Source: Gaertneriomyces semiglobifer
Taxonomy: Eukaryota; Chytridiomycota; Chytridiomycetes; Spizellomycetales; Spizellomycetaceae
Length of the DNA stretch: 64,000 nucleotides
NCBI GenBank assembly: GCA_025558075.1
Contig: JAHLKF010000006.1
Location: 186,001 to 250,000, forward strand
Reading direction: 5' to 3'
Shown one piece after another: positions 1-64,000 of this stretch (its first letter is position 1; each line of letters starts with the position of its first letter). Under the pieces are notes generated by a model. It was not told the origin of the DNA. It made no database searches and saw only the letters and a list, made by a program, of their open reading frames with translations. Made by a program: the position numbers and the translations under genes.

Positions 1-3000
1 TCACCCAAGGCGAGTGGGAGACCTTCAGTAATGGATGAGTTCACAAAGATCCATCCCTGCGGGAGTACACTTGCTGGACTCCCCAATCCCATCAATTTAA
101 CATTTGCTTCCAACCCATGCGCGGCGATAGTACGCATACACTCTGTAGTATACGGCGGCTCTTTCTCCGGCGACCCGTAGATTAAAAGTTGATAATTCGT
201 CAGCTTGAAATCCCGCACAATAATACGGGCCGCGTTGATGGCGTTCATAACGTCTTTCACGGGGGAAATATGTGAAAGCATTACAGCCGTCGGAACATCT
301 GCTTGCAGCTTGGGGTTCGGCTGGAACCGGGCAGTGTCCATTCCGTTGAGAACTGGCACGACTCGACGAGAAGTTTCGGATGCCTCGCGGGTATTGCCGT
401 ATTTGCCACCTGCGATCCAAATCTCCCAATGCACGTTCTGGATGGATGTGCACGGAGTTATGTAGTCCGCTCTGTTACACGGGAAAGACCGCATCAGCAA
501 CCGGAAATTCTCAGCATTAGCCTGGTTTGAGCTTACCTAGCGTACACCACCCTGGCAACCAGTCTCGTCAGCCCGGCAAACATGCACTGCACAAATTTTG
601 GCATCACGATGTCGGTACACAGCCCAAACAAGCGTTCTCTCCAGAGAATTCCATGATCCCAGACAATAAATGTGCTGCCATGAACCTTCTTGGCAACAAC
701 ACCTAACACAGCCTGAATACCATGATGCGACGCATGTACCACTGGACGGTTCGGAATCTCAACCGTCAAAGGAAGCAGCAAACGCGATATCAGATCAAAT
801 AACATTTCAATGTGACGTAGCGTAGGGGTTTCGGTCCGATAAAGCTTTCCTTCGTTGAAGTGTATCCACGACGTTTCAAGAAGTTTTCGAATCCATGTTT
901 CTTGGCTCGTGACGTGGTTCCAAGCTGTAGTCCAATCACACTCTTGGAAGAAATAATAGATCTGGACGAAGATGTCTTCAAAATCAGGCACATCCTCAGT
1001 CGCGATGTGATCGGTAAAAGCGGCATCGATTAGCCTTTCAATCAGCGGAACAAATCGTTCCTCCACAAGCTTCGTGGTGGTCTTCCTAGAACGGGCTTGA
1101 AGCTCCCTATACGGTACGTTGCGCAGGATATTCTCATTCGGCGTTCCAAAGTCCAAGTCCCATAAAGGGATGTACTTGATTGAGTCAATGTGGCGTTCAA
1201 TGGGGTAATCCTTTTGCCCAAGTTCGGGCATACCCAGCTCTGCCAAAGAGGTCCAACGAATTCTTTCGATACCATCAATGACATCCCGCCGGCAAGAGCC
1301 AACTCCACCTCCTCCAGTTGGCCACGTTCCACTATCAAGATTGATGACACGAAGAAGTTCCTCAGTTTGACTCCGCCCTTCTGCGCTCCAATTTTCCTCA
1401 TCCGGCTCTCCTTCGGGAAAAATGCGATCTGCATCACCGCCACATCCAAGTATCCATAAGTCTGAAAAGCGAATGCAAAAATGTGTTCTTGTCCACGGCT
1501 GATCCAACATCTGAAGCTCTGCTGTGATCCGGCACTTTTCCTGACGAAGCAGATTCTGAGCAGACTGCTTATCACCCAGATCTCGTCTCCACCAGTACGC
1601 TTGGAGCAATGGATGTGATCGCGATAAGCGTTCATCCAAATCACGAGCAAACACTCCAGGAACCAAACCTGACCTCCATGCCGCCCAGAGGTATTCTCGC
1701 TGAGTCACGATGTTACTTTCCGCAGACCAAAACTCCGTCGCCAGAGGGGGTGCGCTCCATCCTGAGCGAATTGTGCGGGATTTTAATTCCTGAGTGAACA
1801 TGTCGGAACTCATCACAAAACATAGTGGGGGTTGGCTTTTCAGGACCCCCCATGTGTCATCGATGATTTCTCGTGGCGTCGGCACGGCATACTCTCTCTC
1901 TCCAGGGATACGATGCACGCTCTCATACCTTATATGATGAGGATGTGAATAATCCACTTTGGTAACAACTGCACTCTCCATGCCCAAATTGCGCCGCATC
2001 AACCGAATTTCCAAAAATCGCGGAATATCCCCAGGCTTCCGATATGCCTCTGCGTAATCGACTTCGATCTTCCAGCTTGGGCCAGCGCATGAATAATTGG
2101 CTGCATCAGGGGTGTATCCACCGCTGTAGCTAAATTGCGCCTCGATGGTTATCATCGCCTGAGCGGCTGCGCTGTACCGCCTTGACGTGGAGTCGGTCAC
2201 AACAACGTGCCCATGTACCCTTTTGAACGTATGAATCTCAATTGGGTCGCTACGCTGGGCATCCCGAATCGAAGCGGCGAGACCGCAAAGAATGAACCGC
2301 TTCTCAGGAACCAAGGTAGTGCTGCCAGCCGGGTAGGTGTAAAAATGTGTCTCCTTGATGCCGCCGCTCTTGTCAAACTGGAGTTCCTTGGTAATTCTCC
2401 ATTGTACCTTCCCAGAAACGGTCACAGACTCGTACGTTGCCTGCGATGATGGTTTCTCCTTGCCGTGCTTCCACTCATCCACATTCGGGGTGTTCAAAGT
2501 ATACCGATTAACCTCTAACTTATCTGCACCATATTGGAGAAGCCCAACGCTACTCATCGCTGGACCACAAACGGTTTCAACTCGAAACATACGGTGCACA
2601 TCGCGCTCTGTTGTTTCATAACGGAACGTGCGGCGGAAGCCGTTTTTCATTCTGTCAAGCGTCTGTCGGATCAAGGGGTCTCGCCGGTAGATGGCACTGC
2701 TGTGTAAGAAGCGCAGCAGTCTTCGACTGATCCAATAAACAGGAGCGAGTGGATACCGAAGGCCAACCCCATACGATGAACTTTCCTTGCCGAAGCGTTC
2801 GTCGGCTGTCAGCGCCAGATAGAGAGCAATTCTCGTGTCAAGGACGCCAATGGTGATGCGTTCGAGCAGCGAAGGAGTCGGCGGCGCTTGCGGCCGACGT
2901 ACTCGGGCAATTGTTGGCAGCGTGGGAGTGGTAAAACGGCCATTTTCAGAATACCGTACCATTTCACGAATTCTCAACGCGACCATTGACGACAAAAAAC

Positions 3001-6000
3001 ATTGAGCCACACGCAAACGGACATGCTCGACCGTTTGAAGCGAATCAGCTGCACCACGCGGGATGAGATGCCACTTGAAAGAATGTGGAACAGAAGCCAT
3101 CCTCTTCGTCAGACTTCGTGGAAGCTCACCAAGCTATTGACAGAATTAGGACCAAGATATTTAATGATAAGTGTGGCCCAGACGCGACAACTTACATCAA
3201 ACCCATCTTGGAAAGATCTCCACCAGATTCGTGACAAGTCAACAAACCAAACCCTCTCGCGCTGCGTGAATTTAGTATTCCACATGCGGTCGACATCAAT
3301 TCCGAGGGCCGCTTTTCCTTGCACAACATTTCGCGAGTTGTGCCATAAGATAGCGCGACTCGTGTCATCGATGCGTTGAGTAGCTACACGCCGCGGAACT
3401 GGTACATCAACGAGACGTTGACTCCAGGCACCTACCGATACCCCCACCAGTAATTCCGAGACACAGGCGGTGGCATGAGACTGACCTCGAGATTCAAGGA
3501 ACTCGTGAATAAGCGCTTCCAGCAACAGTTGAAAGTCGTCGATTTCAGAAAGATCGTCATCCTTGGGCGGTACGAACACATAAAGCATTCCCGAACGATG
3601 CTCTCGCACAGATATTGCAGAGTACCGGACACCAGCTGCAGTGAGAGGTTTCTTATTCCGCAACATTACTATGCGCGCTGATGCCATTTCTTCCATGAGC
3701 TCATGTAACAGAGCCAACGCCGACGGGAATGCAGAATGAATAATGTGCCCGGCCGGAAGGGTCGCGATTTGTTCTCTGCTCCTTTGTATGGATTCGCGTA
3801 TGATCCAGTTGCCACCTAATTCGCTTTGAATCCGCACGGCGTCTTTTATGTTTGACATGAGCTCGGCTGCTAATCTATCTCTCGCCGCACTGGTATAAGC
3901 AGTCTCTGTTTGTCCCATATACCGTTGTCCCGATGAGCTTAAAGCTGGAGAAACACGCACCCGATAATGTACGCTCCGCAGCTTTTCTTTTTGCTGACTG
4001 ATAATGCAGCCTAACGCAAAGATCCAGCCGGTAATGGCTGTCGCCAACGATGCGTACTCCACAGCTCCAGTGACATGAAGGATTGCGGTGGTAGCCCCAA
4101 TACCAATCAGGAGGGCGACCGTCATGAAGACGTTCACTGCCACTTCAAGGGACGTTATGAACAGCTTGATGAAAAGACCAATAAGTAAGCCGGTGAAACC
4201 AAACGACGATAAACCGAATATGGTCATCTTCAATCCTTGGTCCTGTCGGTCGCCCAGGAAGAGCACAGCTAAGGTTATAGGAATCAAGAAAAGTACTAGC
4301 GCGAACAAAAACCGTCGGAGTTCGGAAGCGAAAATCCACTGGACGGCATCCTTGTGATTCTCGATGAGCGAATTGGGCCCCTTGCTCTTTCCGACGCTAA
4401 GCATTGGTATTCTTTTGTGATGCTCATAGTAGCGCGCTAAAGTCAGCTCAAGCACTCCAGATGTCAATAAAAGGAACACAGTAGCGCCCAGTAGACTGTC
4501 AGTGTTCGACGCCCCGATGACATCATTGCGTAAGAACATCACGGCCCTCCCCGTGACGAAGAGCACAGTCCATTTGTCGACGAATAGCAGGATGAAGTAC
4601 AGGAACCCAAAACAGATGGCCGGAAACTCGTTGTCAAAGAGGATACCTCCGCGGTTCATTTTCTCCACCGTGAACTTCTTCTTGAGTTCAACAATTCCCT
4701 GCTTGATCAAGGTGTCCCATTCCCCGGTGAACGGCTTGGGCGCATGAACCCCAAGTCGCTGAATGTACCATTTCATGAGCAGGTTTTCCCAGTACCAGGT
4801 GCTGAGTCGCTCCTTGACGCTCTCCATGGTCTCGTCATCCGCCCTCTTCCGTTCCATTGCCTCCACGGTTACATTAGCGTACCACTCTAGGGCGTCCCGT
4901 TCCCATCGACGAGTCGCCCGCGCCACCGCTCCCTGATCGTCTGCGCCAGATTGCTGTGGTGGCGGATAGCTCACCTTATACAACTCCAGAATTTGACGTT
5001 TTTGGGGGACTTTGACGATATGTGGCCAACGTAAATACTGTCCTGTCACGCTTGTGTACGTAAAAGCCATATATACCGTCGCCAAAAGCAAAGATCCAAT
5101 ATACAATGCGAACGGAACCAGCCGATTGATGTCTTTCGGAAGCACAAATCGACAAAGGAACGCGTTGGGTATCAAAATCAATAGCATCTTGAGAATTGCT
5201 AAGGGGCCGCGAGAATGATAGAAGTACTCGTCTGGTTCTCGCAATATAACTAGTACGCTGAAAAATAACATAAACATGCTACAAAGTGGAAGTTAGCAAA
5301 CGGATGCATTATACAGACGAGTCTGATTCCATACCCGAAAACTACGGAATAAAGTAATCCCAGCGCTGAAAGGACGATATCGCCAGTTCGGTAGAAGTTC
5401 ACGCCACCCAGGATAATCCCTGCTGCCGTGAAGATAATAATCGCCGCTGACAATCGCCGGTAAAACGCCGACACCATCAAGGGTATGCTCTTCTGAAAGT
5501 AATAGTATGTCACTGTCCGACCAATGGAGTTCATTACCGCCCCTGTGATAGGGAACATGACTAGAATGAACCCGAATACGAGGGTAAGTAAAACCTTCAG
5601 CACGACATCAACAACAATGAGTTACCTAGGAGTACCAAGCTAGTAAGTTCTCTTGTCTCTGCATCCATTCTGTCGGTTGCGAAGATACCAGATCCCAATG
5701 AAGCCAAAAGGATAATATCCAGAAAGATAGGGTACACGTAGATATAAGCGTTGAGAATACTTTTGCGGAAAGCGGTCATTCCAGAATCAGCCGCGTCTTC
5801 GGTTGACTCGGCTCCTGCTAGGACATTGCCGTCGTCAATGTCTTTAGAAATGTCCGCACTATCAGAAACAGGGACCGGATGCTGTCCTCTTGACTTTTCG
5901 ATGTGATTTAGTTCTTTCAAGGAAGTCGCACGCAGGATGGGATGTATAATTTCGCCCATTGTCAAACTGTCCACGCCAAATACGGTAACCAAATTTTTGT

Positions 6001-9000
6001 TAGTCGTCACCATCTCCAGAGATACTGCAACCTGATCTGCCTCTGGCAGGAAAAGCGGATTCATGTTCATAAGTTCGATGATAAGTGTCTCATATCCTAC
6101 GCGACGGATAGCTTTCCAGAATACGGCAAAGATATAGCAGAGGGTCCAAAGCTCCGCAGGACCACCAAGCATAGGTGATACAGGTAGCGTGCCTCCACGT
6201 TTTCGCATCTCTGCTTCGATTGCTTTCGCTACAGCACAGATTCGCTTTCGACCGTGTGCCTGCAAGGTGCACCTAGAGACGAACTGCACCATCCGAGTTT
6301 CGATCGCATTGTCTGGGGTATAGCCGGCGCTGAGCCCTCGACGAACGCTATCCAGATATTCTCGTTGGTCCACCAGCCTCCATTCGGCCCGACGACGAAG
6401 ATAACAGCACACAGCGGAGAGATAAGAAGCGCAATTCGCGGACAGGATAGTCCCGATAGCGCATCGGAGCTCATCCAAGACGGGTTCCGAATCGCGCACG
6501 ATGGCTAGCAACTCGGATGGGCAAGAGGTGTCAACCTGCTGATTGAGGCGCGCGGGAATTGGCAAAGTCAAGGACTGGACCTCCAGTGTCTGGGCTTCGT
6601 ACATTGCTTCGATGACGATACATCTTCTGGTTTCCCATCCAAGTCGCCACTTCATGAACAAATGAAGAACAACCTCACCCCATCGCAGGCTGTTATCCGC
6701 AATAAACATATGTAGCACGCCGTCTCTCTCTTCAGCTAATCCCCATATTTGAATGTGCGGGCTATTGTTTGTCGCCGACAAGAATGCCGCTTTCGTCGGC
6801 AACCAAACCGAAATCTTTCCTTCGACTAAAAATTGACCGAGTTCTGTCAGCGCAGCTTTCACAGTCGCTTCACTCAGAAGTGACATAAGCCAAGAGGTAG
6901 CTCGATTTGGTCGCTCCACCATATCGTTTAACAATTTCACAAATGACATAAAATCAGGCAGCTCGTCTCCATTTTTGCTCGCATCAGCGTCGTCGATATT
7001 ATAACGTGCGGAGGCCAGCAGCTTCTTATCTAAGAGTTCAAACATGACGGTTAACACGGCATTACAAACGCCATTCCGGTATCGCGGTCCTTGCCAATCT
7101 AGGCCAAAATCATATACGGATGGTATCAGCGGCTCAGTAGCGGCCTGGTCGTCACTCCCAGTTCTCAAAAGGTCACCAGCGCCGGATGCCCGTCGTGATT
7201 GCGTGATCTGCTTGATTTCGACATAACTGTCGGGTTCCGGTAAGAGCGGGTTGGAGGCCATCAGGTCATCATCACACTCGGGGATACCATCGGTATAAGC
7301 GCCCTCCCTTAACGCGTCCAAAAAGTCTCTCGGAATACTCGAAGCAGGATTGACAACATTTGCCCATCCTTCATGTGTGATTTCCAGTCCGACTTTGCGT
7401 GCCCGTAGGAAGGCGATATTGATATCCACGGTGTCCTTACAGCGAAGCACATCATCATTGCTAGCCATTTCGAAAATGCCATCTTCTGACACTTCGTTGA
7501 ATTCCATCGGTTTTACATCAGAAACTTGATCGTACCCCAAGGAAGTGGTGTACCACGGGACGCATTTCAAACCAGTGGCCCATTGAACGTGTGATCGGAG
7601 CAGCGCCGCACTGGGCGTTGACGGTATGGCCTCCGAATTCATAATGAGAAAATCGCTTCGGAGTGAAAACTCAATGGAAAGCTTGGTCGTGAATGCTTTC
7701 AGAGCTTGCCGTTCTTCACTGTTGGTACACACGTGCGTAAGCATGTGCTTGGCACACCGACAAAATCACGATCACGGAACTCACCCAAAAAGCATCTTAC
7801 GGCCGCCGCGACCATCCATGAAAACATTCGCAACCAGAAGACCGTTAATTTCGTCCCGAATACGACCCCATCCGATGTCAGTATCCAAGAAAATAAGCGG
7901 TTGGTGCCACTCTTCATCTGTCGACTCACGCAACGCATGAACTAGTTTAGCAATTTTCTCAGCCGCGAGGTCCTTGGAATAGGCAGATAACCATTTCTTG
8001 CAATCTGTAAACAAAAATCCAGACACTGCGCTGGGCATCAACGCTAGTCCTTGCGCTAGATAGGTCGTAACATGTTGTGTAAAGCTCGTTCCGGCAGTCT
8101 GTACAGTGTGCTTATACTCTTCGTAGAGGGAGTTGATGTTTACGGATACAACGAGGTGGGATACTCTAGCCAAAACGATTGAGCAAAAGTTCTCGGAAAG
8201 CGGGGTAGTGTCCATGTCCCGTTCAACCAAATCTTTCAAGGAAGTCGCGGACCGAGACCGCCAGAATCTGCTGATGCGAGACAGCCTGGATCCTACAGAG
8301 GACGAAGTCTGAAAACTCCGGATTGACGACGTGGAAGAAGACTTGTGCAGAGCCCGTGGCGGTGGTTTGACGTCCTAAAGTCGGTTATGGTGAGCGGGTG
8401 GGAAACAGTAGGAAATATCAGTCTAAACTTACAGCATCGAAGCTGCCCACGGAGGTGGTCCCAAGAGCATCATAACTTTGAGAGTGACTGAGACCCCCAC
8501 AGAGACGTGTTGCATACGGAGTTTCCCACAAATCGCGCAAGTTCTGAAAATCTAATACGAGCAGATCTATAGAATTCCACTCGGAACTCCTTTCCAGCAG
8601 GGTACTGCAGTCGCCAAGATAGATAGCAAAGCTTCCAACTTTCGCTGCATCGAATCTAGTGGTATCAAAGAAATAACCTTCTGCGGGCGCTGCGTATCCA
8701 AGTCTTCCTAAGACAGCGGCGAGTGATTTTTTGGGACGCTGGAACATCGAGCGTAGGGAATGCACGCTCCCACGAGGAGAAGATGCCCGAGTGCTGGTGG
8801 GACTTGCTCTGAAAGAGCCACTGCCTGGACTGTCATCGCCGGTAACAGTAGCAACACTTGTATCGATCTTTGAGAGGCTCGGTCTTCTTGAATCTTGCGA
8901 CTGTCGCAGCGGTGATGGCGCAAACCTCTGCGACGGCCGTGCTGTTAACCGTCCCCTACTTTGGCTCTGCAAATCCGTCGGTGGCGAACTTCGCGAAGGG

Positions 9001-9047
9001 GTTCGCTCCAAGGTCAGGTCCCAACTGTCACGAATTTCCCTGTCCAT
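1..9047 (-). CDS. gt4c: Giant PelF-like GT4 glycosyltransferase with polytopic membrane domain (GAG synthase type), 3' end beyond window
   Basis: Seven exons join in frame: 9047-8433, 8374-7785, 7718-5626, 5560-5335, 5278-3196, 3133-537, 471-1, giving at least 2,891 residues with the C-terminus off the left edge. The N-terminal ~1,070 residues are soluble. Several hydrophobic segments follow between about residues 1,060 and 1,650 (for example around 4,020-4,300 and 4,430-4,620 on the DNA). The last part is a DUF3492/PelF-like GT4 unit: HASHHG near 720, WDHGILWRERL near 640, and in the last exon an EGLPLALGE element, the E-x7-E retaining-GT4 signature. The same architecture is known for Gt4c/Gtb3 of Aspergillus fumigatus, the predicted polymerase and exporter of galactosaminogalactan, and PelF is the bacterial Pel counterpart. 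The adjacent epimerase and Agd3 gene support this role. The start is the first ATG in the frame; an upstream exon is not excluded. Confidence 0.85.
472..536 (-). other. Intron 6 of the gt4c-like gene (65 nt)
   Basis: Donor GTAAGC and acceptor AACAG. Joining gives R-A-D-Y-I-T-P, continuing the GT4 fold directly into the E-x7-E part of the catalytic domain. The other introns of this gene are 3134-3195, 5279-5334, 5561-5625, 7719-7784 and 8375-8432. Confidence 0.85.
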
Positions 9048-10046
9048 TATAGTTACAGTGTCCTTAAGGAGACGAGGGTATTCCGCCAAAGGCCTACGGC
9101 CAAGCTACCCGAGAGTATTCTTACGGTCAGAATGATATTATGATACTGTTACAGAGGAAGAAGGATGTACAAACTCATATGCCAAAACCACGCTCGGAGC
9201 TTTGGCTGTTCTATAATAAGCGAGTGCCGCTCCGTGGAACGAATATGATCTCTTTCTCCGAGATCGTGCTTGGCTGCTGCCAAACGAGGCAGATTGAAGT
9301 GGTGGCGGCCCATGTCTGAGTTGCTGGTAGTGGTTTTAGTATTAAGCTTGCGATCGACTGACATTTTTGACATTTTTGAGCGTCGACGGGGTGGAGCTCG
9401 CCACCGGCAATACTTTGCATTTGGGTGTGGAACGCAATCACAATTATGAGCTACAAACTTCCGAAAATTGGAAAAAGGCAGCCCGGTTTTCAGCCTGAGA
9501 TCAACGATTCAACGTTTTTAGCGGGCTGCGCATTGGAAGCGCTCGGTCGGCAGGAAAAATGGGATTAAAGTAAGCTCTTGGCATGTAACTCCACCCGGAC
9601 CTCATCCATGGCGCTCGATAATTAAGTGTTACATTGAATAGTATCGATCAAAAACGGGGCCTTTTTGCGAGCATGAAAGCGGGTGGCATTGGATGGTATG
9701 TATTTGTACTCATAATGCCTACGCTCTGATGCGAGCACATAAGTGCGAGGTTTCATCAAACGGGTTAAGACGTTATGACAACTGACGTTTTGCCAGTTGA
9801 ATATTGAACAATGGGAGACGGAAGCATCAAAATGAAAGAGCTCCAAACGATGATATATTGAAAATGAGGAGAGTTCTATAATGCTATACACCAAAATGTC
9901 ATTCAAACTGCCAGATCTAGCGAACCACAGTGGGGGCAAGGGAATAATGTCGGGCATAACCGGATTGGTGCCCTCAAAGGAGCAGAGAACAAAGCCATCG
10001 CACCCACATAAGCACGCACCAAAATATGTGCAAAGTAAGGTCATTG
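9048..10046. other. Intergenic, gt4c-like promoter side and uge 3' side
   Basis: About 1 kb between the start of the GT4 gene and the stop of the epimerase gene. Short open frames exist on both strands but none has protein-like composition. It should hold the promoter of the GT4 gene. I see no clear TATA box. Confidence 0.5.
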
Positions 10047-11392
10047 CTACCGCACTGCGACATTTCGCTGTATGTCATAGGCTGCACTTGGAAGTGCTGG
10101 TGCATCAAACTTGAGATCTTGAGAGGGTGTTCGGATATTTTCCTCCTCCGGCGTTGGAAGTGAGTCTGCGTCAGTTTGATGCTTCTGGGTAAGTTGAGAA
10201 AGGCGCTTGATTGGCATGCTCGCGGCCAGCAACTGCGATTGCGCAACTGCTGACGTATCCGCCAAAGTTGAATATCCAAGCGGGTTCTGTGTGGTCCAGT
10301 TCCAAGCGTCTCTGCACATTTCGGAAATCCCATGCGTAGCAACCCACCCCAAAATGTTGTTCGCTCGAGCCGGATTCGCGACAACCTGAGCGACATCACC
10401 TTGTCGTCGTGGCGCCGCAACCAACGGGATCGTCTGCCCGCTGACTCTTTCCATAGCATCCACCATTTGCAACACCGACGTGCCCTGGCCAGTACCCATG
10501 TTGATGATATCAGACCCGCCACCGTTCGTCAGCAGCTGATCAGCGTGAGCGAGCGCGGCGACGTGGCCACGGGCCAGGTCGACGACGTGAATAAAGTCGC
10601 GGACACCACTTCCATCCTGGGTTGGGTAATCAGTACCTGTCACTTCGAGAAATGATCGCTGTCGCAGAGCTGTGCGGAGAACAAAGGGCATAAGATTGCC
10701 AGGAGTACCCTTTGGATCTTCTCCGATGATGCCCGAGGGGTGGGCACCGACAGGGTTGAAATACCGAAGCATGACCGCACCCATACCGTTCGGCGACGTG
10801 ACCGCACACATATCGCGGATGATGGACTCGACGGCGAGCTTGGTCCGTCCATACGGGTTGATCGGGGAAGTGGGATGCGCTTCGGTGAGAAGACCATCCG
10901 TGGTCGTTGGGCTGCCGTAAACAGCGGCGGTCGAGGAGAAGACCAATCGTTGAACCCCAAACTTTTGCATTGTCTCCAGAAGGCAAAGAGATCCACCGAC
11001 ATTGACACGGTAGTACTCTAGCGGATTCTGAACCGATTCTGGGGCTGATTTCAAACCCGCAAAGTGGATGACAGCCCACACATTATGTGTCATGAAGATT
11101 TGGCTGAGCAGGCCGGTATCATGTAGCTCTCCCTTATAGAAGTATATCTTTCGAGATGTGAGGGCCGATACCCGTTTGAGGGACTCTTCGGTCGAGTTCG
11201 AAAGGTTGTCAAGTACCGACACTTCATAGCCGCACTAAGGACCAGTTCAGGTAAGTTGCTGTTGTCCGGCTATCATTGCAAAGCTTTACAAACCTCGAGA
11301 AGTTCAAGTACGCAATGGGAGCCGATATAGCCGGCACCACCCGTCACAAGGATGTGTTTTCCAGTTTGCAAATGAACAGGCATCTTGTTCAT
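10047..11392 (-). CDS. uge3: UDP-glucose/UDP-GlcNAc 4-epimerase
   Basis: Two exons, 11392-11294 and 11234-10047, give 428 residues. It is a short-chain dehydrogenase-fold epimerase. The NAD-binding GGAGYIGS lies near the N-terminus, followed by SSTAAVYG and the catalytic YGRTK (Y-x3-K), then the conserved RYFNPVGAHPSG and GVRDFIHVVDLA. It would interconvert UDP-Glc/UDP-Gal and possibly UDP-GlcNAc/UDP-GalNAc. Lying between the PelF-like synthase and the Agd3-like deacetylase on the same strand, it fits Uge3, which makes both precursors of galactosaminogalactan. The last ~80 residues after the fold are an unusual polar tail. The intron has a rare GTTTGT donor. The assignment to an epimerase is firm; the uge3 orthology rests on context. 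Confidence 0.93.
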
Positions 11393-12922
11393 CTTCAAGG
11401 TACTATCAAGGCAAAGCCAACACAGGAAGCCAGCCGGCACGGCACTTGGTTATATATGAAGGCCATTTTCGATTGACAGGAATTCGTTGTTTCGTTGAAT
11501 AACAGTTCTTCCCAGTGCAGGAAAACAAACCGTTAATCCTGCCAAAATCGGATGGGGAAACATTAACGTGGTGGCCAACGCCACTTTTCAATTTTTAGCA
11601 AATTCGGGTCTATTATTAGGTATTACCCGCGCAGTGCTAAGCAGTGCGCCGATGGTAAACATTTACTCACGCACGCTTTCTGTAGAATGGACTCAAGCTC
11701 AGCCGGCGTTTCCATTCTTACCTACCTCGGCCTCTCCAGCATGAGTGGGTGCAACAATGTGGCGGCCATCTGCATTGATGATTGCTTTAATTTCTTCGGA
11801 GAAAGAACGGAGCGGGACGGTTCCTAGTGCAACGTGTGCTATGGCATTATCTTTATTGATGCCCCAGACGCATCATCACATCAATGGAAGTGGGATATTG
11901 TTGGCCAGTAGTGTATGTTTGTTGAGCAACCACCGCCGGAAGTCGCGCCGTTTCAACTCCGCTGCTTAATAAGCAACCGAACCGCGCCACCCACGCGTTC
12001 CATGGCCAAAGTATTTGGCGGCTGTTGAAGATTGCGCTCGATCAGGAATAGGCGTCGACGGTGGCCATGATTAAGTTCAGACTAACACCGGTGTGATATT
12101 GATCGTGAGTGGCATCGGTATCGACGAACGACGACGACATGAGCCCATGTCGACTTGGGTTGTTCTTTGGTTTGTGATCAAAGCGGCCTGTCGAAAAAAG
12201 CAAATTTACGCAAATGCCTTGCTCCTGTGTAATTATACGCCCGCCGGCTGATGCCGGCAGTCGGCGGCAGAAGCATCTATTGCAACCAGCCATCTGCACG
12301 TGTAATAATCTAACTTTCTCGTTGCGCCGCAGATGTGGTAGTGGCGATGTTAGCAAAAAAAGAAAAGATCTTTTCATTGGCGGAGAGTGAAGCACCGAAA
12401 TTGCACAATGAATTTTCAATAATGGGAACGATTGCACAACCCAAATTTTTGTCGGGTGTTTCCAGGTAACAGCGATCTGTCGAACGGGTGAACGGGTTGC
12501 AGTATGGTAGGTGGCAAGCCATGAGATAGCAATGTTCTGGCGATAGCACATCGACCTCGCTGTTCCAATGCGGACAGCCCTTCTGTTTGTCGTGCGAAGA
12601 GCACAAAACGACAAGCTTCTCTTTTCCGCGTGCGAAGCACTTTGGTGCCGCGGACTGTGAGAACACTTTGCGCAACATGTCCGGCTGTTCACGCTGGTTG
12701 AGTGACAAGCTGTCAAAGTTCCCGCTGTTGTTCTTGTTGTTCGGAAGATCAGGATGCGCAGAAACAGAGAATGGTCAATCCAGCTCACAAAGCGATGAAC
12801 TCCTCTTTCTATTTAAAAGGGAATGTCATCGGACACTAATACATAATCAAAACTCCTACAGAGTCCCTAAGCAATTTTCTATCTCTAAAGCAGCAAAAAC
12901 CTTCAATGAACAGCAGATCTCA
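11393..12922. other. Intergenic 1.5 kb between uge and agd3-like genes
   Basis: No gene I can support. A minus-strand open frame at 12310-12708 has nine Cys residues but no recognisable domain, no signal peptide and no convincing splice partners. The uge promoter should be at its left end. Confidence 0.45.
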
Positions 12923-15275
12923 CTAGTTGATGAGAACTGGTGGAGAGAAAGTCATGGACACAGAAGCGCCCTTTCCAGCAAGCGGCACCCACACCGTCAA
13001 GGGGTCAACCCCAAGCTTCTCGTATGTGCAGGACGCGCAATTGCGTACAACGTTGCCGGGTACAGTTACCGGAACGGTGCAAGGCAACTGGGATGTAACC
13101 GTTGCGCCAATGTAATGTGTTGCGTTCTTGTTGACGCTGAGACTGTGTCCGCAGAAGTCGCGTTGTTGACGCTTGAGGAACGAGTCGTGGTGGTCTGTAG
13201 AAGGTGCGGACGTTTAGAGAACGATCACAAGCCTTTGCAGTAAATGAACGATCCGTGCTTACCATCCATGTGTGGAGACACAATGGGCCACTTGACAAGC
13301 TGGGTGAACCGGCCCACCACGTTTTCTGTCCACTGTTGGAGCAGACCAAGCTTGCCGGTTTTACCGCTGTTGGGAACGGTGACGGTGGGCAAGTCCGAAT
13401 TCCTTAGATTGGCCTGATGGAACATGTAACCATCATGACGAAGTTGCAGAAGCAACGATGTAACACGGTCGGTCTCGTATCGCATCAAGAAGTTCCAATC
13501 TTGGTCTCCCTGAATGTCGCGGTACATGTTATTGTACAGGACCATGTTCTGCTCTTGGGTGGTACAGTTGAAGTAAATCACCGTCGCTTGGCGCGGGATA
13601 ACGTTGAATCCATTGTAGTTGGCTGTCTGGGTAGAAGAAATCCAGGGCAAATACGGGTAGGTCGTGTTGGAGACATCTACTCGTGTTGCATCACTGACCG
13701 CGGTAGTAATGCCATTAGCGACCATGGAAGCCAAAGCGTCTCCATTGTGAAGCCCAGTAATCATTGGAGTGACCATGGCCTTCTTTGTGTACATCTTCGA
13801 CTTGGAAAGCCCAGAGACATCAGCAAAGTAGATGTTGAAGCTCAGCTCATTGTCAACGTCTTTGCGTGTAGCCAAATCCAGACCCATGTGGGTGTAGGTG
13901 TGACTGCACCAGAAGAACTCGTCCCGATTGGCGGTGTTCATTACAATTGCCCTGTACAATGGATCAAGAGACAATGTCAAAGCATTGTACAACTTGTACA
14001 TCGTAGTTTTGGCGGGCCAAAGGTTGGTACCAGTGCCCAAAGGCTTGATATAAGTGTAGTTGGGACCAGTCTCTGGCATGTCAATAGCCAAAGCCGGCAT
14101 CGTAGCTTGAAGCACACCGTTGCCATTGAAAGCATGCAGGACTCTGATACTTGATCCACTCGGTAAGCGTGCAGTAATGTCCTTCTGCCAGGCAATGACG
14201 TTTTGAGCATCAGTGGGTGTCAAGCGATATGCGAAGGTGGGAGTGGCTTCAGTTGCCAAAAATGTGTCATCGACTTGCAGTGAAAGATAGATGCGTCGGA
14301 AACCACTGTACATCTGCCGGGTACCCCAAGTGGTGTAGACATGACCGAGGAAGTTGGAGGTGGGTGACCACCAACCGAACGACATGTAAAATGCCATCTG
14401 CTCACGGCCGTCAGGGTGGTTGATTACGACACCGGCGACCGTTTCACCGGTAAAAGCACCATCAGAGCTAGGGCCGAAGACCGCAATGGCGGTGGTGGTG
14501 TTGGCGTTCGTAATCTTGGACGGGTAATGGAAGAGACCAGTGGTGTCAACGGTGGCGCCATCAACAATGCCAGATCGAGCGGAAAAGTCCGCCCCAAGCC
14601 TTAGGCTCAGCGGTTGAGTGACGCCGAAGTTGCAGCAGCCGAAAACCGCAGGGTTGGCGATTTCCGTTCCGTGGTCGAACTGTGGAGAATCATCAAGGGT
14701 GACCCGGCGGACTTTATGTTTGATCTCAAAGCTGAAGGAGTAATTGGGATGAGATCCATGATCGCTTGCACTGTGTACACAGTGCTAATATAAAAAACAA
14801 GAACAAGATAGAAAACGTACTCTGCCAACGCTTTCCATTGAGCATCAGTGAATGCACTTTTCCACACACCCGCATAGTCGTATTGCAGCAGACCCGGCTG
14901 TATTATGACCATGGAGTACTGGGCATTACCGGTGGCATCCTCAAGCGGAAGAGCATCAGCACGACCAGCCTGCGGAATTTCGACCTTGTCAAAAGGAATG
15001 CCATAAGCTGTCAATGTTAACTCGGGTGCTTGAGTGTCAGCAGAAGTCGTTTTCAAGAGAAGAACTCGCTGGCGAATTGTAGAAGTTCCAGCCAGGCTCC
15101 CGGTTGGTGCAGGGGCAGGAGGTTTTGTTGTAGTAGCCTTTGGTGGCGCGGGAGCCGGTTTTAGTGCATCGAGCAATCCACCGGCAGATACTACTGGCAG
15201 AATAGTAATAGCAAGGAGAGTCAACAACAAACAAGCCCAAAACGATTTTCGCTCATGTTTTCTAGATCGAGCCAT
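12923..15275 (-). CDS. agd3: Secreted polysaccharide deacetylase of the Agd3 type (CBM87 + CE18)
   Basis: Three exons, 15275-14821, 14770-13263 and 13194-12923, give 744 residues. The N-terminus is a signal peptide (basic start, Leu-rich core, ending VVSAGG). It is followed by a Pro/Thr linker (residues ~40-62), a beta-rich region matching the carbohydrate-binding part, and the deacetylase part. Catalytic-type motifs are QVDDTF (D319/D320), SHTYTH (H-x3-H near residue 440) and FHQANLR near 600. Agd3 partly removes acetyl groups from GalNAc in galactosaminogalactan, making the polymer cationic and adhesive. A. fumigatus Agd3 is about 800 residues, so this looks full length. It lies on the same strand as the synthase and epimerase. 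Splice junctions (phases 2 and 1) keep the frame to a TAG at 12923. Confidence 0.9.
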
Positions 15276-16501
15276 GATTGTTGATCTGTTCTGTGGGTTG
15301 CAACAGGGGATCAACTATGCTTGCTTGGAGTGAGAACAGAAAAAGAAAGGGAACTCGAGGTTGGGGGGTGTGTGTATAAGAGTGTCTGGTTAAATACTCA
15401 TTGCTGTCGAAAGTGGGTTCCATTCACCGATTGAATCCGGGCGGCGTCGGTCCTTTGTGCTCAGCGTTGAACAGCTGCGGGCATTTCGGGTATCAACACA
15501 AAAGTATTCAGCTGCGACGCGTTTCCTTTCCTTCAAACTCCGATAATTGAATAATATTACATAAGCCGCGCCGCGCCGCATCCGTCCACCGACCACGCCA
15601 TTGATGAATTGAGTGGCGTTCCGCTATTCAGATGAGTGGAGTATCTTGTTACTGGTACCTGGATAGAAGAGTGATCATATCATTGCTGTGGTGAGACCGT
15701 GAGAGCAAGGGACCTTAAGCTTATTAGCGACGCCCCTCGGGCCTCTGCTTGGTACTGATTTAAACGCTTCGGTATACGCTCCGTCCCATGTACAATCGTT
15801 TGGCAGCCAGAACAAAACTGTTCGGCGACCCGGCGTGTGTTCGCACTAACTTCGAGTGATCTCGTGTGACGCCTCGCAAGAGTAGTCATCGAAACCATGA
15901 GTACACAGCAGTGGGAAAAAAGAATTCCACTGTTGTGGTGAAATTACATCAAGATCTACGGGTTCAATGCCTGGATCCTCATGAATGCAACTTTCTCAAT
16001 CGTGCACTTTCTCAAATCGAAGCCCTTCTAATACCGCATGTGCCTGCTTATGACAAACTGCAATCGTCCGTATCCAACGCCTCGCAAGGATTCGAAATGT
16101 CATGAATGCTCGTCCAAGAGAATTAGAACACGGAGCCACTGTGCCGAACTGGCTTCAGCGGCTTAGGAATTTCGATTCACACTCTTTGTGTGTGCATCAA
16201 CAGTCCTCAGCCATTTCGGTGTGTTTTCAAAGGAGCTTGTTGATATGCTATCCGTTCGAAGAGTAGTTCCTTGTCCAGTAATTAAATAGCGCTGTAAATA
16301 GCCTGGCCAACGTCATCAACTCCGCTCGGCTTAGGTAAACGCTGGGATAGCGCGCCTCCTTCAGCAAGTATCCTACTAGTCGCATAAAAGCGTTTAGTGG
16401 TCGCTGCGAAACCCCCCCACACACATCCTCCCAGCGTTTCTCAACGTTGCAACTATATAGACTAGCTAGGCACTCTCGTACCATTGTTTGTTCAGCACGA
16501 G
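15276..16501. other. Divergent intergenic region, agd3-like / small secreted protein
   Basis: About 1.2 kb between two divergently transcribed genes for secreted proteins, so it probably carries both promoters. Open frames here are short and look random. There is no RNA gene or repeat that I can recognise. Confidence 0.5.
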
Positions 16502-16821
16502 ATGGCTTTAAAGCTGATCCACCTGTTGGTTATGGCCCTTTGCGCGCTTTCGATGCTGGCTCAACCCGCATCTGCTCAGGTACTTGCGTATTGTGGTAGT
16601 CGCACGTAGGAGATATGACACTAAATTCTTAGTAGGATCCGGCGGAACTCCTGAGACAACCGCAATTTGCGAGCGCCATTTTTGCTCTAGCGAACAGAAT
16701 AGTGTCCGCCAGTCTTCATAATACCAAGGGCGGTTTTACCCCAACAACTCGCTCAACAACCGCCGCAGCCACCCCTACCCCGCCGCCTCGCCAACGGAGA
16801 AGCGTTGAAGATGAGCTCTAG
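16502..16821 (+). CDS. Small secreted protein, unknown
   Basis: Two exons, 16502-16579 and 16636-16821, give 87 residues. The first exon is almost exactly a signal peptide: MALK start, hydrophobic core, ending ASAQ. The mature part has a short amphipathic stretch, then a Thr/Pro/Ala-rich segment, a basic RQRR that resembles a Kex2/furin-type processing site, and the C-terminus SVEDEL. The intron joins CAG to GAT in phase 0. I do not recognise a family. It is the nearest gene to the exopolysaccharide genes and shares their divergent promoter region, so it could be co-regulated, but that is only inference. Confidence 0.6.
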
Positions 16822-17114
16822 AGTTGTGTCCCATACAGTGGGTTTCGCCCGTTATCAGTCATGGATGGGTGATCTCACCACCAGAACGTGGTTGGAAATC
16901 TGCGTCCTGTGTGACATACAGTTTATGGCTTGGTTAATAAAATGCGATCAGTTACCCAGACGCTCGCAAAGTTGCGCACATATCACATAGAAAGGTTAAA
17001 TGTTTGTACACATGCTTGAGGGGTGGAAAAATACGTCTTCGGTCAGTAGCTGCTATCTTTCTTCCATCCGTGGCGCGCAGATGCTACATGATCTTAGTTA
17101 GACCCCATGTATGG

Positions 17115-17876
17115 TCATAGCTCCTTCATGTCTTTCATTGCTAGCGCATCGGCCTTCCGCTTCTTGTCCTCGTCACTCTTACGAAGTGCAATCTTCGTCA
17201 TGGTGTTGATATAGGTACCAAAAACGAACGATACAAGGTTGAAGAAGGGAAGCCACGCCTCCTGGGGTAAGTACTGTGGTGGACATTTTGCATATCGTAA
17301 GTTCATCGAGCAACTCATGGATTGGTCAACAGCTTAGCGGATTTACCTTGAATGCTACGATCTGTACCGCCGGAAACATAATCCAAGTCATCCTCATGAC
17401 TTTCATAAATTGCGTCCCCAAAGTATGCTTGATGGCCTGAACGGGCCGCAAGGGATTGGAAATGATCGCCATGGCTGCGAGATATACTATACACGGGGTT
17501 ACGACGGCCAGGAGTGTCAATTTGACAGAGAGCAGAACTCACCCGCATTCTGAAGAGGGGCAATCCCAAAGTTACTGGCCAACAGCTTCAGCACGCTCCA
17601 AATAGCCGTGGCCGGTTTGTTGGCAAAGATCTTGTTCAAGAGCTCGTACAGCACATGGCCCAACGGCGCCGAAATCGTAAAGCCATACAAGCCCATGTAT
17701 ACTGCCTTGTGTCCATCCACTGGTTGCCCTGAAAAGAGCGCTGCCAACAGTTCCTGCAGGCCATTCAGCGAAGCGGACGTCACGGACTTTGTGAGAAGCG
17801 GGTGGGTGCGTAAGCTCTCCAGGTAGAACGCTGAAAACGAGGGGCGTGCTTTGAGAGGCACAACGGAGTCTGCCAT
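17115..17876 (-). CDS. Mpv17/PMP22-family membrane protein
   Basis: Three exons, 17876-17543, 17474-17347 and 17273-17115, give 206 residues, the normal length for the family. The N-terminus YLESLRTHPLLTKSVTSA is the usual Mpv17 start (W/Y-x-x-Y-L-x-x-L-x-x-x-P-x-x-T-K). A GLYGF..GP/APLGHVLYELL segment follows, then TWIMFPAVQIVAFK (the W-x-x-W/F-P-x-x-Q-x-x-N/A-F element), and a final hydrophobic helix. Members are small four-helix proteins of the inner mitochondrial or peroxisomal membrane; which one is meant cannot be decided from sequence. The C-terminus is strongly charged (KSDEDKKRKADA). Confidence 0.85.
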
Positions 17877-18635
17877 AGTTGCGTGAGCTTGAGGATGGTG
17901 AACAGGTTTCTGCGGTGGGAAGACGGCTGCTTTTCAGTCAAGACCTCGTTCGTTGCACTTTTGTAGACTTCGCTGTTGCACCTTGCGCGCGCTGGTCATA
18001 TCAGTGGCGTAGTCATCAATCGCAGTGGCACAGATAGTACTCGTCGGTTAAAAGTGCAGTCGATGAAACGCAGTGGGCAAGCGCCCGATCAGCTCAACCA
18101 AAACCAACAACTAACAAAGCAAGCAGCTCGCTTCAGTTCATTCAGGCATCCGCACGTTAGAGGACAGTGTGAAGTGGCAGGCTCAGAGAATGTCAAATGG
18201 CTTGGGGACGGCGTGCTCATATTCCAATCCGGTGCATGATGCCGACTGCAATGTCTTTGCTTTACCCCTTTTTGTTACACTGGTGGCGCATATTTCTCAC
18301 AAGAGTGCACTCTCGCCCACCTTTAAAAGACGTCCTCCTAAAGTCCATCTTGATTTGAATGCAATTTTCGAGTCGCCGGACGCTTTCGAATGCCGAGTTC
18401 TGCGGCAGCACGCGCAACGGCACAGTCACTTTAAGGGTGGGATTCCCACGGACGTTATCAAACGAGGCAAAACGTCGTTGGCCGAGATCAACAGCCTTTT
18501 AGCCAGCAACGGCAGAGCAGGTTGCAGCCGGGGGGGAAACTGCAGACGACCAAAGGCAGGTAGAGAGGTAGAGAAATCAGGCAGGGTCTACAGACACGCA
18601 TTCGACTACCTGCTCACTGCACTCAGTACCGAGAA
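17877..18635. other. Divergent promoter region, Mpv17-like / methylmalonyl-CoA mutase
   Basis: About 760 bases between two divergent starts. A plus-strand open frame at 18169-18696 overlaps the mutase presequence in another frame and looks non-coding. No RNA gene or repeat is visible. Confidence 0.5.
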
Positions 18636-21101
18636 ATGCTTGCTGCTCTGTTACGGCCATCCTCGCGCCGCGTGGTCGCTGCACCATGCTTGGTGAGTTT
18701 ATTCCCTTCCTGTCCTGTCCATCTGTACTATGAACTCATCCGTTGGCGCGTCTTGATGTGCGGTTACATTTCTCCAGCGATCATGCATCAAAAGGCAAGC
18801 GTCGACGACCGGCAAAGTGCCCCTTCATAAGGAATGGGCCGAGATGGCGAAGAAGGAGATTAAGGGCAAAGATCCGGAGGAGATTCTGACGTGGCAGACT
18901 GCAGAGGTGATTTGAATTGGCTAGTTACAACGCCACCGCCGTGGACCAGCGAGAAAATCCTGACGCTTTTCATTAAGGGAATCCCGGTGAAGCCCCTTTA
19001 CACTAAAGCAGATATTCCAAATCTTCCGGATGAAATTCCGGGAAAGTTTCCATTTACCAGAGGCCCCTATGCGTCCATGTATACGTTCCGTCCTTGGACA
19101 ATTCGGCAGTATGCCGGTTTCTCTACAGTCGAAGAATCCAACGCTTTCTACAAGAAGAACCTCGCCGCTGGCCAGCAGGGTCTCAGTGTAGCCTTCGATC
19201 TCGCCACTCACAGAGGTTACGACAGTGATCATCCACGTGTTACGGGAGACGTCGGTATGGCTGGTGTTGCGATAGACAGTGTTGAGGACATGAAAAGACT
19301 GTTTGACGGGATCCCGTTGAATAAAATGAGTGTCAGTATGACCATGAATGGCGCCGTTTTGCCTATTTTGGCAATGTACGTTGTTGCTGGTGAAGAGCAG
19401 GTATGTGTACACGGAATCGGCGATGTTGCATATGCAAGTTGACGTCTGATGCACAATGAAATATAGGGTGCGAAGCAAGCGGAGCTGGCCGGAACCATTC
19501 AAAATGATATTTTGAAAGAATTCATGGTCCGAAATACCTTCATTTACCCACCAGAACCCTCAATGAAAATGATTGGTGACATCTTTGAGTACACCTCTAG
19601 AAACATGCCAAAGTACAACTCCATTTCTATCTCCGGATACCATATCCAGGAAGCTGGAGCTGATGCCGCCCTCGAATTGGCGTTTACAATTGCTGATGGA
19701 ATTGAGTACGTCCGCACGGGACTCAAAGCTGGGATGACCATTGATGACTTTGCTCCGCGGCTTTCCTTCTTCTTTGGTATCGGAATGAACTTTTACATGG
19801 AAATTGCAAAACTCAGAGCAGCAAGACGACTGTGGGCCGTGCTGATCGAGAAGAATTTCCAGCCAAAGAACAAGAAATCCCTCCTGTTGCGTACCCATTG
19901 CCAAACATCCGGATGGTCTCTCACGGAACAAGACCCATATAACAATGTGATTCGTACCACTATCGAGGCAATGGCTGCGACGCTGGGCGGAACGCAGTCT
20001 CTCCATACCAACGCTCTCGACGAGGCTATCGGGCTCCCAACTGAGAACTCTGCCCGTATCGCGCGTAATACGCAGTTAATCTTGCAAACAGAAGCTATGA
20101 TTCCCAAAGTTGCGGATCCTTGGGGCGGTTCGTACATGATGGAGTCGCTTACGAACGATCTGTATGATGCAGCCTACAAAATTATTCAGGAGACAGAAGA
20201 AATGGGAGGAATGGCAAAAGCGGTTGGGTCAGGTATGCCTAAGCTTCGTATTGAGGAATCAGCTGCTAAGCGCCAGGCCCGTATCGACTCTGGGCAAGAG
20301 GTGATTGTGGGTGTCAACAAGTTCCGAGTTGAAAATGAGGAGCAGGTGGATGTGCTCTCCATCGATAACACATCGGTGCGAAACAGCCAAGTAAATAAAA
20401 TTGAACAAGTGAAACGTACCCGCGATCCAGGTGCTGCGCAAAAGGCCTTGGATGCGTTGACGGAGTCCGCCAGAACTAACCAAGGAAATCTCCTTGCTCT
20501 GTCGATTGATGCTGCCCGAGCCCGTTGCACAGTGGGTGAAATCACTTCTGCGTTGGAACAGGTGTGGGGAAGGCATAACCCCACCGTTCGTGTCGTCTCT
20601 GGTGCTTACAAGTCATCGTACGGATCAAGTGATGACATCACCAATACTTTGGCAGATGTCGATGAATTTGTGAACAACCACGGTCGCCGGCCGCGTATCT
20701 TGGTGGGCAAAATGGGACAGGACGGACACGACCGAGGAGCCAAGGTCATTGCGTCCGGATTTGCGGATCTTGGTTTTGATGTAGATATTGGACCCTTGTT
20801 CCAGACACCACGCGAGGTTGCACAGCAGGCCGTGGACGCGGATGTGCATGTCGTCGGTGTTTCTTCGCAAGCAGCCGGTCACAAAACCCTTGTCCCAGAG
20901 CTGATCAAAGAGTTGAAGAACTTGGGAGCTGGTGACAAGATGGTTGTCGTGGGTGGAGTTATCCCTCCACAGGATTACGACTTCCTCTACAAAGCTGGAG
21001 TAAGTTGCATATTTGGTCCTGGTACTAAAATTCCAAACGCTGCTAGGGAAGTGGTTGCGAAGATTCACGAACGCTTGACAAAGGAAAGCGCACGAGTCTA
21101 G
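18636..21101 (+). CDS. mut: Methylmalonyl-CoA mutase, mitochondrial, B12-dependent
   Basis: Four exons, 18636-18692, 18778-18906, 18978-19400 and 19467-21101, give 747 residues, the normal length. It isomerises (R)-methylmalonyl-CoA to succinyl-CoA with adenosylcobalamin. The first exon is an Arg-rich presequence. The family entry [22 protein letters not shown] is split by the third intron boundary, which confirms the splicing. The TIM-barrel part includes TRGPYASMY and [13 protein letters not shown]; the C-terminal cobalamin domain carries the base-off motif in [11 protein letters not shown] (D-x-H-x-x-G). A B12-dependent mutase implies propionate/odd-chain catabolism and cobalamin uptake, known mainly from early-diverging fungi. 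Confidence 0.97.
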
Positions 21102-21592
21102 CTAGTACACAGATGAAGGTAGCGCAGATCAATGGAGTGGTAGATAGACTGCCTAAGAGCGTAACTGTTGTTGTTTGTCTTTGCATATACACGATCCTGG
21201 TTAAGGCATGTGACACACAGATTTGGGACAAGCATGTGCATTTCAACACCATCTCATCAGTCTCGGCATTGGCTGAACTAGCGGCACTCCAAATCTGAAT
21301 TCCCATCAACCCTAGGCTTCCAATTGGCGTCCAATCGATCCCAACCTGGCCTAGAGAGCCGCGCCACACGAACATATAGCGAGAGAAGTAGGGAACCTCA
21401 TCAATTGATAATATACAATGAATGAATCATAACGTAACTCTGCTCAGCCAGCCGAAGATGATATCACTCGATTAGGGTTCCCGTGAGCGGTGTTGCACAG
21501 ACTTAAAATTCTTCACATGCCCATTTTCACTCCTATCTAAAGGACGGTCTGAGAATATAGGCGAGAACAGGTGATTCCCGTGGTGCGCGAAT
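21102..21592. other. Convergent 3' region, mut / eS17
   Basis: About 490 bases between two converging stop codons. Only short random frames are seen; it should hold both 3' UTRs and poly(A) sites. Confidence 0.5.
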
Positions 21593-22338
21593 CTACTGGC
21601 GGCGGCGGTTGTCACGGTAGGTGGCACCAACAACACCCTGGAGAGGAGCAGCAGCGACATTGACAACCTCAACGTTTGGGATGCTCTCGAAGCCCATGGC
21701 CTTGAGAAGAGCCTGAGATTTTGACGTTAGAATTCATCCGTTAGAATCCAAGCAAGGCTAGAGCTTACGTTGGTGTCGGCATCAACCTCAATGGTTTCAA
21801 TGGCAAGGGCGGAGACCTCGGGAACGAACTGGTCCTTACGCTCACGCTCTTCTTCCTGAAGCTTGAAGGAGATACCACGGACGGGTCCGCGCTGGATACG
21901 CTTCATCAAGTGCGTGGTGAAACCAGCAATCTTGTTCCGAAGGCGCTTGGAAGCAATGATGGCAACCTCATCAGCGATCTTCTTGTTCGTTTGGAAGTCG
22001 AGAGTGAGGCGCGGGTAGTACTTCTCAATGATGACCCGGGCGGCCTTCTTCACGGTCTTGGTACGCACACGACCCTAAATATTCAGTAGGGTCAGATTTC
22101 GTCTTGTGGCAACTTGAATAAGCGCTTCGACTTCGTAACTATTTCCTATTACTCCATCTCATAGCGATCATCTCCAATCTACTGCTTTGACCATCGGTAA
22201 TCTCACAAGAGTCTTCGCAATTTGGCAACAGTTGAAATCTCCATGCAATTGGCCATGAGATCTTCCCATCGGTTGAACACAGCCGGCATCGCCAGCATTT
22301 CAACGCGCAGCATTCCCCACCACCCATATACCTACCAT
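21593..22338 (-). CDS. RPS17: 40S ribosomal protein eS17
   Basis: Three exons give 142 residues. The first exon is only the ATG (22338-22336). A 261-nt intron, long for this window, leads to 22074-21769 and then 21712-21593. The N-terminus [21 protein letters not shown] and the [25 protein letters not shown] segment are diagnostic for eS17, and the end is RDNRRRQ. It is a structural protein of the small ribosomal subunit head. Two CACGTG boxes lie 110-150 bases upstream of the ATG. Spliced phases are all 0. Confidence 0.97.
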
Positions 22339-22446
22339 CTTGCTTTATCTCGCGTTGACGGATATTGGTTCTGCGTCGCAAAAGGAGAAAAAGTAACTTT
22401 GCACTTGGCCTCAACTCGTTTGAACTTGGACTACATTTTCTACCGT

Positions 22447-22452
22447 CACGTG
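22447..22452. promoter_or_regulatory. E-box CACGTG upstream of eS17 (proximal)
   Basis: The box sits in GTCACGTGAC (22445-22454), a perfect 10-base palindrome, about 110 bases before the eS17 ATG. This is the classical site of Cbf1/USF-type bHLH-zipper factors, one of which is encoded at 54007-55215. Confidence 0.6.
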
Positions 22453-22484
22453 ACCAGATTCCGGAAGGAACCACTGTTTTCAGT

Positions 22485-22490
22485 CACGTG
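22485..22490. promoter_or_regulatory. E-box CACGTG upstream of eS17 (distal)
   Basis: Second copy, in GTCACGTGAT, 38 bases from the first one. Confidence 0.55.
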
Positions 22491-23229
22491 ATTTGGTAGT
22501 GGGAAAGTCGACGGCTGCGGTGAGAAAATTTAGCATTCGCAGATACTGTGTGAGCTGCGGAGGAGCTGCTGCATCAAAATCCTTTGGTTCGCTGTCGCCT
22601 GTAAAGCAAGCGGGCAGGCCAGCTGTGACTCGCTGCTCTATTCACTAGAAACTGGTGTCCGTAAACGCATCATGGGGCGTGCATACCGCCCTACGGAGAA
22701 GGACTCCAGAAGCGCTTGTCGGATGGATGGATGTGCGCACGGACACTACATGCTTAAACCCGTTACTCCTGCGCATTGAAGAGACCTACACGGCTTTCAC
22801 CTCCTTCCGACATGAATTGGAAGCTGGTCCACTCTTTCAACACTGTGGCAGAATGCAGCCTGCCATCCAGCCAATCACTCAGTTACTAGCTGTGAAACGG
22901 ATCAATGGCGTAGTACCCTGTCAGCACGCTCTATGGCGATTCCACAACCTCAATAGATGCCGGATCCACGGTGGGACTGGCACAAGCATAACGGCGATAA
23001 AAACGGAGGTTCAAAGCACAGCCTGTTAGATCCACTGCATAGTATGATATTCGGGCATATAGATCGGTCCGCTCCGAGTAGCCCACCCATAGTCTCACCA
23101 ACACCCCTTGACCAGTGATTAGGGATGCATAATAATTCCTCCAGCGCAGCCATTCATATATTGGAAAATAAGCTTCCGACAAGAGATGGCACGTTCCTCA
23201 GATGATTGGACTAACTAGGTTGCTGCAGC

Positions 23230-24113
23230 TTATTCCTCATCTTCAGCATCACCACCCTAAATCGATCAAAGTAAGTACGCGACGCTCTCCAAGTCATGTT
23301 AAAATAAATCCTACCTCGGCAGCCTTAGCGCGCTTACGCTTCACGCGGCCGGGACGACCTCCGCCAAGAGGAGAAGTGTGGGAGAAGTCGATGTGCTTCT
23401 GGGAGTCAAGACGGACCATGAAAGAAGGAATGTTGACAACCTGCTTTCCAACGCTATAACAGTCCCGAGTGAGCTTCCACACTATCCTCCTATCTTCGAT
23501 ACATCACTGCAACGTACCGAATGTGCCTTTGACGGATCAAAACACGGGCGTGGTGGATGGACCTGGCCAGACCAGACTTGAAGACCTGGGTCTGCAAGCG
23601 TCTCTCCAGGAAATCCTCAATCTTCAGACCCAAGACGTAATCCAGACGGGCCTTAGATTCGTCCAAGACACCAATACGGATCAAACGACGGATAAGGGCG
23701 TTACCCTCGAAAAGACGACGAGGGTCCTTCTCATCGAGAGTCAAAAGCTCACGGGCAGCACGACGGATGTGGGAGAGAGAGTAACCGACGCGCCAAATCT
23801 CGCGCTTGTTACGGAGACCGTACTCTCCGGCGAGCTTGAGCTCCTGGTCGAGGCGGGCAGATTCGAACGGCCTCTTGGGGACCTATTCTCCATCAAATCA
23901 AAAGTAAAATAACAAACCAATCAGCATAACTCCAAAAGCACCAATCAGTGACTCCGGCCGCATAATCCTCGGATGATCAAGATAAATCTCATGCACATGT
24001 GTTCTTGCAAATCCACCAAAAGTGCATCGACGAAAACGTCATCCGAGGGTTGGACCTATCCTCCCAAATCAGCTACACACCTTGTAGGTCTTTGAGCAGT
24101 TCGCGCGAGGCAT
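23230..24113 (-). CDS. RPS9: 40S ribosomal protein uS4 (S9)
   Basis: Four exons, 24113-24081, 23882-23518, 23453-23315 and 23256-23230, give 187 residues. The first exon encodes [11 protein letters not shown] and the second begins [15 protein letters not shown], both family hallmarks. The S4 RNA-binding region with [25 protein letters not shown] follows and the end is acidic (GGDAEDEE). It binds rRNA of the small subunit body and acts in assembly and decoding fidelity. Introns are 198, 64 and 58 nt. One CACGTG box lies about 127 bases upstream. Confidence 0.97.
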
Positions 24114-25443
24114 CCTGATCTCCTCTTCCTAATGGCGGTTAAGGTTGGGGTCCCAGGAATCACCAGTGGAATCGAAAGGGAGGGAAAAAGTGTAAACTGC
24201 AGACTTCAAACTGCAAATCGCCAGTAACGAAAACCGGGTCACGTGAAAACGTAATTATGACTGTGCCATGCGCGTTCGTAAGCGGATTCCGCCAACGCGT
24301 TGGGCCCCGTCGCTTTCGTCGCTTTTCGACATACTATCCGACCAAAAGGTTCTGAGTTCATTCTTTTCAGGAGTCTCTTCAGATGATGAGTGCCCGCTGT
24401 ATGCACTGCCTCTGGTAGGATGTAATGTGTCCGTGCTGACTGCGGCTACACCAAAACCCTACGCACAAACGGCATGAAGCATACAAAGCCGATGACTGAG
24501 GTGGACGCAGAATCTTAGGCATTACCACATGCGAGGACCATAGCTCAACAAGTTTGGCACCTCTACCCAAAGAGACGCCTTTGGAAGAAGGAAGAACGTC
24601 TTGAAGTGGTTCTACGGTGGATGTTTTTGAACATACTAGCTAAAACGATGTGGTTGTCAACCAACGCAGGCATCCCGCACGTGGGATCCTTGAAAGTAGC
24701 CCGTTGAGGAGCTCGATTTTGCCGAAGGTGATGGACTCCCAAGGTCAGCGCTCAGGTGTTGCTCATTGAAAGTTAATTGTGCGCGGGATATAAAAGGTCC
24801 TATCCACGTCTCAAAAAGATCTGGGGCCACTTAGCTGGCAATTTGCCTGCATAACGGATAAGGGATTTGCGTGAGGTCCAAGTAAACTACAGTTCCAGGC
24901 CATTTCCTCACTTCTTGAAGCATGTGTTGATAGCTCATGAGGTAAATAGCTTGAGCGTTCTGCGTGGTCTTACTGGGCAGCTTCACGAGATGCCAAGCGT
25001 GCGTCGTGCCACTGGCGCTTGATACCGCACACTGACCTGCCGGCCTGAAGGACCGGGGCACCCACTTTAAGCTTTTAATGTCTCGAGACGGTATCATCGG
25101 TAAAATCTACGGTCATCTCCGCGGAACAACACCTGCCAGATGCTGGTCGCCGTTCGCAAGTCAGGCTGCTCTTTCACCTTCATTTCCATGGTGGTCGCCC
25201 ACCCTGCTATGGTAGAGCAATTAATGAAAATTGCGAGACACGAAAAACACAAGCGAACGGCTCGCTTCACACTGTCCCTCGCAAGTGATGGAGCTCTTGT
25301 AGCCATTTCGATAGGTCAAACTTGCGATTACCAGGGCCACGACCTTGAACATGCAAGAATCGAGAGTTTGTTTCAAAAGGTGTTCACGCTATAAAGATAT
25401 CCCGACTACTCGATCTATCACTACCCATGGATTGTGTAGACGG
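24114..25443. other. 1.3-kb region with unresolved coding potential
   Basis: Between the uS4 start and the EF-P stop. A TATAAAA at 24789 and a CACGTG inside an almost palindromic 16-mer at 24673-24688 suggest a promoter on the plus strand. A plus-strand frame at 25104-25394 (97 codons) contains an FTLSLASDGALVAIS segment that faintly recalls the end of tRNA endonuclease Sen15 proteins. On the minus strand, frames at 25306-25094 and 25097-24831 are also open but need a splice I could not place. I cannot choose between them. Confidence 0.25.
24240..24245. promoter_or_regulatory. E-box CACGTG upstream of uS4
   Basis: TCACGTGA context, about 127 bases before the uS4 ATG, a position much like that of the boxes in front of eS17. 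Confidence 0.55.
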
Positions 25444-26186
25444 CTACTTGGCCCTGCTCACATATCTCTGATCCAATAAATCCACTACAACCTTGTCCCC
25501 GATGTTCACAAACTCTGGGACTTGAACGTGAGCACCAACATCCAGTTTGGCCTGCTTGAAACTAGTGCCTTTCCCCTCGTTCGTCGCCGTACTGGGACTC
25601 GGGTCACATTCCACTACAGTATAAGTTCCGCGTTCCGGAACTTTGATGACAACTGGCGTCGCCTCATGTGAATCAACCCGCAGTTCCATGGAGTCTTGAA
25701 GAAAAGGAATGACTTTCTCTCCAGCATTGATGATCGACAACGGGAACGCATGAGTTTCAAAGGTTGTTGGATCGAGAAGGTGGATCTCTGTGTCGGTATA
25801 CAGAAACTGATACGTTTTGGTTTCGAGTTCCACCACTTTGAGCATAAACAGACGTACGAATTAGTAGTGCGCATACATAGTGGATCCTTGTATCATAGAT
25901 GCATCGTACCTTCAACATTACTGCCCGAATTGAAGCGCTCCGTTAACTTTCCATTACCCACCAAATCCCGCAGGTCCAGCTTGTAATGGGCACCTCCCCG
26001 ACCTTGGGAATGATGCGAGTATGAATGTATAACCCATATCTTTCCTCGAAAGTCGATGACAGTGCCTCGCTTGATCTGGTTCACTGGCATCTGCAACGCT
26101 CTCGCTTGGATAAAGTACGGAGACCGGCACCGAGTGGTGGCCCGTATGGATGCATGGCACAAGGACGACGGACCGCGGAAGGACAT
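25444..26186 (-). CDS. efp: Bacterial-type elongation factor P, probably mitochondrial
   Basis: Two exons, 26186-25910 and 25835-25444, give 222 residues. After ~35 residues that look like a targeting peptide come the KOW-like domain I (VNQIKRGTVIDFRGKIWVI) and the two OB domains (TKTYQFLYTD, GDKVVVDLLDQRYVSRAK). EF-P relieves ribosome stalling at proline stretches. At the tip of the domain-I loop, where bacterial EF-P has Lys34 in KPGKGG, this protein has SQGRGG, so Arg replaces the modified lysine. A GTG codon lies upstream in frame, but the ATG at 26186 is the likely start. The eukaryotic cytosolic homologue eIF5A is a different family. Confidence 0.9.
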
Positions 26187-26385
26187 CTTGCCAACTGCTG
26201 AACGAAATGTCCGCACTGCTGTGGTGCCGTTTATGTGTCAAAATCCTCGCAAACGAAGCGCTTCTTGCTTCGTTTTGAATAATTTTGGTCACCAGCTTGT
26301 AACAACCCGCAACAGGACACCGGTCAAACATGCAGAGGCCGCTCAGCTTCTATTATCATTTCGCAGGAAACATACTATAAAAGCT

Positions 26386-26958
26386 ATGAGTGATGCACCG
26401 CCAGCGTATTCTGAAGCTGTAGGCAGTACCAGCAGGGTTCAAAGCACCGCACAGGCTCCTGTTCAAGGGGATGCGACGGTACGTTCATGCGGGCACCTGT
26501 CATTCTCACCGCAAAGTGCTAACTCCTGCTGACTATAAAACGTATAGTCCGCTTGCTGTCCAACCGGTGAACCGCATAGCTGGCTGCCACCCTATTATCC
26601 AAAATCGGCCTGGTGCATGGCAATAGGTCTTTTCCCGTACGTACCACCTCGACCGACCGCACATCAGTCGTACAATTGCTGACGCTTCTGAGAACCAACA
26701 GATTCGGCATTCTGTGCTGCTTAAAGATGAAAGAGTCTAGATGTGAACGCTGCGGTGCCGAGCTAACACTAGGCGAAGGAGAAGAAGATCCGGCTAAACA
26801 AGCTGAAAGGGGTGCGCATTGCTCCTGTGAGCAACTTGATGTTGTACCAATACTAAACGGAAATGTTGATTGTAGACAGAGCATATCGACTTGGCTTCGC
26901 CATCGGAGCGGCGACGCAGGTCATCCAATCTGGTGTGGTGCATGGCCAGCGCAACTGA
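26386..26958 (+). CDS. Small BRI3-like membrane protein
   Basis: Four exons, 26386-26478, 26548-26636, 26702-26826 and 26876-26958, give 129 residues. The N-terminus is short and Pro/Tyr-containing (SDAPPAYSEAV, a PPxY-like motif). The spliced core AWCMAIGLFPFGILCCLKMKESRCERCGAEL is the hydrophobic-plus-CxxC signature of brain protein I3 (BRI3)-type proteins, which sit in endolysosomal membranes in animals; the fungal role is unknown. The last intron has an ideal branch point (TACTAAAC). Without that splice the frame would read on to a TAA at 26966. The 3' exon is therefore less certain than the core. Confidence 0.65.
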
Positions 26959-27545
26959 CGTTCTAACATTTCAGTCACCATCGCTGTCATCGTCAACCCG
27001 CCTTGCACTTTGCACGCATACAGTTTTAGTTCATTGTTCAACCAAAGGATTGGAGGCCTTCAGAAACGACTGTGTTTGGTCTCCGACAAAGCAGTGTCCC
27101 CAATCAACTTTCCAGCACCAAGACTACCAGCTCTCTTCGTCGACCAGTTCTACTCGGAATCAACTTTCCCAGCCTTCCCGAATGCGCCCGTGGACATTAT
27201 GTCTTGCGCAATCGCCTCTATAAACATGCTACATACGAGCTGCAATCGCCCAGGTATAGGTAACCCACCCCAACACGGCCATTATCACAACAGCGACCGT
27301 CCGGATTCCATAGTTGGTAGCAACAAAAACATAGGAAGGCATTCTTTTTATTGATTCCACATACCTTGTACACACCTACATTTTCAAAGTACAAACGCAT
27401 TCGCCTTGGTAAAATAAGCGCCAGCCTGTCTGCTTGGGGCCAATCACTTCCGGTCCTGAATAACCTGCACTGAAAGAGTTTGTGAAGCGCTTGTGTGCTT
27501 CTTACCGGTCGAGTACGCGCCATGTACATGGAGCTATTCTCATGT
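26959..27545. other. Convergent 3' region
   Basis: About 590 bases between the BRI3-like gene and the BuGZ-like gene. Overlapping short frames occur on both strands with no domain; I support no gene here. Confidence 0.4.
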
Positions 27546-28899
27546 TCAACCTTGAGTGGTATTAGCTTCCTCGTTCAAGCGATACCTTGAGTCCAACGCA
27601 CGCTTTTCCTCAACAGAGAGTTCATTGTCATTGTAAACAAGTATGCCGGTGGCAGCTTTACCACTTGTCGCACCGGATACTGGTTCAGCAGGCGGCTTTG
27701 GCTCACCACTAGCGGCAACTGGCGCAGGCTCATGCTCTGCGGTAGTGGCTGGTTGATCTTGCTTATGATCGTAACCAGGATACTGTGCAGGCTCCGATAG
27801 GGGAGGCGGTTGCGACGTAAACGGCGAGCCGGAATTAGGCGGACCTGGAGGTGGTGGCATGGGTCGTGGCGGACCTGAAGGCCCTGGTAAATGGGAAGGA
27901 GGATAACCGACAGGCGCCGGAGACCCGTACGGAGCGGGTGAGCCTGTGAATGGCGGCATATGCGGAGCTGGCGATCCATATGAATGTGGCACTGGTGCAC
28001 CGGAATGAGGCATCGGCGGCGGGGGCATGCCTGGCATGCCTTGAGGGGCAAAAGGAGGAGGTGGGCCATGTAGGAAGGGTTGGCCCGGCCCGCCTGGACC
28101 AAATGGTGGCGGTCCTTGTGGAAATCCCGGCGGCGGTCCTCCCATGAAAGGCCGGGGTGGCGGCGGATAAGCCCCAAACGGCGGAGGAGGATATGGGCCC
28201 GGTGGTGGAGCACCATAATGATTCCCGGGCGGATATCCTGGCATCGGTGGAGGAGGATACTGTCCAAACATAGGTGGTCCCGGCTGATGCGATCCGTACT
28301 GAGGAGCACCACCCATTTGCTGATGTTTGAATCTTTCCATTTGCTTCTGAATCTGCTCAGGCGTAAGTGCATTTGGGTCAATCTTTGGACGCTTGTTGCC
28401 GGTATTTCCACCTGATTTCTCAATGTGTGCCTGCAGGTCTTCCTCTGGTACACCTAGCATACCAAAGATCTCAATATCTGGTGTCTCGCGGCCGGGAAGG
28501 GCGTTGGGGACTCTAAAAATACTGATGAGGATCTGTCCATGGGAAAAAGAAAGAATTCAACCTACGCCTCAAGGGTTTGCTTGTGAACCTGTTGGACATG
28601 AATAACCAAACCTCCGGCAGTATTCAGTTTCTTGGAGCACTACAGACATAGTTAATACGCAGTAATCGTAAGCACAGTGGAACCGCTTGATCACTCACAT
28701 CAGTACATTTGAAGTGTTTCACCCTCTGATGATTGATCAGGACCTTTTCATCTTCAAATTCGCGATCACAATACCAGCACCAGGGCTTCAATTCCTTTCT
28801 CTTTTTCTGTTTAATGCAGTTTAAGTAAACAAAGTGATCGTTAATGACTTGTCTGCACCGTTCCGGAAAGTGATGCAATGTCTCCCGTACCTTGGCCAT
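27546..28899 (-). CDS. BuGZ/ZNF207-like C2H2 zinc-finger protein
   Basis: Four exons, 28899-28891, 28806-28699, 28639-28566 and 28512-27546, give 385 residues. Splicing yields MAKKKRKELKPWCWYCDREF and the paired fingers (C-x2-C-x12-H-x5-H, then CTDCSKKL...H-x4-H), the conserved start of BuGZ. The fingers bind microtubules or RNA in animals. Then comes a long Pro/Gly/Met-rich low-complexity region, the type that drives phase separation in BuGZ. Near the C-terminus, LVYNDNELSVEEKRALDSRY matches the GLEBS pattern (acidic, S-x-E-E-x-R-A) that binds the checkpoint protein Bub3. A spindle/kinetochore function is inferred from family. The first exon is just nine bases. Confidence 0.9.
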
Positions 28900-29003
28900 T
28901 TTCTTTCAATAGTGGTTCCCTAACAGCGTCGTTCTCTGCAATCTCCGTGTCCTGCTAAGTCTTGTACTGTCCTTGCTGTCCCGTCCTCACCGTCTCGTTG
29001 CCC

Positions 29004-29036
29004 CGTCGTCGTCGTCGTCGTCGCCGTCGTTGTCGC
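29004..29036. repeat. CGT trinucleotide tract in promoter
   Basis: Six or more CGT units followed by imperfect copies, between the divergent BuGZ-like and SET genes. Similar tracts occur near 32586, 36165, 37188 and 53864. Confidence 0.8.
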
Positions 29037-29065
29037 TGAAGTGAAATGCCTTAAACCACACTGGT

Positions 29066-29071
29066 CACGTG
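29066..29071. promoter_or_regulatory. E-box CACGTG between BuGZ-like and SET genes
   Basis: GGTCACGTGGCC context, about 167 bases before the BuGZ-like start and 75 bases before the SET start; it could serve either gene. Confidence 0.4.
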
Positions 29072-29144
29072 GCCACGGTTTATGTAATCAAGTTTGGAAA
29101 TGTCAGTTTCGCGTTGTTAAACTTTTTGTTTTGAGGTGGTGGTG

Positions 29145-31126
29145 ATGAAGATAATCATGAGGCCTCTTGCCGCTGCCGAGACGCTGAAGCGAAAGGGTTC
29201 TTTGGATGACAATGCTCAAAGCAAGCGAGTACGATGCGTGGACGCGGCGGGCCAAGGCGATGGTCTCCTGGCGTGGGCAACGTCTCAAGGTGCCGACGTA
29301 TCAAACCTGGCCATCATGAAGGCAGACCTCGAAGGTAACTATGGCGTTCAGAAGCGTGGTGCTGGGCAGATCTTGATGCTGTATTTGCAGATGGCGCGCA
29401 TGCTGCTCGTACAGTCATCTCTACAAAGGCCATCCCGCCGGGTTCCCCTATCGCACACATACCGGTGCATCTCGTTCTTTCTGAATCAAACGCCCTAGCC
29501 TCGCCCTTTGGTCAAGCGCTATGGTCGCATGCCAGTCTCCAAACATTAGCCCAGGACGGCCGTGATCCGTATGCGCCTGCGTTGATCTTGCTAGCTGCCT
29601 TTTTAGTATGGGAGCGTTTCGAAAATAGTGACTCGTTTTGGGCACCGTATCTCGAGTCGCTTCCCGTAAAATATCAGCTGCCTTTATGGTGGACTGATGA
29701 GGAAGTGGACGTACTTTTGTCTGGAACCAACTTGGAATACGTCGTGCAAGAACGAGCCAAGCTATTGAAGCGAGGTCTTGCCATTGTTTCCGAAGTGTGC
29801 GGAGAGATGTTCACCCACCATAGTCTAACGTGGAAAAACTTCCTGTGGGCGTACTCTGCGATTTCATCGCGAGCCTTTCCTCGATCGCGACCAGCACCGT
29901 CAGCGTCACTCAGTAAAGATACCGCTGCGGATGACACAACTTCGGCCGCATCTGAATTGTGCCTCTACCCTATCTTGGACATGCTGAACCACCGTCGTGC
30001 AGAGCGGATTGAATGGCGCCTTACAGATGAGAATGTTACTTTTGTAGCATTGGACGGGTTTGCGGAAGGCGAAGAAGTATTCAACAATTATGGCGCAAAA
30101 GGCAATGAGAACTTGCTCGCCAACTACGGCTTTGTTCTGGAAAATAATCAAGAAGACTACGTGAAGATTGCGCTCAATGTCCGCGACGAAGACCCGCTAG
30201 CTGAACGGAAACTGAAAGCTCTTTCCAAAGCACAACCCAATCGACTAGTGTATTTGTTATTCACTGGGGATGACGAGACTCAACTGCCAAATGATCTATT
30301 GGCGGTAACAAGACTTTTGGTAGTGAACCGGGACGAACTTTCCGTGGTGGAGCATGATTCTACTCTACATAGTACACCGCTGGCGCCTCGAAATGAAGTG
30401 GCTACTCTGGGGGCTCTTTGGGAACTGTTGAGTGCAAAATGTGCGGCAGTGGAATCTGGACAACAAAGGATAGAAAGCGCAGCGCATTTGACTGATGAAA
30501 GGAAGCGATTGGCAACAATATATCGTGCAGGTCAGTTTACGCGTTGATGCTTAAGGAACTTACTGGTTGTTGGACTCAACGCCTTTCAATCCGCGAATAC
30601 AGGACAACTTCGCATATTCCGCCATTCTTTATCTCTTGTCAGCACCGCATTATTGACGTACCTGTCATCCGCGCTCAAACAATACCACGACACCACTGCA
30701 AGCGTATCGAAGCTGTTTCTATCCACATCAAGCGAATACCTAAGTACGTCCTTTCGCAGCAAGGTTAACGAACTTGTTTCTAGCCTTCCGGATGATATTG
30801 CAGAATATTTAGATGAAGACACCATTCTCTGCTTTGCGTTGATATGGGAATCTCAGAATCCAGGCACCTATCATCGTATCTTGTCGATGTTCCATATAGA
30901 AACGACTTCAGAGCAGAAAGAAGAAATTGAAGAACATTATGAGGAGATTGTGCAACCCATTTTGGAAGCTTTACCCGATGTTTTCACACCTGAGGTATTC
31001 ACCAAGGAACGGTTTGTCTGGGCAGCTCGCATTTTGGATGTGAACGGTCTGAATGTACCGAAGGGCGTGATCGACGGAGTTGCTGGTTGGCACATCATTA
31101 TGCTTCCCCCTTGTAGTAAGACGTAG
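29145..31126 (+). CDS. SET-domain lysine methyltransferase, SETD3/Rubisco-LSMT-like
   Basis: Three exons, 29145-29334, 29391-30530 and 30603-31126, give 617 residues. SET motifs: DGAHAARTVISTKAIPPG at the start of the domain, LYPILDMLNH (N-H), and EEVFNNYG with ENLLANYGF. A split I-SET and a C-terminal helical substrate-binding part (Rubis-subs-bind-like, KLKALSKAQPNRLVYLL) follow. Such enzymes methylate ribosomal proteins, actin or other non-histone targets; the substrate is unknown here. After the helical part, residues ~520-600 (EDTILCFALIWESQNP... VFTPEVFTKERFVWA) resemble another copy of the SET N-lobe, without the catalytic part. Alternative start at 29157. Confidence 0.85.
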
Positions 31127-31311
31127 CAACATAGATTTACGATAGATAAAGGATAATGACTTGCAACGGCAAGGGAAGCGTGATATTGATATGAGTAAAA
31201 GCCAAGAAAATAAGAAAATCTACCTAATTGAGACGAAACGCAGTCACAGAACTACAGTAAGACACACCGTCTGGCATTCTTCCAGCAAACACCTAGATAT
31301 ATACCCCATAT

Positions 31312-32344
31312 CTACCAACCACGCTTGGCGAACTTCTGTTCTTCCGGCAAAGTGTCGCAGTTGATCCCGACCATTGCCTCACCGAGATCTTCGGATACAG
31401 AGGCAAGCACAGCGGGGTCCTGGTAGTGCGTCACAGCCTGGACAATAGCCCGAGCACGCTTGGCGGGGTCACCAGACTTGAAGATGCCAGACCCAACAAA
31501 GACACCGTCGACACCCAACTGCATCATCAAAGCGGCATCAGCCGGTGTTGCAACACCACCAGCGGCAAAGTTGACGACCGGCAGGCGTCCAAGACGCTTC
31601 ACTTCCTTGACTAGCTGGTAAGGCGCTTGGATGTCCTTGGCGTACACGTAAAGCTCATCATCAGCCATAGCTTGAACCTTGCGAATCTCGCCCATCATGG
31701 TCCTCGCGTGACGAACGGCCTCGACGACATTACCGGTTCCAGCCTCACCCTTTGTGCGAATGAAGGCGGCACCTTCGTTGATACGCCTCAAAGCCTCACC
31801 TAAGTTCTTGGCTCCACAAACGAATGGAACCTTGAACTGGCTCTTGTCAATGTGGTTCACCTCATCCGCAGGTGTAAGGACCTCAGATTCGTCAATGTAG
31901 TCAACGTTGAGGTGCTGAATGATTTGAGCCTCAACAAAGTGCCCAATACGGACTTTGGCCATGACAGGGATGGTCACGGCTTCGATGATTTCTTTGATCA
32001 TCTTGGGGTCGGACATACGTGCAACTCCACCATCCTTACGGATGTCAGCGGGCACCCGCTCAAGAGCCATGACAGCGCAAGCGCCGGCTTCTTCAGCAAT
32101 ACGAGCTTGCTCGGCGTTGACAACGTCCATGATGACACCACCCTAAACACAAAAATGATTCGTAAATACATACAGCTATCATAGCACCCAACGACTGAGC
32201 TTGACATGCAAACCAGGTTAGGCTACCCACCTTCAAGTTCTGGGCCAAACCGGCCTTGACGATGAAGCTGGTAGCAGCATCGTTGCCGTTGGAAGCAGCG
32301 GCAGAGTCGGAAGCGACCAAGTTTGACGGAGCGTTGAAAGTCAT
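31312..32344 (-). CDS. PDX1: Pyridoxal 5'-phosphate synthase subunit PDX1/SNZ
   Basis: Two exons, 32344-32231 and 32142-31312, give 314 residues. The enzyme builds vitamin B6 from ribose 5-phosphate, glyceraldehyde 3-phosphate and ammonia from the PDX2/SNO glutaminase, which is not in this window. Motifs: [11 protein letters not shown] across the splice, [24 protein letters not shown] with the imine-forming lysine, [18 protein letters not shown] and [32 protein letters not shown]. The length and near-universal sequence make this firm. The gene converges on the SET gene. Confidence 0.98.
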
Positions 32345-33067
32345 TGTGCACTAAACAGACGGGGGGCACTACGATGCGCTGGAGTTGTTGCGGGAGGTGT
32401 GGAAGGACACTGCTGCTTGTGTAGAAAGACACTCGTCGTTCGCCGTCGTCGCAACGCTCGCCGATATCAAAACGAGGAGAAAAATATCGCTCGATTCATC
32501 CGAAATAAATATGAAATAAATGTGAAATATTTCACATAACTAATCCGCGCTGAACGAGATCTCAGTTCTGAAATGCACCAAAGCATCGTCGTCGTCGTCG
32601 ATGCTGCGGCTTTCTCTCCCTTGAAAGGCGTCTTGGGGACTCGGAGAGGCTATGGTGCACCCTTACTGGATGGCTACGTTGCAGGGGTTCCCCGATAGGT
32701 TCGTCCACGAGCGTTACCCATAACCATTCACGAATGCCATAATTTGGGGCCTTCCGGTTGACCTTGGCCTCGCTTTTGTAAGGGCGGCTTTTTCTGGCGA
32801 CGCTACAATCGGAAGGAGCAATGTATTGCGAATTTCGTTTAGCGTTCATTCAAGGCCCATGGCTAGGATGATTTTATTTTTATATTAGCAGTTATTGCAA
32901 GGACATCAGTTGCCGGTATCGCACAGCGTTTAGGTGTGAAATGACCATGCTATGGACGTGTACTCTTCCCAGTGTGTCGTCTCACGGAGACTATAATACT
33001 GCACGGCAGCGTGTATTCACAATAGAAATAACATGTAGTAGTCAAAATGGGGAGGTTCCTCTGATCC
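32345..33067. other. Intergenic, PDX1 promoter and trehalose phosphorylase 3' side
   Basis: About 720 bases. A CGTCGT tract at 32586-32600 is the only visible feature; open frames are short and antisense to each other. Confidence 0.5.
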
Positions 33068-35862
33068 TTAACACTTTGAAGCACAGCTCGTTGGTACTTG
33101 CTCCTCGTGAGCATCATGCGGTGTTCGCTTGTCTTCCCGCTCCTGTGCGCTATTCTCCTCCGCGCTTTGACCAAAACCCTTAATGCCACGTTCTTCCTTC
33201 GCTGTTTTGCGTCCTAAGAATTCCTTTTGCCAGAAGGTCTTTACCCAGCGCCCGTCTCCGGACAACGTACGCCGCTGTTTTTCAAAATTGCGCTTCAGTT
33301 CCAAGTCCTCCGCAGAAAGTTCCCCGTCGGTTTCCGTTTGTAGGGCTCCTTCTTCTTGGTTGATCATGGCATCGTCCGGGTTGGGGTTCTGGCCGGAAAA
33401 TCTCCCAGAATGGACAGCATTGCAAAGCCAGAGCCAGTTGATAGCTTGATAGACCTGCAAAGTGATCGCGCATCAATTGACTAGGCTATTGCGACGAGCA
33501 CGCAATGAACAAAACTTAACCGTAAAGTATTCTTCCGAAACATATTTCACTGCGGCCCTGGACATCTTGCGGTAAAGTTTATCATCGGTCAGCAATTCGT
33601 ACAGCCGTTGGACCACGGTGTCTACATCGCCAATCTTCACAAGGTAACCATTGCATCCATCATGAATTTGGTGTGGAATACCACCTGCGGCATACGCAAC
33701 CACAGGCCTGCCTTTCGCCAAAGCCTCAGTCACTTTGATCTCGAAACCCTCGCGGGTAGAGAGTTGCAATGCAACTTTCGCACCACGCATGAGTGTGTCG
33801 AGCAGCTGATCCGATGGTGGCAGCCTATATCGTGCCCGTTTAGCCGACTCACGCATGTAAACAAGTTGAATGCGGTATCCTACCTTACTACGGCAATGTC
33901 ATCCAAAACCGACAGATACTGGTCCTCCTCCAAAATGGAGAGTACCTGCTCAAAGACCAGATTCCCATCGGGATCGTCAATGGATCCATGACCACACAAC
34001 ACCAACTGAGGCAGCTCATGCTCGCTACAGCCTTCGCCTTCCATCCGCCTACGCAAAAGCCTAAACGCCTTCAGGACGTCCGGAATTCCTTTACTCGGAT
34101 CGAATCGCGCAATTTGGATAATGTAGGGTCGAGCAAAGTCAATGTGTCTGCCGGTGGTGTCAATGCTTAGACGGTTAAAGACTGCATGGTAGTACATTGT
34201 TGAAGCAGGATCGAGCTCCTTGTTTAAACCGTCAAGCGGGTCCGTAGCAGCAGGCAGCATCAGCAGCCTGTCCCTCGGTACATTACTGGGAACAAAGTTG
34301 GCCACCGGGTGGGAGATAAACAAATCGGCGTGCTGGATGAACTGCCATAAATAATTCCAGACGTGGTGTTGTTCCGTTTCTGGATTATCTGCTAGATCGG
34401 AGCGAACTTCGATGTGACTACGGTAGATGATCTTGCAGCGGGGATTCAAGTGCTTGATGTATCTGATCAGTCCAGCTGGTTGAGGGTCGTCGATGATGAT
34501 CACATCTGATTGCACAATAGGCCCTTCAGTCCAGTAACGGGTAATGTTGTCTTTGCACCAGTGCTCATACATTCGTTTGTCGTGATCGTTCAGATGCACA
34601 TCGGGCCCGGCCACGCCTTGAAGCACGTTATGGAACTTGCGCTTGGTAATGTCGAAAACCTCGGGCTTCGGTTTCATGACATACCACTGCGCTTCAACGC
34701 CCATGAGGTGCAAGATTCTGATTAGTGCATGACGCATAAGGGCTACTCCACCTCCTTGCGGGGTGGAACTGAAGAAGGTGATCCGAAGGTCTCGTTCGAC
34801 AGTTAACTGTTGAACATGAGCTCATTAATCCTCAGTCTCAACGAAAGAACGTTCGATAGAGAGCGAATACTTGCCCGCACGAGCTGTTGTAACACGCCCC
34901 AGGTTTGTGGAGACACTGTTTTCTCATAATCTATAGCATCGCACATATGAATTCTTCCGTTGCCATCAACTTCCACTCTGTGGCGATAGCCACTAGCAAT
35001 TCTTGGGATGTTGTTCTGAACTAAAAACAATTGGGCCTTTCGTGCACCGGAACATGCGCGCTCATCGATACTCCATCCGCGGGTCTCGACAATGACTGGC
35101 AAGATATCCAATTCAAACCATAGACGTGCCGGTAGCCTCAGCCTCATTTGGCCATTTTCTGTTTTCATAAACGAGTCTCCAAAGGTGACCGCGAGGTCCG
35201 CACCTTCTGTGATTCCGATGCCGGCGGCAAAGATCTTATATCGCTGTGCTCGAGCGTAGTTGCGAAGCCAGTCAATGATGCGCTGCTCCAGGTTCTTGAG
35301 AACCTCTTCCGTTAGAGGGTATGGACCTTCCTCGTCAGGGGAGCTTTCTTCAATTGTTGATCCGGAAATTGCAGATGCATCATCGACGCTTGCCTCGTCT
35401 GTATTGAGGCATTTACATCCATTCAAGACGCACTCATCCAAATCGCACTCTGGGCGCTCCGAGAAGCGGCCATCCTCTGACACCATTGTTTGGACCGTGA
35501 AGTCGATACCATCTACACCAACATATAGAGTGAGCCGAGTTCTGCGCCATGGAAAGAGCGCCAGCGGGACACTTACAGAATCCATCGTGCACATAAATAG
35601 CAAAGCTAGGTCGGTGCCGAGTTTCAATCTCAATGCCTACATATACTCCCTGTGGAGGAGCGGCTTTGGCAGGACGTCTCCAGGTTTTCAGAACTTTCAG
35701 AGCACGCTGAATGCTGCGACGGCCAGGGCGGTCCCCGACGACCGACGAGCGACGGCGGTCGCGCTGGGCATCTGATGCCGCCGCCACGGGTAGTTTGTTG
35801 CCGTTCCGCTCGCAGGCCTCAATCACCACATCGGCAAAGTGCGGATGGCTCCCAGAGGGCAT
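33068..35862 (-). CDS. treP: Retaining trehalose phosphorylase (GT4)
   Basis: Five exons, 35862-35577, 35512-34871, 34820-33884, 33824-33521 and 33454-33068, give about 851 residues. It reversibly converts trehalose and phosphate to glucose and alpha-glucose 1-phosphate; the Neurospora homologue is clock-controlled gene 9. Diagnostic parts are FFSSTPQGGGVALMRHALIR, VIIIDDPQPAGLI, ARFDPSKGIPDVL, and the E-x7-E EGFEIKVTE within LQLSTREGFEIKVTEALAKGRPVVAYAAGGIPHQI. The N-terminal ~300 residues are family-specific with a polar acidic insert. The tail is charged and extends past the usual ~730 residues. The second-to-third exon junction (34821-34870) is the least certain splice, though its phase fits. 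Confidence 0.92.
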
Positions 35863-36689
35863 ATCTGTCAAAGGGCTCTACAAGTTCCAGTCGTTTGACG
35901 GACCGAGGCGAAAGATAGGCTCCGTGACAGCGACAAACACCTTAAACACTAGTTGAATATATATATGTGGATATGGGTAGTTATAACTTTGGTTGCTATT
36001 CGAAAATAAACGATTTCTGCTTTTGAGTGAATGTGATTGATTCTTCAAAACTAGTACTGTTTTTTCTGATTGATGGGAATCAGCAATAATACTCCTCTAG
36101 CTGCAACATACCGATGACCTGTGGATGCTGTTATAATTTCCAACATGCCGGCGAGAAGACCCCTTCGTCGTTGTCGTCGTCGTCGGCGGCATTCCTTTGA
36201 CGGCTTTGGGAACACGGTCCAACACGCGTAACTGAGGAGCAGTCGTCCGAGTGACGTAAGTGAGACATTTTCGGATTTGAAAGCGGCAGATCATGGGCTT
36301 TGCAGAGTCTCTTCCAAAGATTGCTTTCTTGTTATTCCCGTTGCGTTGCGGGCGGCACCACGACGCTGACGACGGGCATCTTCTTCTCTCAGACACAAGT
36401 GGCGACCACCAAACATCCGAACTGGAGGTGGGTTTGACCTGGCGTGGCGCTGTGGCGTAAAAAATAAGGTTTCGGGGCTTGTTGCGCCACAGTCGTGACG
36501 AAAACTCGACACGAAGAAAATGGGCAAGCTGCCTTCGAGTAAGGTGTAGATCACTGCTTGCCCATCATGTCAGGCTGTACCAGCTCAGTCACTGCCGTCA
36601 CTGTCGTGGTCTTTGCAGAGGTCATGTGTAAATAGTGATATGTAAGAGGGAAAGGTCTAATCTAGAAGTACGGCATTATTGGGGGGGAT
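35863..36689. other. Intergenic, trehalose phosphorylase promoter / cytochrome c 3' side
   Basis: About 830 bases. It has a CGT-type tract at 36165-36186 and AT-rich stretches. The open frames here are antisense-compatible and lack domains. Confidence 0.5.
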
Positions 36690-37143
36690 CTATGCGGTAG
36701 CCTCTTTCAAGTAGGCAATAACGTCCGCACGGTCTTGAGGCTTCTTGAATCCGGCGAACACCATCTTGGTCTACAACAATAGATGTCAGCATCTAAGAAC
36801 ACAGTCATGATAGCAACACGAGATACGTACACCGGGAACGAATTTCTTGGGGTTCTCAAGGTAGGTGAACATGGTCTCCTCAGTCCAGTCCACTTGCTTC
36901 TTCTGCATGGCAGCAGAGTAAGAGAAGCCCTCGGCGGTACCAGACTTCTTGCCAAACAGACCGTTCAAGTTGGGCCCAACCTACACAACCCAAAGATGTC
37001 AGTGCCTGGAGCTCGTAGGGCATATACATACAGTTGATCGAACGTACCTTGTGGGGAGCGCCGGACTCCACAACGTGGCATTGAGCACAACGGGTCTTGA
37101 AGAGCTTGGCTCCGTTGGTGGCATTTCCAGCAGGCATGGACAT
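36690..37143 (-). CDS. CYC1: Cytochrome c
   Basis: Three exons, 37143-37048, 36980-36831 and 36770-36690, give 108 residues. Haem attachment CAQCH, axial Met in TKMVFAG, and [21 protein letters not shown] are all present. It shuttles electrons from complex III to complex IV in the mitochondrial intermembrane space. The frame stays open upstream of the chosen ATG to another ATG at 37299, which would add ~52 residues including six consecutive Asp from a CGT tract; the family length argues for 37143. It is divergent from the FKBP12 gene. Confidence 0.97.
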
Positions 37144-37519
37144 CTTGACCAAAATGTAATCTCGGGCGTAACAGATGGAGAGCTTCTCGTCGTCGTCGTC
37201 GTCGTCGGTGTCTGAGAGACGAGATCTGGTTCCGAGTGGAGGGCGACTGTGGGGTACTTTGGCCCCCCGTCCTTTATCGATCTCGGGACTTGGTGTCATG
37301 GCAACAACCACTTACAACTACGCGTTGGGGCTAGGGTTCACACACGCGCTGCGACGGTGACGTGGAATCGAAGTCCGAAGCGACGACGACGTTCGACGGA
37401 CGTTTGGTTGCAGCCGGTGACAGCGACAGCGTGAGATGATCTCGGGTATACGACTTGCTCGACCAGTGCAAAACCTCTTAGTTCCTTCCCTTCGTCGCTT
37501 TCATTCTACTCCTTTTGCA
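37144..37519. promoter_or_regulatory. Divergent promoter region, cytochrome c / FKBP12
   Basis: 376 bases. It contains a CGT tract at 37188-37207 and a CGACGACGACG run at 37379-37389. No TATA box is evident. Confidence 0.5.
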
Positions 37520-38033
37520 ATGGTAGGCATTGCGAGATCGGGTGTAGATCGTGTCGCATTGTTTGCTTATCGTCGGGTCTGGAAAATGTAGGGTGTTACC
37601 AAAGAAGTCATCAAGGCTGGAGACGGCAAGACCTTTCCTAAGAAGGGTGACACTGTGACCATGCACTGTATGTATTGGCAATGGCCGCGTTTTGCCGCAG
37701 AACCTATTCTTACACCCTGCTAGATGTTGGTACATTCACCAAGGACGGTAAGAAATTCGACTCGTCCTTGGACCGTGGACAACCTTTCGTCACCAAGATT
37801 GGTGTCGGACAGGTTATCAAGGGTACGTCGCTTCAAAATACCAGTCTTCCGGTGTATACAACTTACACGGTGGTATAATAGGTTGGGATGAAGGTGTTCC
37901 TCAGATGTCTTTGAACGAGAAGGCAAAGCTTTTCATTTCTTACGATTACGCTTATGGTGAAAGAGGCCACCCAGCTGGTATTCCGCCAAAGGCTGACCTT
38001 ACCTTCGAGGTCGAGCTCCTCAAGATTAATTAG
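37520..38033 (+). CDS. FPR1: FKBP12 peptidyl-prolyl isomerase
   Basis: Four exons, 37520-37522 (ATG only), 37592-37667, 37724-37822 and 37882-38033, give 109 residues. It is a single FK506-binding domain: [46 protein letters not shown]. It catalyses prolyl isomerisation and is the cytosolic receptor of FK506/rapamycin. Each splice keeps the frame (phases 0, 1, 1), and the W in KGWDE is rebuilt exactly across the last junction. Confidence 0.96.
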
Positions 38034-38615
38034 GCTGTAACGTAAATCTGAACAAAGTTACTATATACCAAGTAGTTCCCGATGTCCCTTTCAATCAGAA
38101 CATCCACTTGGTAGGAGAAGTTCCCGTATTCGTTAGCTTCGCCGGACTGCTCTTCATGCGAACGCGGGGTTTTAAGGGCGGGATCGACTCAAACGTGGGC
38201 TGCTCACAACATCTACCATGAATTACGTTCCTGTCGGCATGCCGAAGCGTCGCTGTGTTAGAGCCCTGGGCCAGGTTGCGTTGCTCATTCCGATATTTCG
38301 ATATTACAGACGGCCTCATCTGTATATGTAGCGCTCATGAAGAACATTGAAGATTTCACTGAAATGGCTTTGCTGCTGGAACAGTGACGGGAATCGCAGG
38401 ACCCGCACATTATGATATCGATAAGTAAATATAACGGGAATTTTGCTGGAGTGTGCTGGAAAAGCCTCTGCACACACGCGTTACGCCAGGCTCTCTTGGC
38501 CATATAAAGGCGTGGTCCCCGGGGTTTCCGTTGAAAGGAATCGAGTCTTCATCTACTGAGCCGACTTTGTGTGGAAGCATACAATACTTTGCAATCTGTT
38601 TCTGTTGCGGCAAAG
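38034..38615. promoter_or_regulatory. Intergenic with Hsp78 promoter
   Basis: About 580 bases. A TATAAA at 38503-38508, about 110 bases before the Hsp78 ATG, is a plausible TATA box. Several nGAAn/TTC units lie at 38340-38470 and around 38526-38550, but I cannot line them up into a clear heat shock element. Confidence 0.45.
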
Positions 38616-41227
38616 ATGCCGTTGGCCCTTGTCTGCAATGTCAGACCGGCAGCTCTCGCGCTGCGATCTGCCCTTCGTTGTCAACTGCTTCCTGCAGTCG
38701 AGAGTACCCTGTCGAAAGCGGCCGTATTGAGACCGTCACGCCCAGTTGTAGCAAGGCATTATGCAAACGGCAGTGGGAACTTTGGTGGTGGCGGCTATGG
38801 GCCTGGAGGGTTTGGTTTGTATCCTTTTGTTTATTGTGTAACTACTTGCCAGCAACTAACAACTTGCAATGTAGGCGGAGGATATGGTGGCGGCATGGGT
38901 GGTCAAGGTGGCGGGTTCCCCGGCATGAGAATGAATCCTCAGCAGCAACCACCCGAAAAAGGCGCCGCACTCAAGCAATTTGGAATTGATCTGACGGAGC
39001 TCGCTAGGAAAGGAAAGCTGGATCCCGTAATAGGAAGAGATCAAGAGATACGAAGGACAATACAGGTGCTTTGCCGACGGACTAAGAATAATCCAGTTCT
39101 CATCGGAGAAGCAGGGGTGGGGAAAACGGCGATCATAGAGGGGCTCGCGCAACGTGTTGTTAATGGAGAGGTACCGGACAGCATGAAAAATAAACGTGTG
39201 ATAGCTTTGGATTTGGGCCAATTGGTGGCGGGCACAAAGTTCAGGGGTGAATTTGAGGAGCGACTGAAGCAAATATTGCATGATGTTATGGAAGAGGAGG
39301 GTAAACTGATCCTTTTTATCGATGAATTACACACCTTATTTGGACTCGGCAAATCAGATGGTGGGATGGACGCTAGCAACATGCTAAAGCCCGCCTTAGC
39401 GCGCGGTCTCCTCCGATGCTGCGGTGCAACCACTACAGATGAATACCGCAAGTACATCGAAAAGGATCCGGCCTTGGCGCGCCGATTCCAATCAATTCTT
39501 GTCGAGGAGCCCAGCGTAGAAGAGACAGTCTCCATTTTGCGTGGATTGAGAGAGAGATACGAAGTGCATCACGGGGTCCGCATCGCCGACAGTGCCCTAG
39601 TCGCGGCTGCTCAGTACTCCAACCGATACCTTACAGAGCGCTTCCTCCCCGACAAGGCCATTGACTTAGTTGATGAAGCTTCCGCAGCGTTACGCTTATC
39701 GCAGGAGAGCAAGCCGGAGCCTATTGAAAAGTTGGATCGGCAGATCATGACCATTGAGATTGAACTGGAGTCTCTACGCAAAGAAACAGACGCCCAATCC
39801 AAAGAGCGCCGGGAAAAGCTCGAAAGTGAATTACAGGAGAAGCGCAAAGACTTGCAACAGCTGACGGATGTGTGGCAACAAGAGAAGGAGGTTATCGACA
39901 AAGTCAAGGCCATCAAGCAAAAGCTCGACCGCGCCCGTACAGAGTTTGAGGAGGCAAAGCGTGTCGGCAATTTGGCACGCGCCAGTGAACTCCTATATGA
40001 TATTATCCCTAACTTGGAGAAAGAGCTCCCGGAAGATACCAAGTAAGTATCGAGTGAGTGCGTTCTACGTGTACCATGTTCATTGATTCTTGTCGCACAC
40101 AGGGTCGCAGACGCTGAAGGTCCTGAGCGGCTAGTGCATGAGCGAGTCACCGTCGACGATGTCGCTAAAGTGGTATCCCGGTCTACGGGCATTCCTGTGC
40201 AGAGCCTCATTCGCGGCGAACGAGAAAAGCTTCTTCATATGGAAGAAGCGCTTCGCAAGCGCGTGGTGGGACAGGACGAAGCCATTGCGGCTATTACCGA
40301 AGCAGTACGGCTGAGCCGTGCGGGGCTGCAGTCTCAGCAGCGACCGACGGCGTCATTCATGTTCTTGGGCCCAACTGGAGTGGGAAAAACCGAACTCTGT
40401 AAGGCTCTTGCTGAATTCTTGTTCAACACGGAGCACGCAATCATTAGGATCGACATGAGTGAGTACATGGAGAAGCACACCGTTTCTCGGCTGCTTGGAG
40501 CTCCCCCGGGATATGTTGGCTACGAGGAAGGAGGCGAACTCACAGAAATGGTTCGAAGGAAACCGTATTCCGTCATCCTCTTGGACGAAATTGAAAAAGC
40601 ACATAGAGATGTTACCAACGTTTTACTCCAAGTTCTTGACGACGGTCAATTGACGGATTCCCAAGGGCACAGGGTTGATTTCCGAAACACGATCATTATA
40701 ATGACTTCTAACTTGGGAGCTGATGTCCTTTTGACGCAACCTGAGGGGCCTATCAACGATTTTGTCAAACTTGAAGTTTTGCAAGCTGTTCGTCGGCATT
40801 TTTCGCCGGAATTTGTCAACCGTATTGACGAACAAATCGTCTTTAACCGGCTGTCGCGGGACACTATCAGAGACATCGTTGACGTTCGTTTGAAGGAAAT
40901 GCAAAAGAGAATCGATGATCACAAATTGAAACTGGCCGTGAGTGACGATGCTAAGCAGTGGTTGGCCGAGGCAGGATATGATCCTGTATACGGGGCCAGA
41001 CCCTTGAATCGTTTGCTGCAAAAGCGATTGCTGAATTCCCTGGCACAACACTTGATAGGTACGTGATATCCATGGCTTAACCGAGTCGTACACCCACTGA
41101 CATAATCTCCACGACAGATGGATCTATCAAAGACGGTGAGGAGGTAAAAGTAGAGACGGCGAAGAATGCAAAAACGGGCGAGATGGATCTCGTCGTCCAG
41201 CGTAACCACGAGCCGTCGCTACATTGA
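38616..41227 (+). CDS. HSP78: Mitochondrial Hsp78/ClpB disaggregase
   Basis: Four exons, 38616-38814, 38875-40042, 40103-41058 and 41118-41227, give 810 residues. After an Arg/Ala presequence and a Gly-rich stretch come NBD1 (GEAGVGKT, Walker [10 protein letters not shown]), a coiled-coil middle domain (residues ~380-500) and NBD2 ([18 protein letters not shown], with the RPLNR sensor). The ClpB N-domain is missing, as in Hsp78. It threads aggregated proteins in the matrix with mitochondrial Hsp70. Start 38616 is the first ATG; an upstream GTG frame is not used. Intron 1 is 60 nt and has no in-frame stop. Confidence 0.95.
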
Positions 41228-41332
41228 GGATCATTTCCGGTTGCTATAGCCACCTTGTGTATATGTATATAAATTGAATATCCTAGTTTTTTGGCTTGTC
41301 ACCTTCAATTTCCAAAAATGCAACTTCACGAC

Positions 41333-42571
41333 TCATATCAACGAAATGGTGGTCCTTGCCACTCCACCTCGAAAGTTCGCCATGGGCTGTGTTGTCTTTT
41401 GCAAGCGCCTGAAGGCTTCATGAATATGAATCGGTTCCAACGGGGCTCGTTCGTTCGTAGGTCGGGCAAACAGACCAAAATTTACTTTCTCTTGATCGTC
41501 CCGCTTTTGCTCGTCTTGTTTCGTGCTATCCCACTTTCTTTTCACGTCAAGGGCAGCCTCAGTGAGCTTTTGAACCATTTCGTACGCAAGAAAACCCAAG
41601 ATGTCTAATACTTGATCGTTTGGTTTGCTGTCATAATAGCTGAAATACACAGAAGGCAAGCGATGAGCCGAGAACTGTCAAGTGCAAGCATTGAAATGTC
41701 AATACTCTTACGTTCCCATATTGCACCACTCCCTAAATCGCTTGACCTTCTTATATGTGAAGGAAGCTGATCGACATTCAGAATAGTACATGTACTCTTC
41801 CTTCGACATGGTTCTCGTTATCTCATCCGCTACGCGTAGCCTTGCCAGCTGCGACTCATATGCTTGCTGTTCTTCCTCGCCCAAATCGTCATGGTCATCG
41901 TCTTCAAGAACGCTCCCGTAATATGTCAAGAGATCCCAAGAAAATCTTACTTTCTTTCGTACCACCGATGCTAGCGCGACCTAGCCGTTAGCTATTAACT
42001 TGACGATATCAGGAACAGTCGAGGATACATACGCCCCGCTTCATCCAGCACTTCCTCCTCATATTGCTCTAACGGCGCATTGGAACCACCTTGCTTACTG
42101 GCCTTCTGTGCTTCACGATACATGAGGAACGTGCGTAGGGTATTGACCTTGTGGCGGTCATGTCGAATCAGGAATATCAGGTCTTCCGTGCTGAGAAAGC
42201 GGGTATTGCGTCGACTTGCTTGTTGAACCGCTCGCACCAGCTGCAGAGAATTTCTTAGCTATAGACTCCATCGAATGTAGAAGCACGAGCAATGCTAACA
42301 ATCTCAATCACTTGCGACCGAACGATCTCCTCAACAAGTACCGTTGTTTCTTCCTTAGGCTCGGTAACTTCACCAAATACGTACATCATCTGAGCACCAG
42401 ACGTTGAGAAGGCCTGCCTTATACTAGCCAACGTTCTGAGTTGTGGTCACGAAGGGGGGCGCACCTGCTGTATTTCGTTCTGATACATTGGCTGTCGCTG
42501 GAATGGGTTTGCTTTAACAAAAGCACAGAGCATACCACAAAAGCAACGAGAAATACCTCCTTGCTTGCCAT
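41333..42571 (-). CDS. SPT3: SAGA complex subunit Spt3
   Basis: Six exons, 42571-42557, 42497-42465, 42413-42300, 42240-42033, 41970-41712 and 41639-41333, give 311 residues. It has two histone folds: [30 protein letters not shown] with [26 protein letters not shown], and later [22 protein letters not shown]. The conserved end is RTTISLI. Spt3 delivers TBP to promoters within SAGA. Exons 1 and 2 are only 15 and 33 nt, yet the spliced N-terminus and all phases fit the family. The gene is convergent with Hsp78 and divergent from the giant gene. Confidence 0.93.
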
Positions 42572-42974
42572 TTTGACGTTTTCCGTAAGCTAGCTATAAT
42601 TTCCTTCTGCCGCACTTGTAGTTTGTTATGTGACTGGTAAAAGTAAACCCGTGGTGTGAATAGACTTCTAGCACGAATTTCAGTTCCCCGTTTGCAGCTC
42701 ACCGCAGGTAAAGGGACACACCTCCTCCTAGGGCCTTGCCCTGAGTTTTTCTCTGCGCGAGAATAGTTGCGCATGACGATGATGAATTTGGCAGGCAGTA
42801 TCTAACTGGAGTGGATGCTTTGGTACATAGGTTGGTTTCTGCCGAAGCATCTTTAAGACGACGTGCGCCAAGGCTCGCAAACTGATCAACTCACTTCCAA
42901 CGTATATAGCCTTTATGGACTGGTAGTTTTTCTCAAGTTCCAGTAGAGACGATCAAAGGTTTCTCTCTCGCCTG
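42572..42974. promoter_or_regulatory. Divergent promoter region, SPT3 / giant ASH-repeat gene
   Basis: About 400 bases between two starts. I see nothing more specific than the promoter function implied by the layout. Confidence 0.45.
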
Positions 42975-45900
42975 ATGGCCGCTGTGGAGAGCGTCAGCCG
43001 GCCGACCTCGGCCGGGCCCCTACTGGAGCTCGTCAACCTACCCAACAAGCTCGTTCTTGACGGCGTATATTTTAATGGCTTGCATGCTCTCCGCAGATTT
43101 GAACTCCGTAACATCTCGCAGCACAACCTCATCGTCAAGCTGCGGTCAAATTTGGGTTCTCAAATCGCCTTTCAGCTTACCAACGAGAACTTGCCTGACC
43201 CGACAGTGACCAAGAGCTTTAACCGGCGGAACGCTTCGACTCTTTCTTTGGCATCATTAGAATCGTCTCTCTTCTCCGAAAATGAATCGGATTCTGAAGA
43301 TTTAGCCGGCGATCGATTGATAAGTGCTGGAGACGAGCCTCCGATACCCAACCCAATGGAGCGCATCACTACCAATACCGTTGCCGCAGCTGCGCTGGGC
43401 GTTTTTGGAACTGATAGTGTTGTGCATGGACATCAATTCAATCAGCTCTTCAACTACGTGAATCACATTAATGAGCTGGAAGTCGCACCCGGCCAGTCTC
43501 AGAAGGTTATCCTGGCTTTTCTGCCAGAGAGCCCTGGGAAGAGTCGCAGGCCGGGTGAAAAGAATGAAGAACGTATAAGCAGAACTGATGCCATTGCTTC
43601 TGATGATGAGACATATGATATGTTCGAAGTCAATGGGTTGCTGTTCTTCTTCGCATATATTAAAAGCGACGTTACAAGCGCGGTGACCCCTTCGACTGAG
43701 TTTCCCAATATGCCTCCTTCCTACGAAGGGAAGTCCGTTGATGGCAACACTCAATCTACGATTGGTGACGTGGACAGTAACCAGCTGGACGAAGACGCGC
43801 CTAGCAGTAACCCCCAGTCTCCGCCAGATTATCAGATCACGGTAAAATTGCGCTCAAAGGTCTGCCGATCAGTGCTATGGACCGATATCGGCGATACGGG
43901 TATCACGTTCGATGACTGTGTGGTTGGCGGCACCTACTTTAAAGACTTCACAGTATGGAACCGATCTGAAATTGATCTATACTGGTCGCTCAGCATGCTG
44001 CACCTGTCCAATCGACCCGAAAATAATTGGCTGAGAATAACGGATCATGACACGGGAGAACCGATCAGCGGAAAATGCATACCCGCATATTCTCCGCGGC
44101 GCATTCGGGTTAGTTTCCGACCTCGTGAAATAGGCGAGTTTACGTATGATGTGCAGCTTGAGAACGCTAATGACTCGAGTAATACGATTGAGACTACCAT
44201 CAACGCGGTAGTTCGTTCCGCTTTTCGCGAGGAGTCCCTTGTGATAAGCAGCGGCAATGTGCTAGACTTTGGCGATTGTTCTACCGGGACATGGACCAAG
44301 CAGCGTCTCCTTTTGCGCAACGTTTCCGAGGCTTCCTTGGAAATTTCTTTTTCAGCAGATATCCCTGGTGTCGTTTTCCAGCTCAAGAGTGACGAAGTTG
44401 TTCACGCTACCGAGTTCCTTCTAACAGAAGGCGACACTGACGAAAGCGGGCTGCTAATGGACAAACTGCGAGATCTCTCGTTGAACACGTCAAGAACTGT
44501 TAGCGACGCTTCACGGGCTCCAAGTAATGCTAGCTCACCACCTTTATCTCCTCCACCGGACGGTCTACGGGCATCCGCTCATCTCCCGTCATCGGGTTCA
44601 ACGGATTTGGCGGAGCTAATTGCGGCCTCTGGTAACTCATATATGGACGATGAGGATGATTCAGATGGTGAATATGTCGACCGCACCATCGGCGAGGGTG
44701 TCGGCAACAATGGCGATGAGTTTCGACGAATTGAGGAGATGTTGATTCGTCCAGGAACGGAACGGACCGTGGAAGTGTGTTACAGACCCGATAAAGATCC
44801 AATAACGGCAGATTATCGTGGTAGCCGTTTGGCACGGCGTAGTTTTCGGATCACCTTGGCGTATTCCCGTCACGGAGATCCTGCCAAGGAGAAGAAAGCG
44901 ATACAGTGCAAAGCTCGCACTTGCACGTCCTTTATCGAGGTCACCCCCAAAGTCGTCAACTTTGGTGATACAGATGTCGGAACACTTAAATCGGCGCCTG
45001 TGAAGATTATCAACCACTCGGACTTAAGTGCACGGGTGGAGCTGCGCTTCGTATCCAAGGTGTTGAACACCTTTCGTGATGAGATCGTTATCCCACCGAA
45101 ACAATCAATTGAGGCAAAGATTGACATATATCCCAGAAAAGTAAATCCAGAATATCGCAAGCAGATCGCGGTTGTGAATTTACTAAACAGGGATAACGAT
45201 CAAATGGTCGAGGTTCAATCATGCAACATTGACAAGAACCGTGTGACATTCCACTCGCTCTTTTATCGTATTTTGACGGCCACATCAACTAACTTCATTG
45301 ATTTCGGGTCCGTCACTCTCAATGCTCCTGTGGTTCGCACGTTCACGATCGCAAATACGTCGAAAAAGCGCCTGATTTTGGAGCTAAAGTCCTCCGCTCC
45401 GGGCGAAATTCAAACGTACACCATTGGCGAACCTCGGCCACCGAATAATGAATGCACTCCAGCAAATCCCGCAGAACGTCGCGAGAAGCTGCTGGAAACT
45501 ATTGATCGAAAGAAGTGGTGGCCGCTGAAACCAGATGGATCCACTGGTTCTCTGTTATCAGTCCCTACAGCAAGCATGGCGGCATTGGCTACTTTAACTA
45601 AAGGCCGCGCCGTTGCGACCTCTACTGAAAATGCTAATAGAGCGGATTATTTGGATTTAGCATCGTCTCTTGGAACTGATGGGCGCCGCTCACCGCGTAG
45701 GAGGCAACAGACGGTGACTTACCCTTTTCACACACTAAAGCAGCTACGCTTGCAGTATCGTGAAAGGCGGTCGAGTGCTGAGGATGAACTGAAGCCCTCG
45801 CTTGAAGCAACCGTTGCCACCGCCGCGGGTCGGTCTGTCGAAACTCCATCGAAGAGGTTTGACGAGAATGTTGTGCGTGACCTCGGTTTGCCCAAGGATC

Positions 45901-48900
45901 TACTGCCGATGGGCCACACGAACATGGCAGTTAGCAGATCTCAGTCGCTACTGAACCATGTTCTCGAGGCCACTGAAGCGTCTGTAGACAAGCTCGTGAG
46001 ACTGCTGGAAAGCGCCTCAGGCAGGGCTCCACCACCATTGCCTAAGGTTTCTACTGAGGAGAAGTATGTTCGCGCTGTGCAACATCTGTATCGCGGACTT
46101 GCGAATGCCACCAAAGATGGCCGTTTGACACCAGCATCACAGGTGGAAATTGCAGCAGGAAGCGATGTGCAGATTGTGGTTATATTCAAACCCGCCGCCG
46201 ATAATAAACCTTTCATTCAGGGGGAACCAAAAAAGCAGGATGCGCGCCTTTCCTTGAAGCTTGTTGAATTTGACCGTGATATTAAGCAACCCCAGTTCGA
46301 GTCCTTACTGCAGAGTGATTTGGATCACATTCCAGTGAGGGAGTTGTTATTGCGATCTTATTTGTGCCGTTCCATCATGGATTTAAACCAACGGAACATC
46401 AATTTTGGGTCAATGAATAAGAGCGAACCTCGCACTAAAACCATTGTCATTCGTAATAACTCGGAAGCGCCCTTGCTCTACGCCATTCGAAAATCGGGAT
46501 CTATTGCATCTGGAGATCTTATCATAGGAGAGGGTCGCATGGGCGTCGTGCGAGCCTATGGAAAGCGAGAAGTGGAATTCGTTTTTGATCCTTCACTTGC
46601 TGGCCCTTTTCATGAGAGACTGACAATCGAGAATGTTAACGATCATGACAACGATCAATTGCTCTCCGTGAAGGCCAATATCAGAAAGCCTGCTTCATTC
46701 TTCTTAGAGAGCCTAAGCATCGATTTTGGTGTCTGCATGGTAAATGAGATTTGCCCAATGACGCAGCAGATTGTCATTTCGAACACGAGTTTCAGTAAGA
46801 CTCGATCTTTTGAAATTCGCTTCGACCCAGGCGAGTTACGGTTCAATCGTTGTGTTGGTACGTTGGCTTTCGAGTTGGTTGAAAACGAGAATGATTTTGT
46901 CGATGGGGAAGATGGGAGTGGAAATCGGCGTCGGCGGCCGATGATGATGCTGTCAAAGGAGATGGAGGAAGAAATCGAACACATGGAGCAGAAGTTGAAA
47001 ATTGCTAAGCGTAAAGGTCGTAAGGACAAGGTTAAGAAACTCGTGGAAAAGTTGGAGAAACTGCGTGCTGGAATCGTTGATGACGAATATGTCGATAAGC
47101 CTGAAGACAACAAAGAGAAACCTTCTGCCGAAGCTGAAACAGATGGTAAGCTTTCAAGTGCCCAACCGGAAGTATCCCTGACAGAGCATCTTGATTCCGC
47201 TCCTCGTCGCGCATCGGTTGCAAGCGCCAATGCTGGCCAGTCGACCATTCAAAGTGACTCGTCAACCTCGGCGCTGATCAAACGAACAGATCATTCGTTA
47301 GTATTTTCACTTCCCCCGCGCGCTATCCGGACAGTGGCAACATATTTTCGTCCGGTGGCCATTGCTTCTGTGGATGACTTTACGTTCAAAAGGAACGGCA
47401 TTCTCACTGACTCTATATTACCAACTGCTTCAACTACCGGTAGCGCCTCATCTCTTACGTCGGGTACAACGGATCAAATTAGCGACGTTAACTCTGCGTT
47501 ATTTTCCCCCGCCTCTACCCCGTTAAGCAATGATTATTATTCCCAGCGGGGGTCTACTGATGACAATGCCTCAGGCACGGCGTCAGCGCCTGACCTCTGC
47601 ACAGGTGTCATATACGTACATGAGTATAAGAATACGGATATCACCAAGGAGGTGGCTTTCAAAGCGTCTGTATGTTACAATCACGTAAGTTACTTGTCGT
47701 CGTTAGCTGAGGCCCAAGGTGCCGCCGTTACAGCAGGCATTATGAAGCACGACGAAGATACAGAGCGAGAAAGTCAGCAAAGTACCCGTACAACGTCTCC
47801 CATGCCAGCCTTAAAAGTTGCCCGTACAGCCGAGAAACCGCCAGCGGTTGTTCCACTTGTGGTTGCCTCGGAAGTGGGGGAGACGCCCAGGAGCCAAGCG
47901 ATCGTTCCTGAGACGCCGGCGGCTTTAGTAGTAGAGGTTCCACGCATCGACCTTGGAAATCTTCGAACGTCAGAACGCAAAGATTGCTATTTTACCTTAA
48001 CGAATCGGAGCGCCGGGGCGGTCCCATTTAAACTGACGCCACCCGCTGAGATCAACGTGTTTCACTTTCACAGTTGTGAAGGTGTGCTTTCTCAAAAAGA
48101 AACGCGGCGCATAGATCTGTTTATTATTCCTACGGAGCTAGGACCACAATCGCAATCTTTCACTGTGCGTGACGAAATTAGTGGACAGACAACTTTGGTC
48201 ACCTTTTGCTACTACGGTATCGCGTCGACATATCTTCGTTTTCCGACCTTGCCAGATCCGCTGTCCACTAGCGCTGAGCTTGATTTCGGATATTGTTACG
48301 TCGACGCCAGCAGAAAGTATGCAACGCTGGTTCCTTACGTTGTGGAGAATACCTCGCAGGAGCTGCTCTATGTGAGCGCACAATCCAATCTTACGCACCA
48401 GTGTTTCATATTTACCGATCCCGGGGCCGAAACCCCCGTTTCGGACGTTGAACTGGGTATTGGTGGTCGCTTGACCATGTACATCGCGCTTCAGCCGTAT
48501 TTTGGAGGTTCCTCCAGTCGCAAAGCATCGAATGAGTCACGAAAAGTCGAATCGGTAAACACGGCCGGTGGTTCACCCGCGAACACAGTTGCATCTGGCA
48601 ATAACGATTACAGAACTCTTGTTGGCGGTATTAAGTTTATCGCCCAGAAGAAAGTTCCCGCTTCCTCGACTGCACCGACCGCGGAAGAGTCGACATCCGG
48701 GACTGAAGTTCTGCGGGTGTTGACAACGTATACTCTGAAATTTACGGCGATCATTGGGATGTCGATGATGCAGGTGTCGGAAACGTTTATCGATCTGGGT
48801 TCCACTCGCACTATAGCGGGAGTGTACTCCGGCTATTTCTATGTCCACAACTTATCGAGGCGCCTACCTTTAGAGTTTCGCATTACATGCCCAGACATCT

Positions 48901-51900
48901 TTGAGTTGGACACATATTCTGGTAAGCTAGAAACAAGTGGCGAAACTGGTGATGATATAACCTCCCCCAATTCTGGGTGCCCTCCCGGCAATTTCCAACT
49001 GCGCGAGAGGATTTCCTTTCGGATGCGCTGCCCGAAGTACGGATTGATATCCGACCACATAATGGTGGAGAACATCAACAATTCTTCACAAAAGTTTGCC
49101 GTTGAAGTGCGACTGTTTGCTGATCCGGGTTTGGTCGAACTCAAGGATTTTGGTGAAGGGCTTCTTATGAAGTCATCTCCAGGGAGGTCCGATGTGCCGG
49201 CATTGGAATGGGACGAAGGCTATCTGGAACTCGTCTCTGATGAGAGTGCTAAACCCGGTGTCATTCCAAAATTGGTGCACGTCGAGGACAGTCCAATTGG
49301 GGACTACACGCGTGCATTCCGGGTGGAAAACCTTTCTGGCCGTGCGGTTCGCATGGTCCCAAGGAGTGATGTCCCTGTAAAGCTCGCGTGGCAACTCCCG
49401 CCAGGCGCACCAGATTCTCCATTAGACATCTCGGAATCTAGGCTGTCCAGCGAGGTGTGGCCACCGTGTGGTGACGAAGTTGTCATCCCTGTCAAGGGCA
49501 AAGTGATTGCGTACGTCACCATCCCGAATCCGACACCAATCCTGAACGATGAAAAGACTGTTAAATCATTGACCATCGGAAAGAAAGCGTCGTGCCGTGG
49601 GATTCTGCGTCTTGAAGACGCAGAGGAAGGAACTGTGTATAAGGTGGTGACACTGGTGGCTAATTATTGCGTGACGCGCGGCGAAGTAGTACCCACCACG
49701 ATTGATGTCGGGAAAGTGGGTCACTTCAATCGATGGGAAGATGTCAAAATAAACTTCACAATTCGCAACACCGCGGAGATCGGCTTGCGCTATGCAATTG
49801 ACTTACCCGAGTGCCTGAAGCCCACGAAGGACGAGTCTACTACCAAAGCACCCTGCATTGCTGCTGGCGATTCGCACTGCATTGAAGTCGTATTGAAACC
49901 TCAACTGCTCGATCTTTCGCTAGAGGGGCCCCAGCTATTACCGATCCGACTCAGGAATCTGTTCAATCCCAAGAACGACATGATTGTTAACGTCCTCGCA
50001 CAACTCACCCAATTCCAACTTCGTTTTGAAAGAATATCCTCTGGTCAGTTGGTCTTACCGCCTGTGACATACCCACGACTACCAAATACGCTACCATGTG
50101 ACAACTGGTTCACCATCCTCAACTCCTCTGATGAAGAAGTGAAATTTGAACTTGGCTTTTCGTTTGCACCCTATCTCGATGATCTCTTAAGGGTAGAAGT
50201 TCTCTCTCGCTTTTCTAACTCCCCGTTAACAGGCTCAATTTCTTTGGGCCCCCATGGTGCAATTGAAGTTAGGGTCCGTGCGAATGCACGGGAAGACATA
50301 CGCCTTTCGCCGGATCATCCGCAGTTTCAGGCGCTTACAGATAAAGAAAATGTTGTGTTTGGAAGTATATGGATAGCCTCGAAGGGGCAGCTTGCTGAAA
50401 GCGGCGCTAACGGCCCTGGAGTCATTGATTCTCCTCGAATGTCCGAGAGCATTTCCTTGCTCGGGAGTGTCACCGAGGGGCAAACGTTTAATCTGTCGGA
50501 AGAACGTGTTGAGTTTAGGACAATATTGATCTCTGACAGTGAGCAGGAAGACGAAGGGCCTGAGGAGGACGAAGATGAGCATACGCATGTGATCCGTACG
50601 CGAACGTCATCGGGACATTTCGATGCGTTGAGTTTGAAGGCACCTGAGGAGAAGGAGAATTCCTTACGCATGAATCTTCCGGCACAACGAGAAGTCATAT
50701 ATGTCACCAATTTGTCCACAACATTCCCGCTTGAATTCAAAGTTGCCGTAGAGTTTCCGATGGAAGTGCCGAATAGTGTGACGCTGTTTCGGATCACACC
50801 GCTCGATGATAATTTGTGCGGAACTGTAGCACCTGGCGATCGTCTAGCTTTAACTTTCGAACTACTGGATCCCACCATTGGTGGGATTTCTGATGACATC
50901 AAAGTCTTGTTCACGGATAAAAATTCGATCGGCAGGCAGCCTCAAGTGATATACGTGTCAATTGTGGAAGATATTACGCGCTCCCTCGTTGACGAAGATA
51001 ATTTTGCGAATGCCGACGGTGTCGAACGCTTGTTCTGGCCTAATCGCTTGCAGTCGGGTGAAGAAGGTAGTGTAGCAATCGTTACTGGCCAACCGGCTGT
51101 TGAAGAACCCGGATCGTCCATCGATGATGACGATGTCTCCTACTCCGACGCGTTATCGTCAGTCTCCGTCAGTGTCCCTGAGCGCACGCAGCCTTCTTCA
51201 GCAAGTCGCATGTCATACACTGAATCTCTGGCCAGCCAACCCCGTCGGAACGCAGGTGCGTTGTATCTGAGAGGCTGCAAGCGAGTTGCTGAAAGTAGGC
51301 ATACTACACATAATGACGTGGATGGACTTTACGAGCTGGATTTAGGCCAGCAGGATCTTGGGTCCGCATCGCCAATCAAGAAGCTTCATGTAGAGAACCC
51401 GACCGGCGACCGTATGTCTTATCGCATACGAGTGCTGGATGGCGACACCTCGTGGATATCGTTTAGCCGAATGGATGGTACTTTGGAAGGCGTTCGTGCC
51501 GGAGGGGTGCGCGACACACATGCTGTCACGCTCACATTCGCTACAACCGCTCGTGGAGTATACTCGACATACTTTGTCCTTGAGAATCTAGATAATGTCG
51601 TTGACACAAAGACTGTTCGGGTGACGATGGAAATCGTAGGTCGTCAAAACATTCGTAGAACGGCGTCAAGTGCTGCGCCTGTACCTTCAAGTTATACCGG
51701 TTCACCTGCTGAGCAACCATCAAATCATGTCTTTGACGTCTACGTCCATGGCCTAGACCCGACCGTTTCTACAATCCATATGGACAACCTGTACTTTGGC
51801 ACAGAGTATGCTGCGAGAAGTATGGTGATCCATAATCGAGAGTCTGTGCCATTGGAGTTCACGGTGAATAGTAGTTTGTCACACGATGATGAGACAGAGT

Positions 51901-53479
51901 TGCTGTTTTCACTCTCTCGAACAACTGGAAAATTGTTCAGGACCATAACGGTTGAGCCGGAATCACACGCACGAATATATATGCGATTGCTGCCGTCAGC
52001 GCTTTCGCAATACACTGTACGACGATCAGATTCGAGTTCGCCGAGTACGGTTGTGCCGGGGTTACAGCCGGATTTCACGTTTGAAGAGTCAGACCAGCGG
52101 TTCGAGAAGGAAATAGAGATTTACGTCAACTGCCGGCTAGTTAAGGACTATCAAAAAATTGTTACTTTGCACGCTGTGTGCCGACAACCGCAGATGTTAT
52201 TGTCGCAGCCAGACTGTTTTTTCAGAGGCTCAGTCAAGAGACGGGAACAAAGTGACAGTGCTGCAGGTACTAAGGAAGAAGGTACCAAAGACACATATCA
52301 GTGGAATATCAGGTTTCATGAGATGAGTGCACCTTTGGAGATTACCAACCTTTTAGCGGATCCCTTGGACTGCTGGATGCTCAATGACAGCATGTACTTC
52401 AATGTGGAAGTTGCGGACGAGCCTTTGGTGAGTGTGCCGACAAGCGCCGCCACCAATAAAGATAGCAACGACAACAACAACAATAGCAACAATAACAACG
52501 ATACCCACGAGATCAGTAACAGCAGCAGCAGCAACAATTTGGTGCTGGCGCCGGTGCTGTCTACAAACAACGGTCATGGAAATGGACAGATTCATGCAAA
52601 TACGCATCACCGTGTGACACTGAACATTCCTGCACACAAGTCACAACAAATTCGCATTGTACCCAAGATGGACATTGTCGGGCGAGACGCCGACCGGCTT
52701 CGTAAAGAAAAATACGTTGTTGAACATGTGACGCTGTATAACCGACGTCGACCACGAGAGCGGCGATATTTTGTGATTCGAGTGAGTCTTGGACATTTAA
52801 GCGAGTTTGCAATTGCGAGCGGGTCGAGGCATAGTTTTTGTGTACTTGAAAGGGCGATTATCCGACTTGGGCGGGAGATGGAGGCGCGAGAGGCGCTGGA
52901 CTGGGTGGAAGAGCATCCAGGGGATACTAATCACCAAGTCCTGAGTGGTAGTGGAGAAGACGGAGGTGATTCGTTCTTCAGGTATATTTATATTGTGGAT
53001 CAGTTAGTCTTTTACGGGACTCGAGAGCATGTTTCGGAAAGTTATGCGCAGCTGGCGCATTTACTCTTCAGGTATGTGAGAAACGATGAGCGAGCATAGA
53101 TGACCATCAAGCTGACAGTTCATTTGTTTTTCTTTTGGCCAGCACATTATTCTCAAAACCTGTATTCAAGTCACGGGCACCAGGATTACTGCCTCCTATG
53201 TATTCAGTGCTGCCTGCATCGTCAACGCTATCAGCGTCGTCATCAGCGGCTCCCACCCCGGGTATATCACTTGCAACGTCTGGAGGCACAGGAATACCAA
53301 CCAGCGCCATCGCGGACTCACCGTCGACTGGACCCATCACACCCATATGGCCGCAGCATCTGGCGAAATGGATCCGAGTATTCCTGTACTTTATGGACTT
53401 TTTCCCTGGACAGCGGTGGCCCGCGCTAGAACCGTTACGAGCACTGATGAAGGGTCTCGTTCTGCCGTCCGCCGGTTGA
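42975..53479 (+). CDS. Giant ASH/MSP-domain repeat protein, unknown function
   Basis: Two exons, 42975-53071 (10,097 nt) and 53143-53479, give 3,477 residues. Recurrent Ig-like beta units begin with I/L-D-F/L-G and continue ...F-x-I/V-x-N-x-S; examples at residues ~430 (LDFGDCST), 663, 775 (IDFGSVTL), 1142 (INFGSMNK), 1250, 1658, 1769, 1939, 2243 and 2789. This is the pattern of ASH/MSP-type domains seen in HYDIN, CFAP47 and other ciliary or centrosomal proteins. A charged coiled coil lies near residues 1,330-1,375 and an Asn/Ser-rich tract near 3,160-3,190. There is no signal peptide or membrane helix. A GTATGT...GGCCAG intron removes the stop at 53099 and adds a Ser/Thr/Pro-rich C-terminal tail. 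The function is not established; a structural role is inferred. Confidence 0.85.
52456..52536 (+). repeat. Asn/Ser codon microsatellite in the giant gene
   Basis: AAC/AAT and AGC runs encode an Asn- and Ser-rich low-complexity stretch near the end of the protein. Confidence 0.75.
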
Positions 53480-54006
53480 GAGTTTCTCTCGTGTACTGTA
53501 CTTACGACGTCACCAACCTTTCCATCAAAGGACTCATGCCGATGCTGGGCGGCAACCATTTATGTATCATTTATATATCTATTATTCCACGGAGCCTAAC
53601 GTAGCGTCTGCGTATGGCCGTCGCCTATGAATTTTCGCATTTGAGGACCTTTTAAATGGCGCATTGCGCGTTCATTTAACTTTATGACTGTGCCGCTTTG
53701 GGTGGATGTCGATGACTGTGCCTTTCATTCATTTCACGGCACAGTCACCCAACCTGTGGCACAGTTTGCGAAGCATTGAGCATTTCGCAGAAACGGCGAA
53801 AGAAAAGGTCACGTCGCCTCAGCTGACGGTGGTCTGTTCGCACGCGTGAGTTGCATTCGACGGACGACGACGAACGACGACGAGGAAAGCGAAAGCGAGA
53901 AGCGAGAAGCGAAGGAGAGAGAGGAGCGAGCGAGAGAGAGAAAGTAGAGGAACGACTAGGACGGACGAACGTTGGTGTGCAAGGCAAATTCCAACAGGAA
54001 GAAACA
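53480..54006. promoter_or_regulatory. Intergenic / bHLH gene 5' region
   Basis: About 530 bases. A CGACGA tract at 53864-53884 is followed by a purine-rich GA run to about 53970, probably 5' UTR or core promoter of the bHLH gene. Confidence 0.5.
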
Positions 54007-55215
54007 ATGTCGCTGCTATCGGTTCAGCAGCCTCAATCCCCCCAACACCCCGACGACAACCACAACCACAATAGCCACAAGCAACCATCACAATCACAAC
54101 AGCAGCAGCAACAACAGCAGTCACGGCAGTTACAACAGGAGCATTCACCTCTACCCGACGCTCCGGCGTCGCAGGACGACAAAGGAACCGTCAAGCTTAA
54201 ACATGGAGGTAGCGATGCAAACAGCAACGATGGGACGGCTAAACTGAGTAAATCACCCAGTTCGTCAAGTATCACTCTACCATCTCTTGCGGCCGCAATC
54301 TCCAATCCAGACTCAGAGCAACACACAGACACAGATGAAGCACAGGCGCAGGCACAAGCACAAGCACAAGTGTACCAACAGTTGCAACAACATTCGCAAC
54401 ATCTATCTGAAGCGCAGCAGCTGATAGCTCAGGCAACAACTCAGCATGGACTCATGCAACAAATGGCGAATATGATCGCCCAAATCAACGGCGGGTTTGG
54501 CGTCAGCGGTCTTAACGCGGGTGTAGCTAATCTGCAGTCCAACCCTGCAGCTGCTGCTGCCGCTGCCGCCGCTGCTCAGACTTTGGCCGCCAGTGCCAGT
54601 CAACAGCAGCAACAGCAACAACAACAACAGCAGCAGCAACAACAGAGACAGCAACAGCGCCAACCGCAGCAGCAAGAACTTTCACCTGAGCAAGGTGGGA
54701 ATCTGATCCTTTCAGCCGCTACTGGCCTGCCGATCACGCACCCGCACGCGTTTAGCACGACTAAAGCTCCAGTCGGGTCCGAAGAATGGCTGCGCCTGCG
54801 ACGAGAAAATCATAAAGAGGTCGAACGACGCCGTCGGGAGACAATCAATGACGGGATAAACGAAATTGCCAAGCTCATTCCAGAAGGCGAGAAGAATAAA
54901 GGCCGCGTTCTACAACGTGCCGTACAATACATACATCAGCTAAAAGAGGCTGAGACGACCAACCTGGAAAAATGGACGCTCGAGAAATTGCTGTGTGAGC
55001 AGGCCATCCAGGAATTGAGTAATCAGGTAGAGGCGCTGAAACAAGAAAACGACGCATTGAGACAGCAGGTCGCGGTTTTAAGCGCCAATCAAGGTTTGGT
55101 GTCCGGTGGTGGACCTAGTGGCGATGAAAACACAGACTCTTTAGGTGAAGGCCCGAGTAGGAAGAGGCCGCGCATCGACGTGGATGATGTCGCGGATACA
55201 AACCACAACGAGTGA
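54007..55215 (+). CDS. bHLH-leucine zipper transcription factor, Cbf1/USF type
   Basis: Single exon, 402 residues. The DNA-binding part near residues 265-320 has HKEVERRRRETINDGINEIAKLIP; His, Glu and Arg of H-x3-E-x2-R-R are the E-box (CACGTG) contact residues. The loop and helix 2 (KGRVLQRAVQYIHQL) lead into a heptad-leucine coil ending LRQQVAVL. The N-terminal two thirds are Gln-rich with CAG tracts, typical of activation or low-complexity regions. The acidic tail has a basic RKRPRIDVDDV element. Cbf1 homologues control sulfur metabolism, respiration or ribosomal protein genes in various fungi. The TCACGTGA boxes upstream of eS17 and uS4 are possible targets. The frame is open upstream but without an ATG. 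Confidence 0.92.
   Translation: MSLLSVQQPQSPQHPDDNHNHNSHKQPSQSQQQQQQQQSRQLQQEHSPLPDAPASQDDKGTVKLKHGGSDANSNDGTAKLSKSPSSSSITLPSLAAAISNPDSEQHTDTDEAQAQAQAQAQVYQQLQQHSQHLSEAQQLIAQATTQHGLMQQMANMIAQINGGFGVSGLNAGVANLQSNPAAAAAAAAAAQTLAASASQQQQQQQQQQQQQQQRQQQRQPQQQELSPEQGGNLILSAATGLPITHPHAFSTTKAPVGSEEWLRLRRENHKEVERRRRETINDGINEIAKLIPEGEKNKGRVLQRAVQYIHQLKEAETTNLEKWTLEKLLCEQAIQELSNQVEALKQENDALRQQVAVLSANQGLVSGGGPSGDENTDSLGEGPSRKRPRIDVDDVADTNHNE
54602..54655 (+). repeat. CAG/CAA tract (polyglutamine) in the bHLH gene
   Basis: About 17 near-consecutive Gln codons, mixed CAG and CAA, with one Arg near the end. A shorter tract is at 54098-54120 and an alanine-codon run is at 54547-54575. Confidence 0.85.
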
Positions 55216-55551
55216 AGTATCCTTCCGGATGCTTTAGCGCTTGTCTCACACAAGGGCACTTATGGCATGCAGCCTGATAAAACAAGTTACATTGGAAATC
55301 ACAATGTACAGCGCTATTACGTAGTCGTGGTAGTACCATGTGTGTTTGTTATAGTAAATAGCCAGGAATTTATGCTACTATCTTGTACCGATGTGTTGTC
55401 TAAGGCGCATTTTGGATATTCAAGAGGAATCGCGCAGTCCCTACTCCTGATTCCTAGCCTACGCTCCACAATCATCAACTCAGTATTACGCTTCGCGCGG
55501 ATGGGCAAAAGAATCAGGCCTCGAAATTAAAGTCTATCGAATCTATAAAAT
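55216..55551. other. Convergent 3' region, bHLH / COQ8
   Basis: 336 bases between converging stop codons; nothing else seen. Confidence 0.5.
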
Positions 55552-57528
55552 CTACGCTGTTGTCTTTGTTCCAGCCTGCTTATGTACCTGCCAGCAGCTT
55601 TCGAAAATCTCTTTACACCTGATCTTTGCTCGCAGTTTAGTACATAACAGAAACGCCCCACTCAACTTGCGATGCAGTGAGTACGTCTCTTCCGGTGGAG
55701 GTGTCAGGCGTTCCCGCAGCATAAGCGGGATCTCCGCACGGACCCGATCTGTCACATCTTGAGCTGCAAAGTCATACAAGTCTGCACTGCTTTGCCGGAA
55801 GGGTTCAGAAAGGGTCAGAATTGAATTGACATGTGCATTTGTCATGGCCTGCACCGAATGCTATCAATAAAGTTTCGAGCAGCAAAACACTTAAGGTTCG
55901 AGCTCACCTGACTCTCCAAGCCCGTCAGAAATCCGAGCTGTTGGGACCAATACGCGCATCCCTCGCGATCTCCAACAGCAGCGGCCCGCAACACTTGCAT
56001 ATACTTGTCGGTGAAACTCTTATCAAACTCTCGTACAGCACCAAAATCTAGTAAGTGAATGGTATCCGTGTGTGCATCGTAGAGGAAGTTGGACCAATTC
56101 GGATCGGTTTGCATGTATCGGAACTCGAAAAGTTCTTGTAAACACAGACGGAGAATTCGTTCACCAATGCTATTGCGAGTGTGTTGTGGCAGGTCAGACA
56201 GCGATCCAATAGGTAAACCGTTCACGAAGTCCGTTGTGAGAACTTGTCGCGTACTTAAGTCAAAGTGAACAGAGGGGACGGAGAGCCCAGAAGAGCCGCG
56301 TGTGAGCTCCGCAAACCGCCGCATGCCTTCTGCCTCCCTCAAATAGTCGCACTCCCAAGCTAGTTCTTTTCGCGCAACCCGGATGGTGTTATCCAAATAG
56401 AGCCCTTTCGGCAAAAAGTTGCTGAACAGAATCAACGTCCTGAGATTGTCCAGATCGCTGTCAATGCTGTTTGCAACTCCCGGGTATTGTACTTTTACAG
56501 CGACTGTCCTTCCATTCTTCAAAACCGCCTTATGCACCTGACCTATAGATGCAGCGGCAATTGGCATTAAATCAAAACTCTCAAACTTGTCCCTCCAATT
56601 CTTCCCAAGTTCATTCGCCAGTGTCTTCTCCAGCTGGGAGTCCGGCATGTAGTTTGCACTATTCTGCACTCTCAGGAGTATACTCTCGAATTCTGATGGT
56701 ATCATGGTGTGGTCTTGTATACTGAGCATCTGGCCCAGCTTCAAGGCAGCTCCGCGCATACGCGATAGCTTGTTCACTATGCGTTCAACATTAGACGAGC
56801 TGAGAACCAGTGATGTCCCACTACCTTGCGACAAGCCGGTTGCTCGCTTGACGGCTTCTCCTATGGTGCCCATTCCGACACTTGCTGCTAAGCTGCCGTA
56901 GTGCCAAAGGCGTCCAACCCGAGTCGCTGGCACCCTGGACTGTCTGAGCAAAGCTGGCTCATTTTGAGCTGAGGTAGCACGTCTTTCCGCAGGCTCCTCT
57001 ACTGCAGAATGTCGTAGTAGTTCCGATGATAATAGATCTGGATCCGCAAGTGGTGTAGGTTTCAATGTTGATGGTAGTGTGATAGGTGGAGCCACAGTTG
57101 CCCGGTCGTGCGGTATCACATCAGTCGGCGGTGCACTAAAGGACACAGGAACAGGCGAGGTTTCTTTCAACGGAGCTGGAACCAATGTTTCTTTAGCCTT
57201 TCGTGAATGGGGTTAGTTATAATGTTGCATGTCTGTTGCTGTGGACAACTCACCACTGGTACTGTCACAGCCAAGCCTTCCTCCGTTGCGGTGGGTTTAG
57301 GAATTGGTTTCTGACGGCTACTCCAAACGTCGCCGAGAGCCCTTGGGATACTGCTAGTTTTGACATAATTGCTTACTCTCGTGCCTTGTTGTGATGCTAC
57401 GTTTTGCAGAACTTGTCGAGATGCAAGCAGTAGCACTAAAGCAATCACCCAAATGATTAGCTACATCGAGATGCAGCCGTTACAAATGTACGCTCACCCA
57501 GAGCATCTGCGATTCCCTTTGAGCCCAT
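55552..57528 (-). CDS. COQ8: COQ8/ABC1 atypical kinase-like ATPase
   Basis: Four exons, 57528-57498, 57435-57254, 57197-55908 and 55848-55552, give 599 residues. COQ8 supports assembly of the coenzyme Q synthesis complex on the matrix side of the inner mitochondrial membrane. Motifs: RMRGAALKLGQMLS (the invariant KxGQ element), AAASIGQVHKA (Ala-rich loop replacing the Gly-rich loop), VAVKVQYPGV (ATP lysine), QTDPNWSNFLYD (catalytic loop) and LLDFGAVREF (DFG). A Pro/Ser-rich stretch separates the N-terminal helix from the domain. The end AQDVTDRVRAEIPLMLRERLTPPPEE is conserved in the family. Confidence 0.95.
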
Positions 57529-58341
57529 CAGGCACCTATTGTAGTCTTCAAATTCAAGCAAGAAACTGTAAGAAGTTTAACAAGGGCCTCGCAGATCTTG
57601 GATTCGCGTTGACAAGTTCCGAGTTCAAACAGCCAAGTTCGGCGATTGTCCGTTAACGCCTTTGTTACAACGATGCAAAGAAGCTAGGTCTGAGCTTATA
57701 CGGAAAACATGCCCGGCAACCTAATACTTTTGACTCAATTCTCCCACAGGCCAGCATGATGTCCTATTCATTTAATACTGTACGGAATCAACGGCCAGTT
57801 GCTGCTACTTGATGATAGTTACTCGCCGACTTCTTGCCTTTATTGCCCACAGCAAGGAATTGTTGTTCTGTCACTGCGCTTGTTTTCAAACTCATAGGAT
57901 GCATGCCAGACTGTAGAATTCATGTCTTCACCACTCTGTCACCAAACCTACGCGCCACAAGTCATGCCTGCCAGCATACCATCGACAGACTGGTGATGCC
58001 TAGGTCCAGTTGTGTTGAATTGAGCAGAACACGGGACTTCAGGAGTTCCCGCATTTCTCTGCCGAGCACCAGTATCCGCGGTTGGGTTCTGTTCCACTTC
58101 CAGCGTTGAAGTGGTCATGAACGGCGTGTGGGTGGGCGAAATACGGGAGGGCAGAACGCATAGAGGTAACTACCACAATCAGGACAGCTTGAAGGAAGGA
58201 AATGAAGTGAAGAGATTGATTGTGATCAGCAATTAAGTGCTGATGGTTTCACTCTTGCTTGGTACACCCGGCCGATAATCATATTCAAATGTTATATCCA
58301 CGGATGTTGCAACAGCCCTCACATATCATAGAAATGATACT
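57529..58341. other. Intergenic, COQ8 promoter / UBC6 3' side
   Basis: About 810 bases. Several short frames exist, none with protein-like composition; no repeat or RNA gene recognised. Confidence 0.45.
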
Positions 58342-59224
58342 TCATACCTCCACGCCAACCCGTTCGACAACTTTCATCATCACCATGTATCCCACCACGC
58401 CCACTGCAAGCCATCGCCATAGCATTTGACATGTGGACTTTCGCTGTTGTTGCTGCTGCTGCTGTTGTGGCTGCTGTTGTTGCTGCGCGCGCAGATGATG
58501 GGATGCTGCAAGCGGCGGCCTGTCCTGTTGCATTCTCCGCAGTGTGCCTTCTTCTCGTTCCTGTGGTATCGGTAGATGCGACTCCTCCCCCAATCCAGCT
58601 CGTCTCCGAACTCCATCTACATCCGTTGCGTTGTTGCGTTCACTTCTGGGGTTTTTCATTGGCGCATTCGGTAAGTCAACCATTTCAGCGCCACTCAGTT
58701 CAGGCCATACATCCCTGAACCGCTTTTGCTCAATATTCCACCCATGGCTTTTTCTTGCAAATATCCGCTTTTCATCCATGGATGTGCGAATGCTTCCCGT
58801 TGTCGCACTGTCTTCCAACATAAAGGATAACAGGCCAGTCAGGATGGTGGATACTGACCAAGCCGGATTCCACGTATTCGCTACAATTTAGTGGGACTCA
58901 GCAATACGATAACGGGAGCAATACAAACTGAGAGCACTTACGATGATAATCACTCATACTCAAACACAAACGATAATCACACATGAATCGACCATTCGGT
59001 GTCAACATCCGGATGCTGGGCGGTTTATACGGGTATTCACCAGGAAACACAATTTTCCCCCAGTACTCGCCACCCTCATAAGGAGAGTCTGGCGGACCTC
59101 TGATGATGTAGTGCCATTCAAGGATATTGGATTCAAGTGGTTTGGCGAGGATATAGTCGGGTGGGTTGCGGGTTATGTGGAGGTATTCTTTCGTAAGGCG
59201 GCGATGGGCAGCCTTTGAAGCCAT
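58342..59224 (-). CDS. UBC6: UBC6/UBE2J-type tail-anchored ubiquitin-conjugating enzyme
   Basis: Two exons, 59224-58942 and 58880-58342, give 273 residues. The E2 fold: RRLTKEYLHITRNPPDYI, EWHYIIRGPPDSPYEGG, FPGEYPYKPPSIRMLTPNGRF (TxNGRF instead of HPN, as in UBC6), active-site Cys in RLCLSMSDY, then WNPAWSVSTILTGLLSFM. The intron falls just after the active site. A linker with a polyglutamine run leads to a C-terminal hydrophobic anchor (WLAVGVVGYMVMM). The family works in ER-associated degradation with the catalytic face in the cytosol. Confidence 0.94.
58440..58497 (-). repeat. CAG/CAA tract (polyglutamine) in UBC6-like gene
   Basis: Two runs of Gln codons encoding QQQQQPQQQQQQQQ just before the membrane anchor. 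Confidence 0.85.
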
Positions 59225-59586
59225 GTTGGGTTATACTCAAAAGGGAGTTGTTCCTCCTTTGGATTGGATTGTAGAAGCCGGTTATCTGCTTGTCGTTCGT
59301 ACCTTGGTGTTGTCTGTTCTCAGCGACAATAGTTATTAGAAAGTCGAAGGCGGCGACGCGGCCGTGACGCTGGGGTTAGGGTTAATAGCCACTTGGCGCG
59401 CCGAGCAACTGCGATTCCAAATACAATATTCATCCAACCACCGCAACTAATGGACGCCCGTCCTGACGGAGGCCCGCATCGTGATCATCCCCCTCTACTA
59501 TCCTACCCTTCCTTCTCTTCAACTCTATCAACTGTATATGGAACATTCGCGACATCCTTTCTTTCAGGAGAAGCGACTCGACAATC
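59225..59586. promoter_or_regulatory. UBC6 promoter region with telomere-like hexamer
   Basis: 362 bases. GGTTAGGGTTA at 59374-59384 is a telobox-like element (the fungal telomere unit is TTAGGG), about 150 bases upstream of the UBC6 start. Teloboxes bind Tbf1-type factors in fungi. Confidence 0.35.
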
Positions 59587-61692
59587 CTAAATCTCCGTGA
59601 GATCGAGGACGTCAACATCAGAATTACTGATGTTTTTCTCATCGTGAGGTACTTGGCCATCATCAGCAAGCCCGTCGTCTTCAATCGCACATACGCCAAT
59701 GTCAGCGATGGCAGCCCCCCTATTGTCACATGCACTGCTTGCAACCTTTTCAACATCCGCCATATTGAATTCCGTCTCATCTTCTCTCCGTTTTCGCTCA
59801 CTTTCTTTCACTAAATCCTCCATAGCATCCAAGCCAGTGCTTGCAACTCCACCAAGAGCTGCCACTACCTGCATACCTAGCTCAGAGATTTTCATTCGCC
59901 AAGTCGCTAGATCTGTTCGCAATCCATCTAGACGAAACTGAATTAAGTCAAGGTCGTGGGATGCTTCAAGAGACTGAACAGTGGTTTCTTGTAGGACTTG
60001 AAGCGCTTCCGACGTCGATTGCTCGGATTCTGTGATGGCAGCTTTGCATGTGGCTAATAGCGAATCGCATTGTGACTTGGTGGAATGGGTTGGGACTGAG
60101 TGCCCAGTTTGAAACACAGCTGGGATCATTGCCGTAACTTGAGTCACAGGAGAAACATGCACCACATGATGACCGTCATTATTGACGTTGGTTGGCTGGC
60201 CCGGATACTCCTCTTGATAAGTAGAGTGTCCAGGGCGCACATGGGCTTGTTTTCCAAGGCCTGGAGTACTGTTCTCACGCATCTCATTTGGTCGCGCCTT
60301 TCCAGGCTTCAGCATCGGTGATACGCTGCGTTCGCGATTCTTCTCGCTAGCGTTGACATTCACGGGACTAAGCGACGGCGGTGCAGGCGTTATGTAATGG
60401 CCTTCTCGCACACTCATGTTATTAACATGGTTTCTTCCTTCTCCCATACTACTACGTGGTGCGAGCGCTGGAAAATCCGCAAGGCCATCGCAGTTCTCAA
60501 CTGTTTCCGTATACGTTTGGTGCTCAACTGCCGCCTGTAGCTGAGACTGTCGAGGCTGAATAAGTGCACCAGCAGAAGTGGGCAACGAGAGCGAGGACGC
60601 ATTAGGAATTGCTAATGGCACAGACAATGGTGACAGTGGCGGGGGCGGGGGCGCCTTGCCAAGTTCGATGCTGGATTGTCGTACACCGGGCTCATGGGAG
60701 GGCACAATGGGCGTGAGAGTGATGTCGCCCGAATCTCGAGCCGATTTTTCGGTATTAGCAGTGTCTACCTGAACCGTCCCAAGGTGAAGAGTGGCCTGAG
60801 ACTCCGGGCTTCTGGTATCGTTCACAAGATTGGGAAACGCTGTAGGGTCGCCTGGAATAGGCTGTTCTGGTATATTCAATCCTAGATCAATCCGCGGCCG
60901 TTTGCTTGGCGGAGGGATGGGCAGCACATTTGGTTCAGCGCTCTCCTGAGGCCGTCCACTGTCCAGTAAACTTCCTATGCGCTTATTGGAATGTGCAGCT
61001 GTACGGTTTCCGCTTTCGCGGCTTTTCTGGCTAATGATGGGCATGGCGAGAAGTTTGCTGTTCGGTTGGGGTATGTCAGGTGATGTTCTCACGGGAGTCT
61101 GTTGCACTTGAAGGCTGGCCGACAGTTCTCTCGAGATGAGAGTTCCAGGGCTTGAGGCTATGTTGAGGCCGGGCGGTTTCATCACAACCATGCTCTTCGC
61201 CTTACGTAAACTGGGTACTGAGGGCCTTATTGGTGCAGGGCTAGGCGTTAACGTAGATGTTGCTGTTACTCCAGGGCTGGGCCGTGGCACTGATGCAGCC
61301 AATGAGGTGTCTTGAGCTTGTGCATTTGAACTTTGCTCTGCGCGTGCCAAAGCGGCGCCCCCAGGTTTGCTCGCATTGATGGCCGCTTTGGGGTTCCCAC
61401 GGAAGAGTGGTTTGAAAGGTTTAGGCTTTGTTGTGCTGATGGGAGCACGTAGTGCTTGGACAGGCGCCTTGGGGGCATTGTTGACGGTGTGCGGTCCTTT
61501 TTTGGCGAAAGGTTTGATGCCCAACAGTGACGTGGCATCCGTAGAGGGGTTGGAGCTCCATTTTGTAGAAGTATCGGGGGATCCACCCAAGATGGAGTTG
61601 ATATCAAAGAACGGCTTTGCATGGACCGTGCTGTCAGACTCTTCGCCTTCCGTCGGTGTATGATTCTGCTGCGACATCTGGTGAGCTACCAT
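59587..61692 (-). CDS. Unknown protein with C-terminal coiled coil and SIM-like tail
   Basis: One long exon gives 701 residues from the ATG at 61692. Most of it is Ser/Pro/Thr/Ala-rich and probably disordered, with short repeated themes such as ISTKPKPF and KPFAKKG. Residues ~560-665 are predicted helical (LATCKAAITESEQSTSEALQVL..., EDLVKESERKRREDE). The last residues, DVDVLDLTEI, fit a SUMO-interacting motif (hydrophobic cluster beside acidic residues). I do not recognise a family. The ATG may not be the true start: exon-like frames lie upstream at 61916-62062 and 62180-62290 on the same strand. Confidence 0.6.
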   Translation of the reverse strand: MVAHQMSQQNHTPTEGEESDSTVHAKPFFDINSILGGSPDTSTKWSSNPSTDATSLLGIKPFAKKGPHTVNNAPKAPVQALRAPISTTKPKPFKPLFRGNPKAAINASKPGGAALARAEQSSNAQAQDTSLAASVPRPSPGVTATSTLTPSPAPIRPSVPSLRKAKSMVVMKPPGLNIASSPGTLISRELSASLQVQQTPVRTSPDIPQPNSKLLAMPIISQKSRESGNRTAAHSNKRIGSLLDSGRPQESAEPNVLPIPPPSKRPRIDLGLNIPEQPIPGDPTAFPNLVNDTRSPESQATLHLGTVQVDTANTEKSARDSGDITLTPIVPSHEPGVRQSSIELGKAPPPPPLSPLSVPLAIPNASSLSLPTSAGALIQPRQSQLQAAVEHQTYTETVENCDGLADFPALAPRSSMGEGRNHVNNMSVREGHYITPAPPSLSPVNVNASEKNRERSVSPMLKPGKARPNEMRENSTPGLGKQAHVRPGHSTYQEEYPGQPTNVNNDGHHVVHVSPVTQVTAMIPAVFQTGHSVPTHSTKSQCDSLLATCKAAITESEQSTSEALQVLQETTVQSLEASHDLDLIQFRLDGLRTDLATWRMKISELGMQVVAALGGVASTGLDAMEDLVKESERKRREDETEFNMADVEKVASSACDNRGAAIADIGVCAIEDDGLADDGQVPHDEKNISNSDVDVLDLTEI

Positions 61693-62396
61693 GCGGTCCC
61701 TGCTGCTTGATGCTTCATGCTCTTGATGTAGGCTCCATCATCCCCGCCGTCAATGTCCTTTCGAGGTGAACCTTTGAAGCCGTTGGAGGCGGCCGGGACG
61801 AGGCCAATCGCGTGGGAAAATCCACACTGACTTCACCTCACTTGGTGGGAAAGTTAACCACTCGGGCAACAGGAAACGGCAAATCAACGTACAATACCTC
61901 AATTGCTTCACGCCCTCCAGATCCAAGGTCTTGCGAAGGATTTTATTGAACCGTGGAGAGGATGCTTTTGAAATGATGAGGCGGTTATCTCTGGCAGCGT
62001 CGAAGTTCAAAGCACATGTCTTCCGTGAGAAAGCACCCCAAGACCACTGCTATGAATGAAATGCATCTGGGCAGCATGTTCTGTGGGTGTCTATGAAAGT
62101 TCCATCCCTCAAATGGTGCCAATGGAAACTGAAGCACCTATTCGGTAAACTGATTTTTTTTGGGTTCGAGCTGCTCACCCACCGGACCTGAACAGGATCC
62201 ACCGCGCACACTAGGAGCATGATCGACCGGCCATTGACGACCACCCTTAAGCTCAACTCAACTTTGCGTCGAAGGCCAGAGCGCTTAACAACAATTCCAT
62301 GTTACCTTTTCAATTAACGGCTTTCTCGTCCTTTCGATATCGTTGTTCAGCAACTCACCGCGGCTGTTGTCGATAAAGCAAATCTAAACAGTGCAA
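61693..62396. other. Divergent region with possible upstream exons on the minus strand
   Basis: About 700 bases between two divergent starts. On the minus strand, a frame at 62062-61916 opening after a TAG acceptor-like site encodes CALNFDAARDNRLIISKASS... with protein-like composition and ends at a GTATTG donor-like site. Another at about 62290-62180 encodes LSLRVVVNGRSIMLLVCAV. They could be 5' exons of the gene at 59587-61692, but I could not find one consistent splice chain. Confidence 0.35.
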
Positions 62397-63108
62397 ATGA
62401 AGGCTGGAACGGGCACCACCAACTGGACGGCATTCGACGAACTCTCGAACAATAGACTGTTGCGAGCCAATCACACTGCTTGGCAAGTTGTCATCATCGT
62501 TTTCTATTCCGTGCTCAATTTCGATTTGATAGGTTACGGGTCCTATGTCCCCATCCACGAAGGCCTACCTTTGGGACATTTACATTGCTGTATACCTTCT
62601 CTGCTTCGTCTTATGGGGGCTCCGTTATGCCTACATGGAGTTCCGCCGTAACCGCTCCGGGGTCCTCAACTTTGTCTTTGTCAGTTGCCCTGTGGGTGTA
62701 TTCACACTTTGGGCTATACCAATCATAAACACCTCCGTTGCTGCGTACTTTGGAAAATACACACCACCTATTACAATAACCGAAGTGGCCGTTTGGGCGA
62801 TGGCAGTACATCCGCTAATAAAATCACTGCGAAGGTCACGGTGTGATATTTCATTGGATCCGCACTCACCGGACACTTGGCGCACGGAATCGTCGACCGC
62901 GGCACTGATGGGAGCGGCAAGTGCCGCCTACTACCACACGCTACGTGCGACACGTTATTTTTGGTTGGCTCTTGTTGTGATACTTGTTGCGGGATACTGG
63001 ACAGCGCTTCGAGAAGGGCGGGCAAAATGCGATCCCCAAGTCACTGCCACGAAGAGCCAACAAAATGCCGAAGTAAAAGAGAAGATAGACGTCGTATGTG
63101 CTGATTAA
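62397..63108 (+). CDS. Small polytopic membrane protein, unknown
   Basis: Two exons, 62397-62486 and 62533-63108, give about 221 residues. At least three hydrophobic segments are clear: WDIYIAVYLLCFVLWGLRY, VLNFVFVSCPVGVFTLWAIPII and YFWLALVVILVAGYW. The N-terminus carries N-x-T/S sites (TNWT, NHT), so it may be lumenal. The 46-nt intron has a weak GTTGTC donor. Reading through instead gives a different hydrophobic stretch that stops at 62532. No family recognised. Confidence 0.5.
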
Positions 63109-63464
63109 CTACATTAGAGACCTCTTCCGTTTACTTGAACATATCCACATCGTCCGTCCTGCATCTGCTTGAATCCTTCCTTCGTTAGCGGTTGAACAGT
63201 CACATGACATGTCACATTATGTAAGCAACTCCGCTCGCGACTTTTGGGTGTTCGCACTGCTCCAGTGTTTTCTTTTCGTGACAGCAAACGCAGGTCGTTC
63301 GACAGGTGGCCCACGCACGCATCGTACATACAACGCACCTGCAGGCAAGCGATTTCTGTCTGATCATCGTTCGTTAGTTGATAGCGTTCCCTCGAAACGG
63401 CTGCGCATGACAACAAAGCGACATATTCCGCGCTCCATCAAGTAACGAACGGTGATCAGACAGG
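63109..63464. other. Intergenic, 356 bases
   Basis: Between two plus-strand genes; it should hold the promoter of the last gene. Nothing specific seen. Confidence 0.45.
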
Positions 63465-64000
63465 ATGGCACCAAAAGCGAAGACTACGAAATCCTCGCAA
63501 TTGAAGCAGCAGCAAATTGAGAGGGATCTCATGCTCTTTCCTGACGATTTTAAAAGGATGGGCATGGATCCGCCAGAGTTATCCCCCGCCGATTTAACGT
63601 CCATGTTGCAAAAGCGCTTGCGGAAGAAGGGGCCATTGCATGTCAAGTTTCTGGGTGTAAATGACGTCAACGAAGATATCGGTGGACTACCTTTACCCAG
63701 TAGACTCAGATTACAGGAAGAGGAAACGCAATATGTTGCATTTGCTTATAGCGCAGTGATGGACGAATTTGATTGCTGTCTGTGTATGGGCAACTACAAT
63801 CTGCCAGGACTCCACGGTGAGTTTCATGTTTGTTGCCTACACATTTCCTTTCTTCATTCCACTGATCGTGTTAATTAGAGCTGACACCTAAGCAGGAGTC
63901 ATCTGTTGAGGCCGGGGTTCTAGAAGTTACAACTGCTGAACGTACCTCTGAGGCCGCAGCCATTACGAACGTTGAAGAAGCTGCTGAGCAAGGCGCTTTT
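63465..64000 (+). CDS. Unknown protein, 3' end beyond window
   Basis: Two exons so far, 63465-63816 and 63879 to the right edge, phase 1 splice, at least 158 residues. The N-terminus is basic and Gln-rich (KAKTTKSSQLKQQQIERD), followed by MFPDDFKRMG-like and ADLTSMLQKRLRKKGPLHVKFLGVNDVNEDIGGLPLP segments; the second exon is acidic and Ala/Glu-rich. I do not recognise a domain. Confidence 0.65.

What the first reader, a model, noticed from the sequence alone, without database searches (positions are those of the whole stretch)
1..15275. Galactosaminogalactan-type exopolysaccharide locus in a probably early-diverging fungus
Three consecutive same-strand genes encode a PelF-like GT4/polytopic membrane synthase, a UDP-glucose 4-epimerase and an Agd3-like deacetylase. 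In Aspergillus fumigatus the five-gene GAG cluster contains exactly these activities (gt4c, uge3, agd3) plus the hydrolases sph3 and ega3. Seeing the three-gene core here, beside genes typical of early-diverging fungi, suggests that the pathway and its clustering are old, or that it moved between fungi. It implies a cationic, partly deacetylated GalNAc/Gal adhesin.
Basis: partly seen in the sequence, partly recalled or inferred. Interest (0 to 1): 0.87.

Follow-up and report, generated by a model that had tools for sequence, protein, structure and literature searches.

The report
Sticky-sugar gene trio in a chytrid
A soil chytrid fungus carries, side by side, the three core genes that moulds use to make a sticky positively charged sugar coat, but its main enzyme belongs to a separate, little-known branch whose kin seem to include single-celled relatives of animals.

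Summary
On the minus strand lie an intact AGD3 (CE18) deacetylase (15275-12923), a UDP-glucose 4-epimerase (11392-10047) and a 3019-aa PelF-like GT4 synthase (9047 to 385 bp beyond the left edge). The genome is Gaertneriomyces semiglobifer (Spizellomycetales). Deacetylase and synthase are single-locus; an Ega3-like GH114 exists but is unlinked; GH135 was not found, with a working control. The deacetylase is sister to ascomycete Agd3. The synthase is outside the ascomycete GAG-synthase clade (AU p=1e-7), in a second family (zoosporic and gut fungi) that groups, not firmly, with ichthyosporean and Corallochytrium proteins. The epimerase is not orthologous to the one ascomycete-cluster Uge3 compared (AU p=0.003). 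Deacetylase and synthase share a contig in 0 of 6 other comparable genomes (three informative). So the enzymes look old, but the clustering looks independently assembled. The published idea that a Pezizomycotina ancestor acquired the pathway does not account for these genes. Best reading: a GAG/Pel-like, partly deacetylated GalNAc polymer made by an uncharacterised sister synthase family. The product is inferred, not shown.

The parts
12923..15275 (-). AGD3: secreted CE18 deacetylase, exons 15275-14821, 14731-13263, 13194-12923; hydrophobic N-terminus (signal-like), CBM87, CE18 domain, C-terminal domain
   Evidence: Pfam PF25116/PF25115; 6nwz E=5.7e-94; D306 D307 H429 H433 R532 M588 H590 kept; model identical to NCBI P0001
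10047..11392 (-). UGE: UDP-glucose (and possibly UDP-GlcNAc) 4-epimerase, exons 11392-11294 and 11234-10047, 428 aa
   Evidence: Pfam Epimerase; best solved-structure matches about 1e-111 (1ek5/1ek6, human GALE by recall); Val at the position of human C307 (significance recalled)
1..9047 (-). GAG/Pel-like synthase, 3019 aa, 7 exons (9047-8433, 8374-7785, 7718-5626, 5560-5335, 5278-3196, 3133-537, 471 to 385 bp beyond the window edge)
   Evidence: GT4 + DUF3492; single locus in genome; many listed homologues of 2600-3300 aa
3997..5737 (-). membrane part of the synthase (about residues 1063-1602): six plus six hydrophobic segments around a soluble insert of about 150 aa
   Evidence: hydropathy; no significant profile match to PelG
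3196..3885 (-). soluble linker region of the synthase with a nearly invariant HxxxE-x5-H-x6-E set (residues 1766-1783), no Pfam match in this exon
   Evidence: (25-row alignment)
1..1333 (-). PelF-like catalytic part of the synthase (DUF3492 then GT4; continues left of the window)
   Evidence: profile match to bacterial PelF 99.9%, E=4e-32

Best explanation
This is a three-gene core for a GAG/Pel-like exopolysaccharide in a chytrid. The epimerase supplies UDP-GalNAc (and UDP-Gal). A single large membrane synthase with a PelF-like GT4 domain on the cytosolic side polymerises GalNAc-containing chains and passes them through its own membrane segments. The secreted AGD3 then removes some acetyl groups, giving a positively charged polymer that sticks cells to surfaces. 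Shown by sequence: gene structures, domains, kept active-site residues, single loci, adjacency. Inferred: substrate, export role, deacetylation and adhesion, by analogy with Aspergillus and Neurospora GAG and with Pel. The synthase belongs to a second eukaryotic family (B) that lies outside the ascomycete GAG-synthase family (A). The enzymes are ancient in zoosporic fungi, whereas their clustering here was most likely assembled independently of the ascomycete cluster, using one of two diverged chytrid epimerase copies.
For: Domains and active-site residues. GT part versus a bacterial PelF profile 99.9%, E=4e-32, while the ten other targets failed with it. Homologues from ascomycetes, chytrids, gut fungi, Gonapodya, Ichthyosporea and Corallochytrium match both GT4 and DUF3492, 15 of 15 scanned at E up to 5. 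Deacetylase tree: zoosporic fungi sister to ascomycetes, bacteria outside. Synthase tree rooted on three bacterial PelF: eukaryotic fusion synthases one clade 100/100, window inside the zoosporic clade 85/97; placing the window row with family A rejected p=1.2e-7, all chytrid synthases as one clade rejected p=9e-5. UGE tree: window UGE in a chytrid-only clade 100/99; joining it to an ascomycete-cluster Uge3 rejected p=0.0026. Ega3-like GH114 elsewhere in the genome, 2.4e-59 to 6oj1. Introns in all three genes and ordinary nuclear neighbours on a 1.08-Mb contig speak against recent bacterial transfer.
Against: I saw no chemistry, expression or mutant for any family-B synthase. The membrane part has no significant match to PelG, so the export role rests on hydropathy alone, and no structure model could be obtained. 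AGD3 differs from Agd3 at two of the binding positions compared: W292 is Phe and Y620 is Phe. Valine at the C307 position is found in both UGE copies, so it does not single this one out as the GalNAc epimerase. Phlyctochytrium arcticum has AGD3 and a UGE on contigs of the same length, 718,570 bp, and Obelidium three synthases and two UGEs at 487,203 bp, which could be remnants of older linkage. Only one ascomycete-cluster Uge3 was in the UGE tree, on a long branch, and the root of that tree is weak. AU groups were named after seeing the trees.
Confidence: 0.66

Rival explanations
1. The whole three-gene cluster is inherited from the fungal ancestor and was broken up in most chytrids; only the synthase and epimerase sequences have diverged or been replaced in place.
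For: AGD3 tree follows the fungal groups. The order agd3-uge-synthase matches the ascomycete-like cluster on L016 apart from sph3 and orientation.
Against: UGE orthology to the L016 Uge3 rejected, p=0.0026; synthase placement with ascomycetes rejected, p=1.2e-7; AGD3 and synthase on contigs of different length in 6 of 6 other genomes with both rows, three of them informative.
Confidence: 0.2
2. The cluster, or parts of it, reached this lineage by transfer from another fungus or from bacteria.
For: Family A itself contains three chytrid rows (Chytridiales JEL0842 twice, Blyttiomyces) that sit beside ascomycetes, so transfer between fungi is conceivable in general; bacteria hold distant AGD3 and PelF.
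Against: The three window genes nest with other chytrids: AGD3 next to Spizellomyces and P. arcticum, synthase next to Spizellomyces and Fimicolochytrium, UGE inside a chytrid clade. Introns and ordinary nuclear flanks.
Confidence: 0.08
3. Family-B synthases make a different polymer (for example a wall glycan with another hexosamine), and AGD3 plus UGE beside it serve that polymer; it is not GAG or Pel.
For: The synthase lies outside the clade of the verified ascomycete GAG synthases. Several chytrids and the ichthyosporeans have family-B rows but no AGD3 row in the capped lists. The UGE copies are not told apart by the one specificity position checked.
Against: Here the synthase sits beside a CE18 deacetylase with kept active-site residues whose characterised relative acts on a GalNAc polymer, and the genome keeps an Ega3-like galactosaminidase.
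Confidence: 0.25

Closest known systems
Galactosaminogalactan (GAG) cluster of Aspergillus fumigatus and other Pezizomycotina (gtb3/gt4c, uge3, agd3, sph3, ega3)
   Same: Synthase of similar length and architecture, epimerase and CE18 deacetylase encoded together; an Ega3-like GH114 in the genome
   Different: Three genes not five; GH135 not found; GH114 unlinked; synthase outside the ascomycete clade; UGE not orthologous to the one cluster Uge3 compared; all three genes co-directional
Bacterial Pel system (PelF, PelG, PelA)
   Same: GT part matches PelF at profile level; same logic of synthase, export and partial deacetylation
   Different: One 3019-aa polypeptide; membrane part not recognisably PelG; CE18 deacetylase instead of PelA; a c-di-GMP receptor was not looked for
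Agd3 (CE18, PDB 6nwz)
   Same: CBM87 + CE18 + C-terminal domain; seven of seven residues needed for activity kept
   Different: Distant (the A. terreus relative P0028 is 37% identical); W292 and Y620 are Phe here
Uncharacterised family-B synthases of Spizellomyces, Rhizophlyctis, gut fungi and Gonapodya, with Ichthyosporea and Corallochytrium as probable kin
   Same: The family in whose clade the window gene lies
   Different: Among the listed genomes only Gaertneriomyces showed AGD3, UGE and synthase on one contig

Membership tests
GAG gene cluster (Lee 2016 selection rule: glycosyltransferase, epimerase, deacetylase, and either hydrolase or spherulin-like gene in one cluster) | synthase + epimerase + deacetylase adjacent | tested here: met
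GAG gene cluster (Lee 2016 selection rule: glycosyltransferase, epimerase, deacetylase, and either hydrolase or spherulin-like gene in one cluster) | hydrolase (GH114) or spherulin-like (GH135) gene in the same cluster | tested here: not met
   GH114 only at C12. PF12138 0 matches in this genome and 0 with an ascomycete-like Sph3 as query at E<=1, while the same family search finds 6 matching stretches in G001, the MAG that holds L016
GAG gene cluster (Lee 2016 selection rule: glycosyltransferase, epimerase, deacetylase, and either hydrolase or spherulin-like gene in one cluster) | cluster genes orthologous to the ascomycete ones | tested here: not met
   AGD3 is a sister clade, but the synthase is outside the ascomycete clade and the UGE is not orthologous to the one Uge3 compared
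GAG gene cluster (Lee 2016 selection rule: glycosyltransferase, epimerase, deacetylase, and either hydrolase or spherulin-like gene in one cluster) | product is an alpha-1,4 Gal/GalNAc/GalN polymer | not testable with these tools
   needs chemistry
CE18 / Agd3 | CBM87 + CE18 domains | tested here: met
   6nwz E=5.7e-94 with the large exon
CE18 / Agd3 | D377, D378, H510, H514, R613, M666, H668 | tested here: met
   7 of 7 kept as D306, D307, H429, H433, R532, M588, H590 (residue roles from passages of PMC7229062). Of the other four positions compared, W344 is kept, W292 and Y620 are Phe, and position 334 is Met in both
PelF-type GT4 | profile similarity to bacterial PelF over DUF3492 and GT4 | tested here: met
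   hhalign 99.9%, E=4.3e-32, 470 columns
Pel system | PelG-like exporter | tested here: inconclusive
   hhalign E=0.11 against three PelG-like frames named by eye; 12 hydrophobic segments in the window protein; structure jobs were not accepted
Uge3 (bifunctional epimerase) | small residue at the human C307 position | tested here: met
   Val, but also Val in the C7 paralogue; meaning of the position is recalled
Uge3 (bifunctional epimerase) | orthology to Uge3 | tested here: not met
   AU p=0.0026 with a single Uge3 row from L016

The most novel reading that the evidence does not exclude
Galactosaminan synthases of this giant PelF-fusion type split into two families before Fungi and the ichthyosporean/Corallochytrium line of Holozoa parted. 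Family A became the ascomycete GAG synthase. Family B, apparently never studied, persists in chytrids, gut fungi and single-celled relatives of animals, and was joined by the same deacetylase AGD3 in zoosporic fungi. GAG-like cationic coats would then be an ancestral opisthokont trait, and the ascomycete and chytrid gene clusters two independent assemblies of the same pathway.
Probability: 0.38. Interest if true: 0.8.

Novelty: new variant of a known kind. Interest (0 to 1): 0.6.

Why it matters
The published surveys I saw place the GAG cluster in Pezizomycotina plus one basidiomycete, weigh acquisition by a Pezizomycotina ancestor against origin in fungi, and call the origin of its patchy distribution open (PMC4817252, PMC7229062, PMC8224951; passages). 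This locus shows that synthase, deacetylase and galactosaminidase exist in a chytrid, in forms that the trees do not derive from Pezizomycotina, and that the gene cluster may have been assembled more than once. It also offers a partner pathway for the abundant GH114 genes of anaerobic gut fungi, whose role was left open in PMC6054980 (passages), since gut fungi have family-B synthase and AGD3 rows. Spizellomyces punctatus, which has AGD3 (and whose congener has the synthase), can be transformed (PMC7213984, abstract in the listing), so the question can be tested.

Tried and rejected
Old clustering and whole-cluster transfer were considered and rejected on the UGE and synthase trees. A hydrolase-like N-terminus of the synthase (similar to PelA, GH114 or Sph3) was suspected by eye and tested by hhalign: nothing. 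PelG similarity of the membrane part: nothing significant. (a tree) is void, because gapped alignment rows had overwritten some sequences; it was redone. One search failed on file format and was redone. My first AGD3 model had a wrong second-exon start and lacked exon 3; it was corrected, so the 97% identity is that of the wrong model. A genome-contig scan for bacterial full-length fusions gave 4 loci, none of them a bacterial fusion: two are fungal-looking contigs in prokaryote MAGs and two match the GT4 part only; the scan used just two short peptide patterns. PF11997 in the MAGs of L018 and L016 gave nothing. No structure model was obtained. Literature: the library holds no paper with both Amoebidium and galactosamine; a recalled 1965 report of galactosamine in Amoebidium walls could not be checked. 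A search for chytrid cysts and GalNAc lectins gave nothing that I followed. Of 12 papers holding galactosaminogalactan and chytrid I looked at passages of four (PMC7229062, PMC8778642, PMC6054980, PMC5653360).
Full report
What is there. The window is bases 186001-250000 of contig C6 (1,075,969 bp) in a 20.86-Mb assembly of 66 contigs. Its AGD3 protein is identical, after I corrected my gene model, to an NCBI protein of Gaertneriomyces semiglobifer from a contig of the same length; that species is a spizellomycetalean chytrid. Three genes run in the same direction on the minus strand. AGD3: 15275-12923, introns 14820-14732 and 13262-13195, 731 aa. UGE: 11392-10047, intron 11293-11235, 428 aa. 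Synthase: 9047 to 385 bp beyond the left edge, six introns of 56-66 bp, 3019 aa. The NCBI synthase model P0117 is the same to residue 1869 and ends at 1897, so it misses the catalytic part. Further left lies a CTNNBL1-like gene, and to the right a methylmalonyl-CoA mutase gene, so the locus sits among ordinary nuclear genes.

Domains. AGD3 has CBM87 and the CE18 domain and matches Agd3 (6nwz) at 5.7e-94 with its large exon alone. Residue roles are from passages of Bamford 2020, PMC7229062. Of 11 positions compared, the seven needed for activity are kept, W344 is kept, position 334 is Met in both, and W292 and Y620 are Phe here. The UGE's best solved-structure matches are 1ek5/1ek6 and relatives, human GALE by recall. 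It has Val where human GALE has Cys307; from memory, small residues there permit UDP-GlcNAc. The second UGE of the genome, at C7, also has Val, so the marker does not pick out one copy. The synthase has DUF3492 and GT4 at its C-terminus. Of 15 homologues scanned from ascomycetes, chytrids, gut fungi, Gonapodya, Ichthyosporea and Corallochytrium, 15 match both at E up to 5; in the Aspergillus row DUF3492 is only 0.11. A 29-row alignment of the synthase was cut into regions; its GT region matches a three-sequence bacterial PelF profile at 99.9%, E=4e-32, and none of ten other targets, AGD3 and UGE controls among them. The PelG and PelA labels in that test are mine, by eye and recall; PelF rests on DUF3492. 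The membrane region shows 12 hydrophobic stretches in the window protein (a family-mean scan gave 16 overlapping peaks), but no significant match to PelG (E=0.11). A linker region after it carries a nearly invariant HxxxE-x5-H-x6-E set, unexplained.

Rest of the pathway. Agd3_CE: one locus in the genome. DUF3492: one. A family-A synthase used as query finds the same locus only. GH114: one locus, on C12, 2.4e-59 to 6oj1, A. fumigatus Ega3; the motifs GVEPDNVDGY and NEEC align with GVDPDNVDGY and NEQC, which I take, by recall, to hold the catalytic acids. GH135: none by family, where the tool warned that its controls were silent. I therefore searched the MAG that holds L016, an ascomycete-like contig with a GAG cluster, and the family matched six stretches there, two of them on L016's contig; the L016 Sph3 as query found nothing in the chytrid at E<=1. 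So the core here is three genes, with GH114 unlinked and GH135 not found.

Deacetylase history. The search returned 113 proteins, 8000 candidates scored; 14 of the 113 bear names of zoosporic fungi (three gut-fungal, one Gonapodya), and none of the names shown is ichthyosporean, though many rows have no name. Trees used 49 of the 113 (quick) and 29 (careful; I left out among others the long-branched green-alga MAG row, one Piromyces row and two bacterial rows). In both, the bacterial rows are outside and the ascomycete rows one clade (100 each). In one search the alga row also falls outside fungi. Zoosporic fungi are sister to ascomycetes at 88/78 with Phlyctochytrium bullatum, 96/91 without it. 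The window row sits with Spizellomyces and P. arcticum. Bamford 2020 had already reported Agd3 homologues in five Chytridiomycota, so AGD3 in chytrids is not new.

Synthase history. The search listed 120 of 142 proteins. A 57-row tree (56 of the 120 plus the window) and a 44-row tree of the PelF-like part (40 listed, the window, three bacterial PelF) agree on two families. The bacterial rows come from the only 3 of 149 genomes of that phylum with a match; a PelG-like frame lies next to each. Family A: ascomycete synthases, with the relatives of A. fumigatus and Metarhizium whose clusters are verified in print, three chytrid rows and some metagenome rows (93/85). Family B: the window protein, Spizellomyces, Rhizophlyctis, Obelidium and other chytrids, gut fungi, Gonapodya and Olpidium (85/97). 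Ichthyosporea and Corallochytrium join B with 70/98 support, which is not firm; two metagenome rows stay unplaced. AU tests: window row with family A rejected, p=1.2e-7; all chytrid rows together, p=9e-5; family A with Ichthyosporea, p=0.012; all fungi without Ichthyosporea, p=0.009. The groups were named after seeing the trees. Sphaeroforma is named by NCBI; Ichthyophonus, Creolimax and Corallochytrium are my reading of EukProt prefixes. The four form one clade with Corallochytrium outermost (100/99), which argues against scattered contamination.

Epimerase history. Of 7476 proteins under 1e-80 the best 120 were listed. None of the names shown is an ascomycete, so the only ascomycete-cluster Uge3 in the tree is that of L016. 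In a 29-row tree (26 listed rows, the window UGE, the C7 copy, L016 Uge3) the window UGE lies in a chytrid-only clade of 14 rows (100/99), outside the 12 that hold the C7 copy (88/85); L016 Uge3 is elsewhere on a long branch, and joining them is rejected, p=0.0026. The root of that tree is weak (58/60) and the sampling is the weak point.

Is the adjacency shared? No chytrid contigs could be fetched, so I compared the contig lengths printed with each protein (longest contig per cluster). Seven genomes have both an AGD3 and a synthase row: G. semiglobifer shows one length; the other six (Fimicolochytrium, two Rhizophlyctis assemblies, Borealophlyctis, Gonapodya JEL0774, Anaeromyces) show different ones. 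Three of the six have AGD3 contigs of about 12 kb or less and say little; Fimicolochytrium (1.79 versus 1.02 Mb, UGE 0.81 Mb) is the clearest. Against my reading: P. arcticum has AGD3 and a UGE at 718,570 bp, and Obelidium three synthases and two UGEs at 487,203 bp; the distances are unknown.

Mechanism. UGE makes UDP-GalNAc and UDP-Gal; the synthase polymerises and probably exports; AGD3 deacetylates outside; the charge gives adhesion. Each step is inferred from Aspergillus and Neurospora GAG (PMC4817252, PMC11356417; passages) and from Pel. Since the verified GAG synthases that I know of are family A, the exact product of family B is open; the adjacent AGD3 and the Ega3-like enzyme favour a GalNAc/GalN polymer.

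Comparison with what is known. Lee 2016 found the cluster in 28 of more than 250 fungi, all Pezizomycotina but one, and weighed origin in fungi against acquisition by a Pezizomycotina ancestor; they also argued for convergence with bacterial systems (passages), which the PelF profile match does not favour for the GT domain. Mei 2021 calls the origin open (passages). The listings of searches showed no paper on a chytrid GAG cluster or an ichthyosporean synthase; several listings were capped, and the library is open-access only. The locus fails one part of Lee's rule (a hydrolase in the cluster) and orthology of two genes, so I do not file it as a member of the GAG cluster; it is a new variant that probably works like one.

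Noticed in passing
L016 (NYXK01000054.1, 'Deltaproteobacteria' MAG CPC1): Carries an intron-bearing ascomycete-like GAG cluster (agd3, uge3, sph3, synthase): apparently a fungal contig in a bacterial MAG.
   Followed up: partly
L017 (SUTP01000071.1, Methanosphaera MAG): Encodes a synthase fragment of this type on a 9.6-kb contig, probably fungal and mis-binned.
   Followed up: no
P0166, Zophobas morio LOC135146429: A beetle gene model that groups with ichthyosporean synthases, probably a symbiont or contaminant.
   Followed up: no
window 3196-3885, minus strand: Nearly invariant HxxxE-x5-H-x6-E set in the synthase linker region, no Pfam family: a possible metal site of unknown role.
   Followed up: partly
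   Followed up: no
NCBI protein P0117 (BC832DRAFT_404418): The public model of the synthase stops at residue 1897 and lacks the GT4 domain, apparently because an intron (3195-3134) was read through.
   Followed up: yes
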